Assembly (NCBI RefSeq): GCF_024128855.1
Contig: NZ_JAMYDV010000001.1
Location: 414,972-478,971 of the forward strand
DNA length: 64,000 nucleotides
Source of the DNA: Rhodovulum tesquicola
Lineage (GTDB): Bacteria > Pseudomonadota > Alphaproteobacteria > Rhodobacterales > Rhodobacteraceae
Direction: 5' to 3'
How positions within the stretch are numbered: the first letter of the stretch is position 1; each line of letters opens with the position of its first letter. This document shows positions 1 through 64,000 of this stretch, piece after piece. Under the pieces are notes generated by a model, which did not search any database, was not told where the DNA came from, and worked only from the letters and a program-made list of their open reading frames with translations. The translations under genes and the position numbers were made by a program.

Positions 1-284
1 GTGCAGCCCGCACCGCGCATCAGCCACGCCCCGATGGCGCAGCCCAGCACGATCCAGAGGTCGATCCACAGGAATCCGGTCGAGGCCGCGGCCAGCGTCA
101 CCGCCCACCAGCAGGGAATCAGCAACAGCCACGTCCCCACCGGCCGGTCGGCGCGCGACAGCCGCAGATAGGGGCGCGTCCAGGCCGGCGCCTGGGCGTC
201 GACCCAGTTGCCCCGGACCGCATCTGCGACTTGGCCTTCGGCCTCTGGCGTTTCGCCGGTCTGGGACATATCACTGGTGGCCAT
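1..284 (-). CDS. ubiA: 4-hydroxybenzoate polyprenyltransferase (N-terminal part)
   Basis: Membrane prenyltransferase that attaches the polyprenyl tail to 4-hydroxybenzoate in ubiquinone synthesis. Only the first 94 or so residues lie in the window; the rest runs off the left edge. The visible protein has a hydrophilic N-terminus, then LSRADRPVGTWLLL and a first membrane helix, then GAWLMRGAGC, the usual lead-in to the Asp-rich prenyl-diphosphate site of UbiA. Its ATG (282-284) shares two bases with the divergent rsmE ATG (283-285); a second in-frame ATG at 267-269 would shorten the protein by five residues. The polyprenyl synthase at 27.8 kb supplies the donor substrate. Confidence 0.88.
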   Translation of the reverse strand, partial: MATSDMSQTGETPEAEGQVADAVRGNWVDAQAPAWTRPYLRLSRADRPVGTWLLLIPCWWAVTLAAASTGFLWIDLWIVLGCAIGAWLMRGAGC

Positions 285-1017
285 GAGCGAACCCCGGTCT
301 GCGAAAATCCGGCTCTATGTAGAGCACCCGTTGGGGGAAGGGCAAACCGTTCCTCTGGCGGTGGAGCAGGCGCATTATCTCTTTTCCGTGATGCGGCTTG
401 GCGTTGGCGATGCGGTTCTGGCGTTCGACGGGCGCGCGGGCGAATGGCTGGCTCGGGTGTCCACGGCGGGCAAGCGCGGTGGCGCGCTGCTGTGCGAGCG
501 GCAGACAAGGCCGCTTCGGCTGCCGCCCGATCTGTGGCTGTTGTTCGCGCCGATCAAGAAGGCGCGCACCGATTTCATCGTCGAGAAGGCGGCCGAGATG
601 GGCGCCGCGCGGATCTGCCCGGTCCAGACCGATTTCACCAATGCCGAGCGGATCCGGCAGGACCGTTTGCAGGCCCATGCCATCGAGGCGGCCGAGCAAT
701 GCGGCGGCACCTATGTCCCCGAAGTCTGCGACCTGCGGCGCTTGTCCGACCTGCTGGCCGACTGGCCCGAAGGGCGGCGGCTGATGTTCTGCGACGAGGC
801 GCTGGTGGGGGCGGGGGCGGCGCTGGGCGATGCGCCGCGCGGGCCCTGGGCCATACTGATCGGCCCCGAGGGCGGCTTTTCGGATGCCGAGCGCACCCGC
901 CTGCGCGGCCTGCCCTTTGCCCATCCGGTCAGCCTGGGCCCCCGGGTCCTGCGCGCGGACACGGCGGCGGTGGCCGCCATGACGCTGTGGCAGCAGGCGC
1001 TGGGGGATTGGGGGTGA
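283..1017 (+). CDS. rsmE: 16S rRNA (uracil-1498-N3)-methyltransferase
   Basis: SPOUT-class methyltransferase that methylates U1498 of 16S rRNA in the assembled 30S subunit. The 244-residue product is normal for RsmE. The C-terminal knot carries IGPEGGFSDAE (about 193-203) and LGPRVLRADTA (about 218-228), the two RsmE signature stretches that bind S-adenosylmethionine. I chose the ATG at 283 (MSEPRS) because homology begins right after it; upstream in-frame codons would run through ubiA. It faces ubiA head to head with overlapping start codons, and its TGA overlaps the GTG of the next gene. Confidence 0.93.
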   Translation: MSEPRSAKIRLYVEHPLGEGQTVPLAVEQAHYLFSVMRLGVGDAVLAFDGRAGEWLARVSTAGKRGGALLCERQTRPLRLPPDLWLLFAPIKKARTDFIVEKAAEMGAARICPVQTDFTNAERIRQDRLQAHAIEAAEQCGGTYVPEVCDLRRLSDLLADWPEGRRLMFCDEALVGAGAALGDAPRGPWAILIGPEGGFSDAERTRLRGLPFAHPVSLGPRVLRADTAAVAAMTLWQQALGDWG

Positions 1018-1535
1018 GCTTCCTGCGCCCCGAGATTCGCGCGCTGCTCGATCGCTCGCGCGAGATGCTGGCCGCGGGCGGGATGGCGCTGGCGGGGGGC
1101 TGGGTCTTCACCTTCGGCGGCTGGTTCTTCCAGGGGCTCGGGCTGGCGCTGTTGCTGTTGTCGCTGGCATTGGCCTATGTCGCGATCCGGCGGCTGCGGT
1201 TTCTGGCGCACGGGGCGGCGCCGGGCATCGTGCAGGTGGACGAGGGGCAGATCACCTATCTGGCACCCGGCAATGGCGGCTTCGTGGCGCTGAGCGAACT
1301 GACCGAACTGGAACTGGTCTTCGACGCCGATGGCGCCCGGCTCTGGCGGCTTGCGCAATCCGGCTTTCCCACCGTGACGATCCCGGCCGCGGCGCAGGGG
1401 GCCGATGCGCTGTTCGATGCTTTCGTATCATTGCCGGGCGCCCGCCCCGGCCATATTGTCGCGGCACTCGACCGGACCCCGGACCAGGGACCGGTCACGG
1501 TCTGGCGGCGCGAGCGTCACCCGGCCTTGACTTGA
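1014..1535 (+). CDS. Conserved membrane protein of unknown function
   Basis: A 173-residue protein starting with GTG at 1014, which overlaps the rsmE stop as GTGA, so the two are probably translationally coupled. Residues 20-60 hold two closely spaced hydrophobic segments (around GGWVFTFGGWFF and LALLLLSLALAYVAI). The rest is a soluble domain with a regular pattern of beta strands (VQVDEGQITYLAPG, then a region rich in Leu and Glu). It resembles small membrane proteins seen next to rsmE/gshA in Rhodobacterales, but I cannot name a function. It is codirectional with gshA, 60 bases downstream. Confidence 0.75.
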   Translation: MSFLRPEIRALLDRSREMLAAGGMALAGGWVFTFGGWFFQGLGLALLLLSLALAYVAIRRLRFLAHGAAPGIVQVDEGQITYLAPGNGGFVALSELTELELVFDADGARLWRLAQSGFPTVTIPAAAQGADALFDAFVSLPGARPGHIVAALDRTPDQGPVTVWRRERHPALT

Positions 1536-1595
1536 CCCGCCCCCCGTCGCAGGTGACAGGCCGAACGACGCGAACGAACCCGGAGGCCAGCGCCC

Positions 1596-2966
1596 ATGTC
1601 CATCCCACAAACCGGCGGCGGCCCGATCGAGTCCGTGGCGCAACTGGCCGAGTATCTCGAAGCCGGCTGCAAGCCCAAGGATGCCTGGCGCATCGGCACC
1701 GAGCACGAGAAATTCGGCTATGACAAGGCGACGCTCAAGCCCATTCCCTATGCGGGCGAGCGGTCGGTGCTGGCCGTGCTTCAGGGCTTGCGCCAGCGCT
1801 ATGGCTGGGCGCCGATCTTCGAGGGCGAGCATATCATCGGGCTGGAAAAGGACGGCGCCAACGTCAGCCTGGAGCCGGGCGGGCAACTGGAACTGTCCGG
1901 CGCGCCGCTCGAAACCATCCATCAGACCTGTGACGAGGTGAACGAGCACCTGCGCGAGGTCCGCTCGGTCGCCGACGAGATCGGCGTGGGCTTCATCGGG
2001 CTGGGCGCCGCGCCGGTCTGGGCGCATGATGAGATGCCGGTGATGCCCAAGGGCCGCTACCGGCTGATGACCGACTACATGGACCGGGTCGGGACCATGG
2101 GAAAGACGATGATGTACCGCACCTGCACGGTGCAGGTGAATCTCGATTTCTCGTCCGAGGCCGACATGGTGCAGAAACTGCGCGTGGCGCTGGCCCTGCA
2201 ACCCGTCGCGACCGCGCTTTTCGCCAATTCGCCCTTCCTCGACGGCAAGCCCAATGGCCACAAGTCCTGGCGCGCCCGCGTCTGGCGCGATCTCGACCCG
2301 GCGCGGACGGGGATGCTGCCCTTTGCCTTCGAGGACGGTTTCGGCTTCGAGCGCTGGGTGGATTACGCGCTCGATGTGCCGATGTATTTCGTCTATCGCG
2401 ACGGCAGGTACATCGACGCGCTGGGCCAGTCCTTCCGCGATTTCCTTGCCGGTCGCCTGCCCGCGCTGCCCGGAGAGGTGCCGACCCTGTCGGACTGGGC
2501 CGATCACCTGACCACCATCTTCCCCGAGGCCCGCGTCAAGAAGTTCATCGAGATGCGCGGCGCCGATGGCGGGCCGTGGCGGCGGCTATGCGCGCTGCCC
2601 GCGCTGTGGGTCGGGCTGACCTATGACCAGTCCGCGCTCGATGCTGCCTGGGATCTGGTCAAGGACTGGGATGCCCAAACGCGCGATGCCTGGCGGGTTG
2701 CGGCCTCGGTGCAGGGGCTTCAGGCCGAAGTGGGTGGCCGCAGCATGCAGGCGCTTGCCAGCGAGGTCGTCGCGATCGCGCGCTCGGGCCTCAAGGCCCG
2801 CGCCCGGCCGGGGCTGGGCGGCATGGTGCAGGACGAACGCCATTTCCTGCACGCGCTCGAAGACAGCGTCGACACCGGCAAGGCCCCGGCCGACGAGCTA
2901 TTGGAGCATTACCATGGCGACTGGAACGGGGATCTCTCCCGCATCTACGCCGAGTTCAGCTACTGA
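1596..2966 (+). CDS. gshA: Glutamate-cysteine ligase
   Basis: Catalyses the first, ATP-dependent step of glutathione synthesis, joining glutamate and cysteine. The 456 residues and the sequence place it in the plant/alphaproteobacterial class of GCL, not the E. coli GshA class: an early RIGTEHEKFGY, then EPGGQLELSGAPLETIH (glutamate binding) and RTCTVQVNLDFSSE. A GGAGG lies about 11 bases before the ATG. Upstream, TTGACT (1527-1532) could be a -35 box, but no convincing -10 follows. The gene converges on a small minus-strand gene nine bases away; a short GCCTG/CAGGC hairpin spans the junction. Confidence 0.93.
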   Translation: MSIPQTGGGPIESVAQLAEYLEAGCKPKDAWRIGTEHEKFGYDKATLKPIPYAGERSVLAVLQGLRQRYGWAPIFEGEHIIGLEKDGANVSLEPGGQLELSGAPLETIHQTCDEVNEHLREVRSVADEIGVGFIGLGAAPVWAHDEMPVMPKGRYRLMTDYMDRVGTMGKTMMYRTCTVQVNLDFSSEADMVQKLRVALALQPVATALFANSPFLDGKPNGHKSWRARVWRDLDPARTGMLPFAFEDGFGFERWVDYALDVPMYFVYRDGRYIDALGQSFRDFLAGRLPALPGEVPTLSDWADHLTTIFPEARVKKFIEMRGADGGPWRRLCALPALWVGLTYDQSALDAAWDLVKDWDAQTRDAWRVAASVQGLQAEVGGRSMQALASEVVAIARSGLKARARPGLGGMVQDERHFLHALEDSVDTGKAPADELLEHYHGDWNGDLSRIYAEFSY

Positions 2967-2975
2967 GCCTGCCGT

Positions 2976-3311
2976 TCAGGCGCCCCTGTCCCCGCTGTGC
3001 ATGACCAGCACGGCGGCCAGCGCCAGTCCGATGCCGACCGCATCGCGCCAGGAGGCGGCTTCTTTGAAGACGACGATGCCCAGCAACGCCAGCAGCACCA
3101 GCGTTGCCGAGGAATAGAGCACGCCGATCGTGGCCAGCGAATGCTGTTGCATAAGGAAGAACCAGGCCAGGGCGGGCAGCCCGTAGCACACCGCCCCGAC
3201 AAGGAACATCGTCGAGGTCATCCCGTCATCGTGGTCGGATGCCAGCTTGATGAAATAGTCGCCCGCTACGGTCAGGCCCGTGGCCAGTATCAGCCAGAAC
3301 AACGTGTCCAT
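2976..3311 (-). CDS. Small four-helix DMT/SMR-like membrane protein
   Basis: A 111-residue, very hydrophobic protein with four predicted membrane helices, the size and layout of small multidrug resistance or half-EamA proteins that work as dimers. Visible features are an N-terminal helix (LFWLILATGLTVAGDYFIK), a second helix (YGLPALAWFFLMQQ), a third with IGVLYSSATLVLLALLGIVVF, and a last helix ending in MHSGDRGA. It lacks the exact SMR signature Glu14 context, so I do not assign a substrate. It stands alone between gshA and plsY. Confidence 0.7.
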   Translation of the reverse strand: MDTLFWLILATGLTVAGDYFIKLASDHDDGMTSTMFLVGAVCYGLPALAWFFLMQQHSLATIGVLYSSATLVLLALLGIVVFKEAASWRDAVGIGLALAAVLVMHSGDRGA

Positions 3312-3349
3312 GATCCGACCTCCCGCGAAGGATCGGGACCAGCCGAACC

Positions 3350-3378
3350 CATGCGGTGCAGCCTGCCAAAAATGTCAA
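3350..3378 (-). promoter_or_regulatory. Possible promoter of the small DMT-like gene
   Basis: On the minus strand a perfect TTGACA (3373-3378) is followed 17 bases later by CGCATG, a poor -10 match. It lies about 40 bases before the start codon at 3311. The -35 is convincing, the -10 is not. Confidence 0.3.
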
Positions 3379-3462
3379 GGTTTCCTTAACTTATATTAGA
3401 TCCAGCTGCGGCGTGGACAAAGCGAAAATGCCGCAGGGTAAGGGAAACCCGACCTTCGCGAC

Positions 3463-4071
3463 TCAGCTCTTCCTGCCGATCTTCGGCTCGGTCCCGGCGA
3501 TCAGGCGGCGGATATTTGCGGCGTGGCGGACAAGGATCAGGGCGGCCAGCAGGGCGGCCAGCACGGCCGTTTCGCCATGTCCCAGAACCATGGCCCAGAC
3601 CGGCGACAGCGCCGCCGCGACCAGCGCGGACAACGACGAATAGCGCAGCGCGGCAGCCACCACGAGCCAGGTGCCGCAGGCCGCAAGTCCCACGGGCCAT
3701 GCCAGCGCCAGCAAGGTGCCAAGGAAGGTCGCGACCCCCTTGCCGCCCTTGAACCCCAGATAGACCGGGAACAGATGGCCGAGGAAGGCTGCGAAGCCTG
3801 CAAGTTGCGCCGCATCCTCGCCGACCGCCACGCGCGCGATCAGCACCGCGATGCCCCCCTTGGCCGCGTCCAGCACCAATGTCAGGAAGGCGGCCGGCTT
3901 GTTGCCGGTGCGCAGCACGTTGGTTGCGCCGATATTCCCCGACCCGATCTTGCGCAGATCGCCAAGGCCGAACAGGCGCGCCATGACGATGCCGAAGGGC
4001 ACCGCCCCCAGCAGATAGGCCAGCAGCGCCACAAGGCCGAGGGTCAGGGGCGCGGTTTCGATCATGGGCAT
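3463..4071 (-). CDS. plsY: Acyl-phosphate:glycerol-3-phosphate acyltransferase
   Basis: Integral membrane enzyme that makes lysophosphatidic acid from acyl phosphate and glycerol 3-phosphate, the first step of phospholipid synthesis in most bacteria. The 202-residue product has the expected helices and the PlsY motifs [12 protein letters not shown] (around residue 43), a Gly-rich [13 protein letters not shown] (around 104-116) and a third conserved loop near the C-terminus. A second in-frame Met three codons in (MIETAP) is a possible start. It lies six bases after the pyrX stop, in the same direction, so it is probably the last gene of the pyrB-orf-pyrX unit. Confidence 0.93.
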
Positions 4072-4077
4072 GAGGGG

Positions 4078-5352
4078 TCAGCCTTTTCCAAAGACGCGCG
4101 CGCCCGCGACCCAGGTGCCCAGCACCCGGCCCTGCATCCGCGCCCCGTCGAAGGGGGTGTTCTTCGATTTCGAGCGCAGCGCGAAGCGGTCCAGCACGAA
4201 GGGCGCATCCGCGTCGAACCAGACCAGATCGGCCGGTGCGCCCGGGGCCAGACGCCCGGTGGCAAGCCCCAGCCGCCGTGACGGGTTCAGCGACAGCGCC
4301 CGCCAGAGCCGCGGCAGGTCGATCGCGCCCGCATGGTAAAGCCGCAGCGCTGCGGGCAGGAGCGTTTCCAGCCCGACCGCGCCGCTTGCCGCAGCTTCAT
4401 AGGGCAGGCGCTTCGATTCCTCGTCCTGCGGCGTGTGCATCGAGGAAATCACGTCGATCAGGCCCGAGGCCACCGCCTCGACCAGCGCCACGCGGTCAGT
4501 CTCGGCCCGGAGCGGCGGCTTGACCTTGAAGAAGGTGCGATAGTCTCCGACATCCAGTTCGTTCAGCGTCAGGTGATGGATCGACACGCCCGCAGTCACG
4601 TCGCGGCCGTTCTGCTTGGCGCGGTCCAGCGCGGGCAGGGCGCGGGCGGTGGTGATCTGGTCGGCGTGGTATTTCACGCCCGTCATCTCGACCAGAGCCA
4701 GGTCGCGGTCCAGCGCCATGCGTTCCGCCATGGGCGAGACGGCCGGCAGACCGCGCAGCGAGGCGAACTTGCCCGAGGTCGCGCAGGCCCCGTCCGACAG
4801 GCCCGGATCCTGCGGGTGGGCGATCACCAGCGCGCCAAGGGAGCGCGCATAGGTCATCGCGCGGGACAGGACCTTGGTGTTCTCGACCACCCGGTCGCCA
4901 TCGGTAAAGGCAACCGCGCCCGCATCCAGCAGGAACCCGATCTCGACCATCTCGCGCCCCTCGCGCCCCTTGGTCAGGGCGGCCATGGGCTTGATCCGGA
5001 CGGGCGAGGCATCGCGGCCGCGGCGGGTGACGAATTCCAGCACCTCGGGCGTGTCGATGGCGGGGGTCGTGTCGGGGCGGGTGACGATGGTGGTCACGCC
5101 ACCCGCGGCCGCAGCCGCCCCGGCCGAGCCAAAGCTTTCCTTGTGCCGCTCGCCCGGTTCGCAGACCTTGACGCCGATATCGACGATCCCGGGGGCAAGG
5201 CAGTTCCCGGCGCAGTCGATCACGGTGTCGGCCGGCGCCGCCTCGCCCGTGCCGGTGGCAAGGATCGTCTCGCCCTCGACCAGCAACCAGCCGGGCGCGT
5301 CTGTCCCGGCCTCGGGGTCGATCAGGCGGGCGTTGGTAAATAGCGTTCTCAT
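4078..5352 (-). CDS. pyrX: Dihydroorotase-like subunit, probably non-catalytic
   Basis: A full-length 424-residue protein of the class I dihydroorotase family, encoded next to pyrB. The first metal-binding motif, normally D-x-H-x-H, reads DIGVKV here (residues 58-63), so both histidines are replaced (Gly60 and Lys62). The catalytic Asp in the normally conserved DHTP/DHAP context is Met305 (SSMHTPQD). Other ligands such as His179 (AHPQDPGL) and His259/260 (SIHHLTLNE) remain. Loss of metal ligands with an intact fold is the hallmark of the pseudo-dihydroorotases (PyrX/PyrC') that pair with aspartate carbamoyltransferase. Its ATG overlaps the stop of the preceding gene (5349-5352). The active PyrC should be elsewhere. 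Confidence 0.85.
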   Translation of the reverse strand: MRTLFTNARLIDPEAGTDAPGWLLVEGETILATGTGEAAPADTVIDCAGNCLAPGIVDIGVKVCEPGERHKESFGSAGAAAAAGGVTTIVTRPDTTPAIDTPEVLEFVTRRGRDASPVRIKPMAALTKGREGREMVEIGFLLDAGAVAFTDGDRVVENTKVLSRAMTYARSLGALVIAHPQDPGLSDGACATSGKFASLRGLPAVSPMAERMALDRDLALVEMTGVKYHADQITTARALPALDRAKQNGRDVTAGVSIHHLTLNELDVGDYRTFFKVKPPLRAETDRVALVEAVASGLIDVISSMHTPQDEESKRLPYEAAASGAVGLETLLPAALRLYHAGAIDLPRLWRALSLNPSRRLGLATGRLAPGAPADLVWFDADAPFVLDRFALRSKSKNTPFDGARMQGRVLGTWVAGARVFGKG

Positions 5353-5783
5353 CGCCGCGCGCCCTTCGCCGCCAGTATCCGCGCCACGACTGCATCCGGT
5401 TCTGCCAGGAACTTGATCAGGTGCTTGTCGCCCGAGCGGGTGACGACCTGCACCGCGGCGCCCAGCTTGCGGGCCTTGTCGATGTTTTCGAACAGGATCC
5501 GCCGTCCGCCCGGTCCCATCAGCGCGCGGTCGGTCAGCGTCCAGGTGGCCTTGAGTTCCTCGCCGATCAGATAGGCCCCGCGCACCCCGATCCCGAGAAG
5601 CGCGGCCACGATCCCGACCCAGGGATAAGGGTTGCCCAGCAGCAACAGCACCAGGCTCGCCCCCACACCGGCGATCGCCGCCAGCAACGCATGCGCCTTG
5701 ATATAGGTGCCCCGGTCGGCGCGGAACTGCGCCTGCACGGTTTCGCCATCCTCCAGATCGGCCGACAAGGTGGGATCAAACAT
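5349..5783 (-). CDS. PH-domain-like membrane protein of unknown function
   Basis: A 144-residue protein between pyrB and pyrX. The start chosen is the ATG at 5781-5783 ([14 protein letters not shown]), which overlaps the pyrB stop by eight bases; an upstream in-frame start would run far into pyrB. Two hydrophobic segments sit near residues 32-70 ([19 protein letters not shown] and [20 protein letters not shown]), followed by [19 protein letters not shown] and a basic tail. This layout, two helices followed by a bacterial PH-like domain (bPH2 type), is often seen beside pyr genes in Rhodobacterales. The role is unknown; co-translation with the pyr genes is likely. Confidence 0.75.
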
Positions 5784-6732
5784 GGATACCCCCCGCCGCG
5801 CGTTCCGCCCGCAAGCTGCGCGCCAGAAGGTCCATCGCCGCCATGCGCACCGCCACCCCCATCTCGACCTGTTCCTGGATGACGCTGCGGTTGATGTCAT
5901 CGGCCAGCGTGCCGTCGATCTCGACCCCGCGGTTCATCGGCCCCGGATGCATCACGATGGCGTCCTCCTTGGCATGCGCCAGCTTCTCGGCGTCCAGCCC
6001 GAAACGGTGGTAGTATTCGCGCTCGCTGGGGATGAATCCGCCATCCATCCGTTCCTTCTGTAGCCGCAGCATCATCACCACATCGGCCCCTGCCAGCCCT
6101 TCGCGCATGTCCTCGTAGACCTCGACGCCGAATTCGGCGGCCCGGGCGGGGATCAGCGTTGCGGGGCCGATCAGCCGCACCCGGTTCTCCATCCGGCCCA
6201 GAAGCAGGATGTTCGAGCGCGCCACGCGGGAATGAGCGATGTCGCCGCAGATCGCCACCGTCAGCCGGTGCAGCCGCCCCTTGGCGCGGCGGATCGTCAG
6301 CGCGTCCAGCAGCGCCTGGGTCGGGTGTTCGTGCCGCCCGTCGCCCGCGTTCAGCACCGCGCAATTGACCTTTTGCGCCAGCAGATCCACCGCGCCCGAT
6401 TGCGGATGGCGCACCACCAGCAGGTCGGGATGCATCGCGTTCAGCGTCAGCGCGGTGTCGATCAGCGTCTCGCCCTTCTTCAGGCTGGACGCCTGCATCG
6501 ACATGTTCATCACATCCGCGCCCAGCCGCTTGCCCGCGATCTCGAAACTGGCCTGGGTCCGGGTCGATGCCTCGAAGAACATGTTGATCTGGGTCAGCCC
6601 GGCCAGCACGTCGGAATGTTTCGACGCGCCCCGGCTGAGATCGACATATTGATCGGCAAGATCCAGGATGGTGCGGATATCGTCTGCCTTCAGCGGCTCG
6701 ATGCCCAGAAGGTGGCGGAAACGGAACGTCAT
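5776..6732 (-). CDS. pyrB: Aspartate carbamoyltransferase catalytic subunit
   Basis: Cytoplasmic enzyme that joins carbamoyl phosphate and aspartate in pyrimidine synthesis. The 318-residue product carries the carbamoyl-phosphate loop [10 protein letters not shown] (residues 55-64), [12 protein letters not shown] in the middle, and [11 protein letters not shown] near the C-terminus. The ATG at 6730-6732 ([10 protein letters not shown]) has GGAGG about four bases upstream and lies downstream of a good promoter; a longer reading frame from 6801 would start above that promoter. With pyrX it probably forms a dodecameric ATCase of the pseudo-DHOase class. The regulatory pyrI gene is absent, as in other members of that class. 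Confidence 0.95.
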
Positions 6733-6756
6733 GGGGCCTCCGACCTGATCGCCCCG

Positions 6757-6785
6757 CTTATAGAAAGCGCGCCTGTCCCCGGCAA
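6757..6785 (-). promoter_or_regulatory. Promoter of the pyrB-orf-pyrX-plsY unit
   Basis: Minus-strand TTGCCG (6780-6785), a 17-base spacer and TATAAG (6757-6762). Transcription would begin near 6750, giving a leader of about 18 bases with the pyrB ribosome binding site in it. Confidence 0.55.
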
Positions 6786-6800
6786 GGGACGCGATGGCCA

Positions 6801-6829
6801 TTGCCGCCGCCCCGGTCGCGCCCTAGCCT
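6801..6829 (+). promoter_or_regulatory. Promoter placing the glycosylase ATG at the transcript start
   Basis: TTGCCG (6801-6806), 17 bases, TAGCCT (6824-6829). Six bases separate the -10 box from the ATG at 6836, so the first transcribed base would be at or next to the A of the start codon. No Shine-Dalgarno sequence is present. This fits a leaderless mRNA. Confidence 0.5.
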
Positions 6830-6835
6830 TGCGCG

Positions 6836-7624
6836 ATGGATTCCGGGATCGACCCCCACACCGCGCTGGCGCTGCTGGAATGGCAGATCGAACTGGGCGC
6901 GACCGAGGCGATCGGCGAGACGCCGGTCAACCGCTACGAGGCCGCGCCCGTGGCGCCCGTGGCCGTTGCGCTGCAGACCCCCAGGCCCGCCATGCCGGTT
7001 GCGCCCGCGCCCGAGGCCGATCCGGTCCTTGTCGCCCGCGCGGCGGCAGCCGGTGCCGCCGACCGTGACGGGCTGCGCGCCGCCCTTGCCGCCTATGAGC
7101 ATTGCGAGTTGAAGAAGGGCGCGAAATCGCTGGTCTTTTCCGACGGCAACCCGGCCGCCCGCGTCATGGTCATCGGCGAGGCGCCGGGCCGGGACGAGGA
7201 TATCCAGGGCAAGCCCTTTGTCGGCGCGGCCGGGAAATTTCTGGACCGGATGTTCGCCTGCATCGGCCTTGACCGCGCCGCTGCCGAGCCCGCCCGCGCG
7301 CTTTACATCACGAATGTCCTGCCCTGGCGTCCGCCGCAGAACCGCGACCCCGAGCCGCAGGAGGTGGCGATGATGCTGCCCTTCCTGGAACGCCATGTGG
7401 CGCTGATCGACCCGCAGGTTCTGGTGCTGATGGGCAACCATTCCTGCGGCGCTCTGCTGGGCCGCAAGGGCATCACCCGGTTGCGCGGGCATTGGGCGCA
7501 GGCGCTTGGCCGGCCGGTGCTGCCGATGTTCCACCCGGCCTATCTGCTGCGCAATCCGATTGCGAAACGCGAAGCCTGGCATGACCTTCTGATGCTTCAG
7601 GCCCGTCTGAGGGAGACCGCATGA
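6836..7624 (+). CDS. Uracil-DNA glycosylase family 4-like protein lacking most Fe-S ligands
   Basis: A 262-residue protein of the uracil-DNA glycosylase superfamily, expected to remove uracil from DNA. Residues 1-75 are an Ala/Pro-rich extension. The catalytic core has VMVIGEAPGRDED (111-122, motif 1), KPFVGAAGKFLDRM (126-139), YITNVLPWRPPQNRDP (157-172) and FHPAYLLRNP (232-241, motif 2). Family 4 enzymes hold a [4Fe-4S] cluster with four cysteines: here only Cys90 remains, the partner three residues before it is Tyr87, the Cys of the KCRPP motif is Trp164, and the last falls in a Met-Met-Leu stretch near 179-181. It heads a three-gene operon and overlaps the next gene by four bases. Confidence 0.82.
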   Translation: MDSGIDPHTALALLEWQIELGATEAIGETPVNRYEAAPVAPVAVALQTPRPAMPVAPAPEADPVLVARAAAAGAADRDGLRAALAAYEHCELKKGAKSLVFSDGNPAARVMVIGEAPGRDEDIQGKPFVGAAGKFLDRMFACIGLDRAAAEPARALYITNVLPWRPPQNRDPEPQEVAMMLPFLERHVALIDPQVLVLMGNHSCGALLGRKGITRLRGHWAQALGRPVLPMFHPAYLLRNPIAKREAWHDLLMLQARLRETA

Positions 7625-8226
7625 AGATACTCGCCTTTTCCGACCTCCATATCTCGGAGGACGCAGCCGCCGCGCTGGTCGCCGCCTCGTCCGGGGCTGA
7701 CCTGGTGATCGGCGCGGGCGATTTCTGCAACCGCCGCGACGGTCTGGATCAGGCCATGGTGATGATTGCGGGGATCGCCGCGCCCTTCGTCATGGTGCCC
7801 GGCAATTGCGAAAGTGCGGACGAACTGCGCGCGGCCGCGCCGGGCGGGGCGCATGTGCTGCATGGCGAGGGTCTGGAGATCGGCGGACTCAAGCTGTTCG
7901 GGCTGGGCTATGGCGTGCCGGTCACGCCCTTCGGCGACTGGTCCTGCGACCTGACCGAGGAGGCGGCGGCAGAGCTTCTGGCCCCGTGCGAGGCTGCCGA
8001 TGTGATGGTGTTCCATTCGCCGCCCAAGGGCATCGCCGATGTCACGGGGGGATGGTTCTCGGTCGGCTCGACCGCGATCCGCGATGCCATCGCCCGGGTG
8101 CAGCCACAGCTTGCGGTCTGCGGGCATATCCACGATTGCTGGGGGCGCGAGGGCATGATCGGCGCGACGCGCGTGGTCAACCTGGGCCCCAGGGTCAACT
8201 GGTTCGAGATCGGAGCCCGGCCATGA
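7621..8226 (+). CDS. Calcineurin-like metallophosphoesterase
   Basis: A 201-residue phosphoesterase of the two-metal calcineurin superfamily. Metal-binding blocks are visible in order: FSDLHIS (6-12), GAGDFCN (about 36-42), GNCE (about 61-64, the GNH/GNC block) and GHIHD (about 165). The size and simple core resemble YfcE-like enzymes, but the natural substrate cannot be read from sequence. The ATG overlaps the glycosylase stop as ATGA and its own stop overlaps moaB in the same way, so the three genes are co-translated. Confidence 0.85.
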
Positions 8227-8765
8227 GCCACGGCACAGAGACCAAGGACTTCATCCCCGTGCGCATTGCCGTGCTGACCGTGTCCGACACCCGCACCCTT
8301 GCCGAAGACCGCTCGGGCCAGACGCTGGTCGATCGGATCGAGGCCGCGGGCCATGTCATTGCCGCCCGCGCGATCCTGCCCGATGAACGCGACCAGATCG
8401 CCGCGCAACTGCGCGACTGGTGCGCCGATCCGGGCGTGGACGTCGTCATTTCCACCGGCGGCACCGGGCTGACCGGCCGTGATGTCACGGTCGAGGCGCA
8501 TCGCGACGTCTATGAAAAGGAGATCGAGGCGTTTGCGACCGTCTTCACCATCGTTTCGATGCAGAAGATCGGCACATCGGCGGTGCAAAGCCGCGCGACC
8601 GGGGGTGTGGCGAACGGCACCTATCTGTTCGCGCTGCCCGGCAGCCCCGGCGCCTGCAAGGACGCCTGGGACGAGATCCTTGTTCACCAGTTCGACTATC
8701 GCCACCGGCCCTGCAATTTCGTCGAGATTTTTCCCCGGCTCGACGAACACCGGCGACGGAAATAG
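8223..8765 (+). CDS. moaB: Molybdenum cofactor protein B
   Basis: MoaB/Mog family protein that adenylylates or binds molybdopterin during molybdenum cofactor synthesis. The 180 residues include [18 protein letters not shown] (about 15-32), [16 protein letters not shown] in the middle (the GGTG pterin-binding loop) and [18 protein letters not shown] near the C-terminus. It starts with ATG overlapping the phosphoesterase stop. mobA at 21.1 kb and nifQ at 35.7 kb are other molybdenum-related genes in the window, but not in the same operon. Confidence 0.92.
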
Positions 8766-8790
8766 ATACATCGCGCGTAACGCATATGTG

Positions 8791-8820
8791 TTGGGTGCCG
8801 GGCCCGGCAGGCGCTATTGC
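8791..8820 (+). promoter_or_regulatory. Possible promoter of the RND efflux operon
   Basis: TTGGGT (8791-8796), 18 bases, TATTGC (8815-8820), about 46 bases before the membrane fusion protein ATG. Both boxes are partial matches. Confidence 0.35.
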
Positions 8821-8865
8821 TGTGGCACGGGCGCGGGTTGACCGGCCGGGAAAGGACATTGGCAG

Positions 8866-10323
8866 ATGAGATTTCTCCGCCGCAGCCTTGTGGGGCTGTT
8901 CCTTGTCGCCCTGACTTTCGGGCTGCTGGCCTGGGCCGGGCACATGGTCAGTTCGGCCATTCAGGCCCGCCTTGCCGATCAGCCCGGCCAGCGCCCCGCC
9001 CGCGAGCGTGTCTTCGCGGCGAATGTCGTGACCGTGACGCCCGAGACCATATCGCCGGTGCTGACCGCCTTTGGCGAGGTGCGCGCGCGCCGCACCCTTG
9101 ATCTGCGCGCCGAGGCGGGCGGCCGGGTGGTGGAGCTTCATCCCGCGTTCGAGGAAGGCGGTCGCGTCAAGGCGGGCGAGCTGATACTGCGGGTCGACCC
9201 CTCGAATACCCAATGGGCGCGCGATGTGGCGCAGTCCGACCTGACCGCCGCCGAGGCCGATCTGCGCGATGCCGAGCGCAAGCTGATCCTGGCGCGCGAG
9301 GAACTGGCCGCGACCGAGGAGCAGGCCCGGCTGCGCGCGCAGGCGCTGGCCCGCCAGCAGGACCTGCGCACCCGTGGCGTGGGCACTGATGCCGCCGTCG
9401 AGGATACCGCGCTGGCCGCCTCTGCCGCCGCGCAGGCCGTGGTCGCGCGTCGGCAGGCCGAGGCGCAGGCCGAGGCCGCGGTGGAAACCGCGCATAACGC
9501 GCTGGCCCGGGCGCGCATCCGGCTGGCGGAGGCCGAGCGCGCGCTGGCCGATACCGAGCTTTACGCGGCCTTCTCGGGAACGCTGGCCGAGGTGTCGCTG
9601 GTCGAGGGCGGGCTGGTTGCGCCGAACGAACGGGTGGCGCAACTGATCGACCCCTCCGCGCTCGAGGTCGCGTTCCGTGTCTCGACCGCGCAATACACCC
9701 GACTGCTGGACGACAAGGGCGCGCTGCGCCCCGCCCCGGTGACCGCTGTGCTGGACGTGTTCGGCGCCGATCTGACCGCGGCGGGCCAACTGATCCGCGA
9801 AAGCGGCGCGGTTGCGCAGGGGCAGGCCGGGCGGCTGCTGTTTGCACGGCTCGACAACGCGCCGGGCTTGCGGCCGGGCGATTTCGTCACCGTGCGTCTT
9901 GAGGAACCGCCGCTTGACCGCGTCGCGCGCCTGCCTGCGACCGCGCTGGATGCGGCGTCGCAGGTGCTGGTTCTGGGCGAGGATGACCGGCTGGAGGCCG
10001 TTCAGGTCGAGTTGTTGCGCCGTCAGGGGGACGACGTGATCGTGCGCGCCGCGGGTCTTGCCGGGCGCGAGGTCGTGGCCGAGCGCACGCCGCTTCTGGG
10101 CGCGGGGATCCGGGTGCGCCCGCTGCGCCCCGGTGCCGAGGCTGCCGGGGACATCCCCGAATCGGTCGAGCTGTCGCCCGAACGCCGTGCCGCGCTGATC
10201 GCCTTTGTCGAGTCCAACCCGATGATGCCCGACGAGGCCAAGGCCCGGGTGCGCGCGCAGCTTGAACAGGACCTTGTGCCTGTCCGCGTGGTCGAGCGGC
10301 TTGAATCCCGGATGGGGGGCTAG
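8866..10323 (+). CDS. RND efflux periplasmic adaptor (membrane fusion) protein
   Basis: Periplasmic adaptor that links an inner-membrane RND pump to an outer-membrane channel. At 485 residues it is longer than AcrA-like adaptors. One N-terminal membrane anchor (about 8-30) is followed by a lipoyl/barrel half (VTPETISPVLTAFGEVRA), an Ala/Glu/Arg-rich helical hairpin with coiled-coil character (about 115-225), the returning lipoyl half (ALADTELYAAFSGTLAEV) and a beta-barrel region with RVLRLP-like elements near 350. The C-terminal 60 residues after the barrel form an extra charged tail. The gene ends three bases before the pump gene. I see no lipobox. Confidence 0.9.
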   Translation: MRFLRRSLVGLFLVALTFGLLAWAGHMVSSAIQARLADQPGQRPARERVFAANVVTVTPETISPVLTAFGEVRARRTLDLRAEAGGRVVELHPAFEEGGRVKAGELILRVDPSNTQWARDVAQSDLTAAEADLRDAERKLILAREELAATEEQARLRAQALARQQDLRTRGVGTDAAVEDTALAASAAAQAVVARRQAEAQAEAAVETAHNALARARIRLAEAERALADTELYAAFSGTLAEVSLVEGGLVAPNERVAQLIDPSALEVAFRVSTAQYTRLLDDKGALRPAPVTAVLDVFGADLTAAGQLIRESGAVAQGQAGRLLFARLDNAPGLRPGDFVTVRLEEPPLDRVARLPATALDAASQVLVLGEDDRLEAVQVELLRRQGDDVIVRAAGLAGREVVAERTPLLGAGIRVRPLRPGAEAAGDIPESVELSPERRAALIAFVESNPMMPDEAKARVRAQLEQDLVPVRVVERLESRMGG

Positions 10324-10326
10324 GCC

Positions 10327-13300
10327 ATGACGCGCCCGATCCCCAGTGCGGTCGGCGGGGTCCTATCCTATTTCACCCGCCACCGCACCGCCGCGAACCT
10401 GTTGCTTGTCATGCTGATCGTCGCGGGGCTGGCCGCCGCGCCGCGGATGCGGGCGCAGTTCTTCCCCGATGTGGTGATCGACAGCGTCACCGTGACCGTG
10501 CAATGGGAAGGCGCGGGCGCCGAGGATGTGGATACCGGCATCGTCCAGGTGCTGGAGCCCGTGCTGATCGCGCTTGACGGGATCGAGAAAAGCTCGTCGC
10601 GCGCGACCGAAGGCTCGGCCTTCATCACGCTGGATTTCGAACCGGGCTGGGACATGTCGCGCGCCGCCGACGATGTGCAGACGGCGGTCGATTCCGTGCG
10701 CACGCTTCCCGCCGAGGCCGAGGTGCCCGAGGTGCGCCGCGGGTCATGGCGCGATCAGGTGACCGATATCGTCCTGACCGGACCCGTGGCGGTGGACCAG
10801 TTGGGCCGGCTTGCGGACGAACTGGTGGCCCGGTTGTTCGCGGCCGGGGTCACGCGCACCACGCTGCGCGGGCTGGCCGCGCCCGAAACCGTGGTCGAGG
10901 TGCCTTCGGCGGAACTGATCCGGCATGACATCACGATGGCCCAGATCGCCCAGGTCATCGCCGCCGAGGCCGCGACTGCGCCTGCGGGCGATGTGTCGGG
11001 CGGCACCGCGCGGGTGCGCACCGGTGCCGAAAAGCGCAGCGCCGAGCAGATCGGGGCGCTGGTGCTGCGTTCGAACGCGGACGGCTCGACGCTGCGGATA
11101 AGCGATGTCGCCACCGTCCGGGTCGAGGGCGTCGACCGCCAGCGGGCCTATTTCGTGGGCGATCAACCCGCCATCACGATCCGGGTGGACCGTTCGGACC
11201 GGGGCGACGCGATCGAGTTGCAGCGCCGGGTCGAGGCCGTGGCGGCCGAGTTGCGCACCACCCTGCCCGAAGGCGTCTCGGTCGAACTGATCCGCACCCG
11301 CGCCGAATACATCTCGGGCCGACTCGACATCCTGCTGAACAACGGGCTGATGGGGCTTGGCCTTGTGCTGGTGCTGCTGTTCCTGTTCCTGAACGCGCGC
11401 ACCGCCTTCTGGGTCGCGGCGGGCATTCCGGTGGCGATGCTGGCCACCGTGGCGCTGATGTATGCCTTCGGGCTGACGATCAACATGATCTCGCTGTTCG
11501 CGCTGATCATCACGCTGGGCATCGTCGTGGACGACGCCATCGTGGTGGGGGAACATGCCGACTTCCGTGCCCGCCGCCTGCGCGAAGGGCCCGTCGAGGC
11601 CGCCGAGAATGCCGCCCGGCGGATGGCCGCGCCGGTTTTCTCGGCCACGCTGACCACGATCATCGCCTTTCTTGCGCTGGTCGTGATCGGGGGACGCTTC
11701 GGCCACATGATCGCCGACATCCCCTTTACCGTGATTGCGGTGCTGGTCGCCTCGCTGGTGGAATGTTTCCTGATCCTGCCGCATCACATGGCGCATGCGC
11801 TGGCCCATACGGCAAAGGAACATTGGTATGACGCCCCCTCGCGCGCCTTCAACCGCGGGTTCCGCTGGGTGCGCGACCGGCTGTTCCGGCCCTTCATGGT
11901 CCTGGTGATCCGGGCACGTTACCCGGTGCTGGCGCTGACGGTGCTGCTGCTGGCCAGCCAGGTGGCGCTGCTGATCCGGGGCGATGTGTCCTGGCGGTTC
12001 TTCAACGCGCCCGAGCAAAGCTCGGTCACCGGTAATTTCGCGATGTTGCCCGGCGCCAGCCGCGAGGACACGCTGGAAATGATGCGCGAGATGCAGCGCG
12101 CCGCCCAGGCCGTCGCGGCCCGCTACGAGGCCGAGCATGGCCGCAACCCGGTCGATTACGCCATCGCCGAGATCGGCGGCAATGCCGGGCGCGGGATGGC
12201 AGGGGCCGATGTCAAGGATACCGACCTCTTGGGCTCGATCGCCATAGAACTGATCGACCCGGATCTGCGGTCCTATTCCTCGTTCCAGTTCGTCGCCGAT
12301 CTTCAGGACGAGGTGCGCGAGCACCCGATGGCCGAGACGGTCAGCTTCCGCGGCTGGCGGTCGGGCCCCGGTGGCGATGCGTTGGACGTGCAGTTCTACG
12401 GCGCCGATGCCGCCACGCTCAAGTCCGCGGCCGAGGCGCTGAAATCGGCCCTTGCCCAGTATGGCGAGGTTTCGGCGGTCGAGGACAGCATGGCCTATGA
12501 CAAGGAGGAATTGCTGCTCGACCTGACGGCGCAGGGCGCGGCGCTGGGCTTCACCATCGAGGAGCTGGGCCGGGTGCTGCGTCACCGGCTGAACGGGATC
12601 GAGGCCGCGACCTATCCCGACGGGCCGCGTTCGGCCGCGATCCGGGTGGAACTGCCCGCGGGCGAGCTGACGGCGGATTTCCTGGAGCGCACGCTTCTGC
12701 GCGCGCCCTCGGGCGACTACCTGCCGCTGGCCGATATCGTTTCGGTCAAGCGCAGCACCGGGTTCTCGACCGTGCGGCGCGAGAACGGGCTGCGCGTGGT
12801 CTCGGTCGCGGGCGATCTGTCCGAGGACGATCCGGCGCGGGCCGAGGAGATCATGCGCGAGCTGGAACAGGTGGTCCTGCCCCGGATCGAAAGCGATCTG
12901 GGCGTCGCCTGGCGCATGGCGGGCCTGTCCGAGCAGGAACAGGACTTCATGGCCGATGCCCGGCTGGGGCTGGGGCTGGGGCTGATCGGCATCTACCTGA
13001 CGCTGGCCTGGATCTTCGCAAGCTGGTCGCGGCCGGTGGTGGTGATGGCGATCATCCCGTTCGGGCTGGTGGGCACGATCTATGGCCACATGGCCTGGGA
13101 CGTGCCGATGTCGATGTTCACAGTGGTCGGGCTGATCGGGATGGTCGGCATCATCATCAACGATTCGATCGTGCTGGTCAGCACGGTGGACGATTACGCC
13201 CGCTCGCGCGGCCTGATCCCCGCGATCGTGGATGCGACCGCCGACCGGCTGCGCCCCGTGCTGCTGACCACCCTGACGACCGTGCTGGGGCTGATGCCGC

Positions 13301-13755
13301 TGTTGTTCGAGAAGTCGCAACAGGCGCAGTTCCTGAAGCCGACGGTCATAACGCTGGTCTACGGGCTGGGCTTCGGGATGCTCTTGGTCCTTCTGGTGGT
13401 GCCGGCGCTTCTGGCGGTGCAGCAGGATGTCAGCCGACAGATCCGCGCGTTGCGCCATGCACTTCGCGGGCATTCGCGTGGCGGTCGGGCGCGTGCCGTG
13501 GGGCGGACTACAGCGTCGGCCGCGCTGGGGCTTGCGGCCCTTTTCGCGGCAACGGCAGGGCCGGTGCTTGTGACGGGCGCACTACCCGGACCGCTGGCCG
13601 CGGCGTTGCCGATGCTGGCCGATCGGCCGATGGCGGCGGCGTTGCTGCTTTTCCTTGGCGGTGGAGCCATCGTCCTGGTGGTGGCTTACGCGCTTGCTGC
13701 TCGCGCAATGGTGCGAGCCGGAGGGCATAGCCCGGGCCAGACGCAGAATTCCTGA
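10327..13755 (+). CDS. RND family efflux transporter permease
   Basis: Inner-membrane proton-driven pump of the AcrB/MdtB superfamily, 1142 residues. It has the expected two-fold repeat of six helices and two large periplasmic loops; the proton-relay pair of aspartates is in LGIVVDDAIVVGEHAD of the fourth helix (about residue 400), and the second half carries FTVVGLIGMVGIIINDSI. Family members end near residue 1040; this one continues with a basic linker and two further hydrophobic segments (about 1063-1084 and 1102-1127). The lack of a nearby outer-membrane factor suggests it uses a shared TolC-like protein. The substrate cannot be predicted. Confidence 0.93.
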   Translation: MTRPIPSAVGGVLSYFTRHRTAANLLLVMLIVAGLAAAPRMRAQFFPDVVIDSVTVTVQWEGAGAEDVDTGIVQVLEPVLIALDGIEKSSSRATEGSAFITLDFEPGWDMSRAADDVQTAVDSVRTLPAEAEVPEVRRGSWRDQVTDIVLTGPVAVDQLGRLADELVARLFAAGVTRTTLRGLAAPETVVEVPSAELIRHDITMAQIAQVIAAEAATAPAGDVSGGTARVRTGAEKRSAEQIGALVLRSNADGSTLRISDVATVRVEGVDRQRAYFVGDQPAITIRVDRSDRGDAIELQRRVEAVAAELRTTLPEGVSVELIRTRAEYISGRLDILLNNGLMGLGLVLVLLFLFLNARTAFWVAAGIPVAMLATVALMYAFGLTINMISLFALIITLGIVVDDAIVVGEHADFRARRLREGPVEAAENAARRMAAPVFSATLTTIIAFLALVVIGGRFGHMIADIPFTVIAVLVASLVECFLILPHHMAHALAHTAKEHWYDAPSRAFNRGFRWVRDRLFRPFMVLVIRARYPVLALTVLLLASQVALLIRGDVSWRFFNAPEQSSVTGNFAMLPGASREDTLEMMREMQRAAQAVAARYEAEHGRNPVDYAIAEIGGNAGRGMAGADVKDTDLLGSIAIELIDPDLRSYSSFQFVADLQDEVREHPMAETVSFRGWRSGPGGDALDVQFYGADAATLKSAAEALKSALAQYGEVSAVEDSMAYDKEELLLDLTAQGAALGFTIEELGRVLRHRLNGIEAATYPDGPRSAAIRVELPAGELTADFLERTLLRAPSGDYLPLADIVSVKRSTGFSTVRRENGLRVVSVAGDLSEDDPARAEEIMRELEQVVLPRIESDLGVAWRMAGLSEQEQDFMADARLGLGLGLIGIYLTLAWIFASWSRPVVVMAIIPFGLVGTIYGHMAWDVPMSMFTVVGLIGMVGIIINDSIVLVSTVDDYARSRGLIPAIVDATADRLRPVLLTTLTTVLGLMPLLFEKSQQAQFLKPTVITLVYGLGFGMLLVLLVVPALLAVQQDVSRQIRALRHALRGHSRGGRARAVGRTTASAALGLAALFAATAGPVLVTGALPGPLAAALPMLADRPMAAALLLFLGGGAIVLVVAYALAARAMVRAGGHSPGQTQNS

Positions 13756-13798
13756 AGGATTCCTGCCCGCAAGATTGCAATGTCCTTGGCGGGGGTGG

Positions 13799-14611
13799 TC
13801 AGCGCACCGCGCAGCCGCGGATGTCGATTGCCCGCCCCTCACCAAGCAGCGTGATTCGCAGGTCGGAGCGGTCCAGCGCGAAGGGCGCGCCGGTCACCGG
13901 CACAAGGTCCGAGCGCGCCACAAGCCGCCCGCCTTGCCGCGCAATGAGCGCCTCGGAAACCCAGATCGAACTGTCCGACAGCTCGAAGACCGCCGTTTCG
14001 TTGCGCCCCAGGGGGGCGACCTCGATCTCGGCGGTCAGACGCAGACCGTCGGGAATCGCTTCCACCGTACAGGCCACGCTGCCGACCCGTGCCGCACGCG
14101 CACTCTCGGGCTGCGCAGCCAGCGCCGCGCGGATCGACTCGCCTCGGCCCTCGGCAGGCAACAGACCGGACAGGTGCAGTTCGATCGGCAGGCAGATGTC
14201 CTGACACACGCCCAGTTCCACCCGCGCGTCCAGTTGCAGCGGCTGCCCGTGCTCGCGCGGGGTCAGTTCCAGCGGCAGCACAACCTCGTGTTCGTAGCCT
14301 ATGGTGCGCAGCCCGTTCGACGAAAACACCCGCGGAGTGGGCCAATGCACCTCAACCCCCGCCACGTTCTCCGACCCCGCCCAGTCGAAACGCGGTGGTA
14401 TTCCGGAATCGCCCGGTGCACGCCAGTAGGTCTTCCACCCAGGCGCAAGCCGAAGCTTCAACCCGGCCATGTAGGTTCCGTCCGCGGTCTGCCAGCCCGG
14501 CAGGATCTCGGCGCTCAGCACATCATCGGGGGGGCCTGCCAGGACGGCCTGAGCCAACCCCAGCGCAAGAGCCGACGCCGCGGCAAGACGGAGTGATCTG
14601 TCAAATCCCAT
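13799..14611 (-). CDS. Secreted DsbD alpha-domain-like protein
   Basis: A 270-residue protein with a signal peptide (residues 1-25, cleavage near VLAG), then a fold resembling the periplasmic N-terminal domain of the thiol-disulfide reductase DsbD. The key block [11 protein letters not shown] (133-142) holds Cys136 and Cys140, the pair that in DsbD passes electrons to periplasmic partners. Upstream parts such as [15 protein letters not shown] are also typical. There is no membrane transporter domain or thioredoxin domain, so it must work with a separate DsbD/CcdA-like protein. It converges on the RND operon and is divergent from yqgE. Confidence 0.82.
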
Positions 14612-14750
14612 GCGGGCGAAGATAATGGGCGGTTCAGCGGCGGGAAATCACATTCGGGAGAGAGCGTCGCGAAAAAATTGTCTCGCGTCGGCCTTGCGCC
14701 GTTGCAGCTGGCGACACATTCTGTCGGTAAGGTCGGCCCGGACGGTTCGC

Positions 14751-15308
14751 ATGCAACTCGGCGGCAAGCTTCTTATCGCGATGCCCGGCATGGGTGATCC
14801 CCGCTTCGAGAAAAGCGTGGTCTTTCTCTGCGCGCATTCCGAGGAGGGCGCCATGGGGCTGATCGTCAACAAGCCCATGGCGGAGCTGTCCTTTTCCGAT
14901 CTGCTCAAGCAGCTTGGCATTGCGCGGGCGCCCGGCGCCCGCGACATCCGCGTGCATTTCGGCGGCCCGGTCGAACATGCCCGGGGCTTCGTTCTGCATT
15001 CGGGCGACTACAATTCCGGCAGCGACACGACGCTGCGGGTCGATGGCCGGTTCGGGATGACGGCGACGCTCGACATCCTCGAGGACATCGCGAAGGGGCA
15101 TGGGCCGGCCGATTCCCTGCTGGCGCTTGGCTATGCGGGTTGGGGGCCGGGCCAGCTCGAGGGCGAGATACAGGACAATGGCTGGCTGACCTGCGAGGCC
15201 GTGCCCGAAATCGTGTTCGATCCTGCTAATACCGCCAAGTGGGAGCGCGCGCTTCGGACCCTCGGGATCGAACCGCTGATGCTGTCCTCGGCAGCGGGCC
15301 GGGCGTGA
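14751..15308 (+). CDS. yqgE: YqgE/AlgH family protein
   Basis: Small cytoplasmic protein of 185 residues with the conserved opening [15 protein letters not shown] and then [20 protein letters not shown], the signature of the UPF0301 family. The structure is known but the biochemical role is not settled; in pseudomonads the homologue AlgH influences virulence and alginate. I chose the ATG at 14751 because conservation starts there; the in-frame extension to 14610 has no family likeness. It is transcribed away from the DsbD-like gene and its stop abuts the sua5 stop of the opposite strand without a spacer. Confidence 0.9.
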
Positions 15309-16262
15309 TCAGCCCCGGGGGGCCGCCGCCCGGCGCAGCCGGTCGTTGATCGCCCGGCCAAGGCCGTGATCGGGAATCGGCGCGACGGCGATGCGCTGGC
15401 CCGGTTCGGCGCGGGCATCCAGTTCGCGCAGCGCGTGGAACAGGTTCGCTGCCGCTTCGACAAGATCGCCCGTGGACGACAGGTTCAGCGCCGCCCCGTC
15501 GCAGCCCGACCCGAATCCCAGCCATAGCGCGCCCGGGGGCGGCGTGGCGGCCTCGAGGGCGACGGGGGCATCCGGCGCGTAATGCGACGAAAGCTGCCCC
15601 GGCGCGGTGATCGCATCGTCCGCCCTGCGGGGCGCCACCCGCCTGCCCAGGCAGTCCTCGATCGCCTCCAGCGGCAGCCCGCCCGGGCGCAGCAGCACCG
15701 GCGCGGGATCGAAGCCGACGATCGTCGATTCCAACCCCACCGGGCACGCCCCGCCATCCACCACGGCCGCGATCCGGTCGCCAAGCCCCTCGATAACATG
15801 CGCGGCCCGCGTCGGGCTTATGCTGCCCGAACGGTTGGCCGAGGGTGCCGCGACCGGCCCGCCGAACGCCGTCAGCAGGGCATGGGCCACCGGATGATCG
15901 GGCACCCGCAGCGCCACGGTGGGCAAGCCCGCGCTGACCAGCGGCGACAGCCCGGCATCCGGGCGCAGCGGCAGCACCAGCGTCAGCGCACCGGGCCAGA
16001 AGGCCGATGCCAGCCGTTCGCCCGCCCCGTCCAGCACCGCGAACCGTGCCGCGGCCGCGGCATCGGCCAGATGAACGATCAGCGGGTTGAAATGCGGCCG
16101 CCCCTTGGCCTCGAAGATCCGCGCCACCGCATGGTCGTTCCGGGCATCCGCGCCCAGCCCGTAGACCGTCTCGGTCGGAAAGGCGACAAGCTGGCCCGCC
16201 CCCAGCAGCGCCGCCGCGCGGGCAAGCCCGCCTGCATCGGGCTTCAGGATCTCTGCGCTCAT
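15309..16262 (-). CDS. tsaC: L-threonylcarbamoyladenylate synthase
   Basis: Makes threonylcarbamoyl-AMP from threonine, bicarbonate and ATP for the t6A37 modification of tRNAs that read ANN codons. The 317-residue length shows the longer Sua5 type, with the YrdC catalytic domain (residues about 12-205) followed by the Sua5 C-terminal domain. Motifs are LVAFPTETVYGLGADA (25-40), KGRPHFNPLIVH and PVAAPSANRSGSISPT. The start is the ATG at 16260-16262 (MSAEILKPDAGG). It is convergent with yqgE and divergent from the acyl-CoA dehydrogenase gene, 141 bases away. Confidence 0.92.
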   Translation of the reverse strand: MSAEILKPDAGGLARAAALLGAGQLVAFPTETVYGLGADARNDHAVARIFEAKGRPHFNPLIVHLADAAAAARFAVLDGAGERLASAFWPGALTLVLPLRPDAGLSPLVSAGLPTVALRVPDHPVAHALLTAFGGPVAAPSANRSGSISPTRAAHVIEGLGDRIAAVVDGGACPVGLESTIVGFDPAPVLLRPGGLPLEAIEDCLGRRVAPRRADDAITAPGQLSSHYAPDAPVALEAATPPPGALWLGFGSGCDGAALNLSSTGDLVEAAANLFHALRELDARAEPGQRIAVAPIPDHGLGRAINDRLRRAAAPRG

Positions 16263-16403
16263 GGTCTGCGGTCCCGGTGACGTTGCGTTGGACTTGATGG
16301 GGCGGGGCGGTCGTTTACCTTGCATGCGACCTCTGCCACACCCTTGCCGGACTGCTACAGCCGCACCGGCCCGGGGACAAGGCAGGAGGAGAGGGAGGAT
16401 CCC

Positions 16404-18110
16404 ATGCCTTACCGTGCCCCCGTGGCCGATATCCGCTTCCTGCTCGACCATGTGGCGGGGTTCCCCGAGCTTGCCGCGACCGCGCGTTTCGCCGAGGCAA
16501 CGCCGGATCTGACCGCCGCGATCCTCGACGGCGCGGGCAGGCTCTGCGAGGAGGTCATGGCGCCCCTGCAACGTGTGGGCGATCTGCACCCCGCGCGGCT
16601 GGAAAACGGCATCGTCCGCACGCCCCCCGGTTTTGCCGAGGGCTGGCGGGCCATTGCCGAAGGCGGCTGGATCGGTCTGGCCGCGCCCACCCGGCATGGC
16701 GGCATGGGCCTGCCCCAGACGCTGGCAATGGCCGTCACCGAGATGATGAGTGGCGCCTGCCTTGCCCTTCAGATCGCGCCCCTGCTGACCCAGGGCCAGA
16801 TCGAGGCGCTGAGCCATCATGCCAGCGACGCGCTCAAGGCGCTGTATCTGCCGAAACTGATCTCGGGCGAATGGTCGGGCACGATGAACCTGACCGAACC
16901 GCAGGCGGGCAGCGATGTGGGGGCGGTGCGCACGGTCGCGGTGCCGAAGGGCGACGGAACCTACGCGATCACCGGGCAGAAGATCTTCATCAGCTGGGCC
17001 GATTCCGAGTTCATCGGCAATGTCGTCCATCTGGTGCTTGCCCGCCTGCCCGACGCCCCCCCCGGCACCCGCGGCATCAGCCTGTTCCTGGTGCCGCGCA
17101 ACATCCCCGATGCAAGCGGCGATCCGGGTGCGCGCAACAGCCTGCGGGTGGTCAGCCTTGAACACAAGCTGGGGCTGCATGGCAGCCCGACGGCCATGAT
17201 GGACTATGACGGCGCGACCGGCTGGCTGGTGGGTGAACCGCATCGCGGCATGGCGGCGATGTTCACCATGATGAACAATGCCCGCCTTGGCGTCGGGATG
17301 CAGGGCATCGGCGTGGCCGAGGCCGCGTTCCAGCAGGCGCTGGCCTATGCCCGCGAGCGGCGGCAGGGGGCGACGCCGCAGGGCGAGGCCATCATCGGCC
17401 ATGCCGATATCCGCCGGATGCTGGCCGCCATGCGGGCCGAGATCTTCGCCGCCCGCGCCATCGCCCTGTCCTGCGCGGTGGCGATCGACATGGCCGATGC
17501 CACGGGACAGACCGACTGGGCCGCCCGCGCGGCTTTCCTGACCCCCATTGCCAAGGCCTACGGCACCGATACCGGGGTCGAGGTCGCCTCGGCCGCCATC
17601 CAGGTCCATGGCGGCATGGGCTTCGTCGAACAGACCGGTGCCGCGCAATACCTGCGCGACGTGCGCGTGACCCCGATCTATGAGGGCACCAACGGCATCC
17701 AGGCGCTGGACCTGGTCGGCCGCAAGCTGACGGATGGCGGCGAGGCCGCCTGGCGGCTGCTCGAGGAAATCGAACAGGGCGCCGAAGCCGCGCGCGCCCT
17801 TCTGCCCGATCTTGCCGGCGACGTCTGGGCCGCCGCCGAAACGCTGCGCGAGACGACCGAATGGATGCTGACCCAGGGCCAGACCGACCGATTCGCCGGT
17901 GCGGTGCCCTTCCTGCGCGCCTGGGCGCGGGTTCTGGGCGGCCATGTCCATCTTGCCGCCGCCCGCGCCGAGGGGGGCGCGGGGCCGCGCACCGCGCTTG
18001 CCCGCGTCTTCGTCGCGCGGCTTCTGCCCGAACATGCCGCCCTGCTGGCCCAGGCCCGGGCCGGGGGAGCGGGGCTTTACGCGCTGTCCGACGACGATCT
18101 GGCGGCATGA
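16404..18110 (+). CDS. Acyl-CoA dehydrogenase (DmdC-like long subfamily)
   Basis: FAD-dependent dehydrogenase of 568 residues. It is longer than the usual 380-residue enzymes and carries the extra C-terminal domain typical of the subfamily that includes 3-methylmercaptopropionyl-CoA dehydrogenase DmdC. Seen in order: the N-terminal helical domain, MNLTEPQAGSDVGAVRT and GQKIFISWADSEF of the beta domain, and QVHGGMGFVEQTGAAQYLRD with VTPIYEGTNGIQALD in the C-terminal helices. A strong GAGGGAGGA ribosome site precedes the ATG at 16404. It overlaps the next gene by four bases. The electrons would pass to ETF and the ETF-QO encoded at 23.5 kb. The precise substrate cannot be told. Confidence 0.9.
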   Translation: MPYRAPVADIRFLLDHVAGFPELAATARFAEATPDLTAAILDGAGRLCEEVMAPLQRVGDLHPARLENGIVRTPPGFAEGWRAIAEGGWIGLAAPTRHGGMGLPQTLAMAVTEMMSGACLALQIAPLLTQGQIEALSHHASDALKALYLPKLISGEWSGTMNLTEPQAGSDVGAVRTVAVPKGDGTYAITGQKIFISWADSEFIGNVVHLVLARLPDAPPGTRGISLFLVPRNIPDASGDPGARNSLRVVSLEHKLGLHGSPTAMMDYDGATGWLVGEPHRGMAAMFTMMNNARLGVGMQGIGVAEAAFQQALAYARERRQGATPQGEAIIGHADIRRMLAAMRAEIFAARAIALSCAVAIDMADATGQTDWAARAAFLTPIAKAYGTDTGVEVASAAIQVHGGMGFVEQTGAAQYLRDVRVTPIYEGTNGIQALDLVGRKLTDGGEAAWRLLEEIEQGAEAARALLPDLAGDVWAAAETLRETTEWMLTQGQTDRFAGAVPFLRAWARVLGGHVHLAAARAEGGAGPRTALARVFVARLLPEHAALLAQARAGGAGLYALSDDDLAA

Positions 18111-19165
18111 TGGACGGCACGCGCGGCCCGATCCGCTATCCCTTCCCCGACCCGCCCGCTCCCGACAGCGCGGTTCGGATCGCCGAGGGCGTCCTTTGGA
18201 TGCGCCTGCCGCTGCCGATGGCGCTGGATCACGTGAATGTCTACGCGCTGGACGATGGCGCGGGCTGGACCGTGGTCGATACCGGAATCGCCTCGAGCCG
18301 CTCCCGCGCGCTCTGGCGGGCGCTGATGGCGGGGCCGCTCGGCGGCAGGCCGGTGACCCGCGTGATCGTCACCCATCACCATCCCGACCATGTCGGTCTT
18401 GCGGGCTGGTTCCAGTCCGCGCACGGCGCCGAACTGTGGACCAGCCGCGTCGCCTGGTTGTTTGCGCGCATGCTGCAACTCGACGAACAGGACCGTCCCG
18501 CGCCCGAGACGCTGGTCCATTGGCGCGGCGCGGGCATGGACCCGGCCCTTTTCGCCGAACGCGCCAATCAGCGCCCGTTCAACTTCGCCGACACGGTGGC
18601 GCCGATGCCGCTCGGCTTTCGCGACATGGCCGAGGGCGACAGGATCCGCGCGGGCGGGCGCGACTGGGACGTGCGGCTGGGCGACGGGCATGCGCGCGAC
18701 CATGTCACCCTCTGGAGCCGGGACTGCAACCTCGTGATCGGCGGCGACCAGCTCCTGCCCTCGAGCTCGCCCAATCTCGGGGTCTATGCCACCGAACCGC
18801 TGAACGACCCCGTCGCGGGCTGGCTGCAAAGCTGCACCCGGCTGGCCACCCATGCGCGCGAGGATCATCTGGTGCTGCCCGGGCACAAGCTGCCCTTCAC
18901 CGGCCTGCCCACGCGGCTTTCGCAACTGATCGACAACCACCATGGCGCGCTCGACCGGCTGATCGCCCATCTCGACCGGCCGCGCACCGCCTGCGACTGC
19001 TTCCCCGTGCTCTACCGTCGCGAGATCGGCCCGGCCGAATATGTCCTCGCCCTGGTCGAGGCGGTGGGGCATCTGAACCACCTGTTCCTGACCGGCCGCG
19101 CCCGCCGCTGGCAGCGCGAGGATGGCGCCTGGCTGTTTCAGCGCATCGAGGGGCCGCAGGCGTGA
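18107..19165 (+). CDS. MBL-fold metallohydrolase
   Basis: A 352-residue metallo-beta-lactamase-fold hydrolase. The zinc site HxHxDH is seen as THHHPDHVGLAG (His90, His92, Asp94, His95), preceded by WTVVDTGI (55-61) and followed by GDGHARDHVTLW, which gives the next histidine ligand. The long C-terminal helical region after the core is like that of hydrolases paired with acyl-CoA metabolism genes. The ATG overlaps the dehydrogenase stop; a second ATG directly follows. Co-expression suggests a thioesterase or glyoxalase-like role, but this is inference. Confidence 0.88.
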   Translation: MMDGTRGPIRYPFPDPPAPDSAVRIAEGVLWMRLPLPMALDHVNVYALDDGAGWTVVDTGIASSRSRALWRALMAGPLGGRPVTRVIVTHHHPDHVGLAGWFQSAHGAELWTSRVAWLFARMLQLDEQDRPAPETLVHWRGAGMDPALFAERANQRPFNFADTVAPMPLGFRDMAEGDRIRAGGRDWDVRLGDGHARDHVTLWSRDCNLVIGGDQLLPSSSPNLGVYATEPLNDPVAGWLQSCTRLATHAREDHLVLPGHKLPFTGLPTRLSQLIDNHHGALDRLIAHLDRPRTACDCFPVLYRREIGPAEYVLALVEAVGHLNHLFLTGRARRWQREDGAWLFQRIEGPQA

Positions 19166-19190
19166 CAGCCCCGGGCCGATCCGCTAGCCT
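19162..19190 (+). promoter_or_regulatory. Promoter of the lipoprotein gene
   Basis: GTGACA (19162-19167), 17 bases, TAGCCT (19185-19190). The -35 box includes the stop codon of the MBL gene. Transcription would start near 19197, leaving a leader of about 30 bases. Confidence 0.45.
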
Positions 19191-19226
19191 GCCGCGCGAA
19201 GCAGGGCCACGGGGATCGACGCGCAG

Positions 19227-19904
19227 ATGATATCGACCACTCCGGCGCAATGGCGAACGGCACGGCGCCCCTTTGCCTTGCGGAAGCTTCACCTTCTCGC
19301 CGCTCTTTTCCTGCTCTTTCTTGCCGGCTGCGCCGAATCGGTCTGGGCGCCTGACGAGGATGTGGCGCGCGCCGCCTATCGCCATCCCGGCCCGCCCTCG
19401 ATCACGCTTTTCACGGTGATCGCCAACCGGTCGGATGCCGGGGCACATTCGGCGCTGATGATCAATGCCAGCCAGCGGGTGATCTTCGACCCGGCAGGAA
19501 CCTGGTGGCACCGCACCGTGCCCGAGCGCAACGATCTGCTCTACGGCATCACGCCCAAGATGCTGGATTTCTACACCGACTACCACGCGCGCGAAACCTT
19601 TCGCGTCGTCACCCAGACCGTGGAGGTTTCCCCCGAAACCGCCGAACGGGCGCTGCGCGTGGCCGAAGCCTTCGGCGCCGCGCCCAAGGCGATGTGCGGC
19701 CGCTCCGTCAGCCAGGTACTGCGCCAGGTGCCGGGCTTTCAGACCATCCCCGCCACGGTCCGCCCCAGGGCCATCATGGACGGTTTCGCCAAGCTGCCCG
19801 GGGTCCGCACCGAAACGATCCGCGACGACGACCCGGACGGGAACCGCGCCGTTCTGGCGGCTCAGCACCGCGACCGCGTGGCAGAACTTGCCGCGGCGGA
19901 CTGA
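19227..19904 (+). CDS. Predicted lipoprotein of unknown function
   Basis: A 225-residue protein with a basic N-terminus, a hydrophobic stretch (LHLLAALFLLFLAGC) and a lipobox with Cys35, so it should be lipid-anchored and exported. The mature part contains ITLFTVIANRSDAGAHSALM and FDPAGTWWH, which look like a beta-rich domain similar to conserved Rhodobacterales proteins. I recognise no catalytic motif. It is expressed from its own predicted promoter and is followed by a GC-rich repeat and a hairpin shared with the convergent azlD. Confidence 0.72.
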   Translation: MISTTPAQWRTARRPFALRKLHLLAALFLLFLAGCAESVWAPDEDVARAAYRHPGPPSITLFTVIANRSDAGAHSALMINASQRVIFDPAGTWWHRTVPERNDLLYGITPKMLDFYTDYHARETFRVVTQTVEVSPETAERALRVAEAFGAAPKAMCGRSVSQVLRQVPGFQTIPATVRPRAIMDGFAKLPGVRTETIRDDDPDGNRAVLAAQHRDRVAELAAAD

Positions 19905-19941
19905 GCGCGGCATCCTGCCCAGGCGCACTAAACGCCCCGTG

Positions 19942-19990
19942 TTTCTTCTTGGTCCAAATACCCCGGGGGTCCGGGGGCAGCGCCCCCCCC
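19942..19990 (+). repeat. GC-rich intergenic repeat, copy A
   Basis: Begins TTTCTTCTTGGTCCAAATA, then CCCCGGGGG and a hairpin of GGGGGC-AGC-GCCCCC. It shares its order of parts (CTTCTT, GGnC, AAATA, CCCGGGGG, GC hairpin) with copies at 31.07, 34.90 and 62.04 kb. It lies between two convergent genes. Confidence 0.65.
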
Positions 19991-19994
19991 GGGT

Positions 19995-20013
19995 CGGCTT
20001 GCGCAGCAAGCCG
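19995..20013. terminator. Bidirectional hairpin between lipoprotein gene and azlD
   Basis: Perfect 8-base-pair stem CGGCTTGC / GCAAGCCG with a three-base loop, in the gap between two convergent genes. There is no clear T run on either side, so its action as an intrinsic terminator is uncertain. Confidence 0.4.
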
Positions 20014-20024
20014 AAACCCGGCGC

Positions 20025-20354
20025 CTATCCCAGCACGAACAGCATCCCGTAAAGCGTGACCGCGCCCGCCCCGATCGCGGCCAGCACGTTCTTCGTGACA
20101 TGCCCCACGCCCAGGGTGGCAAGCGCGGCCAACATCCGGGCCGGGTCGGGCTCGCCGCCCGTTGCCTGCGGCCAGACCACCATCGGCGCGACGAGCGCGG
20201 GCAGCACCGCGACGGGCGTATAGCGCAGATGCCGCAGCAGCCAGTCGGGTAGCGGCCGCTCGCCGATCATCCCGAGGAACGAGAACCGGATCAGGAAGGT
20301 GCCGATCCCCAGAAGAACGATGATCGTCCAGATCTCGACGCTCGACTGGCTCAT
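20025..20354 (-). CDS. azlD: Branched-chain amino acid exporter small subunit, AzlD family
   Basis: A 109-residue membrane protein with three or four helices, including IIVLLGIGTFLIRFSFLGM, LRYTPVAVLPALVAPMVVW and a last helix near AIGAGAVTLYGMLFVLG. This is the AzlD family, the small partner of AzlC in export of branched-chain amino acids. The ATG at 20352-20354 overlaps the azlC stop as ATGA, so the two subunits are coupled. Confidence 0.9.
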   Translation of the reverse strand: MSQSSVEIWTIIVLLGIGTFLIRFSFLGMIGERPLPDWLLRHLRYTPVAVLPALVAPMVVWPQATGGEPDPARMLAALATLGVGHVTKNVLAAIGAGAVTLYGMLFVLG

Positions 20355-21058
20355 TCCCGATTTCCCATCCGCAATTCCACCTGCGCCCCCACCATCATCG
20401 CCACCAGCCCCGCTATCAGCACGCCCGCCTGGTAGGGCAGGAAGGCCAGCGTCAGCGCCACCCCGACCGAGGTGGCCGCGGCGGCGACATGGGCCAGCGT
20501 CCGCAGCGCGGGCGCCACCATCGCGAGGAAGGTGATCGGCACCGCGAAATCCAGCGCGAATTCGGGCGGGATCGCCTGGCCTGCCAGCGCGCCCACCAGC
20601 GTCGCGACATACCACATCGGACAGACCGGCGTGATGCTGCCCGCGTAATAGGCCAGCCGCTCGCGCAGGCTCATCTCGGGGCGCGACTCGAACCGGGCCT
20701 GGGCCAGGGCAAAGGTCTGGTCGACCAGGAAATAGGCCGCCAGCGCCCGCTGCCAGAGCGGTGCCGCGCCCAGATGCGGGGTCAGGGCCGCGGAATACAT
20801 CGCCATGCGCAGGTTCACCGCCAGCGCCGTCACCAGCACCAGTACCGTGGGCGCCTGGTCCACCATCAGTTGAACGGCCGTGAACTGCGCAGCACCGGCG
20901 ATCACGAGGATCGAAAAGCCCAAAACCTCGGCGATGTTCAGCCCCGCCTCGGTGCCGACGACCCCGAACAGCAGGCCGAAGGGCATGATGACCAGCACGA
21001 ACGGCGCGCCGTGGCGGACGCCGGTCCAATAGGCCGATCTGACAATTGAGGCGGACAT
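20351..21058 (-). CDS. azlC: Branched-chain amino acid exporter large subunit, AzlC family
   Basis: A 235-residue integral membrane protein. The opening GVRHGAPFVLVIMPFGLLFG and the block ILVIAGAAQFTAVQLM (about 49-64) are characteristic of AzlC, followed by LVTALAVNLRMAMYSAAL. With AzlD it forms a LIV-E type exporter. It is divergent from mobA; only 77 bases separate the two starts, so both promoters must lie there, but I could not define them. Confidence 0.92.
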   Translation of the reverse strand: MSASIVRSAYWTGVRHGAPFVLVIMPFGLLFGVVGTEAGLNIAEVLGFSILVIAGAAQFTAVQLMVDQAPTVLVLVTALAVNLRMAMYSAALTPHLGAAPLWQRALAAYFLVDQTFALAQARFESRPEMSLRERLAYYAGSITPVCPMWYVATLVGALAGQAIPPEFALDFAVPITFLAMVAPALRTLAHVAAAATSVGVALTLAFLPYQAGVLIAGLVAMMVGAQVELRMGNRE

Positions 21059-21135
21059 TGACGCGCTCTGGTCTTGCGGTGCCCGGCGGGCGTAAGCTCT
21101 CCGGCGATGGGGTGCAACCGCAAAACGGGGATGCG

Positions 21136-21732
21136 ATGCAGGTGGTCGGGGTCATCCTTGCGGGCGGGCAGGGGCGGCGGATGGGCGGGGTGGACAAGGC
21201 GCTGATCCGTCTGGGCGGCACGACGTTTCTGGCGCGCGTTGCCGCGCGGCTGGGGCCCCAGGTCGCGGCGATGGCGCTCAGTGCGAATGGCCCGGTGGAG
21301 GACTATGCCGAGGCCCGCCTGCCGGTGCTGGCCGATCCGCCGCCGGGCGATCTCGGGCCGCTGGCGGGCGTGTTGGCCGGGCTCGACTGGGCGGCAGAAG
21401 CGGGGGCAGACGCGGTCGCGACCGTGGCGGTCGACACGCCCTTTCTTCCCGTCGATCTGGTGGCGCGGCTGGGAACTGCGGCAGGTGGCGAATTGGCGGT
21501 TGCGGCAAGCGGCGGGCGAATGCACCCGACCGCGGCGCTCTGGCCGGTAGGGCTGCGCGCGGAAGTGTGCGCCGCGCTGGCCCGGGGTGAGCGTCGCCTT
21601 GGGGGCTTCGCCCATATTATGCGCGCGGTAACGGTCGGGTTCGAGGCGGAGGGGATTGACCCCTTCTTCAACATCAACACCCCCGACGACCTTGCCCTTG
21701 CCGAGGCGGCGTTGCATCCGACCGGTCCCTGA
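21136..21732 (+). CDS. mobA: Molybdenum cofactor guanylyltransferase
   Basis: Transfers GMP to molybdopterin to make the bis-MGD cofactor of DMSO-reductase-family enzymes. The 198-residue nucleotidyltransferase begins with VILAGGQGRRMGGVDKA (6-22), the GTP-binding loop, and has PPPGDLGPLAGVLAGL and VDTPFLPVDL, which binds the metal. I chose the ATG at 21136 because the GTP-binding loop starts a few residues after it; the extension to 21046 is unlike MobA. It converges on the minus-strand gene that ends nine bases downstream. Confidence 0.93.
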   Translation: MQVVGVILAGGQGRRMGGVDKALIRLGGTTFLARVAARLGPQVAAMALSANGPVEDYAEARLPVLADPPPGDLGPLAGVLAGLDWAAEAGADAVATVAVDTPFLPVDLVARLGTAAGGELAVAASGGRMHPTAALWPVGLRAEVCAALARGERRLGGFAHIMRAVTVGFEAEGIDPFFNINTPDDLALAEAALHPTGP

Positions 21733-21741
21733 TCGCCAGTC

Positions 21742-22767
21742 CTAGCCGAACATCCCCGCCACCCGACCCAGCAGCATGAAGGCGCGCGCGGTGCGGGTTT
21801 CGGCCAGGTCGTTCAGTTCCTGGTCGGTGGCGTCTGGCTCGAACTCGACCAGCATGCGGTCGAACTGTCGCAGGAAATGATGTGCGGCATCGCGGAAGAT
21901 CGGGTCCTGCTTCATTCGCGCCGCGGTCAGCGCCAGACAGGAGCGGTCGCGCACCCCACCCAGCGCGGAGACGCCCGCGCCACGCTCGCCTTGGGCAAAG
22001 CGGCGCCAGATTTCGGGCCGGGCCCGGTCCGGTGTCAGGTCGTCCATGTAGATGCCGTCCTGGCTGAGCAGGGTCAGCACGTCCTGGGCCGAACGGACCA
22101 GCTTGGCGGCAATCCTGTCCTCGAGCGCGCGGCGCAGCGCGCGAAAGCCCTCGCGGTCGCCGGTGGTCTCGGGGAAGTTCAGCGCGCGGATGAACTCGCG
22201 CCGTTCCAGCGGCGGTTGCAATGTCTCGGCCGTTGCGCCCAGCGCCAGCGAGGGCTGCGCCTCGGTCTGGGGCTGGGGGGCAGGGGGCGGGGCGGGCGCA
22301 GGGGGCGGTTCTGCGGCCGCCTCGCGCGCGCGGGTCGAAACGAAGGTCGCGACGACGGTTTCGGTCTTGCGCTGCGCCTCGGCGATTTCCTCGATCCGTC
22401 TTTCCAGGGTCGGACGCGGATCGGTGCCCCCGGCGCGCTGCTGCTGGATCTGGCTCTGGCGCAGGGCATCCAGCGCCGCGCTCAACCGCGCCGACTCCTC
22501 GCGAAGGATGCGCGCGCTGCGCATCGTGGCCGCGCCCACCCAGATCAGCGCGAGCGGCGTCACCATCGCCAGAAGCAGCAGAACGAAGCCCAGGGCGCCG
22601 GCGCCCCCGTCCGCCCCGCGCCCGAAGGCGAGGAAACTTCCCGCCACGGCCAGCCAGAGCACGGACAGCACCGCCGCCACGACATCCGTCGTCGTGATCC
22701 CGTTATCGCGGACCGGGCGCGTGAAGCTTCCCGGGTCGAACGACTTGTCCTGCTTTTCCCAAGCCAT
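21742..22767 (-). CDS. Two-helix membrane protein with proline-rich linker, function unknown
   Basis: A 341-residue protein. A short polar N-terminus precedes two membrane helices (about residues 28-48 and 58-80: VVAAVLSVLWLAVAGSFLAF and LGFVLLLLAMVTPLALIWVG). Then comes a charged helical stretch likely to coil (about 85-145), a linker dense in proline and alanine (about 150-175), and a C-terminal helical domain (REFIRALNFPETTGDREG onward). I remember similar architecture in conserved Rhodobacterales proteins upstream of greA, but no function is established to my knowledge. It is 18 bases downstream of greA in the same direction, so it is probably cotranscribed. Confidence 0.75.
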   Translation of the reverse strand: MAWEKQDKSFDPGSFTRPVRDNGITTTDVVAAVLSVLWLAVAGSFLAFGRGADGGAGALGFVLLLLAMVTPLALIWVGAATMRSARILREESARLSAALDALRQSQIQQQRAGGTDPRPTLERRIEEIAEAQRKTETVVATFVSTRAREAAAEPPPAPAPPPAPQPQTEAQPSLALGATAETLQPPLERREFIRALNFPETTGDREGFRALRRALEDRIAAKLVRSAQDVLTLLSQDGIYMDDLTPDRARPEIWRRFAQGERGAGVSALGGVRDRSCLALTAARMKQDPIFRDAAHHFLRQFDRMLVEFEPDATDQELNDLAETRTARAFMLLGRVAGMFG

Positions 22768-22785
22768 GCAACGGCTCCCGCGTCC

Positions 22786-23256
22786 TCAGACGTAGCGGAT
22801 CTTGAGCACCTCGTAGCCGCGTTCGCCACCCGGCGTGCGCACCTCGATGTTGTCGCCTGCCTCCTTGCCGATCAGCGCGCGGGCCAGCGGCGAATTGATG
22901 TTCAGCAGGCCCTTCTCGATATCTGCCTCGGCCTCGCCCACGATCTGGTAGGTCCGTTCCTCGTCCGTGTCCTCGTCGACCAGCGTCACGGTGGCGCCGA
23001 ACTTGATCGGCCCCGACAGCTTCGCAGGGTCGATCACCTCGGCCCGGGACAAGAGCGACTCAAGTTCCTTGATGCGGCCTTCGATGAAGCTCTGCTTCTC
23101 GCGCGCGGCATGATACTCGGCATTTTCCGACAGGTCGCCATGCTCGCGCGCCTCTGCGATCGCCCGGATCACGGCCGGACGCTCGACGGATTTGAGCGTC
23201 TTCAGTTCTTCATCCAGCGCGGTGTGGCCCGCGCGGGTCATAGGTATCTTTTCCAT
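22786..23256 (-). CDS. greA: Transcription elongation factor GreA
   Basis: Rescues backtracked RNA polymerase by stimulating transcript cleavage. The 156-residue product has the coiled-coil N-terminal domain with the acidic tip [17 protein letters not shown] (about 36-52, including the Asp-Leu-Ser-Glu-Asn-Ala signature) and the globular C-terminal FKBP-like domain with [14 protein letters not shown]. The start is the ATG at 23254-23256 ([10 protein letters not shown]). The leader contains a terminator-like hairpin described separately. Confidence 0.96.
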
Positions 23257-23271
23257 GGCACTCTTCGGGAC

Positions 23272-23308
23272 TTAAAGAGAACAAGGCGGGCGCAAACTGC
23301 AGCCCGCC
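23272..23308 (-). promoter_or_regulatory. Terminator-like hairpin in the greA leader
   Basis: Read on the minus strand, GGCGGGC and GCCCGCC (23302-23308 and 23285-23291) form a perfect seven-base-pair stem with a ten-base loop, followed directly by TTGTTCTCTTT (23284 down to 23274). This has the shape of an intrinsic terminator and lies about 20-50 bases before the greA start. No upstream minus-strand gene needs a terminator here, since the neighbour is divergent; an attenuator is possible. Confidence 0.5.
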
Positions 23309-23535
23309 AGCGGTTGGGTTCCGATTCACCTGAACCGAGAGCGGCGCGGATTGCAAGAGTGCATCACCAGCCGCAAGCGCCGTTCCGCCAAGCCTCCGGG
23401 GGCGTTCCGTTGCGCAATGCCGCTCTGCAGCGAAATCTTGTTGCGTTGCGATTGAACTGCCCCGCCGCCTGCGCTAACGGTTTGCGGTAGCATAACGTGG
23501 GGGCGGCGCCCGCGCCGTTCGAGAGGGGAAGTTCC

Positions 23536-25185
23536 ATGGCCGAGATCGAACGGGAATCGATGGAATATGACGTCGTTATCGTGGGCGCGGGGCCTGCGGG
23601 CCTTTCTGCCGCGATCCGGCTCAAGGAGCTCGAGTCCGATCTGTCGGTCGTGGTGCTTGAAAAGGGCTCCGAGGTCGGCGCGCATATCCTGTCGGGCGCG
23701 GTTCTGGATCCCACTGGCCTGAACGCGCTTTTCCCCGACTGGAAGGAACGCGGTGCGCCGGTCAGCGTGCCGGTTCGCGAGGACAATTTCCTGTTTCTCG
23801 GCGAAAAGGGCCAGATCCGGTTTCCCAACTGGCTGATGCCGCCCCTGATGTCGAACCATGGCAACTACATCGTCTCGATGGGCAATGTCTGCCGCTGGCT
23901 GGCCGAACAGGCCGAGGGGCTGGGCGTCGAGATCTTCCCCGGCATGTCCTGTTCGGAAGTCGTCTGGGGCGAGGATGGCCGCCTTGCAGGCGTCGTCGCG
24001 GGCGAGTTCGGGCGGCAGGCCGATGGCACACCGGGGCCGAATTACGAACCGGGCATGGAACTGCGCGGCAAGTATGTCTTCCTTGCCGAAGGCGTGCGCG
24101 GATCGCTGTCCAAGCAGGTGATCGTGAAATTCGGCCTGTCGGAAGGCCGCGACCCGCAGAAATACGGCATCGGCATGAAGGAGATCTGGGAGATCGACCC
24201 CGCCAAGCACCGCGAGGGCACGGTCACCCATACGATGGGCTGGCCGCTTGACGGCAATGCCGGTGGCGGTTCGTTCATCTACCACGCCGAGAACAACCAG
24301 ATCTTCATCGGTTTCGTGGTGCACCTGAACTACGAGAACCCGCATCTTTACCCCTACATGGAGTTCCAGCGCTTCAAGCATCACCCGGTCGTGGCCGAGT
24401 TGCTGAAGGGCGGCAAGCGCGTGGCCTATGGCGCGCGGGCGATTTCCGAGGGCGGTTACCAGTCGATCCCGAAGGCAGCGTTCCCCGGCGGCGTGCTGCT
24501 GGGCTGTTCCGCAGGGCTGGTGAACGTGCCGCGGATCAAGGGCAATCACAACGCGATGATGTCGGGGATCGAGGCGGCGACCGCCGCGGTCGCGGCGATC
24601 CGCGCAGGCCGCGCGGGCGATACGCTTGAGGATTACGACACCGCGCTGCATGCGGGCGCCATCGCCAAGGACCTGAAGCGGGTCCGGAACGTCAAGCCGC
24701 TCTGGTCGCATTACGGCAACCTGATGGCGACGGCGCTGGGCGGGTTCGACATGTGGATGGCCAACCTGACCGGCTGGAACCCGCTGGGCACGCTGCACCA
24801 CGCCAAGACCGACGCCGCCCATACCGGAAAGGCCAAGGATTTTCCCAAGATCGACTACCCCAAGCCCGATGGCGTGCTCAGCTTCGACCGGCTGACCAAC
24901 GTGGCGTTTTCCTTCACCAATCACGAGGAAAGCCAGCCCAGCCACCTGCGGCTTGCCGATCCGGCCCTGCCGATCCGGGTGAACCTGCCCGAATTCGCGG
25001 AACCCGCGCAGCGCTATTGTCCGGCGGGCGTCTACGAGGTGGTCGAGAAGGACGGCACCAAGGAATTCGTCGTCAACTTCCAGAACTGCGTCCATTGCAA
25101 GACCTGCGATATCAAGGATCCCAGCCAGAACATCACCTGGGTGACGCCGCAGGGTGGTGACGGGCCGAACTATCCGAACATGTAA
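23536..25185 (+). CDS. Electron transfer flavoprotein-ubiquinone oxidoreductase
   Basis: Inner-membrane-associated flavoprotein that passes electrons from acyl-CoA dehydrogenases, via ETF, to ubiquinone. The 549 residues include the FAD-binding VVIVGAGPAGLSAA (13-26), a central quinone/membrane-binding region, and a C-terminal ferredoxin domain with Cys495 (RYCPAGVYEV) and CVHCKTCDIKDP (Cys518, Cys521, Cys524) for one [4Fe-4S] cluster. The ATG at 23536 (MAEIERESMEYD) follows a GAGAGGGGAA ribosome site. It is the natural electron acceptor for the acyl-CoA dehydrogenase at 16.4 kb. The gene is divergent from greA across 279 bases. Confidence 0.96.
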   Translation: MAEIERESMEYDVVIVGAGPAGLSAAIRLKELESDLSVVVLEKGSEVGAHILSGAVLDPTGLNALFPDWKERGAPVSVPVREDNFLFLGEKGQIRFPNWLMPPLMSNHGNYIVSMGNVCRWLAEQAEGLGVEIFPGMSCSEVVWGEDGRLAGVVAGEFGRQADGTPGPNYEPGMELRGKYVFLAEGVRGSLSKQVIVKFGLSEGRDPQKYGIGMKEIWEIDPAKHREGTVTHTMGWPLDGNAGGGSFIYHAENNQIFIGFVVHLNYENPHLYPYMEFQRFKHHPVVAELLKGGKRVAYGARAISEGGYQSIPKAAFPGGVLLGCSAGLVNVPRIKGNHNAMMSGIEAATAAVAAIRAGRAGDTLEDYDTALHAGAIAKDLKRVRNVKPLWSHYGNLMATALGGFDMWMANLTGWNPLGTLHHAKTDAAHTGKAKDFPKIDYPKPDGVLSFDRLTNVAFSFTNHEESQPSHLRLADPALPIRVNLPEFAEPAQRYCPAGVYEVVEKDGTKEFVVNFQNCVHCKTCDIKDPSQNITWVTPQGGDGPNYPNM

Positions 25186-25288
25186 CATCCGCGCGACGGG
25201 GGCAGGGTTTCGGGGGGCGGTTCGGGGCGGCGGATTGCCTTGCCCGGCGCCGGGCTCTAGGTTTGTCCATATCAGTTGGAGTATCTCC

Positions 25289-26998
25289 TTGGCCGCCCGC
25301 CTTCCGCGTTTCGCCCTTCTTGCCGCTGTCGGGCTCTCTGCCCTGACATTGGCCGCCCCCGTCCGCGCGCAGGAGGGTCTTGCCGGGGCCTATCTGGCCG
25401 CGCGCCAGGCCAGCATGTACAGCGACTACGCCGAGGCGGCGCGCTATTTCGACGCCGCACTGGCGCGCGATCCGTCCAATCCGTTCCTCCTGGAAAACGC
25501 CCTGACCGCCCATGTCGGACTTGGCGAGCTTGACCGCGCGGTGCCGATCGCGCGGCGTCTGGAAAGCGGCGGCCATTCCAGTCAGATCGCGAACCTCGTC
25601 ATTATTGCCGAGCAGATGAAGCGCGGCGCCTGGGACGAGGTGCTGGCCGACATGGAGGCCGGGCGCAGTGCCGCGCCGCTGGTCGATGCGCTGATCCGCG
25701 CCTGGGCACGGTTCGGGCAGGGCCGCATGTCCGAGGCGCTGGAGGCCTTCGACGCGGCCTCTGCGCAGTCCGGGCTCAGGGCATTCGGGCTGTACCACAA
25801 GGCGCTGGCGCTGGCCGCGGCGGGCGATTTCGAGGGGGCCGACCTGATCCTGTCCGGTGAGGCCGAGGGGCCGTTGCGCGCGACCCGGCGCGGCGTGATC
25901 GCCCACGCACAGGTTCTCAGCCAGCTCGAACGCAATTCGGATGCGCTGGAACTGGTCGAGATGGCCTTCGGCAGCGAAACCGATCCCGGGGTGACCCGGC
26001 TGAGTGCGCGGCTGGCTGCGGATGAGCCGCTGCCCTTCGATGTCGTGCGCGACGCGACCGAGGGGGCAGCCGAGGTCTTCTACACCGTTGCGGGCGCGCT
26101 GAACGGCGATGCGATGGACAGCTACACGCTGATCTACTCGCGGCTTGCCGAATACCTTGCCCCGGCCAATACCGATGCGGTTCTGCTGTCCGCCAACCTT
26201 CTGGAATCGCAGGAGCGGTACGAGCTTGCCATCGCGGCTTATGCCCGTGTCGGGGCGGAGGATCCGGCCTTCTACGCCGCCGAGCTCGGCCGCGCCGAAG
26301 CGATGCGCAGGGCGGGCGATATCGACGCTGCGATCGGGGTTCTTGAGGCGCTGGCCGCGGAATTTCCCGACATCGCCATCGTCCATGTGACGCTGGGCGA
26401 CACGTTCCGCAGCCAGGAGCGGTACGAGGAAGCGCGGCAAGCCTATGACGCGGCCATCGCGCTGTTCGACGAGCCCGCCCGCGGCCAGTGGATCGTCTAC
26501 TACGTCCGCGGCATCACGCATGAGCGGCTGGACATCTGGGACAGGGCCGAGGCCGATTTCCTTCAGGCCCTCGAACTGGAACCCGACCAGCCGCAGGTGC
26601 TGAACTATCTGGGCTATTCCTGGGTCGAGATGAAGACCAATCTCGATCAGGCGCTCGACATGATCGAACGCGCCGTCGCCGCCCGGCCCGATGACGGCTA
26701 TATCACCGACAGCCTGGGCTGGGTGCTGTACCGGCTGGGCCGCTACGACGAGGCGGTGCCGCATATGGAACGTGCGGCCGAACTGATGCCGGTCGATCCG
26801 ATCGTCAACGACCATCTGGGCGATGTCTACTGGGCCGTGGGGCGGCGCAACGAGGCGCGGTTCCAGTGGCACCGCGCGCTGTCCTTCGACCCCGAGGAGG
26901 ACGAGGCCAACCGCATCCGCCGCAAGCTGGACGTGGGGCTCGACAAGGTGCTCAAGGAAGAAGGGGCGCCGCCCCTGCATCCGGCCAATGACGGTTGA
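25289..26998 (+). CDS. Secreted TPR-repeat protein
   Basis: A 569-residue protein with a signal peptide (residues 1-27, cleavage near PVRA/QEG) and many tetratricopeptide repeats. Clear units include [24 protein letters not shown] (region 43-66), [20 protein letters not shown] and [21 protein letters not shown]; the last repeats cover about 415-545. Such proteins scaffold periplasmic assemblies; the partner is not known. I chose the TTG at 25289 because it gives an immediate signal peptide and has GGAG about eight bases before it; the longer frame starting inside the ETF-QO gene is unlikely. Its stop overlaps the ispE start by eleven bases. Confidence 0.85.
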
Positions 26999-27827
26999 GG
27001 CCTTCGCGCCTGCCAAGATCAACCTGACCCTGCATGTCACCGGACAGCGGGCAGATGGCTATCACCTGCTCGACAGCCTTGTGGTCTTTGCCGATTGCGG
27101 CGACCGGCTGACGCTGGCGCCCGCCGACGATCTGACGCTGACCGTCACCGGCCCCCGCGCCGAGGGCGTGCCCACGGACGGGCGCAACCTGGTGCTGAAG
27201 GCCGCGGCGCTGTTCGGGCCGGGGCGAGGCGCGGCGATCACGCTGGACAAGCACCTGCCCGCCGCGGCCGGGATCGGCGGGGGCTCGTCCGATGCCGCGG
27301 CGGCGCTGCGCGGTCTTGCGCAGCTTTGGGACATGGCCCTGCCCGAGCCGCAGGCGGTGCTGTCGCTGGGCGCCGATGTGCCAGTCTGCCTTGCGCCTCG
27401 GTCGCTGCGCATGCGCGGCGTCGGCGAGGAGATCACCGAGGGGCCGCGCCTGCCCGCGATGGGGTTGGTTCTGGTGAACCCGGGCGTCGAGGTGCCCACG
27501 CCCGCGGTGTTCAAGGCGCTGACCCGCAAGGACAACCCGGCCATGCCGCATCCGCCGGGATGGGCAAGCGCTGCGACCATGGCGCATTGGCTGAAGACCC
27601 AGCGTAACGACCTCGAGGCCCCCGCAATGGAACTGGCACCTGTGATCGGCGCGGTTCTGAAGGCAATTGGCGCCAGCCCGGGCTGCCACATGTCCCGGAT
27701 GTCAGGCTCGGGAGCCACCTGCTTTGGCCTTTTCGACACCCGCGCCGAGGCCGAGGCCGCCGCCGCGGCCCTGCGTGCCGAGAACCTCGGATGGTGGGTC
27801 GCCGCCGGCGAACCCTTCACTCTCTGA
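26988..27827 (+). CDS. ispE: 4-diphosphocytidyl-2-C-methyl-D-erythritol kinase
   Basis: GHMP-family kinase that phosphorylates CDP-methylerythritol in the MEP isoprenoid pathway. The 279-residue product begins [16 protein letters not shown] (4-19) and has [14 protein letters not shown] (21-34) and the ATP loop [17 protein letters not shown] (91-107). The ATG at 26988 lies inside the TPR gene, indicating coupled translation. It makes precursors for the polyprenyl synthase that converges on it, with only 12 bases between stops. Confidence 0.94.
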
Positions 27828-27839
27828 CGGAATCCGGGA

Positions 27840-28841
27840 TCAACTGATCCGCGCCACCACGAAATCGGCCAGGTCGCTCAGCATGTCCCGGATCTCGTGA
27901 TCGGGCAGGCAGTCCAGCGCCTCTTTCGCCCGTGCCGACCAGGCCAGCGCCTCAATCCGCGTCGCCTCGATTGCGCCGCGCCTGTGCATCAGGTCCAGCG
28001 CGTGTTCCAGATCACCCTCGCGCTGGTCGCCCTTGGCGATCGTGCGCTTCCAGAACGCGCGTTCCTCGTCATCGGCCGCAGCGACCGCCTTGATGATCGG
28101 CAGCGTCAGCTTGCGCTCGCGGAAATCGTCGCCGATATTCTTTCCGGTCGCCTTGGCATCGCCTGCCACGTCCAGCAGGTCGTCAACGATCTGGAAGCCC
28201 ACGCCCAACGCATCGCCGTAAGTGTAGAGCGCGCGCACCTGATCCTCGGGCATGCCTGCGATCACGCCGCCGACCTCGGTCGCCGCTGCGAACAGCGCTG
28301 CGGTCTTGCCACGGATCACCTTGAAATAAACATCCTCGGTCGTCGCAAGATCGCGCGCCGCGGTCAGTTGCAGCACCTCTCCTTCCGCGATCACCGCGGC
28401 GGCGTTCGACAGGATGTCCAGCACCTGCAGATTGCCCGGCGCCACCATCAACTGGAAGGACCGCGCGAACAGGTAATCGCCGACCAGCACGCTCGACTTG
28501 TTGTCCCAGAGCAGGTTCGCGGTCGGCCGTCCGCGGCGCTGGCCGCTTTCGTCCACCACATCGTCATGCAACAGCGTCGCGGTATGGATGAACTCGACCG
28601 TCGCGGCCAGGTAGACGTGATAGGGCCCGTCATAGCCGCACATCCGCGCCGCCGCGATGGTCAGCATCGGGCGCAGGCGCTTGCCGCCCGCACTCACGAT
28701 ATGCGCGGCCACCTCTTCGATCCGCGGGGCATAATCCGACCGCATCCGTTCCCGGATCAGCCTGTCGACGGCGGCCATTTCCTCGCTCAGCAGAGCGGCC
28801 AGCCGTTCATGCGGTTTCGTGACTGCGTTGTCCAAGCCCAT
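27840..28841 (-). CDS. Polyprenyl (decaprenyl or solanesyl) diphosphate synthase
   Basis: Elongates isoprenyl diphosphates to the side chain of ubiquinone. The 333-residue protein shows both Asp-rich motifs, LLHDDVVDESGQRRG (90-104, Asp93, Asp94, Asp97) and QIVDDLLDVAGD (about 220), and GGKRLRPML (52-60). I start at the ATG 28839-28841 (MGLDNAVTKP), which has GAGG five bases upstream; a TTG nine codons earlier is possible. Chain length cannot be read with confidence, but relatives in Rhodobacterales make the C50 chain. It feeds UbiA at the left edge of the window. Confidence 0.9.
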   Translation of the reverse strand: MGLDNAVTKPHERLAALLSEEMAAVDRLIRERMRSDYAPRIEEVAAHIVSAGGKRLRPMLTIAAARMCGYDGPYHVYLAATVEFIHTATLLHDDVVDESGQRRGRPTANLLWDNKSSVLVGDYLFARSFQLMVAPGNLQVLDILSNAAAVIAEGEVLQLTAARDLATTEDVYFKVIRGKTAALFAAATEVGGVIAGMPEDQVRALYTYGDALGVGFQIVDDLLDVAGDAKATGKNIGDDFRERKLTLPIIKAVAAADDEERAFWKRTIAKGDQREGDLEHALDLMHRRGAIEATRIEALAWSARAKEALDCLPDHEIRDMLSDLADFVVARIS

Positions 28842-28861
28842 CACGGCCTCGTCAGGGTTGC

Positions 28862-28890
28862 TCGACAAGCGGGGCGCTCTGGCCTTAACT
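28862..28890 (+). promoter_or_regulatory. Promoter placing the DUF2007 ATG near the transcript start
   Basis: TCGACA (28862-28867), 17 bases, TTAACT (28885-28890). Seven bases later comes the ATG at 28898, so the message would be leaderless or nearly so. No Shine-Dalgarno sequence is visible before the ATG. Confidence 0.45.
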
Positions 28891-28897
28891 CGCTGTC

Positions 28898-29119
28898 ATG
28901 AAGGAACTCATCCGCACCAACGACCCGACGATCATCGCCTTCGTCTCGGCACTTCTACAAGGCGAGGAGATAGTCTGCTTTCAGATGGATGTCCACATGA
29001 GCATACTTGAGGGCTCGATAGGCGTTTTGCCGCGCCGGATCATGGTGGCGGATCGCGACCTGTTCCGCGCACGCGCCGTCTTGCGTGACAACGGCATCGA
29101 TCTGCCCGAAAGCGGATGA
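28898..29119 (+). CDS. DUF2007-like small protein
   Basis: A 73-residue protein (MKELIRTNDPTIIAFVSALL at the start) with the pattern of the DUF2007 family, small proteins annotated as putative signal-transducing proteins; GEEIVCFQMDVHMSILEGS and the DRDLFRARAVLRDNGI tail fit. The biochemical role is unknown. Its stop overlaps the start of the methyltransferase gene by four bases (ATGA), so the two are coupled. Confidence 0.85.
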   Translation: MKELIRTNDPTIIAFVSALLQGEEIVCFQMDVHMSILEGSIGVLPRRIMVADRDLFRARAVLRDNGIDLPESG

Positions 29120-29877
29120 GGCCGGAGGAGGGGTTCACGCGCGATGCGTTCCTGGGTGGCAAGCTGTCGATCTGCCAGCCAGAGCAAGGCTATCGCGCCG
29201 GGATAGACCCGGTTCTGCTGGCCGCCGCGGTGCCTGCCGCGCCGGGGCAGTCGGTGCTGGAACTGGGCTGCGGCGTCGGGGTGGCCAGCCTTTGCCTCGG
29301 CGTTCGAGTGCCGGGGCTGACGCTGACCGGGGTGGAATTGCAACCCGTCTATGCCGAGCTGGCGCGCGGAAATGCCCGCGCGAACGGCATCGCTCTCGAC
29401 ATCGTGACCGCCGATCTGGCGGCGCTGCCCGCATCCTTGCGCGCGCGCGGTTTCGATCATGTCATCGCCAACCCGCCCTACCACCTGCGCGCGCGCGGCA
29501 GCGCCGCCCCCGATCCGGGCCGCGAGACAGCGCTGGGCGAGGCGACGCCGCTGGCACTTTGGGTCGAGACCGCCGCCCGCCGCCTTGCCCCCCGCGGCTG
29601 GCTCACGCTGATCCAGCGCGCCGAGCGGCTGCCCGAGCTGCTGGGGGCCCTGGATACACGTTTAGGTAGTGTGGAGATCCTGCCCCTGGCAGCCCGCCCC
29701 GGCCGCCCTGCCAAACTTGTCCTCCTGCGCGCGAGGAAGGGAGGCAAGAGCGCCTTCAGGTTGCATAGCCCATTGATTCTTCACGAAGGTTCCCGGCACG
29801 AACGGGATGGTGACAGCTATGTTCCGGCCATCTCCGATGTCCTGCGTCGGGGCGCCGCACTTCCATGGCCGGTCTGA
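29116..29877 (+). CDS. tRNA1(Val) adenine-37 N6-methyltransferase-like protein
   Basis: A 253-residue class I methyltransferase. VLELGCGVGVASLCLG (47-62) is the SAM-binding motif I and VIANPPYHLR (116-125) is the NPPY catalytic motif of N6-adenine and protein-glutamine methyltransferases. The opening LSICQPEQGYRAGIDPVLLA matches YfiC/TrmN6 proteins, which modify A37 of valine tRNA. The C-terminal 30 residues are a specific extension (FRLHSPLILHEGS). Coupled to the preceding DUF2007 gene. Confidence 0.85.
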   Translation: MRPEEGFTRDAFLGGKLSICQPEQGYRAGIDPVLLAAAVPAAPGQSVLELGCGVGVASLCLGVRVPGLTLTGVELQPVYAELARGNARANGIALDIVTADLAALPASLRARGFDHVIANPPYHLRARGSAAPDPGRETALGEATPLALWVETAARRLAPRGWLTLIQRAERLPELLGALDTRLGSVEILPLAARPGRPAKLVLLRARKGGKSAFRLHSPLILHEGSRHERDGDSYVPAISDVLRRGAALPWPV

Positions 29878-29981
29878 CGAAACCCGTTATGCGCGAATCC
29901 GTGATTTTCAAGGAGGTGACACGACTCGTTTTTCGTGCTGCACTGTAATGGTTCGATGACACAAGGAGAGGAGCACCGACC

Positions 29982-30149
29982 ATGAACCTGAGTTCGCATC
30001 TTCAGGAACTCCGCCGCAAGCACCAGGCACTCTCGGACCAGGTCGAGGAGGCGCAGCGAACGCCGTCGGCGGATGACTTCCGTATCGCGGACCTCAAGAA
30101 GCAGAAACTCAGGCTCAAGGAACAGATCGAAAGGCTGTCTCAGGCCTGA
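29982..30149 (+). CDS. DUF465 (YdcH-like) small coiled-coil protein
   Basis: A 55-residue protein: MNLSSHLQELRRKHQALSDQ at the start, then a charged helix ending LRLKEQIERLSQA. The heptad pattern and the DFRIADLKKQKLRLK block match the DUF465/YdcH family of short cytoplasmic coiled coils with no settled role. AAGGAGAGGAG lies just before the ATG at 29982, an excellent ribosome site. Its 3' end overlaps the convergent transporter gene by ten bases. Confidence 0.85.
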   Translation: MNLSSHLQELRRKHQALSDQVEEAQRTPSADDFRIADLKKQKLRLKEQIERLSQA

Positions 30150-31012
30150 TCATGCCGTGCGCTGGCCCGGGCGGCCAGCGCGGCGCCGCCGGTGATCAGC
30201 ACCGTGGCGGCAACAAGGACAGGCGTGGGGGCCGAGATCCCCGCGCCAACGAGGACCATCGTGGACAAAAGTGGCGCGGCGTAGCTGGCCACCCCCAGAA
30301 GCTGTATGTCGCCGCGCTTCACCCCGATGTCCCAGACATAAAAGGCCAGCCCCACTGGCCCCAGCCCCAGCGCCAGCACGCTGAACCAGCCAACACCCGA
30401 CTCCGGCCAGACCGTTTCCTCCAGCACCAGGTGAAGCGGCAGCGACAATCCGGCGGTGGCAAGGCAGAACACCGCGACGCTTGCTGTGGGGATCTCGCCC
30501 AACCGACGCGACAGAACGGAATAGCTCGACCAGGTCAATGCGCAGAGCAGCGCCAGCCCGTAGCCGGGCAGCGCCGCGCCGTCGAACCCGGCTGCCCCCC
30601 GCGCCACGATCAGTGCCGCCCCTGCAAAACCGGCCAGCGCGCCGAACACATGGCCCGCCCGCAGTCGCTCGCCGGGCAAGAGCCCCGAGAACAGCACGAT
30701 CAGAAGCGGCCAGAGATAGGCGATCAACCCCGCCTCGGCGGCGGGCGCCAGCCGCAGCGCCGAGAAGTAAAGCGCGTGATAGCCGAACAGCCCCGCCGTG
30801 CCGAAGGCATAGACCCTCAGCGGTACCCGGACCAACAGCCGCGCCTCGCCGGTCGCGGCCACCCAGACCAGCCCGACCGCGCCCCCGATGGCAAAACAGA
30901 TCGCATTGAGCTGGAATGGCGGCACCGGCGCCGAACCCACGGTCAACAGCGCCAGAAGCGCCCAGAGCAGGACGGCAAGGAATCCGATGGCTGTGGCGCG
31001 GGACCGGGACAT
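30140..31012 (-). CDS. EamA-family (DMT) transporter
   Basis: A 290-residue protein with about ten membrane helices in two EamA repeats (first about 8-135, second about 145-285). Typical segments are AEAGLIAYLWPLLIVLFSGLLPGER and, in the second repeat, LGVASYAAPLLSTMVLVG. It belongs to the drug/metabolite exporter superfamily; members next to metabolism genes often export amino acids, but no substrate can be assigned. I start at the ATG 31010-31012 (MSRSRATAIG); a longer in-frame reading would extend through repeat D and has no family likeness. Confidence 0.88.
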   Translation of the reverse strand: MSRSRATAIGFLAVLLWALLALLTVGSAPVPPFQLNAICFAIGGAVGLVWVAATGEARLLVRVPLRVYAFGTAGLFGYHALYFSALRLAPAAEAGLIAYLWPLLIVLFSGLLPGERLRAGHVFGALAGFAGAALIVARGAAGFDGAALPGYGLALLCALTWSSYSVLSRRLGEIPTASVAVFCLATAGLSLPLHLVLEETVWPESGVGWFSVLALGLGPVGLAFYVWDIGVKRGDIQLLGVASYAAPLLSTMVLVGAGISAPTPVLVAATVLITGGAALAARASARHDQA

Positions 31013-31069
31013 GGCGCGTCCTCTATACCGGTCGCGCCGCGCCGCCCAGAGCGGTTCGCGCCCTCCTGT

Positions 31070-31124
31070 CTTCTTCTTGGAAAAAATACCCATGCGCGCA
31101 GCGCGCCCGCGGCACGCGGGCATG
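31070..31124 (+). repeat. GC-rich intergenic repeat, copy D (partial)
   Basis: TCTTCTTCTTGGAAAAAATACCC followed by hairpin-rich sequence (GCGCGC-A-GCGCGC and CCCGCG-GCA-CGCGGG). The first part matches the family seen at 19.94, 34.90 and 62.04 kb, but the CCCGGGGG core is replaced by a different palindrome. Confidence 0.5.
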
Positions 31125-31152
31125 AAGAAAGGGCGGCCCCGATGGGCCGCCC
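31125..31152 (-). terminator. Intrinsic terminator of phaB
   Basis: Perfect nine-base-pair stem GGGCGGCCC / GGGCCGCCC with a four-base loop; on the minus strand it is followed by TTTCTTC. It lies 23 bases after the phaB stop. Confidence 0.8.
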
Positions 31153-31174
31153 CCGTGATCGCAGAGGTCCGCGT

Positions 31175-31897
31175 TCAGACGAAGAACTGCGCGCCGTTGG
31201 CCGAGATGGTCGAGCCGTTGACGAAGGTCGACTCGTCCGAGGCCAGGAAGACCACGCAGCGCGCGATTTCCTCGGGCTCGCCAAGACGGCCGGCCGGGAT
31301 CTGGGCGATGATCGCCTCGCGCACCTTCTCGGGCACCGCCATCACCATTTCGGTGGCGATGTAGCCCGGGCAGATCGCGTTCGCGGTGATGCCGAACCGC
31401 GCGCCTTCCTGGGCCAGCGACTTGACGATGCCCAGGTCGCCCGCCTTGGTCGCGGCATAGTTCACCTGGCCGAACTGGCCCTTCTGCCCGTTGATCGAGG
31501 AAATCACGATCACCCGGCCGAACTTGCGCTCGCGCATGCCGGGCCAGACCGGGTGGACGGTGTTGAAGACGCCCGTCAGGTTGGTGTCGATCACCTCTTT
31601 CCACTGTTCGGGCGTCATCTTGTGGAAGGGCGCGTCGCGGGTGATGCCCGCATTGGCGACCACCACGTCGATCGGGCCCAGATCGGCCTCGACCTTCTCG
31701 ATCCCGGCCTTGGACGCCTCGTAATCGGCCGCGTTCCACTTGTAGGTGGGGATGCCGGTTTCCTCGGTGAACTTCTTCGCGGCGTCGTCATTGCCGGCAT
31801 AGGTCGCCGCGACCGTATAGCCCGCCGCCTTCAGCGCCTTGCTGATCGCCGCGCCGATGCCGCGGCTGCCGCCGGTGACGAGTGCAACTCTTGCCAT
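31175..31897 (-). CDS. phaB: Acetoacetyl-CoA reductase
   Basis: NADPH-dependent short-chain dehydrogenase that makes (R)-3-hydroxybutyryl-CoA for polyhydroxybutyrate. The 240-residue product has TGGSRGIG (8-15, cofactor loop), NAGITRDAPFHKM (an acetoacetyl-CoA reductase signature), and the catalytic Ser and YAATK with a GQVNYAATKAGDLG context near 150. TGGAGGA precedes the ATG at 31895-31897. A strong terminator lies between phaA and phaB, so this gene may have its own start. Together with PhaA it supplies PHB monomer; no synthase gene is in the window. Confidence 0.95.
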   Translation of the reverse strand: MARVALVTGGSRGIGAAISKALKAAGYTVAATYAGNDDAAKKFTEETGIPTYKWNAADYEASKAGIEKVEADLGPIDVVVANAGITRDAPFHKMTPEQWKEVIDTNLTGVFNTVHPVWPGMRERKFGRVIVISSINGQKGQFGQVNYAATKAGDLGIVKSLAQEGARFGITANAICPGYIATEMVMAVPEKVREAIIAQIPAGRLGEPEEIARCVVFLASDESTFVNGSTISANGAQFFV

Positions 31898-31940
31898 GAT
31901 TCCTCCAGAATGGGTGTCGATTGTGCCGGTAACGGTGTTA

Positions 31941-31979
31941 CGCAAGAAAGATTGGGCGCGCAACAATATTGCGCGCCCA
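31941..31979 (-). terminator. Intrinsic terminator between phaA and phaB
   Basis: Perfect eleven-base-pair stem TGGGCGCGCAA / TTGCGCGCCCA with a five-base loop (31953-31979), followed on the minus strand by ATCTTTCTTGCG. It follows the phaA stop by about 14 bases and precedes phaB by 55. Confidence 0.75.
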
Positions 31980-31993
31980 TCTTGTCCCCGGGC

Positions 31994-33169
31994 TTACGGC
32001 CGTTCCAGGCACATTGCGACGCCCATGCCGCCGCCGATGCAGAGGGTGGCAAGGCCCTTCTTCGCGTCGCGGCGCTTCATCTCGAACAAGAGCGTGTTCA
32101 GGATGCGCGCGCCCGAGGCGCCGATCGGGTGGCCGATGGCGATGGCGCCGCCGTTCACGTTCACGATCGCCGGATCCCAGCCCATGTCCTTGTTCACTGC
32201 GCAGGCCTGGGCGGCAAAGGCCTCGTTCGCCTCGACCAGATCCAGATCGCCGACCTTCCAACCCGCCTTTTCCAGCGCCTTGCGGCTGGCATGGATCGGG
32301 CCGACGCCCATGATCGAGGGATCAAGCCCCGCCGTCGCGTAGGAGGCGATGCGCGCAAGCGGTTCCAGCCCGCGGCGTTCGGCCTCGTCGGCCGACATCA
32401 CCAGCACGCCCGCCGCGCCGTCATTGATGCCCGACGCGTTGGCCGCGGTCACGCTGCCGTCCTTGGTGAAGGCGGGGCGCAGTTTCTGCATGCTGTCGAG
32501 CGTGGCGCCGTGGCGGATGTACTCGTCCGCATCGACGATGGTGTCGCCCTTGCGGCCCTTGACCGTCACCGCCACGATCTCGTCGGCGAACTTGCCGGCC
32601 TTCTGCGCGGCCTCGGCCTTGTTCTGGCTGGCCAGCGCGAACTCGTCCTGCATGTCGCGGCTGATCTGCCACTGGTTCGCCACGTTCTCGGCGGTCTGGC
32701 CCATGTGGTAGCCGTTGAAGGCGTCCCACAGCCCGTCCCGGATCATTGAATCGATGAAGGACAGATCGCCCATCTTCTGGCCCGCGCGCAGGTGGGCGAC
32801 ATGGGGCGAAAGCGTCATGTTCTCCTGCCCGCCGGCGGCGACGATGGCTGCATCGCCAAGCTGGACATGCTGGGCCGCCAGCGCCACCGCGCGCAGGCCC
32901 GAGCCGCAGACCTGGTTGATCGACCAGGCCGCCGATTCGATGGGGAACCCGGCATTGATGTGGGCCTGCCGGGCGGGGTTCTGGCCCTGGCCCGCGGTCA
33001 GCACCTGGCCGAGGATGGTCTCGGACACCTCGGCCTTGTCGATGCCGGCGCGTTCAACCAGCGCTTCAAGCATGATGCGGCCAAGCTCGTGGGCGGGCAC
33101 CGTTGCGAAAGAGCCGTTGAAACTGCCGACCGGCGTGCGCGCGGCCGAGACGATGACGACATTGGTCAT
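31994..33169 (-). CDS. phaA: Acetyl-CoA acetyltransferase (beta-ketothiolase)
   Basis: Thiolase that condenses two acetyl-CoA to acetoacetyl-CoA, the first step of polyhydroxybutyrate synthesis. The 391 residues have the nucleophile in [11 protein letters not shown] (Cys88), the [15 protein letters not shown] block with the active-site His near 348, and CIGGGMGVA with the second Cys near 378. The start is the ATG 33167-33169 ([15 protein letters not shown]). A TATAGT hexamer on the minus strand (33206-33211) could be a -10 box. phaB follows downstream beyond a strong hairpin. Confidence 0.95.
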
Positions 33170-33305
33170 GGTTGGGTCCTTCTCCCCTGGTCGATTTTCG
33201 TGCGCACTATAGGGGATGCGGATGCAGAAAGGCACCCCCTGTCAGTGACCGGGAATGCCCTGCCGAAGCGGGAAACTGCCGGGCGCCAGCACGATGGCGC
33301 AGCCG

Positions 33306-34145
33306 TCAGGCGCGGCGCTTTTCGCGGCCCTCGCGCCAGGGGGGCACGAGCGACGGCGCGCCGAAGGCAAAGCCCTGCATGCAGTCGATCCCGGCCGCAG
33401 CCAGCCAGGCGGCATCGCGCGCGGTTTCGACATTCTCGGCGACCGTGAACATGTCGAAATGCTGGCCGATGGCGATCAGCGCCTGGGCCAGCACCTGGTT
33501 GTCGGGACTGTCTGCGATGCCGCGGATGAACTGGCCGTCGATCTTGAGGATGTCGAAATAGAACTCGCGCAGATAACGGAAGGCCGTATAGCCCGCGCCG
33601 AAATCGTCCAGCGCGAAGGCGATGCCCTTGGTCTGCAATTCGCGCATGAAGACCGACACGAGGTCAGGCATGACCATCGCCGAGCTTTCGGTGATCTCCA
33701 GGATCAGCCGTTCGGCGACCGTGGCGTCGCGGGCGAGGCCGTCCTCCAGCGTCTTCTTCCAGCGTGGATAGCCGATCGAGCGGGCCGACATGTTGATCGC
33801 CAGGCGCAGGTCCGGCGCCTCGGTCAGCGCGATCAGTCCCATCTCCAGCGCGAGACAGTCGATCATCCGGCCCATCTCGTTCGTCTCGACCGTCTCGATG
33901 AAGTCGCGCGCGGGTATTACCCGGCCGGTATGGTCGAGGATACGGATCAGCCCCTCGTAGAACGCGACCTGCCCATGTTCGACCGACTGCACCACGGGCT
34001 GGAAGGCCAGCAGCACATCGCGCCGCTCGATCGCCTTGTGCACGGTCTGGAGGATGTCCCGATCCCGCTGGGTGATCGCGACGGAAAGCGGGCTTTCCTG
34101 TCCAGGCTCCACGACGATTTTGGGATCGGCTTTCTTGCTTGGCAT
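33306..34145 (-). CDS. EAL-domain protein (likely c-di-GMP phosphodiesterase)
   Basis: A 279-residue EAL-only protein, expected to hydrolyse cyclic-di-GMP to pGpG. The signature is EGL (Glu64-Gly-Leu, in YEGLIRIL) in place of EAL, but the acidic and lysine residues needed for catalysis appear intact: NMSARS, LEITESS, ALDDFGAGYT, FDILKIDGQF, VAENVET and MQGFAFG in order. There is no GGDEF domain, sensor domain or membrane helix; the 20-residue N-terminus is basic and polar. It stands alone between phaA and tag, so the control of its activity is not apparent. Confidence 0.88.
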   Translation of the reverse strand: MPSKKADPKIVVEPGQESPLSVAITQRDRDILQTVHKAIERRDVLLAFQPVVQSVEHGQVAFYEGLIRILDHTGRVIPARDFIETVETNEMGRMIDCLALEMGLIALTEAPDLRLAINMSARSIGYPRWKKTLEDGLARDATVAERLILEITESSAMVMPDLVSVFMRELQTKGIAFALDDFGAGYTAFRYLREFYFDILKIDGQFIRGIADSPDNQVLAQALIAIGQHFDMFTVAENVETARDAAWLAAAGIDCMQGFAFGAPSLVPPWREGREKRRA

Positions 34146-34277
34146 GCTGTCTCTCCGCTTCCACGCGGACCAGTTGTGGGCAAAGCCGTTAAGGGCGAAT
34201 GAATGTTCGCATTAGGTTCCAATTTTCGGTAATCTGGACGCGACCCGCCAACCAACTGGAAATAAAGAGGTCTTGCA

Positions 34278-34853
34278 ATGGACGAGCGATGCTGGTGGTG
34301 CGGAGCGGACCCGCTTTACGTAGCGTATCATGACACCGAATGGGGCATTCCGGAGCGTGACGGGCGGGCACTTTTCGAGAAGCTGATTCTCGACGGCTTC
34401 CAGGCGGGGCTGGCCTGGATCACCATCCTGAGAAAGCGCGAAGCGTTCCGCGCAGCCTTTGCCGGGTTCGATCCCGCGGTGATCGCGGGTTGGGGCGAGG
34501 CCGAGGTCGCGCGCCTGCTGGCTGATCGCGGGATCGTGCGGCATCGCGGCAAGATCGAGGCCGCGATCGGGAATGCGCGGGCATGGCTTGACCTCGAGGC
34601 GCGCGACGGGTTCGCACCCTTCCTGTGGCGCTATGTCGATGGCCTGCCGATCCAGAACCGGTTCGCAGCGCCGGGCGACATACCTGCCGAGACGCCTTTG
34701 TCGCGTCAGGTATCGGCGGATCTGCGTGCCGCGGGATTCCGCTTCTGCGGGCCGACGATCACCTATGCCTTCATGCAGGCGGTGGGAATGGTCAACGACC
34801 ATCTCGTGACCTGCCCGCGCCATGACGAGGTCGCGGCGCTGGCCGGACGGTAG
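34278..34853 (+). CDS. tag: DNA-3-methyladenine glycosylase I
   Basis: Removes 3-methyladenine from alkylated DNA. The 191-residue product has the Tag zinc ligands in order: CWWCGADP near the N-terminus, [13 protein letters not shown] (with the invariant His), and [10 protein letters not shown] near the C-terminus. The middle block [23 protein letters not shown] contains the conserved substrate-pocket Glu/Trp. The start is the ATG at 34278 after AAAGAGG. With nth, the uracil glycosylase and the AraC-MGMT protein it makes up a scattered repair set in this window. Confidence 0.94.
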
Positions 34854-34895
34854 CGGATCCGCTGCGGGTCTTGCGCCGGCCCGCGCGCGGCGACC

Positions 34896-34950
34896 GTCCG
34901 GGGGCCAGCCCCCGGACCCCCGGGATATTTCCGGCCAGAAGAAGAAGGGG
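34896..34950 (-). repeat. GC-rich intergenic repeat, copy B
   Basis: On the minus strand: CCTTCTTCTTCTGGCCGG, AAATATCCCGGGGG, then a ten-base-pair hairpin GTCCGGGGGC / GCCCCCGGAC (34896-34917). It is the best conserved match to the other copies and could also end tag transcription. Confidence 0.65.
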
Positions 34951-35095
34951 AGGCGCGCGTCTCTTGCGGCATGGTCGTGGTGGGCTTTGTCCTTGCAAAG
35001 CTGGGCCGGGGGTCTTATTGGGGCGGCTCGAAGTTGCGCGGCCGGCCCCAGTGGCATGCCGAGTCGCGCCTGAACCGCCCGAAGAGGAGACGGAA

Positions 35096-35296
35096 ATGCC
35101 CAAGATGAAGACCAAGTCGAGCGCCAAGAAGCGCTTCAAGGTGACGGCGACGGGCCGCGTGCTTGCCGCCCAGGCCGGCAAGCGGCACGGCATGATCAAG
35201 CGGACGAACAAGTTCATCCGCAGCGCCCGCGGGACCTCGACGCTGTCGGCCCCGGACGAGAAGATCGTCAAGACCTACATGCCCTACGACCGCTGA
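35096..35296 (+). CDS. rpmI: 50S ribosomal protein L35
   Basis: A 66-residue basic protein, [17 protein letters not shown] at the start, the standard L35 opening, then [25 protein letters not shown] is the ribosome site. It is 12 bases upstream of rplT, the standard rpmI-rplT pair; infC is not adjacent here. The 5' leader has a hairpin GCTTTG/CAAAGC around 34985 and a larger TGGGGC/GCCCCA pairing that might take part in L20-type autoregulation, which I could not confirm. Confidence 0.96.
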
Positions 35297-35308
35297 GGAG
35301 GCCGAACC

Positions 35309-35671
35309 ATGTCCCGAGTCAAAGGTGGAACGACCACCCACGCCCGTCACAAGAAGGTCATCAAGGCGGCGAAAGGCTATTATGGCCGCCGCGGCAATGC
35401 CTATCGCACCGCGACCCAGGCCGTCGACAAGGCCAACCAGTACGCGACCCGTGACCGCAAGCAGCGCAAGCGCAATTTCCGCGCGCTGTGGATCCAGCGG
35501 ATCAATGCGGCCGTCCGCGCCTGTGACGAGACGCTGACCTATTCGCGCTTCGTCAACGGCCTGGCCACCGCCGGGATCGAGGTTGACCGCAAGGTTCTGG
35601 CCGATCTCGCGGTGAACGAGCCCGAGGCGTTCGGCGCCATCGTTGCCCGGGCCAAGGCCGCGCTGGCCTGA
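35309..35671 (+). CDS. rplT: 50S ribosomal protein L20
   Basis: A 120-residue basic protein starting [19 protein letters not shown], with [19 protein letters not shown] and [19 protein letters not shown], all L20 blocks. It is needed for early 50S assembly and often represses its own operon. An excellent terminator follows 23 bases after the stop. Confidence 0.97.
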
Positions 35672-35694
35672 TCCATCGCGATCCTGCCTTTCTG

Positions 35695-35725
35695 CCCCCG
35701 TCCGGTCGACCCGGGCGGGGGTTTT
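35695..35725 (+). terminator. Intrinsic terminator of rpmI-rplT
   Basis: CCCCCG (35695-35700) and CGGGGG (35716-35721) pair with an inner CCGG/CCGG stem, followed by TTTT (35722-35725). Confidence 0.8.
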
Positions 35726-35741
35726 GCGTTCCGCGTGCTGA

Positions 35742-36362
35742 TCAGGCCAGGCTCGGGGCGGAGATGCCGTTGCGCAGCCGGGCCAGGCGGGCCTCGCCTG
35801 TTTCCTCGCCGAAGCAGGTCTCGAAATCGGTGCAGGCGGTGCAGACCGGCGCGGTGCAGAGCACGAAGCCCTCCTCCTCGCAGAGCTTGCGGTAGAAGAA
35901 CCGCTTCCATTTCATGTTGGCGGTGTTCTGGCGGGCAAGCGGCGCGAAGTGGCGATCGAGCAGCGCCGTCAACTCGCCCCGGTCGCGCAGGCCCAGATCC
36001 TGCCAGAGATGGTCGGGTTCCATCGCGCGGCGGGCGATCATGGCGGCCAGCGGGTGTTCCAGCGGGCTTGCGCCGCTTGCATGGGCCAGCAGCAGATCGC
36101 GGACCGAGGTCTCTTCGATCTCTGCCGGGGGCGGGGGGGGGCGGGTCATTCGCTCGATCCCCGCGCCGCAACCCGGAAACACCATGTCTGACAGGGCGCG
36201 CAGCGCCTGCGCGTCCAGCCCGGAATGGGCGCACAGCCTGCCCGCCGCGCCGCCCTCGGCAATCGCCAGCGCCAGGATCGAGGCCAGAACATGGGCGTCG
36301 AACGGGTCGGCGTCCGGCGCTGTCCCCCCGATCAGCCAGCTATAGGCCTCGTCCGCTGTCAT
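35742..36362 (-). CDS. nifQ: NifQ-family protein, isolated
   Basis: A 206-residue protein whose C-terminus has the NifQ pattern: [16 protein letters not shown] (150-165), then C-x4-C-x2-C-x5-C as [15 protein letters not shown] (Cys169, Cys174, Cys177, Cys183). In nitrogen fixers NifQ binds an Fe-S cluster with molybdenum and donates Mo for FeMo-cofactor. The N-terminal part ([12 protein letters not shown] and a Pro-rich PPPPPAE loop near 75) is less conserved. AAAGGAG precedes the ATG. No other nif gene is present; neighbours are rplT and pheS. Either the nif genes are elsewhere, or this homologue serves another molybdenum pathway. Confidence 0.85.
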
Positions 36363-36640
36363 GCCCGGCTCCTTTCGTGCAAGAGGCGGAGGCGGTATCG
36401 ACAGGCCCGGCCCGACATCCCGCGTCCACCGCTTGCCTTCCTATCTTCGCGGCTTCGAGCGCGCGCACAAACTGTCCATGCCGCCGGAGGCCCGCCCTTC
36501 TGGCCATCCGCCCGGTTTTTCGGCTCTGCCGGGCGTCTCTGCCGTGCAGACTGGCAGCGCGTGCCCGGCGGAGCCCTGCATTTGCAATCGCCGGACCCTG
36601 TGCTATCGACGCCACGAAATGCCAGCAAGGGGGCCCCGGA

Positions 36641-37714
36641 ATGGACGATCTCAGGCGGAAATATCTCGACGCGATTGCCGGTGCGGGGGACGAGACGGCG
36701 ATCGAGGAGGTGCGGGTTCAGGCCCTCGGTAAGAAGGGTGAGATCAGCCTGAAGATGCGCGAACTGGGCCAGATGTCGGCCGAAGAGCGTCAGTCGATGG
36801 GGCCGAAGCTGAACGCGCTGAAGGACGAGATCACCTCGGCGCTGGCCGGGCGCAAGGCATCGCTGGCCGATGCCGCGCTGGAAGAACGACTGGCCGCCGA
36901 ATGGCTGGACGTGACCCTGCCCGGCCGTCCACGCCCGCGCGGCACGATCCATCCCGTCAGCCAAGTGACCGAGGAAATCACCGCGATCTTTGCCGATATG
37001 GGCTTTGCCGTCGCCGAGGGGCCGCAGATCGAAAGCGACTGGTTCAATTTCGACGCGCTGAACATCCCGCCTGAACACCCCGCCCGGCAGGAGCATGACA
37101 CGTTCTTCATGGCGCGCGCCGCGGGCGACAACCGCGCGCCGCATGTGCTGCGCACGCATACCTCGCCGGTGCAGATCCGCGCGATGCAGGCCCAGGGCGC
37201 GCCGATCCGGGTGATCGCGCCGGGCCGGGTCTATCGCTGCGATTACGACCAGACGCATACACCGATGTTCCACCAGGTCGAGGGGCTGGCCATCGACCGC
37301 GACATTTCCATGGCCAACCTGAAATGGGTGCTGGAGGAATTCTGCCGCGCCTTTTTCGAGGTCGAAGGCGTGGAACTGCGCTTCCGCGCCTCGCATTTCC
37401 CCTTCACCGAACCGTCGGCCGAGGTCGATATCCGTTGTTCCTGGGAAGGCGGCACGCTGAAGATCGGCGAGGGCAATGACTGGATGGAAATCCTGGGGAG
37501 TGGCATGGTTCATCCCAAGGTGCTGGCCGCGGGCGGGATCGACCCCGACCAGTGGCAGGGCTTTGCCTTCGGCATGGGCATCGACCGGCTGGCGATGCTG
37601 AAATACGGGATTCCGGATCTGCGGGCGTTCTTCGATTCAGACCTGCGCTGGCTGAGACATTACGGATTCAGCGCGCTCGACATGCCGACGCTGCATGGGG
37701 GGTTGAGTGGGTGA
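36641..37714 (+). CDS. pheS: Phenylalanyl-tRNA synthetase alpha subunit
   Basis: Catalytic alpha subunit of the alpha2-beta2 enzyme that charges tRNA-Phe. The 357 residues have an N-terminal coiled-coil region ([16 protein letters not shown] onward) and class II motifs: [37 protein letters not shown] and, at the end, [15 protein letters not shown]. The ATG at 36641 matches the conserved start. pheT, which follows pheS in most bacteria, does not: the stop overlaps a small accessory gene (GTGA, 37711-37714) and no pheT lies in this window. Confidence 0.96.
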
Positions 37715-38118
37715 GCGCGTGGGTTCCGATAACGACAGCATTGATCGCCATTTTTGGCGGCGCACTTGCATATTGGAATCAAAAACGGATCGACCGAACG
37801 GCCGAGCTAATTGCAAAGCGTCGCTTGGCCTACGAGCAATATCTGCTGGCATACCTTCGCGCCGCCGCTGCTGAGGGACTTCAGCCCCTGACTGAAGCAA
37901 GAATGGCCGTAGTTCTGGTCGCGTCCGACGATGTGCTGAAGGCTGTCGGCGACTTGGACGATTACGCGAAAAAGACCAGTGCTCCCAATTTTGGCCGCGA
38001 TATGGCGTTATTCAACAGCCTCTTTGCAAAAGCGGTAGCAGCGATGCGTCGTGATGTCTTTGAGAAGACCAAACTTTCGATCGAAGATTTGAAGCGGGCG
38101 TTGCCGATCGGAGAGTGA
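37711..38118 (+). CDS. Small membrane-anchored protein of unknown function (accessory)
   Basis: A 135-residue protein starting with GTG inside the pheS stop. The N-terminus ([19 protein letters not shown], about 4-22) forms one membrane anchor; the rest is helical with [20 protein letters not shown] and [19 protein letters not shown]. Codon use and base composition differ visibly from the surroundings, with many A/T third positions (for example the run around 38020-38100), pointing to horizontal transfer. It is followed at once by a REP pair. No function is recognised. Confidence 0.65.
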
Positions 38119-38126
38119 CAGCAACC

Positions 38127-38196
38127 GTAGGGTGGGTGAAACCCACCACCTGCCCGCACCCGCGTCCGCCCGCCGGTGGGTTGACACCCACCCTAC
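38127..38196. repeat. GTAG-type REP pair in inverted orientation (BIME)
   Basis: The first unit is GTAG (38127-38130) followed by the palindrome GGTGGGT-GAA-ACCCACC (38131-38147). The second is the mirror image: GGTGGGT-TGAC-ACCCACC (38175-38192) followed by CTAC (38193-38196). A GTAG tetranucleotide flanking a GC palindrome is the diagnostic layout of REP sequences moved by RAYT (REP-associated tyrosine) transposases, and a head-to-head pair forms a BIME. No RAYT gene is in the window. It starts nine bases after the accessory gene stop. Confidence 0.75.
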
Positions 38197-38223
38197 GCAA
38201 ATCCCGGCCGCGGCCCAAGACCC

Positions 38224-39033
38224 CTAGAACGTCACCTCGACGCCGGGCAGGCGCAGTTCGACCATCAGGTCGCGCAATTCCTGCCTTGCGGCGATGTTCG
38301 AGAAGTTCATGCCGGTGACGCCGGTATCGCGCAGGTCCAGAAGCGTCAGGCCGCTGGGGAACAGCTCGCGAAAGATCACCCGTTCCGAGAAACCCGGCGC
38401 CACGCGAAAGCCGATGCGGCGCGACAGGTTGACCAGCGCGTCGCCCATCTTGCGCTTGTTGTGCATCTGCTGTGCGCCCAGCCGGTTGCGCAGCACCACC
38501 CAGTCGATCGGCTTCAGCCCGGCCTGCGCGCGCATCTGGCGGGCGTTCCAGACCATCTCGGAATAGATCGACGGGCCGAGGATCTTGCCGCTTGCCCCGT
38601 CATGCCGGGCCAGCAGGTCGAAATCTATGAAACTGTCGTTCAGCGGCGTGATCAGCGTGTCGGCCAGCGTGTGGGCGATCTGGCTCAGCCGTGTATGCGA
38701 GCCGGGGCAGTCGATCAGGATGAACTCCTTGTCCTGCTCCATTCCGGCAACCGCCTCGGCGATGCGGCGGTCATGCGGGTTCTCGCCCTGCTCCAGTTGC
38801 TCGGGCGCGATCTCGGGCAATTCGCGGTAGTCCGGCGTCGGCAAATCGAGGCCCGAGCGGTCCATATAGGCGCGCCGGTTCTCCATGTAGCGGCCAAAGC
38901 TGCGCTGGCGCAGGTCCAGATCCAGCGCGCCGACCCGGTGGCCCAGCCGCGCCAGCGCGGTCGCCACATGCATCGACATGGTGGACTTGCCCGCCCCGCC
39001 CTTTTCATTGCCGACGACGATGATATGCGCCAC
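38224..39033 (-). CDS. mipZ: Division plane positioning ATPase MipZ
   Basis: ParA-like ATPase that binds ParB near the poles and inhibits FtsZ polymerisation so that division occurs at mid-cell. The 269 residues begin with IIVVGNEKGGAGKST (deviant Walker A, 4-18), then VGALDLDLRQRSFGRYMENRR, LIDCPGSHTRLSQ, PLNDSFIDFDLL and, late, VIFRELFPSGLTLLDL, all MipZ-specific blocks. It starts with GTG at 39031-39033 behind GGGGGAAGGTGAC. MipZ replaces Min in alphaproteobacteria. It converges on the accessory gene and BIME. Confidence 0.94.
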   Translation of the reverse strand: MAHIIVVGNEKGGAGKSTMSMHVATALARLGHRVGALDLDLRQRSFGRYMENRRAYMDRSGLDLPTPDYRELPEIAPEQLEQGENPHDRRIAEAVAGMEQDKEFILIDCPGSHTRLSQIAHTLADTLITPLNDSFIDFDLLARHDGASGKILGPSIYSEMVWNARQMRAQAGLKPIDWVVLRNRLGAQQMHNKRKMGDALVNLSRRIGFRVAPGFSERVIFRELFPSGLTLLDLRDTGVTGMNFSNIAARQELRDLMVELRLPGVEVTF

Positions 39034-39084
39034 GTCACCTTCCCCCTGCGATCTGCATGACTATGGGCGAGAGAGTCGCCGACA

Positions 39085-39112
39085 ACCATATGTTGTGGCA
39101 AGCGGTAGTCAA
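39085..39112 (-). promoter_or_regulatory. Promoter of mipZ
   Basis: Minus-strand TTGACT (39107-39112), 16 bases, TATGGT (39085-39090). The start would be near 39078, giving a leader of about 45 bases. Confidence 0.5.
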
Positions 39113-39176
39113 AGCGGGAGTGGAGGACAAGGTGTCACGATTACGGCGCATGGTCCTGCCGCAGCCTCCGCCACAT

Positions 39177-39202
39177 GAAAACGCCGCCCCGGGGGGCGGC
39201 GT
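39177..39202 (-). terminator. Intrinsic terminator of the rplS-rpmE end
   Basis: Nine-base-pair perfect stem ACGCCGCCC / GGGCGGCGT with a four-base loop; on the minus strand the stem runs into TTTTC. It lies 26 bases after the rpmE stop. Confidence 0.8.
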
Positions 39203-39228
39203 CTCCGCAGTGTTGAAGCCGGGCGGGA

Positions 39229-39450
39229 TCAGAAGCCCAGGCCCTCGTATTTCTTCTTGAACTTCGACACGCGGCCACCGGTGTCCATCAGGCGCTGGCC
39301 GCCGCCAGTCCAGGCGGGGTGCACCGACGGGTCGATATCGAGGGCAAGCATGTCGCCCTCCTTGCCATAGGTCGATTTCATCTGGATCACGGTGCCGTCG
39401 GTCATCTTGACGTCGATCACGTGGTAATCGGGGTGGATATCCTTGCGCAT
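39229..39450 (-). CDS. rpmE: 50S ribosomal protein L31
   Basis: A 73-residue protein starting [19 protein letters not shown], with [18 protein letters not shown] and [15 protein letters not shown]. It has no cysteine at all, so it is the C-minus form that does not bind zinc. It is 11 bases downstream of rplS and ends the ribosomal block. Confidence 0.95.
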
Positions 39451-39461
39451 GGTCGCTCTCC

Positions 39462-39839
39462 TCACGCCTCGGTCTTCGGCTTGTAGGTGCTGTCCTCGGC
39501 GATCCGGGCCGATTTGCCACGGCGCGCGCGGAGGTAGTAGAGCTTGGCGCGGCGCACGCGGCCGCGGCGCACCACCTCGATCGAGTCGATATTCGTCGAG
39601 TAGAGGGGGAACACCCGTTCCACACCCTCGCCGAACGAGATCTTGCGAACGGTGAACGACCCGGCGATGCCCTTGCCGTTGTTGCGGGCAATGCACACGC
39701 CTTCGTAGTTTTGAACGCGCGAGCGGGTGCCCTCGGTCACCTTGTAGCCCACGCGGATCGTGTCGCCCGGCTTGAAGTCGGGAATCTTCTTATCGAGGGC
39801 GGCGATCTGTTCCGCCTCGAGCTGTGCGATCAGGTTCAT
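39462..39839 (-). CDS. rplS: 50S ribosomal protein L19
   Basis: A 125-residue protein at the 30S/50S interface. It opens [20 protein letters not shown] and has [16 protein letters not shown] and [21 protein letters not shown], the L19 core. It lies downstream of trmD as in the classical rpsP-rimM-trmD-rplS order. Confidence 0.97.
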
Positions 39840-39891
39840 CGCAGCGTCTCCATCTTTGCTCGCGGTTCGTTCCGCGAAGGTGATGCAGCCC

Positions 39892-40722
39892 TCAGAGCTC
39901 TCGGTCTCCGTCCGGGTCCCTACCGCGGCTTGCGCAGTAAGCCCGCCAGAGGTCAGGGCGGCGTTCCTTGGTCAGCCTTTCGGCCTCGGCCTTCCGCCAG
40001 GCGGCGATCTTCGCGTGATGGCCCGACAGGAGAATGTCGGGTATCGCGCGGCCTTTCCAGACGGCGGGCCGTGTATACTGCGGATGTTCAAGCAGGCCCT
40101 CGGAAAAGGATTCCTCCTCCGTGGATGCCTGATTCCCGAGTACGCGGGGTATAAGGCGGACAGTCCCGTCAATCAAGGCCTGTGCCGCGATCTCGCCACC
40201 TGTCAGGACGAAATCCCCCAGGCTGACTTCCTCGACGCCATATTCCTCGATCACCCGCTCGTCCAGCCCCTCGAACCGGCCGCAGATCAGGGTGATGCCC
40301 TCGGCCTGCGCGAAGCGTTGCGCCATCGCTTGCGTGAACGGTGCGCCCCGGGGGGAGAGGTAGACCAAAGGCCAGCGGTTGCGATCCGTGGGCGTGCCCA
40401 GCGCGGCCTGATCCAGCGCGGCGCCCATCACATCGGGGCGCAGCACCATTCCGGCGCCGCCACCTGCCGGGTTGTCGTCGACATTGCGGTGCCTGCCCTC
40501 GCCGAAGGGGCGCAGATCGACGGTTTCCAGCGCCCAGAGCCCCATTTCCAGCGCCCGTCCGGTCAGCGACAGGCCCAGAACGCCGGGAAACGCCTCGGGG
40601 AACAGGGTGATGATGCGCGCGGTCCAGGCGCCTTTCAGGCGGGGCCGCGTGTCCATCAGGTCGCGGGGCTGAAGGCTCGCCGAGATCGAGAGCCGCCCAT
40701 GGGATTTCGGTGTGTCCGTCAT
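39892..40722 (-). CDS. trmD: tRNA (guanine-37-N1)-methyltransferase
   Basis: SPOUT-fold enzyme that makes m1G37 in tRNAs and prevents frameshifting. The 276-residue protein has a 34-residue N-terminal extension, then [45 protein letters not shown] and [13 protein letters not shown] (the cofactor-binding knot). The start is the ATG 40720-40722; a Met near residue 23 (MDTRPRLKG) would remove most of the extension. Confidence 0.96.
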
Positions 40723-40760
40723 GGGCGGTCTCTAGCCGGAAACGCGGCCGGGCGAAAGCC

Positions 40761-41108
40761 TCAGCCCTTGCGCGATACCGCGATCGCGCCGCCAAGCCCG
40801 ACCGCCGAGACGAGGATCGGCAGCCAGAGCGGCAGCGCGACAACCGGGGCGTCAAGCGCCCAGAAGATGCCGAGGCCGATCAGGAAGACAAGGTTGACCC
40901 AGATGATCTGGTTGAAGACCATCAAGGGCAGCGCCCTGGCCAGCTTCTTGCCCTGCGCGGCGCGGGTGGCGGCGGCTGCGGGGTCGAGGGCGCGCGCGAC
41001 GGTGGCCAGCGCGGCGATGACAAGGATGACCCAGACCGGGTTTTCCGATTGCCCGGCCAGGAAGGCCCCGGCCAGGATGATCGCGTAGAAGATGTTTGCA
41101 GGGGACAT
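40761..41108 (-). CDS. Small membrane protein of unknown function
   Basis: A 115-residue hydrophobic protein with three or four helices (NIFYAIILAGAFLAG, VWVILVIAALATVARAL, LVFLIGLGIFWALDAPVV and LWLPILVSAVGLGGAIAV). It lies between rimM and trmD in the ribosomal operon, 38 bases upstream of trmD. I know of no function; its position suggests cotranscription rather than a translation role. Confidence 0.7.
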   Translation of the reverse strand: MSPANIFYAIILAGAFLAGQSENPVWVILVIAALATVARALDPAAAATRAAQGKKLARALPLMVFNQIIWVNLVFLIGLGIFWALDAPVVALPLWLPILVSAVGLGGAIAVSRKG

Positions 41109-41137
41109 GGTGATCCTCGTTCCTTGTTGGTCGGCGA

Positions 41138-41647
41138 TCAGGGGAACAGACCTTCGGGCGGATCCGCAATGAGGCGCCCCGCCGCAAGATCGACGGTGGG
41201 CACGCAGGCCGCGGTAAAGGGCAGCAGGACCGTCGATGTCAGCCCCGGCCCGTGGATCTCCAGAAGATCCCCGGCGCCATGGTCATGCACCGCCCGCACC
41301 CGGCCCAGAACCTTGCCGCCGGTATCCAGGACCTCAAGCCCGATCAGGTCGGCATGGTAGAACTCGTCATCGGGCAGGGCGGGCAGGGCGGCGCGGTCGG
41401 CGTGAAGCCGCACGCCTTTCAGCGCGTCGGCCTGTTCCTTGGTGGCGATGCCGGTCAGCCGGGCGGCAAACCCGCCCTTGACGGCGCGCGTCAGCGTCAC
41501 CGCAAAGGACCGTTTGCCATCCTCGGTGAAAAGCGGGCCGTAGTCGGCGATGGATTCGGGTTCGGCGCAGAAGCTTTTCAGCCGCACCTCGCCCCGGACC
41601 CCGAAGGAACCGCCGATCACGCCCACACAGACACGGGTTTCGGCCAT
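41138..41647 (-). CDS. rimM: 16S rRNA processing protein RimM
   Basis: 30S maturation factor that binds S19. The 169-residue protein opens [21 protein letters not shown], the RimM N-terminal signature, and has [15 protein letters not shown] and [18 protein letters not shown] in the C-terminal PRC barrel. Its ATG follows the bluB stop with no spacer, so translation is probably coupled. Confidence 0.96.
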
Positions 41648-42298
41648 CTAGCGCCCCTCGACATGCAGCGCCTCGGCGCGCCGTTCCCAGCCGACCTCTT
41701 CCAGTTCGGGGTGGTCGCGTTCCACCTCGGGCCAGCCGATACAGAGATAGGCCACCAGCGACCAGTCGTCCGGCACTGCCAGATCGCGGCAAAGCCGGTC
41801 GGGATCGAGCACCGAGACCCAGCCCACGCCCAGCCCCTCGGCCCGGGCGGCCAGCCAGAACATCGAGATCGCGGCCACGACCGAATAGCGCCGCATCTCG
41901 GGCATGGTGGCCGCGCCCAGGCCCGCGCCCTGCGGCGTGGCCTCGTCGCAGAAGACGGCCAACTGCACCGGGGCGCGGTCCATGCCGGACAGCTTAAGCC
42001 GCGGATAAAGCGCGGCTTTCTCGCCGTCATAGCCCGCAAGGGCGGCGGCATTCGCGGCCTCGAAATTCGCGCGCGCGGCCTGGCGGGCGGTCTCGCTGTC
42101 CAGCCGCAGGATGCGCCAGGGCTCCGACAGGCCCACCGAGGGCGCCAGCCGGAACGCGTCAAGGCAGCGGTCCAGAAGCGCCTCGTCCACCGGGTCGGGG
42201 CGGAAGTGCCGGACGTCGCGCCGCCAGTGCATGAGCCGGAAAAGCTCGTCGCGGAAGGCGGGCGCGAACCGGTCGGGCTGGGGAGCCTGGGCGGGCAT
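41648..42298 (-). CDS. bluB: 5,6-dimethylbenzimidazole synthase
   Basis: Nitroreductase-fold flavin enzyme that converts reduced FMN to dimethylbenzimidazole, the lower ligand of vitamin B12. The 216 residues show MHWRRDVRHFRPDPV near the N-terminus, RLAPSVGLSEPWRILRL, FCDEATPQGAGLGAATMPEM and LGVGWVSVLDPDRL, the BluB pattern, which separates it from ordinary nitroreductases. It is inserted between rpsP and rimM, with three bases to rpsP and none to rimM; the usual cob genes are not nearby. Confidence 0.92.
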   Translation of the reverse strand: MPAQAPQPDRFAPAFRDELFRLMHWRRDVRHFRPDPVDEALLDRCLDAFRLAPSVGLSEPWRILRLDSETARQAARANFEAANAAALAGYDGEKAALYPRLKLSGMDRAPVQLAVFCDEATPQGAGLGAATMPEMRRYSVVAAISMFWLAARAEGLGVGWVSVLDPDRLCRDLAVPDDWSLVAYLCIGWPEVERDHPELEEVGWERRAEALHVEGR

Positions 42299-42301
42299 CG
42301 T

Positions 42302-42655
42302 TTACTCGGCGCTGGCCTCTGCGGCCTTGGCGGCCTTTTCCTCGGCGCGGGCCTTGGCCTTGGCGCCGGGCACGGCTTTCTTGGGGTTGCTGCGCTCGGT
42401 TTTCGCAACGATACCAGCGGTTTCCAGCATGCGGGCGATGCGGTCGGTCGGCTGGGCGCCCTGGCCGAGCCAATGCTTCACGCGGTCCAGATCCATGCGG
42501 ACACGCTGTTCGTTGTCCTTGGCCAGAAGCGGGTTGTAGATGCCCAGCTTCTCGATGAAGCGGCCGTCGCGGGGGGCGCGGCTGTCGGCCACGACGATGC
42601 TGTAGAAGGGACGCTTTTTCGAGCCGCCGCGGGCGAGACGAAGTTTCAGTGCCAT
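42302..42655 (-). CDS. rpsP: 30S ribosomal protein S16
   Basis: A 117-residue protein starting [20 protein letters not shown], the S16 signature, then [14 protein letters not shown]. The C-terminal 35 residues form a charged Ala/Lys/Glu tail common in alphaproteobacteria. It begins the rpsP-bluB-rimM-orf-trmD-rplS-rpmE run. Confidence 0.97.
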
Positions 42656-42692
42656 GTCAGTTTCTCCTGTATCTGGCGTTCGGCAGGGGTGC

Positions 42693-42998
42693 CTATTTCT
42701 GGTGTTCGATATGGTGTCGGATGACTTCCTGAATGACGAAGCTCAGGAATTTCTTGGCAAATTCCGGGTCGAGATCGGCCTCGCGGGCCAGTTGCTCAAG
42801 CCGGGCGATCTGGCTTTCCTCGCGCGCCGGGTCCGAGGGCGGAAGCCCGTGCTGCGCCTTGAGACGGCCCACGGCCTGGGTGTGCTTGAACCGCTCGCCC
42901 AGCGTGTAGACGAGGATCGCGTCCAGCCGGTCGATGCTGGCGCGGTGCTCGCGCAGAAGGTCTGCGGCGCGGGCGGTGGTGTCGGTCGCGGAGGTCAC
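42693..42998 (-). CDS. Chorismate mutase (AroQ type)
   Basis: A 101-residue all-helical protein that rearranges chorismate to prephenate for phenylalanine and tyrosine synthesis. Conserved residues include [19 protein letters not shown] (with the active-site Arg) and [19 protein letters not shown] (active-site Lys/Arg region). It starts with GTG at 42998 after AAAGGAG. It lies between ffh and rpsP in the ribosomal operon, an arrangement known in this group. Confidence 0.93.
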
Positions 42999-43029
42999 GC
43001 AGCGCTCCTTTCGTCGCGATTGGCAAATC

Positions 43030-43062
43030 GGAATTCCATCGGAATTCCATCGGACTTTCGTC
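43030..43062. repeat. Three tandem 11-base units upstream of the chorismate mutase gene
   Basis: GGAATTCCATC repeats exactly at 43030-43040 and 43041-43051, and a degenerate GGACTTTCGTC follows at 43052-43062. The period of 11 matches a DNA helical turn, and GGAATTCC is itself a palindrome, so this might be a protein-binding array between ffh and the chorismate mutase gene. Confidence 0.55.
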
Positions 43063-43131
43063 GGACAAATTGCCCGATGTCAGGCCGCCCGGTGCCGGGC
43101 CGCCGCAGGGGATATGCCGGAGCGCGCCGCG

Positions 43132-44634
43132 TCATTTCTTCTTGCCGCCCAGCCCCGACAGACCCGGCGGAAGGTCCATGCCGCCCAGGCCGCCCATGCC
43201 ACCGGGCAGCCCGCCGCCCATCCGGCGCGCGGCCTCTTCGAGCGCCTTGGGGTCCATGTCCGCGCCCATGCCGGGCAGTCCGCCCTTGCCCAGCATTCCG
43301 GACATGGCGCGTTTGAGCATGGCGCGGCCGCCTTTCTGGCCGAGCTTCTTCATCATGTCGGACATCTGGCGGTGCATCTTGAGCAGCTTGTTCAGCTCCG
43401 GCACCTCGAGACCCGCGCCCGCCGCGATGCGCCGCTTGCGGCTGGCCTGAAGGATCTGGGGATTGGCGCGTTCGACCTTGGTCATGGAATTTATCAGCGC
43501 GATCTGGCGGCGCAGGACCCCGTCGTCGAAACCCGCCTCGGCCATCTGGCCCTTCATCTTGCCCATGCCGGGCATCATGCCCATGATGCCCTCCATCCCG
43601 CCCATCTTGAGCATCTGGTCGAGCTGCATCTTCAGGTCGTTCATGTTGAACTGACCCTTCTGGAAGCGCTTCATCATCCGCTCGGCCTGTTCGGCCTCGA
43701 TGGTGGCTTGCGCCTTTTCCACCAGCGACACGATATCGCCCATGCCGAGGATGCGGCCCGCGATGCGTTCGGGGTGGAATTCCTCCAGCGCGTCGAGCTT
43801 TTCGCCCAAGCCCACATACTTGATCGGCTTGCCGGTCACCGCGCGCATGGAAAGCGCCGCACCGCCCCGGCCGTCGCCATCCATCCGGGTCAGGATCACG
43901 CCCGAGATGCCGATGCGGCCGTCGAAATTCTCGGCCGTATGCACCGCGTCCTGACCGGTCAGGCCGTCCACGACCAGAAGCGTCTCGCGGGGCGTGGCGA
44001 CGTCGCGCACGGCCTCGACCTCGGCCATCAGCGTCTCGTCGATCGACAGCCGCCCGGCGGTGTCCAGCATGTAGACGTCATAGCCGCCCATCGCGGCCTG
44101 CTGCTTGGCGCGTTTCGCGATGTCGACGGGTTTCTGTCCCGGCACGATGGGCAGGGTATCGACGCCGATCTGCGCGCCGAGGATGGCAAGCTGTTCCATC
44201 GCCGCCGGGCGGTTCACGTCGAGCGAGGCCATCAGCACCCGCTTGCCGTTCACCTCCTTCAGCCGTTTTGCCAGCTTGGCGGTGGTGGTGGTCTTGCCGC
44301 CGCCCTGAAGGCCGACCATCAGGATCGGCGCGGGCGGGTTGTCGATCTTGAGATATCCCGGTTCGCCCTCGCCGGTCAGCACGCGCACCAGCTCGTCATG
44401 GACGATCTTGACCACCTGCTGGCCGGGCGTGACCGAGCGCGTCACCTCCTGGCCGGTGGCTTTTTCCTGCACCGACTTGACGAAGCTGCGCGCGACGGGC
44501 AGCGAAACGTCGGCCTCCAGCAGCGCCACGCGGACCTCGCGCAGCGCGGTCTTGACGTCGTCCTCGCTCAGCGCGCCCTGCTTGGTCAGGCGGTCGAACA
44601 CGCCGGACAGGCGGTCTGATAGACTTTCGAACAT
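43132..44634 (-). CDS. ffh: Signal recognition particle protein Ffh
   Basis: SRP GTPase that binds 4.5S RNA and signal sequences. The 500 residues have the N domain, the G domain with GLQGGGKTTTTAKLAKR (about 107-123), DTAGRLSIDETLM and TRMDGDGRGGAALS, and a Met-rich M domain with many Met/Gly pairs near 390-500. I start at the ATG 44632-44634 (MFESLSDRLSGVF), the conserved opening. It heads the ribosomal-protein block of eight more genes in the same direction. Confidence 0.97.
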   Translation of the reverse strand: MFESLSDRLSGVFDRLTKQGALSEDDVKTALREVRVALLEADVSLPVARSFVKSVQEKATGQEVTRSVTPGQQVVKIVHDELVRVLTGEGEPGYLKIDNPPAPILMVGLQGGGKTTTTAKLAKRLKEVNGKRVLMASLDVNRPAAMEQLAILGAQIGVDTLPIVPGQKPVDIAKRAKQQAAMGGYDVYMLDTAGRLSIDETLMAEVEAVRDVATPRETLLVVDGLTGQDAVHTAENFDGRIGISGVILTRMDGDGRGGAALSMRAVTGKPIKYVGLGEKLDALEEFHPERIAGRILGMGDIVSLVEKAQATIEAEQAERMMKRFQKGQFNMNDLKMQLDQMLKMGGMEGIMGMMPGMGKMKGQMAEAGFDDGVLRRQIALINSMTKVERANPQILQASRKRRIAAGAGLEVPELNKLLKMHRQMSDMMKKLGQKGGRAMLKRAMSGMLGKGGLPGMGADMDPKALEEAARRMGGGLPGGMGGLGGMDLPPGLSGLGGKKK

Positions 44635-44844
44635 GGGCCGGGCCCTCCGTCGACCGTTGCACCTGCCCCCGATATGGGCGGGGACGCCTGAAATGTCAGC
44701 GCGACGAAGCGCCAAACGAGTGACGCCCCCGTGGGCGAAACCTCGCTGACGGGGGGCGATCCCGGTACATGACCGGGACCGGAAGGCGTGAACCGTTCCG
44801 GATATCGGGACGGCTTAAGCCATGGATGGGGGCGGGAGTCAAGT

Positions 44845-44874
44845 CCGGCCTGCCCGTGCGAGGGGGCAGGCCGG
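44845..44874 (-). terminator. Stem-loop after azoR
   Basis: Perfect eleven-base-pair stem CCGGCCTGCCC / GGGCAGGCCGG with an eight-base loop, starting eight bases after the azoR stop. Minus-strand sequence after it is ACTTGACT, with few Ts, so it may act weakly or with Rho. Confidence 0.55.
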
Positions 44875-44881
44875 GGGCGCG

Positions 44882-45475
44882 TCAGGCGGCGCGGGGCAGT
44901 TGGTCGACCGCGGCATGGGCGGCGGCCAGGGCGGCCTCGGCATCCAGCGCGAGGCGGTCGGCGCCCAGCACGGTGATGTCGGTCAGCCCGAGGAAGCCCA
45001 GCACATGGGTGAGATACCGGGTGGCGAAGTCGAAATCCGAGCCGAAGGCGGTGCCGCCCGAAGCCGCGGCAACGATCACCCGCTTGGCCCCCAGCAGCCC
45101 TTCGGGCCCGGCCTCGGTATAGCGGAAGGTGACGCCCGCGCGGGCCACGAGGTCGATCCAGGCCTTCAGCGCGGCGGGCAGGCCGAAATTGTAGACCGGC
45201 AGGCCGATCACGATGGTATCGGCGGCCTTCAGTTCCGCGATCAGGCTGTCGGACAGCGCGAGTTCGGCGCGCTGCGCCTCGGTCCGGTCGGCTTCGGGGG
45301 TGAAATTGGCACCGATCCAGGCCTCGGTCAGCAGCGGCAGCCCCTCGGCCAGGTCGCGGGTCAGGATGCGGGTGTCGTCACCGGCAAGGCGGGCGGTGAT
45401 GCGGTCGGTCAGCTCGCGCGAGACCGAGCCGTCGCGGCGGGCCGAACTGTCGATGCGCAGGATTGTGCGGGACAT
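44882..45475 (-). CDS. azoR: FMN-dependent NADH-azoreductase family quinone reductase
   Basis: Flavodoxin-like reductase of 197 residues that reduces quinones and azo compounds with NADH. Seen in order: ILRIDSSARRDGSVSRELT (5-23, FMN phosphate binding), IGLPVYNFGLPAALKAWIDL (region 90-109) and VAAASGGTAFGSDFDFATRY. Its start is the ATG 45473-45475. It is divergent from a lysR gene 98 bases away, which probably controls it. Confidence 0.92.
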   Translation of the reverse strand: MSRTILRIDSSARRDGSVSRELTDRITARLAGDDTRILTRDLAEGLPLLTEAWIGANFTPEADRTEAQRAELALSDSLIAELKAADTIVIGLPVYNFGLPAALKAWIDLVARAGVTFRYTEAGPEGLLGAKRVIVAAASGGTAFGSDFDFATRYLTHVLGFLGLTDITVLGADRLALDAEAALAAAHAAVDQLPRAA

Positions 45476-45535
45476 GGGAAACTCCGATGGGATGAGGATG
45501 TGAGGGGAAAATGGTCCTTGCGCTGGTGAACACAA

Positions 45536-45552
45536 TTGCTCAAAATCAACAA
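45536..45552. promoter_or_regulatory. Possible LysR-type operator between azoR and lysR
   Basis: TTGCT-N7-AACAA, an imperfect inverted repeat containing a T-N11-A pair (45537 to 45549), the spacing recognised by LysR-type regulators. It sits 22 bases before the lysR start. The match is suggestive only. Confidence 0.35.
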
Positions 45553-45573
45553 GGTCTGTGAGTTGGCGCACAT

Positions 45574-46449
45574 ATGGATATCGACAACTGGGACGAAATC
45601 CGCACCGCCTATCACGTTGCCCGGCTGGGCACGGTCAGCGGCGCGGCCGAGGCGCTGGGGGTGCATCATGCGACCGTGATCCGCCATGTCGACGCGCTGG
45701 AGGCCCGGCTGGGGGTCAAGCTGTTCCAGCGCCATGCCCGCGGCTATACGCCGACCGAGGCGGGCGAGGAGCTGATGCAGGTGGCCCAGGTCACCGCCGA
45801 GCAGTTCGGCCAGCTTGCGGGACGGCTGCGCGGGCAGGGCGCGGCGATGACCGGCGATTTGGCGGTGACGACGGTGGATGCGCTGACGCCGCTGGTGGTG
45901 CCGGTGCTGGCGGGGTTCCAGGCCGATCATCCCGAGCTGTCGGTGCGGCTGATGGCCGATCCGCGGCTTTACCGGCTGGAATATGGCGAGGCGCATGTGG
46001 CGCTGCGGGCCGGCGCGCGGCCGGGCGAGCCCGACAATATCGTGCAGACGCTGTATGTGCAGAAAAGCGGGCTTTATGCCAGCCGTGACTATGTGGCGGC
46101 GCAGGGGGGGCTGGGCGAGGATGTCTCGGCCCACCGCTTCGTCGGACCCACCGACGAGGGGCATCCCGCGCCGTTCTACCGCTGGCTGCGGGCGCATGTC
46201 CCGGCCGAGCGGGTCACCTTTCGCGTGGGCGACATGCGCGGCGCGGTCGAGGCGGTCGAGGCGGGGGCGGGGATCGGGTTCGTGCCGCTCTGGCAGGCGC
46301 GCAACCTGCCCGATCTGGTCGAGATGCGCCCGCCGCGGCCCGAGTGGGAGGTGACGATCTGGCTGGTCACCCATGTCGATCTGCACCGCACGTCCAAGGT
46401 GCAGGCGCTGACCGCGCGGCTGAAGGAGGCGGCGCGGGAATGGCCCTGA
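45574..46449 (+). CDS. LysR-family transcriptional regulator
   Basis: A 291-residue regulator: an N-terminal winged helix-turn-helix (DEIRTAYHVARLGTVSGAAE to RHARGYTPTEAGE, about 7-67) and a periplasmic-binding-like effector domain (about 90-285). It is divergent from azoR, the classic arrangement for regulating a neighbour, and its stop overlaps a DMT transporter gene by ten bases, so it may control both. The effector is unknown. Confidence 0.93.
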   Translation: MDIDNWDEIRTAYHVARLGTVSGAAEALGVHHATVIRHVDALEARLGVKLFQRHARGYTPTEAGEELMQVAQVTAEQFGQLAGRLRGQGAAMTGDLAVTTVDALTPLVVPVLAGFQADHPELSVRLMADPRLYRLEYGEAHVALRAGARPGEPDNIVQTLYVQKSGLYASRDYVAAQGGLGEDVSAHRFVGPTDEGHPAPFYRWLRAHVPAERVTFRVGDMRGAVEAVEAGAGIGFVPLWQARNLPDLVEMRPPRPEWEVTIWLVTHVDLHRTSKVQALTARLKEAAREWP

Positions 46450-47333
46450 CCCGGGCCGAGGCGCTGCGCGGGCATCTGGCGATGCTGGCCTTTTCGGGGC
46501 TGGTGGCGGGCTCGTTCAGTTTCGGCAAGCTGATCGCCAACGATATCGACCCCGCCGCGCTGACCGCGCTGCGCTTTGCGCTGGCGGGCGGGCTGATCGG
46601 GGCGGCGGCGGCGCTGGGGCCGGGGCTGCGCGCGCACCGGTTCCGGGCGCCCTGGCGGTTCGTGATCCTGGGCGGGCTGTTCGGGGCCTATTTCGTGCTG
46701 ATGTTCGAGGCGCTGAAGACCGCCGAGCCGGTGGCGACGGCGGCGATCTTTACCCTGACGCCGGTCATGGCGGCGGGGTTCGGCTGGCTGTTCCTGCGCC
46801 AACTGACAACGGGCCGGATGGCGCTGGCGCTGGCGGTGGGGGCGGCGGGGGCGCTTTGGGTGATCTTTCGCGGCGACCCGGCGGCGCTGATCGCGTTCGA
46901 CCTGGGCCGGGGCGAGGCGGTGTTCTTCGTCGCCGCGCTGGCGCATGCCGCCTATACGCCGCTGGTGCGCAAGTTCAACCGGGGCGAGCCCGCGCTGGTC
47001 TTCACCTTCGGGATGATGATGGCGGCGCTGGTGCTGCTGCTGATCTACGGGCTGCCGTCCATCCGCGCGACCGACTGGGCCGCGCTGCCCGCGCGGGTCT
47101 GGTGGGTGGTGCTGTACCTGGCGGTCTTTACCAGCGCGGTGACCTTCGTGCTGTTGCAATATGCGGCGATGCGGCTGCCCTCGGCCAAGGTGATGGCCTA
47201 TACCTACCTGACGCCGAGCTGGGTGATCGGCTGGGAGATCGCGCTGGGCAATGCCGCGCCCCGCGGGCTGGTGCTGGGGGGGATCGGGCTGACGGTTGTC
47301 GCGCTGGTCCTGCTGCTGAAAGAGGACGGGTAG
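46440..47333 (+). CDS. EamA-family (DMT) transporter
   Basis: A 297-residue protein with about ten helices in two EamA repeats. Visible segments include AMLAFSGLVAGSFSFGK, FEALKTAEPVATAAIFTLTPVM and, in repeat two, MAYTYLTPSWVIGWEIALG. It is co-transcribed with lysR (ten-base overlap) and may export the compound sensed by it. It converges on arsR nine bases away. Confidence 0.88.
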   Translation: MALTRAEALRGHLAMLAFSGLVAGSFSFGKLIANDIDPAALTALRFALAGGLIGAAAALGPGLRAHRFRAPWRFVILGGLFGAYFVLMFEALKTAEPVATAAIFTLTPVMAAGFGWLFLRQLTTGRMALALAVGAAGALWVIFRGDPAALIAFDLGRGEAVFFVAALAHAAYTPLVRKFNRGEPALVFTFGMMMAALVLLLIYGLPSIRATDWAALPARVWWVVLYLAVFTSAVTFVLLQYAAMRLPSAKVMAYTYLTPSWVIGWEIALGNAAPRGLVLGGIGLTVVALVLLLKEDG

Positions 47334-47342
47334 GGCGGGTCT

Positions 47343-47714
47343 TTACAGGCCCTCCCGGCAGGCGTCGTCGGAGGCGTGCTGCGCCGCCGCCCCGTCGTCG
47401 AGTTCAATCCGCAGGAACCGCTCGAACGCGTCGAGATCCACGGGGTCGAACTGGCCGAAGCCCTGCATCCAGACCGAGGCATCGCGCAGCGCGTCGGGTT
47501 CGAGCTTGCACCATTTCACCCGGCCGCGCTTTTCCTGGCTGATGAGGCCCGCGCGGGTCAGGATGACCAGATGTTTCGAGATCGCGGCCAGCGACATCTC
47601 GAAGGGCGTGGCGACATCGGTCACGGCCATGTCGTCCTCGAGCAGCATGGCGAGGATCGCGCGCCGGGTGGGGTCGGCGAGGGCGGCGAAAACGATGTCG
47701 AGCCGGTCATCCAT
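47343..47714 (-). CDS. ArsR-family transcriptional regulator
   Basis: A 123-residue winged-helix protein: VFAALADPTRRAILAMLLED (8-27), VATPFEMSLAAISKHLVIL (recognition helix) and KRGRVKWCKLEPD. There is no metal-binding ELCVC motif, so it is probably a non-metal member such as those linked to aromatic or START-domain (AHSA1-type) genes. I start at the ATG 47712-47714. It is divergent from the atp operon. Confidence 0.88.
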   Translation of the reverse strand: MDDRLDIVFAALADPTRRAILAMLLEDDMAVTDVATPFEMSLAAISKHLVILTRAGLISQEKRGRVKWCKLEPDALRDASVWMQGFGQFDPVDLDAFERFLRIELDDGAAAQHASDDACREGL

Positions 47715-47852
47715 GGCCGGAGCATGGGCCGCCCGCCGCCCGATCGTCAACCGGAAGGTTGAATATGCAGCGCGCCCGAAAGCCGGGGATGCGGCGGCGC
47801 AGCGTTCCATGAAACCGTTTGCAAACAATGGCTTGGCGCGGAATATGGGCGC

Positions 47853-47881
47853 TTGACTCATGTCGGTGCCCTCTCTAGGTT
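47853..47881 (+). promoter_or_regulatory. Promoter of the F0 ATP synthase operon
   Basis: TTGACT (47853-47858), exactly 17 bases, TAGGTT (47876-47881), a good sigma-70 arrangement. Transcription would start near 47888. An ATG at 47860 falls inside the spacer, which argues against that codon as the atpI start. Confidence 0.6.
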
Positions 47882-47910
47882 CGCGGCGACTGTCCCAGGG
47901 GGCGCTCGGG

Positions 47911-48252
47911 GTGATTGATCCGGCGGAAAAGGAGCGGCTTGAGCGGCTCGAAGCGCGGATCGAGGCCTTGAAGAAGGCCGAGGCCGCCGAGCCCGGCAAG
48001 CGCCACCAGGACGAACACTATTCCCAGGCGCAACTGGCCTGGCGGATGGTGATCGAGCTTGTCGCCGGTCTGGGGATCGGCTTCGGCATCGGGTATGCGG
48101 TGGACCTGTGGCTGGGGACGCTGCCGATCTTCCTGGTGCTGTTCATATTGCTGGGCTTTGCCGCCGGGGTGCGCGTGATGATGCGCTCGGCGCAGGAGGT
48201 CCAGAGGCAACAGGTGGCCGAACAGGCCGCCAAGGACGACAAGAGGGATTGA
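47911..48252 (+). CDS. atpI: ATP synthase assembly protein AtpI
   Basis: Small membrane protein that helps assemble the c ring. I use the GTG at 47911 (113 residues; [20 protein letters not shown]) because an AGGGGG ribosome site precedes it and the promoter lies upstream; the ATG at 47860 would lie within the promoter. The protein has a charged N-terminal helix, [18 protein letters not shown] and two membrane helices ([17 protein letters not shown] and [16 protein letters not shown]). It is followed by atpB after two bases. Confidence 0.88.
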
Positions 48253-48254
48253 AC

Positions 48255-49007
48255 GTGGCAAGCGACCAAGCGACCGGCGGCCTGCAGATCCACCCGATGG
48301 ACCAGTTCATCGTCAAGCCGCTGTTCGGCGGCGATGCGATCCACTGGTACACGCCCACCAACGTGACGCTGTGGATGGCGCTTGCGGTGGTCTGCGTGGT
48401 GCTGTTGCTGGTGATCGGCACGCGCGGGCGCGCGCTGGTGCCCAGCCGGGTGCAGTCGATCGCCGAGCTGGCCTATGGCTTCGTCTACAAGATGGTCGAG
48501 GATGTCTCGGGCAAGGACGGGGTGAAATACTTCCCCTACATCATGACGCTGTTCATCTTCATCGTCTTCGCGAACTTCCTGGGCCTGATCCCGATGGCGT
48601 TCACCACGACGTCGCATATCGCGGTGACGGCGACCATGGCGCTGGCGGTGTTCTTCTTCGTGACCATCCTGGGCGTGGTCAAGAACGGCATCGGCTTTCT
48701 CAGCCTGTTCTGGATCAGCGCCGCGCCGCTGGCGCTGCGGCCGATCCTGGCGCTGATCGAGGTGATTTCCTACTTCGTCCGGCCGGTCAGCCATTCCATC
48801 CGTCTTGCCGGCAACATGATGGCCGGGCACGCGGTCATCAAGGTGTTCGCGGGCTTTGCGGGCGTGCTGGGCGTGGGCGCCGTGTTCCCGCTGGCCGCCA
48901 TCACCGCGGTCTATGCACTGGAGGTTCTGGTGTCCTTCATCCAGGCCTATGTCTTCGCGATCCTCACCTGCGTCTACCTGCGCGATGCGCTGCATCCGCA
49001 TCACTGA
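48255..49007 (+). CDS. atpB: ATP synthase F0 subunit a
   Basis: Membrane stator of the proton channel. It starts with GTG at 48255 ([18 protein letters not shown]), behind AGAGGGATTGAAC. The 250 residues include the family block [13 protein letters not shown] (with the essential Arg) and, at the end, [21 protein letters not shown]. Conserved in the alphaproteobacterial F0 operon order atpI-B-E-b'-b. Confidence 0.97.
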
Positions 49008-49050
49008 CGCATTCCGAAATCTGCCAATTCCAACGTAAGGAGAAATCGAC

Positions 49051-49287
49051 ATGGAAGGCGATATCGTTCAAATGGGTGCCTATATCGGTGCGGGCCTGGC
49101 ATGCACCGGCATGGGCGGCGCCGCTGTCGGTGTGGGCCATGTTGTCGGCAACTACATCTCGGGTGCGCTGCGCAACCCGTCGGCGGCCGCCTCGCAGACC
49201 GCGACCATGTTCATCGGTATCGCGTTCGCCGAAGCGCTGGGGATCTTCTCGTTCCTCGTCGCGCTTCTGCTGATGTTCGCCGTCTGA
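49051..49287 (+). CDS. atpE: ATP synthase F0 subunit c
   Basis: A 78-residue hairpin of two helices that makes the proton-driven c ring. The polar loop is RNPS (41-44) and the proton-binding carboxylate is Glu61 in [11 protein letters not shown]. The first helix is glycine-rich ([17 protein letters not shown]). AAGGAG precedes the ATG. It is followed by a stem-loop that may raise its message relative to other subunits. Confidence 0.97.
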
Positions 49288-49309
49288 TCTCCCGAACCGA
49301 TCCTTACGG

Positions 49310-49340
49310 CCGGGTGGGGGCTTTGACAGCGCCCTCCCGG
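49310..49340 (+). promoter_or_regulatory. Stem-loop between atpE and the b' gene
   Basis: CCGGG (49310-49314) pairs with CCCGG (49336-49340) and the inner GGG/CCC and GC/GC pairs close a TTTGACA loop, with two mismatches. No T run follows. It may stabilise or attenuate the message after the c subunit, which is needed in many copies per complex. Confidence 0.45.
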
Positions 49341-49368
49341 TGTAATCCCGGGGTCCAGGGGGACGACA

Positions 49369-49887
49369 ATGGCAACTGATACGAAAGCGGCCGAACCGGT
49401 CGGCATGCCGCAACTCGATTTCGCGACCTTCCCCAACCAGATCTTCTGGCTGGTGGTGACTCTGGTCGTGATCTATTTCGTGCTGTCGCGCATCGCGCTG
49501 CCGCGCATCGCGGCCGTTCTGGCCGAGCGTCAGGGCACGATCTCGAACGACATCACCGCCGCGGACGAGCTGAGGCTGAAGGCGCAGGAAGCCGAGCGGG
49601 CCTATGAGAAGGCGCTGTCCGATGCCCGTGCCGAGGCGCAGCGCATCGTCGCCGCGACGAAGGCCGAGATCAAGGCGGACCTCGCCGCGGCCACCGCCCG
49701 GGCGGATGCCGAGATATCGGCGCGTGCGGCCGAGGCCGAGAAGCAGATCGCCGAGATCCGCGAGAACGCGATGGAAAGCGTGACCATCGTCGCCCGCGCG
49801 ACGGCTGGCGAGCTGGTCGCGGCGCTGGGCTTCCAGGCCGACGAGGCCGCGGTGACCGCGGCGGTCGACGCCAAGGTGAAGGGGTGA
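49369..49887 (+). CDS. ATP synthase F0 subunit b' (b-prime)
   Basis: Peripheral stalk subunit of photosynthetic-type ATP synthases with a heterodimeric b/b' stalk. The 172 residues have one membrane helix ([18 protein letters not shown], about 24-41) and a long charged coiled coil rich in Ala/Glu/Lys. It is paired with the b subunit encoded next. Confidence 0.93.
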
Positions 49888-49892
49888 GGGGC

Positions 49893-50453
49893 ATGAAGAA
49901 ACTCGCAATCGCGGCCAGCCTTGTCGCCAGCCCGGCCTTCGCCGCGTCGGGGCCGTTCTTCTCGCTCTACAACACCGATTTCGTGGTGCTGCTGTCCTTT
50001 CTCGCCTTTGTCGGCGTGCTGGTCTACCTGAAGGTGCCCGGCAAGCTGGCGGGGATGCTAGACAAGCGCGCGGAAGGGATCCAGCGCGAGCTGGACGAGG
50101 CGCGCGCACTGCGCGAAGAGGCGCAGTCGGTCCTGGCCTCCTATGAGCGCAAGCAGAAGGAGGTCCAGGAGCAGGCCGAGCGCATCGTCGCGAGCGCCCG
50201 CACCGAGGCCGAGGCGGCCGCCGCGAAGGCCAAGGAAGACCTGAAATCCACGATCGAGCGCCGCCTTGCGGCCGCCGACGAGCAGATCGAGTCGGCCAAG
50301 ACCAGCGCGGTGCGCGAGGTGCGCGACCGGGCGATCACAGTGGCGGTGGCGGCTGCGCGCGAGGTGGTGGCCCGGCAGATGACCGACGCGTCCAACGACC
50401 GCCTGGTCGAAGCGGCCATCGGCGATGTTCAGGCCAAGCTCAAGCTGCACTGA
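49893..50453 (+). CDS. atpF: ATP synthase F0 subunit b
   Basis: Second half of the peripheral stalk. From the ATG at 49893 (186 residues), behind AAGGGG eight bases away, it begins with a signal-like stretch (MKKLAIAASLVASPAFAA) seen in Rhodobacterales b subunits. Then come a membrane helix (LLSFLAFVGVLVYL) and a coiled coil. A GTG at 49884 is an alternative start. The gene ends the operon, with a clear terminator 24 bases on. Confidence 0.95.
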   Translation: MKKLAIAASLVASPAFAASGPFFSLYNTDFVVLLSFLAFVGVLVYLKVPGKLAGMLDKRAEGIQRELDEARALREEAQSVLASYERKQKEVQEQAERIVASARTEAEAAAAKAKEDLKSTIERRLAAADEQIESAKTSAVREVRDRAITVAVAAAREVVARQMTDASNDRLVEAAIGDVQAKLKLH

Positions 50454-50476
50454 GCGGCGGAACGGGACAGCAAGAC

Positions 50477-50504
50477 GGCCCGGCGGGGAACTGCCGGGCC
50501 TTTT
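50477..50504 (+). terminator. Intrinsic terminator of the F0 operon
   Basis: Perfect eight-base-pair stem GGCCCGGC / GCCGGGCC (50477-50484, 50493-50500) with an eight-base loop, followed by TTTT. Confidence 0.85.
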
Positions 50505-50525
50505 GCGTTGCGCGGGCCGGGACGG

Positions 50526-51296
50526 TCAGCCGCGGGCGCTGACCTGCTCCAGGCGCTGGCGGGCGATTTCCTCGTTGCGTTCCGATTGCAGGTGGTCGGC
50601 CAGCGCGGTCTCGACATAGCTCAGATGCCGTTCCACCGCGGCGCGGGCGGCGGGGGCGTCGCGGGCCTGAAGCGCGTCGTTGATCGCGCGGTGCTGGTCC
50701 AGCAGCATCGCCCGCGTGGTGCGCTGGCGGAACATGATCTGGCGGTTGTAGAAGACGCCCGCGCGCAACAGGTCGAACATCGCGCGCATCACATGCAGCA
50801 TCACCAGATTATGCCCCGCCTCGATGATCGCGAGGTGAAATTCGGCATCCAGACGGGCCTCGTCGGCGGGGTTGCGCTTGGCATGCGCGGTCTCCATCCG
50901 GCGGAAGATCGCGTCGATCACGGCAAGATCGGTGTCCGAGCCGCGGCGGGCGGCGCGTTCGGCGGCCATCGCCTCGACGTCGCGGCGAAAGGCGATGTAG
51001 TCGAACAGCGCCGCGTCATGGCGGGCGAAAAGCTGGACCAGCGCCTCGGGGAAGGCCGCGCCCAACACTTCGGCGACGAAGAGCCCCGCGCCGGGGCGGC
51101 TGACCAGCAGGCCGCGATCCTGCAATTCGGCGATGGCCTCGCGCAGCGAGGGGCGCGAGACGCCCAGCTTGTCCGACAGGTCGCGTTCCGAGGGCAGCCG
51201 TTCGCCCGGGCGCAGGATGCCGCGCAGGATCAGAAGCTCGATCTGGCGGACCACGGCGCCGGAAAGCTTTTCGGGGTGAACCTTCTGGAAGGGCAT
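50526..51296 (-). CDS. FadR/GntR-family transcriptional regulator
   Basis: A 256-residue regulator with an N-terminal winged HTH (about 10-78: GERLPSERDLSDKLGVSRPSLRE is the recognition region) and a C-terminal FCD domain (about 95-225) whose DAEFHLAIIEAGHN carries metal-ligand residues. It is similar to PdhR/LldR-type regulators of organic acid metabolism; the effector is not known. A perfect inverted repeat just upstream may be its own operator. Confidence 0.92.
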   Translation of the reverse strand: MPFQKVHPEKLSGAVVRQIELLILRGILRPGERLPSERDLSDKLGVSRPSLREAIAELQDRGLLVSRPGAGLFVAEVLGAAFPEALVQLFARHDAALFDYIAFRRDVEAMAAERAARRGSDTDLAVIDAIFRRMETAHAKRNPADEARLDAEFHLAIIEAGHNLVMLHVMRAMFDLLRAGVFYNRQIMFRQRTTRAMLLDQHRAINDALQARDAPAARAAVERHLSYVETALADHLQSERNEEIARQRLEQVSARG

Positions 51297-51315
51297 GGCC
51301 GAACTCCCTGAAACC

Positions 51316-51332
51316 GGTCAGAAGATATGACC
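51316..51332. promoter_or_regulatory. Likely autoregulatory operator of the FadR-type gene
   Basis: GGTCA-N7-TGACC, a perfect inverted repeat 20 bases before the regulator start. FadR-subfamily proteins bind palindromes of the type TGGT-Nx-ACCA; the flanks here, TGGTCA on one strand, fit. Confidence 0.5.
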
Positions 51333-51402
51333 ACTTCGGGGCGGCGGCAACGGCCAATGCGCGGTCTCCCCGCCGGTCGGACCGGCGGGGACGCGCCCGG
51401 GT

Positions 51403-52065
51403 TCAGGTGGTCGGGCGGATGACGATTTCGACCCGGCGGTTCTGCGCCCGGCCTTCGGGCGTCAGGTTCGAGGCGACGGGCTGTTCCTCGCCCCGGCCAT
51501 AGGCACGGATGCGCCGCGGATCGACGCCCGCGCCGGTGAGCACCGCCGCGACCGAGCCAGCCCGGCGGGAGGACAGATCCTGGTTGTAGCTGGCCGACCC
51601 GGTATTGTCGGTGTGCCCGATCACGTCGACGGTGCTGTTGGGATACTGGTTCAGGCTGCGCGACAGCACGCGCAGGTCGGCCTGAAGGTCGGAGCGCACC
51701 GCGGCACTGTCGGTGGCGAACAGGATGCCCTGGGGCATGGTCACCACCAGTTCCGAGCCGGTGTTGACGACGCGGATCTCGTCGCTGCTGAAATCGCGGC
51801 GCAGTTCGGCCGCCTGCCGGTCGAGCCCGCTGCCGATCGCCGCGCCTGCCGCCGCCCCGACCGCCGCACCGACCAGCGCATCGCGCTTGTCGCGCTTGCC
51901 GCCATCGGTGACGATCATGCCGGTGACCGCGCCGAGGCCAGCGCCGAGCAGCGCGCCTTCCTTGGTGCGCTGGCGGGGATCGCCGGTATCGGTGGTGGTG
52001 GGCGTGCAGGCCGCCAGCGCCAGCGCGCCGGCCGCGGCCAGGATGAGGGGGGTCTTCGCTTGCAT
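51403..52065 (-). CDS. OmpA-family lipoprotein
   Basis: A 220-residue lipoprotein with signal peptide and lipobox LAAC (Cys20), a glycine zipper (about 38-85, with GALLGAGLGAVTGM and GAAVGAAAGAAIGSG) and a C-terminal OmpA peptidoglycan-binding domain (about 105-220; VDVIGHTDNTGSASYNQDLS and GRAQNRRVEI). It resembles YiaD-type envelope stabilisers rather than Pal, which lacks the glycine zipper. Confidence 0.92.
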   Translation of the reverse strand: MQAKTPLILAAAGALALAACTPTTTDTGDPRQRTKEGALLGAGLGAVTGMIVTDGGKRDKRDALVGAAVGAAAGAAIGSGLDRQAAELRRDFSSDEIRVVNTGSELVVTMPQGILFATDSAAVRSDLQADLRVLSRSLNQYPNSTVDVIGHTDNTGSASYNQDLSSRRAGSVAAVLTGAGVDPRRIRAYGRGEEQPVASNLTPEGRAQNRRVEIVIRPTT

Positions 52066-52173
52066 CGGGTGTGCCTCTTGCTTCGGGTCCGGCTGATCCG
52101 GACGTCAATACAGAATATAGTGAATCCTGCGCGCTCATGCGAGGGGGTGCGCGCTCCGGCGGCAAGCTGGCGA

Positions 52174-53034
52174 TCACGGGGTCGTGGCGGCGGGGGGCTC
52201 CGCGGCCTCGGCGCGGGCGGATTCCCAGGCGAGCATCGCGCGCTTGACCGGCAGGCCCCAGTGATAGCCGCCAAGCCCGCCGCCCGCGCGCAGGACGCGG
52301 TGGCAGGGGATCAGGAAGGCGACGGGGTTGCGGCCGACCGCGGTTCCGACGGCGCGGGCGGCGCGGGGGCTGCCGATGGCGCGGGCGATCTCGGCATAGG
52401 TGGTGACATGGCCCGAGGGGATCGCCAGCAGCGCCTCCCAGACCTTGATCTGGAAGGGGGCGCCGATCAGGTGCAGCCGGGTGGATCCCTGGCCGAAGGC
52501 GGCGGCGACGAGCGGTGCGACGGGGTCGGGATCCTCGGTGAAACTGGCCGCGGGCCAGCGGGCGGTCAGGTCGGCATGGGCGGCGGCGGGGCCGGTCTCG
52601 TCGGTGAAGGCCAGCCCGCACAGGCCGCGATCGGTGGCCATCGCCAGCGCCTGGCCGAAGGGGGTGGGGAACAGCCCGTGGCGGATCGTCAGCCCGGCCC
52701 CGGCGCGGGCATAGGTGCCGGGGCTCATCGCCTCCCATGTCAGGAACAGGTCATGCAGCCGTCCCGCGCCGCTCAGCCCCAGCGCGTCCGCCGTGGCCAG
52801 CGTGGTGAAATGCGCGCGCATCAGGGCGCGGGCATGGTCGAGCGCCAGGTATTGCTGGTAACGCTTGGGCGAGACGCCGGCCCAGCGCGAGAAGACGCGC
52901 TGGAAATGCGCGGGGCTCATCTCCATCTCGGCGGCGAGTCGGTCGAGCGGCAGGGGCTGGCCGCCCGCCGCGTCGATCCGTGCGATGGCGCGGCGGATGA
53001 CCTGGTAATGATAGCTGTCGGTGCTGTCCTGCAT
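52174..53034 (-). CDS. AraC-type / methylguanine-DNA methyltransferase fusion
   Basis: A 286-residue protein with an AraC-type HTH (residues about 7-95, LAAEMEMSPAHFQRVFSRW) fused to an O6-methylguanine-DNA methyltransferase domain (about 110-275) with the active site IPCHRV (Cys244). It resembles the Ada regulator but lacks the N-terminal domain with the Cys4 phosphotriester-repair centre. It might regulate repair genes through another signal, or act mainly as a DNA repair protein. I start at the ATG 53032-53034 (MQDSTDSYHYQ). Divergent from nth by 94 bases. Confidence 0.88.
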   Translation of the reverse strand: MQDSTDSYHYQVIRRAIARIDAAGGQPLPLDRLAAEMEMSPAHFQRVFSRWAGVSPKRYQQYLALDHARALMRAHFTTLATADALGLSGAGRLHDLFLTWEAMSPGTYARAGAGLTIRHGLFPTPFGQALAMATDRGLCGLAFTDETGPAAAHADLTARWPAASFTEDPDPVAPLVAAAFGQGSTRLHLIGAPFQIKVWEALLAIPSGHVTTYAEIARAIGSPRAARAVGTAVGRNPVAFLIPCHRVLRAGGGLGGYHWGLPVKRAMLAWESARAEAAEPPAATTP

Positions 53035-53128
53035 CGGCGCAGGATAGGCGCCGCGCCGCAGGGGCGCGACCCGAAAGATGCGCGAAATCGCCGTTGCCTC
53101 CGGCCCGGGGGGCGGGCATAGGGATGGC

Positions 53129-53773
53129 ATGGCGCAGCCGCTTGATTACAGAACGATCCGCGAGATCTTTGCCCGGTTTCACGCCGCCGAGCCCGAGCCG
53201 AAGGGCGAGCTGGAGCATGTGAACGCCTATACCCTGCTGGTCGCGGTGGCGCTGTCGGCGCAGGCGACCGATGTGGGGGTGAACCGCGCGACGCGGGGGC
53301 TGTTCGCGGTGGTGGACACGCCCGAGAAGATGCTGGCCCTGGGCGAGGAGGGGCTGATCGGGCATATCCGCACGATCGGTCTTTACCGCAACAAGGCGAA
53401 GAACGTGATGAAGATGTCGCGCATCCTGGTCGAGGAGTATGGCGGCGAGGTGCCGTCCTCGCGTGCGGCGTTGCAGGCGCTGCCCGGCGTGGGGCGCAAG
53501 ACGGCGAATGTGGTCCTGAACATGTGGTGGGGGCTGCCTGCGCAGGCGGTGGACACGCATATCTTTCGCGTCGGCAACCGCACCCGGATCGCGCCGGGAA
53601 AGAGTGTCGAGGCGGTCGAGCGCGCCATCGAGGACAATGTTCCCGCCGAGTTCCAGCGCCACGCCCATCACTGGTTGATCCTGCACGGCCGCTATGTCTG
53701 CAAGGCGCGCAAGCCCGTCTGCGGCAATTGCCTGATCCGCGATCTCTGCCCCCATGAGGACAAGACACCATGA
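53129..53773 (+). CDS. nth: Endonuclease III
   Basis: Bifunctional base excision repair enzyme for oxidised pyrimidines. The 214 residues include the helix-hairpin-helix LPGVGRKTANVV with catalytic Lys124, Asp142 (AVDTHIFRV) and the C-terminal Fe-S loop C-x6-C-x2-C-x5-C (CKARKPVCGNCLIRDLC). The ATG at 53129 (MAQPLDYRT) is preferred over an upstream start. Its stop overlaps the kinase gene as ATGA. Confidence 0.95.
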   Translation: MAQPLDYRTIREIFARFHAAEPEPKGELEHVNAYTLLVAVALSAQATDVGVNRATRGLFAVVDTPEKMLALGEEGLIGHIRTIGLYRNKAKNVMKMSRILVEEYGGEVPSSRAALQALPGVGRKTANVVLNMWWGLPAQAVDTHIFRVGNRTRIAPGKSVEAVERAIEDNVPAEFQRHAHHWLILHGRYVCKARKPVCGNCLIRDLCPHEDKTP

Positions 53774-54765
53774 CCAAACCCTATCACGTCGTCGGCATCG
53801 GCAATGCGCTGGTCGACATCCTGGCCCATGCCGAGGACGCCTTTCTGGAGGCGCATGGCATCGAGAAGGGCATCATGCAGCTGATCGACATGGAGCGCGC
53901 GGTCGAGCTTTACGGCCGGGTCGGTCCGGCGCAGGAGATCTCGGGCGGGTCGGCGGCGAACACGATCGCGGGGATTGCCCGGCTTGGCGGGCGGACGGCC
54001 TATGTCGGCAAGGTCAAGGACGACCAGCTGGGCGGGATCTTTGCCCATGATTTGCGCGCGCAGGGGGCGCATTACACGACCCGCCCCGCGCCGAAGGACA
54101 CCGAGGGCGAGACCGGGCGCTGCATCGTGCTGGTCACGCCCGATGGCGAGCGGTCGATGAACACCTATCTGGGCGTCACCGAACATCTGACGCCCGCCGA
54201 TATCGACGAACGCCAGATGGCCGGGGCGGAATGGATCTACCTTGAGGGCTACCGTTTCGACGGGCCGGAAAGCCACGAGGCCTTCGCCCGTGCCATCGGC
54301 TCGGCCAGGGCGGCGCGGGGGCGGGTGTCGCTGACGCTGTCCGACCCGTTCTGCGTGGAACGCCACCGCGAGGCGTTCCGGCGGATGATCCGCGAGGATG
54401 TGGACCTGCTGTTCGCGAACCGGGCCGAGATCCTGTCGATGTACGAGACCGAGGATTTCCACGAGGCGCTGAGCCGGGCCGCGGCCGAGATCGACATCGT
54501 CGCCTGCACCGACAGCGAGAACGGCGCGCATGTGCTGGCCGAGGGGCAGCATTGGCATGTGCCCGCGGTGCCGACGCAGGTGGTGGATGCGACCGGGGCG
54601 GGCGATCTGTTCGCCGCGGCCTTCCTGTGGGGGCTGACCCATGGTCACGACCTGGAAATCTGCGGGCGGATGGGCTGTGTCGCGGCGAGCGAGATCATCA
54701 GCCATATCGGCGCGCGCCCCGAGGCCGATCTGTCCGCGCTGTTCCGCCAGCACGGCCTGGTCTGA
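53770..54765 (+). CDS. PfkB-family carbohydrate/nucleoside kinase
   Basis: A 331-residue ribokinase-fold kinase. It begins YHVVGIGNALVDILAHAED and has SGGSAANTIAGIARLGG (58-74, PfkB signature 1) and DATGAGDLFAAAF (273-285, signature 2, with catalytic Asp279). The closest named relatives I can think of are adenosine kinase-like proteins, but the substrate is not certain. It is coupled to nth by a four-base overlap. Confidence 0.9.
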   Translation: MTKPYHVVGIGNALVDILAHAEDAFLEAHGIEKGIMQLIDMERAVELYGRVGPAQEISGGSAANTIAGIARLGGRTAYVGKVKDDQLGGIFAHDLRAQGAHYTTRPAPKDTEGETGRCIVLVTPDGERSMNTYLGVTEHLTPADIDERQMAGAEWIYLEGYRFDGPESHEAFARAIGSARAARGRVSLTLSDPFCVERHREAFRRMIREDVDLLFANRAEILSMYETEDFHEALSRAAAEIDIVACTDSENGAHVLAEGQHWHVPAVPTQVVDATGAGDLFAAAFLWGLTHGHDLEICGRMGCVAASEIISHIGARPEADLSALFRQHGLV

Positions 54766-54772
54766 GCCGCTC

Positions 54773-54817
54773 TTTCCGCTTCGGAAATCCCGCGTCCGGG
54801 CGTAGACTGGCGCCCGG
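54773..54817 (+). other. Two adjacent hairpins after the kinase gene
   Basis: TTTCCG-CTT-CGGAAA (54773-54787) and CCGGGCG-N8-CGCCCGG (54796-54817), both perfect. No T run follows either. They may protect or end the nth-kinase transcript. Confidence 0.4.
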
Positions 54818-54903
54818 GCCGGTGAGGGGCCTTCCTGTGGTTTTCCAGTGCGTTCCGTTTCCTGCCCCGTGCCGGTGAGCGTTGAACCATAGGGGGAACA
54901 TCC

Positions 54904-56160
54904 ATGGGAGACCTATCGCGTTACGTGATCCTGCGCGACCGCAATGCCGATCTGCGCAAGCGCATCACGGGCGAAGCCTTCGGCGAGGCGCCGGGGATGG
55001 CCGGTGTGCTGGGCGAGGCGGCCGGGCCGCGGCTGGGGGCGGCCATCAGCACCATGCTGCCGCCCGGACCCGAGCTTGACAGTGCCGACCTGACCGCGAA
55101 TGAGGCCAAGGACGCGATGCGTCAGGGCGATGTGGTGGGTGTGGTGCGCTCGATCCCGACGGCGCTGATCGTGCCGAAGGCGACGGCTGCCGACGCCGCG
55201 GCGACCGATACCTGGGGCATCGGGGCGGTGCGCGCCGATGCCTCGCCCTTTACCGGTGCAGGCGTCAGGGTAGCGGTGCTGGATACCGGCATCGACGCGG
55301 CCCACCCGGCCTTTGCGGGGATGACGCTGGTCCAGCAGGACTATACCGGCGAGGGCGATGGCGACGGCAACGGGCATGGCACCCATTGCGCGGGCACGAT
55401 CTTTGGCCGGGACGTGAACGGCCAGCGGATCGGCGTGGCGCGCGGGGTGAGTGAGGCCTTCATCGGCAAGGTGCTGAACGCGGAAGGCTCGGGCAGTTCC
55501 GAGATGATGTTCAGCGCGCTCAAGCGGGCGTCGGAGGAACGGGTTCAGGTGATCTCGATGTCGCTGGGATTCGATTTTCCCGGTCTCGTCAAGTTGCTGA
55601 TCGAAGAGGAGGATTTCCCCGCCGATCTGGCCACCTGGATCGCGCTGGAAGGGTTCCGCACCAATCTGGCGATGTTCAACGCGCTGATGAACATGATCCG
55701 GCAGCAGGCGGTGTTCGATGGCGGCACGGTGGTTATCGCGGCCAGCGGCAACGAGAGCCGCCGCGAGATCCATCCCAATTACGAGGTCGGCGCCTCGGTC
55801 CCGGCGGTGGCCGAGGGCTGCATCGCGGTGGGCGCGCTCCAGCAGGGCGCGGCGGGGCTGCGGATCGCCGATTTCTCGAACACCAATCCCGATATCGCCG
55901 CGCCGGGCGTGGGGGTTCTGTCGGCCAGGGCGGGCGGCGGGCTGGTCGCGCTGTCGGGCACCTCGATGGCCTGTCCGCATGTCGCGGGGCTGGCCGCCTT
56001 GTGGTGGGAGGCGACGCGCGCGGGGGCGCTGCCGGCCAATGCCGGGACGGTCAGCATGCGGTTGCTGTCCTCGGCCACGGTGGCGGGCATCGCGCCGGGC
56101 GTGCAGGTCGCCGATCGCGGGCAGGGGCTGGCGCAGGCGCCGCTGTCGCCGATCGGCTGA
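54904..56160 (+). CDS. Subtilisin-like serine protease without signal peptide
   Basis: A 418-residue S8 peptidase. The catalytic triad is present: Asp127 (VLDTGID), His158 (NGHGTHCAG) and Ser in GTSMACPH near 358, with the oxyanion Asn in AASGNES. About 110 residues precede the catalytic core, including a strand-rich piece like the inhibitor I9 propeptide (GDVVGVVRSIPTALIVP). There is no signal peptide or membrane helix, so it may act in the cytoplasm or be exported by a non-Sec route. The target is unknown. Confidence 0.88.
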   Translation: MGDLSRYVILRDRNADLRKRITGEAFGEAPGMAGVLGEAAGPRLGAAISTMLPPGPELDSADLTANEAKDAMRQGDVVGVVRSIPTALIVPKATAADAAATDTWGIGAVRADASPFTGAGVRVAVLDTGIDAAHPAFAGMTLVQQDYTGEGDGDGNGHGTHCAGTIFGRDVNGQRIGVARGVSEAFIGKVLNAEGSGSSEMMFSALKRASEERVQVISMSLGFDFPGLVKLLIEEEDFPADLATWIALEGFRTNLAMFNALMNMIRQQAVFDGGTVVIAASGNESRREIHPNYEVGASVPAVAEGCIAVGALQQGAAGLRIADFSNTNPDIAAPGVGVLSARAGGGLVALSGTSMACPHVAGLAALWWEATRAGALPANAGTVSMRLLSSATVAGIAPGVQVADRGQGLAQAPLSPIG

Positions 56161-56186
56161 GGCGGGCGGGGCCGGGCGGCTGGGGG

Positions 56187-57005
56187 TCAGTCGCCCAGCT
56201 TGGCATGCACCTCGTCAAGGTCGACCTCGCCCAGCGGCATGCGGTTGGCGGGATCGTCGAAATCGTAGCGGAACAGCGCGAAGTCGCGGCGGTAGATCTC
56301 GTGCATCAGGTGCATGGCGAGGTCGTCGAAATACGCCTCGACAGGGTGGGCGCGTTTCGGGCCGTGGGAGGCGGATTCGTTGAAGCGGGGGATGGCGGCA
56401 AGGTCGATCCGGTGCGGCGTGTCGGCGGCGTCCAGCACGGCCTGCATCCCCTGGTCGAAACGTTCGGTGAAGAAGATGCGGTCATAGCGCCCGCCGCCCA
56501 GGATGAAGGTCGAGATATGGCCCGACATGGCCGACCAGTGGATGTCCGGATCCATCGGTTTGCGCCAGCGGATGGTGTCGCGGGCAAACAGCAGGAAGCG
56601 GCGGAAGCTGGCGATCTGGTCGAACTCGGCGCTGCCATCTGGGCCGCCGACATCTATCCCGTATTTCTGCACCAGCATGGGCACCAGCTTGCCGCGATAG
56701 CGGTTGCCGTTGCGCTGGATGCCGCAGATCTTGTCGAAAAACGACGACAGGATGCGGGAATAGGGGTTGCGCACGCAGGTAAAGGCGGGCGCGCTGCGGG
56801 CACGCACCACGCGGTCGATGGGCCCTTGGCTGTCGTCCTGTGCCCATTTGTGCAGCCCTTCGGTGGCGTCGTGGATGTCGCCGTCGAAGAACTGGCCGTG
56901 GTCGGAGAAATACATGATCTGGCCGATGGTCGAGCAGGCGCATTTCGGCACGACGCGGTAGACCATGCTTTCGCTGGTCGTCATCCAGGTGCCGGGAAAG
57001 CCCAT
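56187..57005 (-). CDS. Sulfotransferase (carbohydrate sulfotransferase family 2 type)
   Basis: A 272-residue protein with the two PAPS-binding motifs of Golgi-type carbohydrate sulfotransferases: VPKCACSTIGQ (19-29, 5'-phosphosulfate binding) and FTCVRNPYSRILSSFFDK (about 76-93, 3'-phosphate binding, with the Arg-Asn-Pro-Tyr core). It has no membrane segment, so it should act in the cytoplasm on a glycan or lipid precursor. It is divergent from a GT14-like glycosyltransferase gene with 131 bases between starts, an arrangement that suggests a common product. Confidence 0.85.
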   Translation of the reverse strand: MGFPGTWMTTSESMVYRVVPKCACSTIGQIMYFSDHGQFFDGDIHDATEGLHKWAQDDSQGPIDRVVRARSAPAFTCVRNPYSRILSSFFDKICGIQRNGNRYRGKLVPMLVQKYGIDVGGPDGSAEFDQIASFRRFLLFARDTIRWRKPMDPDIHWSAMSGHISTFILGGGRYDRIFFTERFDQGMQAVLDAADTPHRIDLAAIPRFNESASHGPKRAHPVEAYFDDLAMHLMHEIYRRDFALFRYDFDDPANRMPLGEVDLDEVHAKLGD

Positions 57006-57136
57006 CCTCGCCTCCGCTGTGCCGACGCGATTCTGCGCCGTCCCTGACGGTTCTAGGCGGGAAAATCATAACAAATTTTCAACGAAGACCGGCGCATGGT
57101 CGGGGCGTGCGCAAAACCGGAGGCGGGCCGCGAGAG

Positions 57137-58714
57137 ATGGCGAGAATCGCCTATATCCTTCTGTGCCACAAGGCGCCCGACGAGGTCATCGCCCAGGCCC
57201 GGCGGCTGAGTGCGGCGGGGGATTTCGTCGCGATCCATCATGACGGGCGCGCGCCTGCGGGCGAGCATGCGGCGATCCGCGCGGCGCTGGCGGGCGATCC
57301 GGGGGTTGTGTTCGCGCGGCGGCGGGTGAAATGCGGCTGGGGCGGGTGGTCGCTGGTGGAGGCCACGCTGGAGGCGCTGCGCGCGGCGCTGGCGGCCTTC
57401 CCGCGGGCGAGCCATTTCTACATGCTGTCGGGCGATTGCATGCCGATCAAGACGGCCGAATATGCCCATGCCTTTCTCGATGCCCGCGACGCCGACCATA
57501 TCGAGTGCTTTGATTTCTTCGAGTCGGACTGGATCCGCACCGGGATCAGGGAAGAACGGCTGATCTATCGCCACCCGTTCAACGAGCGCCGTCACAGGCG
57601 GCTGTTCTACGCCACGCTGGCGGTGCAGCGGCGGCTGGGGCTGAGGCGGGCGATCCCGGCCGATCTGCGGGTGATGATCGGCAGCCAGTGGTGGTGCCTG
57701 CGCCGCCGCACGGTCGAGGCGGTGCTGGATTTCATCCGCGCCCGGCCCGACGTGGTGCGGTTCTTTCGTGGCACATGGATCCCCGACGAGAGCTTTTTCC
57801 AGACGCTGGTGCGCCATCTGGTGCCCGCGGCCGAGATCAGCGCGCGCACGCCCACCTTCCTGATGTTCACCGATTACGGGATGCCGGTGACCTTCTACAA
57901 CGATCATTACGACCTGCTGCTGGCGCAGGATTTCCTGTTCGCGCGCAAGATCTCGCCCGAGGCGCAGGACCTCAAGGCGCGGCTGGGAACGCTTTATGCC
58001 GCGCGGGGCGTGGATTTCCCGATCTCGGACGAGGGGCGGCGGCTGCATGCATTCCTGACCGGGCAGGGGCGGGTCGGGCGGCGGTTCGCGCCCCGCATCT
58101 GGGAGACCGAGGCAAGCCTGGGGCCGGGGCGCGAATTGCTGATCGTGACCTGCAAGAAATGGCATGTGGCCCGGCGGCTGGTCGCGCGGATGCGCGAGGT
58201 GACGGGGGTGCCGGGCGTCGGCTACCTGTTCGACGAAGAGGCGGCGGGCCTGCCCGATCTGGGCGGCATCGCGGCGAGCCTTGAGAAGCGCAACCGCCAC
58301 CGCCGGGCGCTGGTGCGGATGCTGTTCGACCATTTCGGGACCGACCGGCTGGCGATCTGCCTCGATCCCGCGGGCATCGAGGCGATGCGCGATTTCGATG
58401 CCGACCGCGCCCGCGTGGGCGTGCTGGAGATCCGCTGCGATTTCAGCGATGCGGACCTGGCCGGGCATGCGCGGCGCGTCGGGCTGGCGGGCGAGCGCAC
58501 CCCGGACGAGGCGCTGGCGAGGCTGTTGCCGACGATCCGGCGCGACATCGGGTTCGAAAGCGACCGGCTGGACGGGGCGGGGTTCGCCGGCCTGCTGCGG
58601 ATCGACCAGCGTCGCGGGGCGGCCGAAAACGCGGCCCCTCTGGCGCAGTTCCTCTCGATCCCCTACGAAACGGCAGGCAAGATCGCCGCGACCGACCAGC
58701 TTTTCGCCGATTGA
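57137..58714 (+). CDS. GT14 (Branch)-type glycosyltransferase with C-terminal extra domain
   Basis: A 525-residue protein. The N-terminal half (about 1-260) resembles core-2/I-branching N-acetylglucosaminyltransferases: IAYILLCHKAPDEVIAQ, FVAIHHDGR, SHFYMLSGDCMPIKTA, IGSQWWCLRR and WIPDESFFQTLVRHL. The second half (about 315-525) has ELLIVTCKKWHVARRLVARM and further helical stretches that I do not recognise beyond a likely DUF5927/5928-type domain. The ATG at 57137 (MARIAYILLCHK) fits conservation; a GTG at 57107 is possible. Paired with the sulfotransferase. Confidence 0.82.
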   Translation: MARIAYILLCHKAPDEVIAQARRLSAAGDFVAIHHDGRAPAGEHAAIRAALAGDPGVVFARRRVKCGWGGWSLVEATLEALRAALAAFPRASHFYMLSGDCMPIKTAEYAHAFLDARDADHIECFDFFESDWIRTGIREERLIYRHPFNERRHRRLFYATLAVQRRLGLRRAIPADLRVMIGSQWWCLRRRTVEAVLDFIRARPDVVRFFRGTWIPDESFFQTLVRHLVPAAEISARTPTFLMFTDYGMPVTFYNDHYDLLLAQDFLFARKISPEAQDLKARLGTLYAARGVDFPISDEGRRLHAFLTGQGRVGRRFAPRIWETEASLGPGRELLIVTCKKWHVARRLVARMREVTGVPGVGYLFDEEAAGLPDLGGIAASLEKRNRHRRALVRMLFDHFGTDRLAICLDPAGIEAMRDFDADRARVGVLEIRCDFSDADLAGHARRVGLAGERTPDEALARLLPTIRRDIGFESDRLDGAGFAGLLRIDQRRGAAENAAPLAQFLSIPYETAGKIAATDQLFAD

Positions 58715-58723
58715 GGAGGCCCC

Positions 58724-59104
58724 ATGCCCTATGTCTATGACGACCAGAACGTGTTCGCGAAGATCCTGCGCGGCGAGATCCCGAACGACACGGTGATGGA
58801 AACCACCTACACGCTGGCCTTCAACGATATCGCGCCGCAGGCGCCGGTGCATGTGCTGGTGATCCCCAAGGGGCCCTATGTATGCTACGATCATTTCGCA
58901 CAGGACGCCTCGGCGGCCGAGATCGCGGATTTCACCCGTGTCGTCGGCGAGATCTGCCGCCAGAAGGGCTTGCGGCCGGGCGAGGGCGGCGCGGGCTACC
59001 GGCTGATCGCCAATTCCGGCCGCGACGCGATCCAGGAGGTGCCGCACATGCATGTGCATATCCTGGGCGGGCGCGATCTGGGCCGGATGCTGGCCCCGGC
59101 CTGA
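58724..59104 (+). CDS. HIT-family protein (HinT-like)
   Basis: A 126-residue histidine triad hydrolase of purine nucleoside phosphoramidates. It opens VYDDQNVFAKILRGEIPND and ends with the triad PHMHVHILGGRDLG. GAGGAG precedes the ATG, nine bases after the glycosyltransferase stop, so it may be cotranscribed. A hairpin follows. Confidence 0.93.
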   Translation: MPYVYDDQNVFAKILRGEIPNDTVMETTYTLAFNDIAPQAPVHVLVIPKGPYVCYDHFAQDASAAEIADFTRVVGEICRQKGLRPGEGGAGYRLIANSGRDAIQEVPHMHVHILGGRDLGRMLAPA

Positions 59105-59130
59105 GGCGCAAGGCACCTGCCGCATTTTCG

Positions 59131-59156
59131 GGCGGGCGCCCGGTTTTTCGCCCGCC
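59131..59156 (+). terminator. Hairpin after hinT
   Basis: Perfect eight-base-pair stem GGCGGGCG / CGCCCGCC with loop CCCGGTTTTT, 26 bases after the stop. The Ts lie in the loop, not after the stem, so strength is uncertain. Confidence 0.4.
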
Positions 59157-59172
59157 GACCCCTGCGCGGGGC

Positions 59173-59201
59173 TTGCACAGCGGCGCGTCCGTTCCCATGA
59201 T
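59173..59201 (+). promoter_or_regulatory. Promoter of the polyamine-type ABC operon
   Basis: TTGCAC (59173-59178), 17 bases, CATGAT (59196-59201), 30 bases before the permease ATG. Both boxes match the sigma-70 pattern at four of six positions. Confidence 0.45.
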
Positions 59202-59231
59202 CGCCACAAATCTGGAGGCGCACGCAACGGA

Positions 59232-60119
59232 ATGAGCGACGGGAACAGGGGGCCGGGCTTCGGCCGGAGCGAGGCGGCACAGGGCTACCTGCTGGTGGCG
59301 ACACCGCTGGCCTATGCGCTGCTGCTGCTGGCCGCGCCGCTGGGGGCGATCCTGCTGTTCAGCTTCTGGTCGCAGGATTACCTGACCATCGACACCGCGC
59401 TGACGCTGAAGAACTATCGCGAGGCGCTGTCCGACCCGCTCTATCGCCAGTTGCTGCTGCGCTCGCTGTTGATCTCGGCGGCGGTGACGACGGCGACGGT
59501 GCTGGCGGCGTTTCCGATCGCCTATTACGTCTCGTTCCATGTCGCGCCGGAACGCAAGGCGATGTGGATCTTCCTGATCACCATCCCGTTCTGGACCTCC
59601 TACCTGATCCGCGTGTTCCTGTGGAAGGTGATCCTGGGCTATAACGGGGTGTTCAACACCACGCTGCTGGGCCTCGGCATCATCGACGAGCCGCTGACCT
59701 TCATCCTCTACAACGCGAATGCGGTGGTCATCACGCTGGCCCATGCCTATGCGCCCTTCGCGATCCTGCCGATCTTCGTGGCGCTGGAAAAGATCGACCG
59801 AAGCCTGCACGAGGCCAGCCAGGATCTGGGCGAGGGCTATCTTTCGACCTTCTGGCGGGTGACGCTGCCGCTGGCGATGCCCGGCGTGGTGGCGGCGGTG
59901 CTGATCGTGTTCATCCCGACGATCGGGGATTACGTCACGCCGGTGCTGGTGGGCGGACCGGACGGGCGGATGATCGCCAACATGATCCAGACCCAGTTCC
60001 TGCGGCTGAACAATGCGCCGATGGGGGCTGCGCTGGCCGTGCTGACCATGGCGATGGTCACGGTCGTGGCGCTGGTCTTCGTGTTCCTCAACCGCCGTTA
60101 CCTGCGAGGCCGGCAATGA
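59232..60119 (+). CDS. potB: ABC transporter permease, PotB-like
   Basis: Spermidine/putrescine-type permease of 295 residues with six helices. The N-terminal helix is LLVATPLAYALLLLAAPLGA. The EAA coupling loop EASQDLGEGYLSTFWRVTLP (about 195-214) contacts the ATPase. The start is the ATG at 59232 (MSDGNRGPGF). Its stop overlaps the next permease (ATGA). No substrate-binding protein gene is adjacent. Confidence 0.92.
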   Translation: MSDGNRGPGFGRSEAAQGYLLVATPLAYALLLLAAPLGAILLFSFWSQDYLTIDTALTLKNYREALSDPLYRQLLLRSLLISAAVTTATVLAAFPIAYYVSFHVAPERKAMWIFLITIPFWTSYLIRVFLWKVILGYNGVFNTTLLGLGIIDEPLTFILYNANAVVITLAHAYAPFAILPIFVALEKIDRSLHEASQDLGEGYLSTFWRVTLPLAMPGVVAAVLIVFIPTIGDYVTPVLVGGPDGRMIANMIQTQFLRLNNAPMGAALAVLTMAMVTVVALVFVFLNRRYLRGRQ

Positions 60120-60919
60120 AACGGCCGCTGCGCGTCTACGCGATCCTTTACCTCTGCTTTCTCTATGCGCCGATCGCGCTGCTGCCGGTCTTCGCCTTCA
60201 ATGACGGCACGGTGATCGCCTTTCCGCTGAGGGGCTTTACCTGGGACTGGTTCCGCCAGCTTGCCGGGATCCCGGCGCTGCATGCGGCGGTGCTGAACAG
60301 CCTGAAGATCGCGGTGATCTCGGCGATCCTGGCGACCTGCCTGGGCGTGCTGGCGGCGCGGGCCGCGACGCGCTTCGCCTTTCCCGGCAAGAAGGGGATC
60401 ATGGGGCTGATCATGCTGCCGCTGGTGCTGCCCGAGATCATCGTGGCGGTGTCGCTGCTGGTGGTGCTGCTGCAACTGGGGCTGAGCCTCGGGGCCTGGA
60501 CGGTGATCCTGGGCCATGTGCTGATCGCGACGCCCTTTGCCATCGCGATCCTGAACTCGGCCTTCCAGGGGCTCGACCGCTCGCTCGAAGAGGCGGCGGT
60601 GGATCTGGGCGAGACGAAATGGTCCAGCTTTCGCCTTGTCACGCTGCCGCTGGTGATGCCGGGGATCATCTCGTCGCTGCTGATCGCCTTCACCATCTCG
60701 CTGGACGAGTTCATCATCGCCTTCTTCCTGACCGGGACCGAACCGACGCTGCCCGTCTATCTCTGGGGCCAGATGCGCTTTCCGCAGCGGCTGCCGGTGA
60801 TCATGGCGCTGGGCACGATCCTCGTGCTGGCCTCGGTCCTGTTGCTGGCGATTGCCGAATATGCCCGCCGCCGGGGCGCCGCGCGCACCGGGCAGAAAGA
60901 CGCCGGAGGATTCCTGTGA
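60116..60919 (+). CDS. potC: ABC transporter permease, PotC-like
   Basis: Second permease of the polyamine-type importer, 267 residues with six helices. The coupling loop is EEAAVDLGETKWSSFRLVTLP (around 160-180), and AFTISLDEFIIAFFLTG is the segment typical of PotC. It overlaps potB by four bases and the ATPase gene by four bases. Confidence 0.93.
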   Translation: MKRPLRVYAILYLCFLYAPIALLPVFAFNDGTVIAFPLRGFTWDWFRQLAGIPALHAAVLNSLKIAVISAILATCLGVLAARAATRFAFPGKKGIMGLIMLPLVLPEIIVAVSLLVVLLQLGLSLGAWTVILGHVLIATPFAIAILNSAFQGLDRSLEEAAVDLGETKWSSFRLVTLPLVMPGIISSLLIAFTISLDEFIIAFFLTGTEPTLPVYLWGQMRFPQRLPVIMALGTILVLASVLLLAIAEYARRRGAARTGQKDAGGFL

Positions 60920-62025
60920 AAGACACGCGCACCGAGGCCCGGCCGATCATCACGCTGGAGGCGGTGGAGAAATATTACGGCGACTACCACGCGCTGCGCG
61001 GCATCAGCGCCGAGATCCGGCAGGGCGAGTTCTTCTCGCTGCTCGGCCCCTCGGGCTGCGGCAAGACCACGCTGCTGCGCACCATCGCCGGGTTCGAGGA
61101 CCTGTCCGCAGGGCGGCTGTTCATCGACGGGCAGGACATGGCCGGGGTGCCTGCCAACAGGCGGCCCACCAACATGGTGTTCCAGTCCTACGCGATCTTT
61201 CCCCATCTCAGCGTCGCCGAGAATGTGGGCTTCGGGCTGCGCCGATCGGGCCTGTCCCGGGCCGAGCGCGCCGCGAAGGTCGAGCAGGCGCTTGCCATGG
61301 TGGGGCTTGCGGGCTTTGGCGGACGGGCGGCGCATGCGCTTTCGGGCGGACAACGCCAGCGGGTGGCGCTGGCGCGCGCGCTGATCCTGGAACCCAAGGT
61401 GCTGCTGCTCGACGAGCCGCTTTCGGCGCTCGACAAGAAGATGCGCGACCAGATGCAGGTCGAACTGCGCCGGTTGCAGCGGCAGGTGGGCATCACCTTC
61501 ATCCTCGTCACCCATGACCAGGAAGAGGCGCTGATCATGTCCGACCGCATCGCGGTGATGTTCGAGGGGCAGATCGCGCAGCTCGACACGCCGCAGATGC
61601 TCTATCGCCGCCCGGTCACGCGGCAGGTGGGCGAGTTCATCGGGGTGATGAACTTCCTGCCCGCCCGCGCCACCGTCACCGACGAGACCCATATCGAGGT
61701 CGATGTCTCGGGGCTGGGGCGCGCGGTGATCGGCCCCGACCAGTTGCCCGGCGGCTGGCATCCCGGCCAGACCCAGAGCGTGGGCATCCGCCCCGAGACC
61801 ATGTCGATCCTGTTCCCCGGGGAAACCACCGACCGGCGCGTGGCGACCGGCACCGTCGAGGATCTCGCCTATTACGGCGACATGACCTATTACGAGGTCC
61901 GCCTCGACGGGGGGGACCGGCCGATGACGATCTCGATGAAGAACCTCGTCGGCCGCCCGGTCCTGGAACGCGGCACCGAGGCCCGTGTTGCCTGGGATGC
62001 CCGCTCGCTGGTGCTGTTCGCCTGA
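60916..62025 (+). CDS. potA: ABC transporter ATP-binding protein, PotA-like
   Basis: ATPase of the importer. It starts with GTG overlapping the potC stop (MKDTRTEARPI). The 369 residues have Walker A LLGPSGCGKTTLLR (about 39-52), signature ALSGGQRQRVALARAL, Walker B LLLDEPLSALD and the C-terminal TOBE-like regulatory domain (about 285-369). The substrate may be a polyamine or a related cation; the missing binding protein prevents a firm call. Confidence 0.94.
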   Translation: MKDTRTEARPIITLEAVEKYYGDYHALRGISAEIRQGEFFSLLGPSGCGKTTLLRTIAGFEDLSAGRLFIDGQDMAGVPANRRPTNMVFQSYAIFPHLSVAENVGFGLRRSGLSRAERAAKVEQALAMVGLAGFGGRAAHALSGGQRQRVALARALILEPKVLLLDEPLSALDKKMRDQMQVELRRLQRQVGITFILVTHDQEEALIMSDRIAVMFEGQIAQLDTPQMLYRRPVTRQVGEFIGVMNFLPARATVTDETHIEVDVSGLGRAVIGPDQLPGGWHPGQTQSVGIRPETMSILFPGETTDRRVATGTVEDLAYYGDMTYYEVRLDGGDRPMTISMKNLVGRPVLERGTEARVAWDARSLVLFA

Positions 62026-62040
62026 AACCCCCGACCTGCC

Positions 62041-62100
62041 CTTCTTCTGGCCGGAAATATCCCGGGGGGAGTCCGCAAGGACGGGGGGCAGCGCCCCCCT
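62041..62100 (+). repeat. GC-rich intergenic repeat, copy C
   Basis: CTTCTTCTGGCCGG, AAATATCCCGGGGGG, a small GTCC-GCAA-GGAC hairpin and GGGGGGC-AGC-GCCCCCC. Same order of parts as the copies at 19.94 and 34.90 kb. It lies between potA and the convergent membrane protein gene. Confidence 0.65.
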
Positions 62101-62176
62101 TCCCGGCGCGATGTCCGCCCCGGCGCGCCGGGACCGGCAGCCCGCCTTCGGCCCCGCCCCGGCCGGACCCGATCCC

Positions 62177-64000
62177 TCAGCGCCGCCCCTCGCGCAGCCA
62201 GGCGCCGAGGCTGAGAGCGGCGGCGAGCAGCAGCATCGCCCAGGCCGGGGCCAGCGGCGTGATGCGCAGATCGGCGGTCAGGTAGGCGCCGCGCGGGGTG
62301 ATCCCGATCCAGCCCCGGCCCGCCGCCAGCCGCCCCTCGCGCACGGTGCGGATGTCGGGCAGCCCGGCCTGCATCGCCACGATGCCGCCCCGCGTCGGCT
62401 CGACCACCGGGGCCAGCAGCGTGCCGGTGGCGATGGTCTGCTCGAATTCGCGCGGTGCCGCCGGGCCCAGCGCGATCACCGTTTCCAGGTCCTCATCGGT
62501 CAGCCGGTAAAGCCCGATCTCGGGCCCCTGATAGGTTGCCTGGAACCGGCCCGGCGCGGTTTCCTGCAGATCCAGCGTCTCGGTCTCGCCATCGGGGCGG
62601 GTGATCTCGACGCCGCGCGCGCCTTCGGACAGCGAGCGGCGGGTGATCGTCATGGTCTGGCCCTCGGCGGCGGCGCCCAGCGATTCCTCTTCGAGGTCGG
62701 GTTCCTTCATCATCCAGTGCGCGAGCCGGCGCAGCAGTTCCATCTGCGGCCCGCCGCCCTCGAAGCCGCGATTCCACAGCCAGGCGTGATCCGAGGCCAT
62801 CAGCGCCACGCGCCCCTCGCCCACCCGGTCGAGCAGCAGAAGCGGCCGCGCGCCGGGGCCGGACATCACCGCCTGGCCGCCTCCGGCCTCCAGTTCGATC
62901 AGGCGGAACCAGCGGCCCCAGGGGCCGTCCGCCTCGGCCTCCAGCCCCTCGGTCACGGGGTGGCGCTGGCCCAGTTCGGTGATCTCGGGGCGGAAGCCCT
63001 CTTCGAGGACCCGCGCCGTGGGCGCGGCGGGCAGGATCTGGGCCAGGGGCGAGCGGTAGAGCGAATCCGCGCTGGCGAATTCGGGGCCGGCCGCGATCAG
63101 CACCGCGCCGCCCTTTTCGACATAGTCGCGCACATTCTCGAGATAGAGCCCGGGCAGGATGCCGCGCCGCCGGTAGCGGTCGAAGATGATGAGGTCGAAC
63201 TCGTCGATCTTGTCGAGGAACAGCTCGCGCGTGGGAAAGGCGATCAGCGAGAGTTCCGACACCGGCACGCCGTCATGCTTGTCGGGCGGTCTGAGGATCG
63301 TGAAATGGACGAGGTCCACGGAACTGTCCGATTTCAGCAGATTGCGCCAGGTCCGTTCGCCCGCATGCGGCTCGCCCGAGACCAGCAGGACGCGCAGCCG
63401 GTCGCGCACGCCGTTGATCTGGACCACGGCGGCATTGTTGCGGTCGGTCAGTTCGCCCTCTTCGAGCGCCACCGAGAACTGGATCACGTTGCGCCCGGCA
63501 TGGTCGAGCACCAGCGGCACCGCGATATCCTGGTTCAGCGGCACCGTGTAGCTTTGCGCGGGGCCGCCGTCGATGGCCACCCGGACCTGTGTCGTCTGGC
63601 CGAGCGTGGCGGGCACCGCGCCCTGATCCTCGATCCGCAGCGTCAGCGTCACCTCCTCGCCGAGGATCGCGAAGGCGGGGGCGTTGCGCACCACCAGCCG
63701 CCTGTCCCAGTCGTCGCGCTGCCCGGTCAGCAGCGCGTGCAGCGGCGCGGCCATGGGCGGCGCGCGGTCCAGATCGTGCACCTGCCCGTCGGTCAGCAGG
63801 ATCGCGCCCGCCAGCCGGGCGCGCGGCACCTCGGCCAGCGCGGCGGCCAGCGCGGTCATCAGAAGCGTGCCCTCGTTGCCCTCGCCATCGCCGATGCGGA
63901 GGATGCGCAGCTCGGTATTCTCCAGCGCCGCGATCTCGGCCTCGATCCGGGCGATGGCGGCGGCGGTCTGTTCGGGGCGGTCGGCAAGGCGCTGGCTGGC
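62177..64000 (-). CDS. Large membrane protein with GATase-like domain (5' end outside window)
   Basis: At least 607 residues are visible and the reading frame is still open at the right edge, so the N-terminus is missing. The visible part begins in a vWA-like segment (AGAILLTDGQVHDLD), continues with a beta-rich region, then a glutamine-amidotransferase-like domain (RVLLVSGEPHAGERTW, FDLIIFDRYRRRGILPG, GGAVLIAAGPEFA, RVALMASDHAWLWNRGF) and a late beta-rich domain with one C-terminal membrane helix (WAMLLLAAALSLGAWL). Similar proteins in Rhodobacterales belong to MoxR/DUF58/DUF4159 clusters; the neighbouring genes are outside this window. Function unknown. Confidence 0.8.
   Translation of the reverse strand, partial: ASQRLADRPEQTAAAIARIEAEIAALENTELRILRIGDGEGNEGTLLMTALAAALAEVPRARLAGAILLTDGQVHDLDRAPPMAAPLHALLTGQRDDWDRRLVVRNAPAFAILGEEVTLTLRIEDQGAVPATLGQTTQVRVAIDGGPAQSYTVPLNQDIAVPLVLDHAGRNVIQFSVALEEGELTDRNNAAVVQINGVRDRLRVLLVSGEPHAGERTWRNLLKSDSSVDLVHFTILRPPDKHDGVPVSELSLIAFPTRELFLDKIDEFDLIIFDRYRRRGILPGLYLENVRDYVEKGGAVLIAAGPEFASADSLYRSPLAQILPAAPTARVLEEGFRPEITELGQRHPVTEGLEAEADGPWGRWFRLIELEAGGGQAVMSGPGARPLLLLDRVGEGRVALMASDHAWLWNRGFEGGGPQMELLRRLAHWMMKEPDLEEESLGAAAEGQTMTITRRSLSEGARGVEITRPDGETETLDLQETAPGRFQATYQGPEIGLYRLTDEDLETVIALGPAAPREFEQTIATGTLLAPVVEPTRGGIVAMQAGLPDIRTVREGRLAAGRGWIGITPRGAYLTADLRITPLAPAWAMLLLAAALSLGAWLREGRR

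Follow-up and report, generated by a model that had tools for sequence, protein, structure and literature searches.

A divergent sulfotransferase–GT14 glycosyltransferase gene pair of Rhodobacteraceae and a distant second cassette: a probable joint pathway with lipopolysaccharide core as a candidate acceptor

The 64,000-nucleotide stretch of the Rhodovulum tesquicola genome analyzed here (the window; contig NZ_JAMYDV010000001.1, positions 414,972 to 478,971) contains two divergently transcribed genes that encode a sulfotransferase (ST1) and a GT14-type glycosyltransferase (GT14a) (Table 1). The original prediction of such a pair was confirmed by profile comparison: ST1 matches the Sulfotransfer_2 profile with 121.1 bits (cut-off, 22) over profile positions 3–252 of 252, and the Branch domain of GT14a also scores above its cut-off. 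ST1 has a close match (94%) in Rhodovulum strictum and carries two motifs that we take to bind the 5'- and 3'-phosphates of PAPS, respectively. In the alignment of the window protein with 45 of the 80 relatives described below, P20, K21, C22, A23, C24 and S25 of the first motif, and R79, N80, P81, Y82, R84, L86, S87 and S88 (RNPY.R.LSS) of the second, are invariant in all 46 sequences. The structural model of ST1, built with 46 similar sequences as input, is poor (pLDDT 61.7) and has no structural match at E < 0.1, the top one being a sulfotransferase (3rnl, E = 0.16); searches of the PDB with the ST1 sequence (phmmer) and with the ST1 profile returned chance-level matches only.

Table 1. Features of the sulfotransferase–glycosyltransferase locus (nucleotide positions are those of the window)
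Feature	Position	Strand	Description
ST1	56187–57005	-	272 aa, carbohydrate-type sulfotransferase; Pfam Sulfotransfer_2, PF03567
ST1, putative PAPS 5'-phosphate motif	aa 20–26		PKCACST
ST1, putative PAPS 3'-phosphate motif	aa 78–89		VRNPYSRILSSF
Divergent intergenic region	57006–57136	.	131 bp; presumed shared promoter region
AT-rich core of the intergenic region	about 57056–57095	.	40 bp, 47.5% GC
GT14a	57137–58714	+	525 aa, two-domain GT14-type glycosyltransferase
GT14a, Branch/GT14 domain	57146–57817	+	aa 4–227; PF02485, 68.7 bits (cut-off, 23.4)
GT14a, DUF5928 domain	57944–58711	+	aa 270–525; PF19350, 385 bits
HIT-family gene	58724–59104	+	PF01230; directly downstream of GT14a

For GT14a, the GTG codon at 57107 originally taken as the start gives way to the ATG at 57137 because M1 is invariant in the alignment (50 rows: the window protein and 48 of the 80 relatives, one of them entered twice). 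The GT14 family, which is known best from animals and plants, contains GlcNAc-, Xyl- and GlcA-transferases. In the GT14a model (pLDDT 84), residues 1–293 superimpose on the core 2 GlcNAc-transferase 3otk (Z 26.4; 272 residues aligned; rmsd 3.0) more closely than on xylosyltransferase 1 (Z 23.1), at about 20–24% identity to the animal GT14 enzymes in the structural alignments; together with the Branch profile match, the model points to a GT-A fold like that of C2GnT-L, with the protein beginning directly at its first strand. At the sequence level, the only significant relative of solved structure is human xylosyltransferase 1, and E218 of GT14a, invariant in 50/50 rows, is aligned with the Glu of the LPAESFF motif in that enzyme (6ej7) and, given the role of the latter, is presumably the catalytic glutamate. 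A Foldseek search with the whole GT14a model found adenylate kinase 3cm0 (E = 2.9e-4, 194 columns, the part of the model covered not being given). The possibility that DUF5928 is a hidden sulfotransferase domain was rejected, there being no profile similarity between it and ST1 or the second sulfotransferase, ST2, described below.

The region between the two genes had been described as an AT-rich shared gap. In the window, this feature is mild, with 63.4% GC in the gap compared to 68% in the window, and GC as low as that of the 40-bp core is found in 1213 of the 6387 windows of this size. Among the relatives, the description holds better: the gap has a lower GC content than its own locus in 79/80 cases, with a median difference of 13 points, and its length is 114–186 bp in 80/80.

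To obtain these relatives, named genomes were scanned using ST1 as the query, which yielded at least 590 coding stretches; the best 80 of these were kept, so that close relatives are favored. The titles of the 80 loci name only Rhodobacteraceae, Rhodobacterales or metagenome-assembled genomes assigned merely to a higher rank, with the exception of one record labeled Nocardioides marinus. GT14a lies divergently beside ST1 in all of these best 80 loci, although one is cut by a contig end. We also analyzed a sample of 61 genomes, 37 from the family of the window (its own genome included) and 24 from other families of the class. Both DUF5928 (33/61) and the ST1 orthologue (29/61) were detected only within the family, and ST1 adjoins the DUF5928 gene in each of the 29 genomes that encode it; DUF5928 without ST1 was found in G001, G015, G016 and, as a fragment, in G007. 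Thus, the two genes, far from separating in most genomes, form a pair that is widespread in Rhodobacteraceae, and this pairing is far from chance. The other neighbors vary. The HIT gene adjoins GT14a in 60/80 loci, some of the remaining ones being short contigs, and is probably a frequent neighbor without relation to the pair. Beyond ST1, the commonest genes are an NTH–sugar kinase pair, in 16/80 loci; by a crude clustering of long frames (73 loci with more than 3 kb), no gene beyond ST1 is common to more than 14 loci. A subtilase, tried as a candidate partner, was rejected, being present in 3/80 loci only.

Elsewhere in the genome, a second cassette consists of genes for two GT2-type glycosyltransferases of the PF13704 family (GTa and GTb), another GT14 enzyme (GT14b), which carries DUF5927, and a 497-aa protein, ST2. 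GT14b, the one further GT14 protein encoded in this genome, is 44% identical to GT14a over the GT domain. When compared to Pfam alone, ST2 only weakly matches Sulfotransfer_3 (18 bits, under the cut-off of 27); among the 24 ST2 sequences in the alignment (of 30; that of G005 was left out, as were five whose aligned part contains an in-frame stop), Sulfotransfer_3 is matched by 18 at E up to 0.1 and Sulfotransfer_2 by 10, with the best E of 7.7e-9 and the position in the chain not given. The ST2 family profile matches PDB 9vki, named 'LPS sulfotransferase NodH', over the N-terminal half (E = 1.2e-13), and in hhalign, the C-terminal half was aligned to the profile of ST1 with a probability of 92.6% (E = 4.7e-7); ST2 therefore looks like two sulfotransferase modules, one NodH/Stf0-like and one Sulfotransfer_2-like, in one chain. 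DUF5927 was found in 30/61 genomes, and ST2 adjoins it in 30/30 (both are broken in G005); 17 of the 30 GT14b sequences were aligned. No membrane spans were detected by hydropathy in the six proteins encoded at the two loci (maximum 19-residue values, 0.79–1.48; some starts are uncertain), so that they are expected to work on the cytoplasmic face.

The two loci are strongly associated. In a sample of 150 Rhodobacteraceae genomes, each of another genus, 126 encode DUF5927 and 122 encode the ST1 orthologue. The two loci occur together in 120 genera; 2 have ST1 only (G102, G162), 6 the cassette only (G016, G067, G072, G107, G121, G145) and 22 neither (Fisher p = 7e-19, in a test that ignores shared ancestry). 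In this table, ST1 was scored as present in G191 and, at 44% identity, in G187, and as absent from G016 and G145, with scores of 30 and 26 bits, and from G184, with a remnant of aa 204–272; the 4 and 5 matchless genomes that went unnamed in the two scans were placed by subtraction. Further signs come from two genomes of genera other than that of the window: in G191, ST1 is broken in two places and the DUF5927 match contains an in-frame TGA, and G184 combines its ST1 remnant with the lack of DUF5927. The 8/150 discordant genera count against the assignment of the two loci to a single pathway. Among the 37 family genomes, 29 (including the decaying G005) have both loci, none has ST1 only, 1 has the cassette only and 7 have neither.

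Joint loss was traced on a FastTree phylogeny of the 37 genomes based on the flanking proteins galU, hpf, ptsN and kdsB, or on as many of these four as a genome has; only hpf and ptsN determine the position of G014 and G012, which lack galU and kdsB, and the root, G029, has only galU. Within the genus of the window, the tree sets apart three losses and one decay, a minimum of four events, all of which affect both loci. G003 encodes no pathway gene at all. In G001 and G015, which together represent the second loss, the cassette is absent, with kdsB, galU, a galE-like frame and ptsN present. The third loss is that of G007, the closest relative of the window species in the tree (galU, 97%; NTH, 99%), in which the first locus is reduced to aa 459–525 of GT14a, flanked by subtilase and HIT genes that are both intact, and the cassette to a scrap of ST2 (about aa 355–454, with two stops) between galU and ptsN. 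The decay is seen in G005, where ST1 is interrupted by an in-frame stop and three cassette genes (GTa, GT14b and ST2) are broken, a part of which damage could be caused by sequencing error; GT14a of this genome is still intact, with 90 of the 93 invariants of the GT domain, so the parts do not all decay simultaneously. G005 and the intact G014 form the sister group of G001 and G015 (support of 1.00 for the four).

The GT14a proteins retained in G001 and G015, both of which lack ST1, keep only 59 of these 93 invariants and have lost their active site, with the substitutions E218 to Ala, D217 to Glu and R270-K271 to His-Arg; the ST1-bearing G014, from the sister group, has 89/93, and the more distant G030 and G019, also with ST1, have 84/93 and 85/93. 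The one true exception is G016, with the cassette and a GT14a that keeps its catalytic residues (83/93 invariants) but without ST1. A separate idea, that the DUF5928 motif CKKWHVA, with its conserved Lys-Trp, erodes only upon the loss of ST1, was rejected because G019, with ST1, has AAKLWHM, G016, without ST1, keeps the motif, and the decay in G001 and G015 is strongest in the GT domain.

These observations bear on the simplest alternative, namely, that ST1 and GT14a are two unrelated housekeeping genes with an ancestral shared promoter region, kept together by drift. The persistence of the likely unrelated HIT gene beside GT14a and the intact GT14a of G016 fit such a scenario. However, the ST1 orthologue was never found without GT14a in either the 29 genomes or the 80 loci, the active site of GT14a is lost in the ST1-less G001 and G015, and in G007, ST1 and GT14a are deleted with the adjoining HIT gene left intact; we thus consider drift extremely unlikely. 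Another alternative is that the acceptor for ST1 and GT14a is a separate small molecule or, in a xylosyltransferase-like O-glycosylation, a protein, with the cassette unrelated and the co-occurrence reflecting general genome reduction. In favor of this possibility, human xylosyltransferase 1, to which alone among the solved structures GT14a is significantly similar in sequence, glycosylates proteins. Yet, the structure of GT14a is closer to the core 2 GlcNAc-transferase, the joint events occurred in four lineages of one genus, and the affected genomes, at 3.7–4.5 Mb, are not smaller than the 3.5 Mb genome of the window, which makes this explanation very improbable. With high, albeit not complete, confidence, we conclude that both loci belong to one pathway. 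The pair is then not the stand-alone unit it was originally taken for but half of a two-locus system, the other half of which co-occurs and is lost along with it.

The surroundings of the cassette suggest what this pathway might modify. The gene order is SIS-CBS (KdsD-like), LptC-like, LptA, LptB-like ABC, sigma-54 (rpoN), hpf and ptsN, followed convergently by ST2, GT14b, GTa, GTb, galU and kdsB; the LptC-like frame has no Pfam match, and we presume its identity from its position in a cluster of this kind. Among the cassette stretches of 29 relatives, several of which end at contig edges, lptB is present in 27, galU in 25 and kdsB in 18; no lpt gene was found within the fetched stretch of G035, and no convincing lptB in that of G019. 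The kdsD-lpt-rpoN-hpf-ptsN array is an old conserved cluster, so the adjacency of the cassette to it is, taken alone, moderate evidence, and since ptsN, hpf, lpt and kds are housekeeping genes, it is weaker evidence than the joint losses. Exactly one copy of kdsB scoring above 100 bits is present in each of the 37 family genomes; the notion that kdsB is lost along with the cassette was rejected given that G007 has this gene elsewhere. With regard to the sulfate donor, APS kinase is needed for PAPS, and a match to it was found in a 598-aa frame of the genome; this match is not specific, being shared by 53 of the 61 sampled genomes.

On balance, we favor a scheme in which the two loci jointly make a single PAPS-sulfated oligosaccharide, most probably the LPS core, at the cytoplasmic face. 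In the cytoplasm, the four glycosyltransferases would add a short branched oligosaccharide to the Kdo-lipid A inner core, the branching sugars being contributed by GT14a and GT14b. This oligosaccharide would receive sulfate from PAPS through ST1 and ST2, and the sulfated product would be flipped and then leave by the Lpt machinery encoded beside the cassette. What the genomes themselves offer toward this scheme is the gene content, the pairing, the co-occurrence and co-loss of the loci, the APS kinase and the conservation of the presumed active-site residues. The transfer of sulfate to the glycan of the pathway, the identity of that glycan with LPS core, the nature of the sugars and the order of the steps are what we infer from these features. 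The dedicated sulfated surface glycan envisaged in the original prediction accordingly gains from this context, in which a second GT14–sulfotransferase cassette that co-occurs and is co-lost with the pair lies among Kdo/Lpt genes and galU-kdsB, and does not hold as the product of a two-gene unit.

As for the acceptor, LPS core appears somewhat favored. The main alternative is that the sulfated glycan is carried by a capsule, an exopolysaccharide or a glycolipid, and that the kds/lpt neighborhood of the cassette is accidental. We know of no sulfate in the older LPS structures of Rhodobacter sphaeroides, which counts against LPS core, and CMP-Kdo serves Kdo-anchored capsules as well, which counts for another carrier, as does the fetched cassette stretch of G035, which is devoid of lpt genes. 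In addition, the LOS of Loktanella rosea is described, in the relevant section of a review, as containing only Kdo, Neu, GlcN and GalA, with no mention of sulfate there (PMC3210612, section 18; the species is compared by this LOS description alone). On the other side, no polymerase, flippase or capsule-export gene was recognized in either neighborhood, in a family-library scan that covered a minority of the frames, kdsB is single-copy throughout the 37 family genomes, and lptB lies near the cassette in nearly all relatives; another carrier is therefore unlikely, albeit a credible contender.

Sulfation of bacterial surface glycans is already known. In another alphaproteobacterium, Sinorhizobium meliloti, LpsS, a sulfotransferase of the Stf0 family, is reported to sulfate LPS (Cronan and Keating 2004, as cited in PMC12445080), and the system described here resembles it in the Stf0/NodH-type N-terminal half of ST2 and in the proposed acceptor. 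Unlike this half of ST2, ST1 does not belong to the LpsS family; furthermore, as far as it is described in that source, the S. meliloti system involves one gene regulated with symbiosis genes, in contrast to two loci shared by the majority of genera in a family, and lacks the two GT14 enzymes and the added Sulfotransfer_2 enzyme found here. Sulfotransferases are likewise part of the clusters for sulfated capsular polysaccharides in Vibrio KMM 8419 (PMC11641403) and Cobetia KMM 1449 (PMC11766843), which, in the accounts consulted, are capsules of single strains, whereas the genes described here, beside which no capsule genes were recognized, are found across most genera of a family. Resemblance to the sulfated glycan pathways of animals had also been suggested. 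Animal GT14 enzymes and Sulfotransfer_2 enzymes function in glycosaminoglycan sulfation, and the bacterial proteins share with them the enzyme families, that is, the GT14 fold and PF03567. This likeness, however, is one of family homology only: the type II membrane anchors of the animal Golgi enzymes are absent from the bacterial proteins, as judged by hydropathy, and the GT14 domains are followed by a C-terminal DUF5928 or DUF5927, with the partner cassette located among Kdo/LPS genes. Our literature search found no description of the pair or the cassette, which is weak evidence of absence given that some queries with common words returned nothing. What is new, then, is probably the two-locus GT14–sulfotransferase variant, as an LPS feature of Rhodobacteraceae.

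A cell-surface oligosaccharide receptor of the gene transfer agent RcGTA, in addition to the capsule, has been proposed, with LPS named as a candidate, in the part of PMC10218006 that addresses it. On this basis, one can imagine that a sulfated branched LPS core, conserved family-wide and charged, serves phages and gene transfer agents as a docking site and is the further receptor of RcGTA, and that selection by phages explains the repeated joint losses; we put this forward as speculation that is quite unlikely to hold as a whole. The Rhodobacteraceae, including the Roseobacter group, Rhodobacter and Rhodovulum, are widespread aquatic bacteria, and most of the sampled genera (120/150) would, with both loci, devote two sulfotransferase genes and two GT14 enzymes per genome to the pathway. 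The natural double losses are ready-made species pairs for comparison. If the LPS of these bacteria is indeed sulfated, this would imply a use of PAPS beyond sulfur assimilation and would offer a new view of their surface charge, of the binding of phages and gene transfer agents, and of host recognition.

The genes flanking the pair differ in how constantly they accompany it. Among the best 80 of at least 590 named relatives' loci with the sulfotransferase gene ST1, a HIT-family gene lies directly 3' of the glycosyltransferase gene GT14a in 60, and a subtilase occupies the position next to ST1 in only 3. Because of this rarity, and because the subtilase remains intact in G007, the closest relative in the flanking-protein tree, despite deletion of the pair, the subtilase gene looks like a lineage-specific insertion.

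Features in and around the pair
Feature	Position	Location
Subtilase gene	54904-56160	between sugar-kinase gene and ST1
DUF5928	57944-58711	
HIT-family gene	58724-59104	directly downstream of GT14a

In G191, ST1 is found in two pieces on opposite strands, about 23 kb apart (C1:3684833-3685114 and C1:3708421-3709047), which suggests a rearrangement running through the gene; alongside the split ST1, the match to DUF5927, the domain of the second GT14 enzyme, contains an in-frame TGA. The cassette, that is, the second locus, is missing between galU and ptsN in G001, G015, and G003 (L207, L209, and L210), where a frame is present, presumably a galE-like epimerase, as named from its sequence.

Both genes of the pair also occur in a record titled Nocardioides marinus, an actinobacterium (L115, JAHVJD010000004.1; ST1 at 78%, GT14a at 68%); this assembly is most likely mislabelled or contaminated.

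A Foldseek search with the GT14a model yielded a match to adenylate kinase (3cm0, E 2.9e-4; aligned part of the model not given), hinting at a P-loop-like domain, perhaps DUF5928, joined to the glycosyltransferase.
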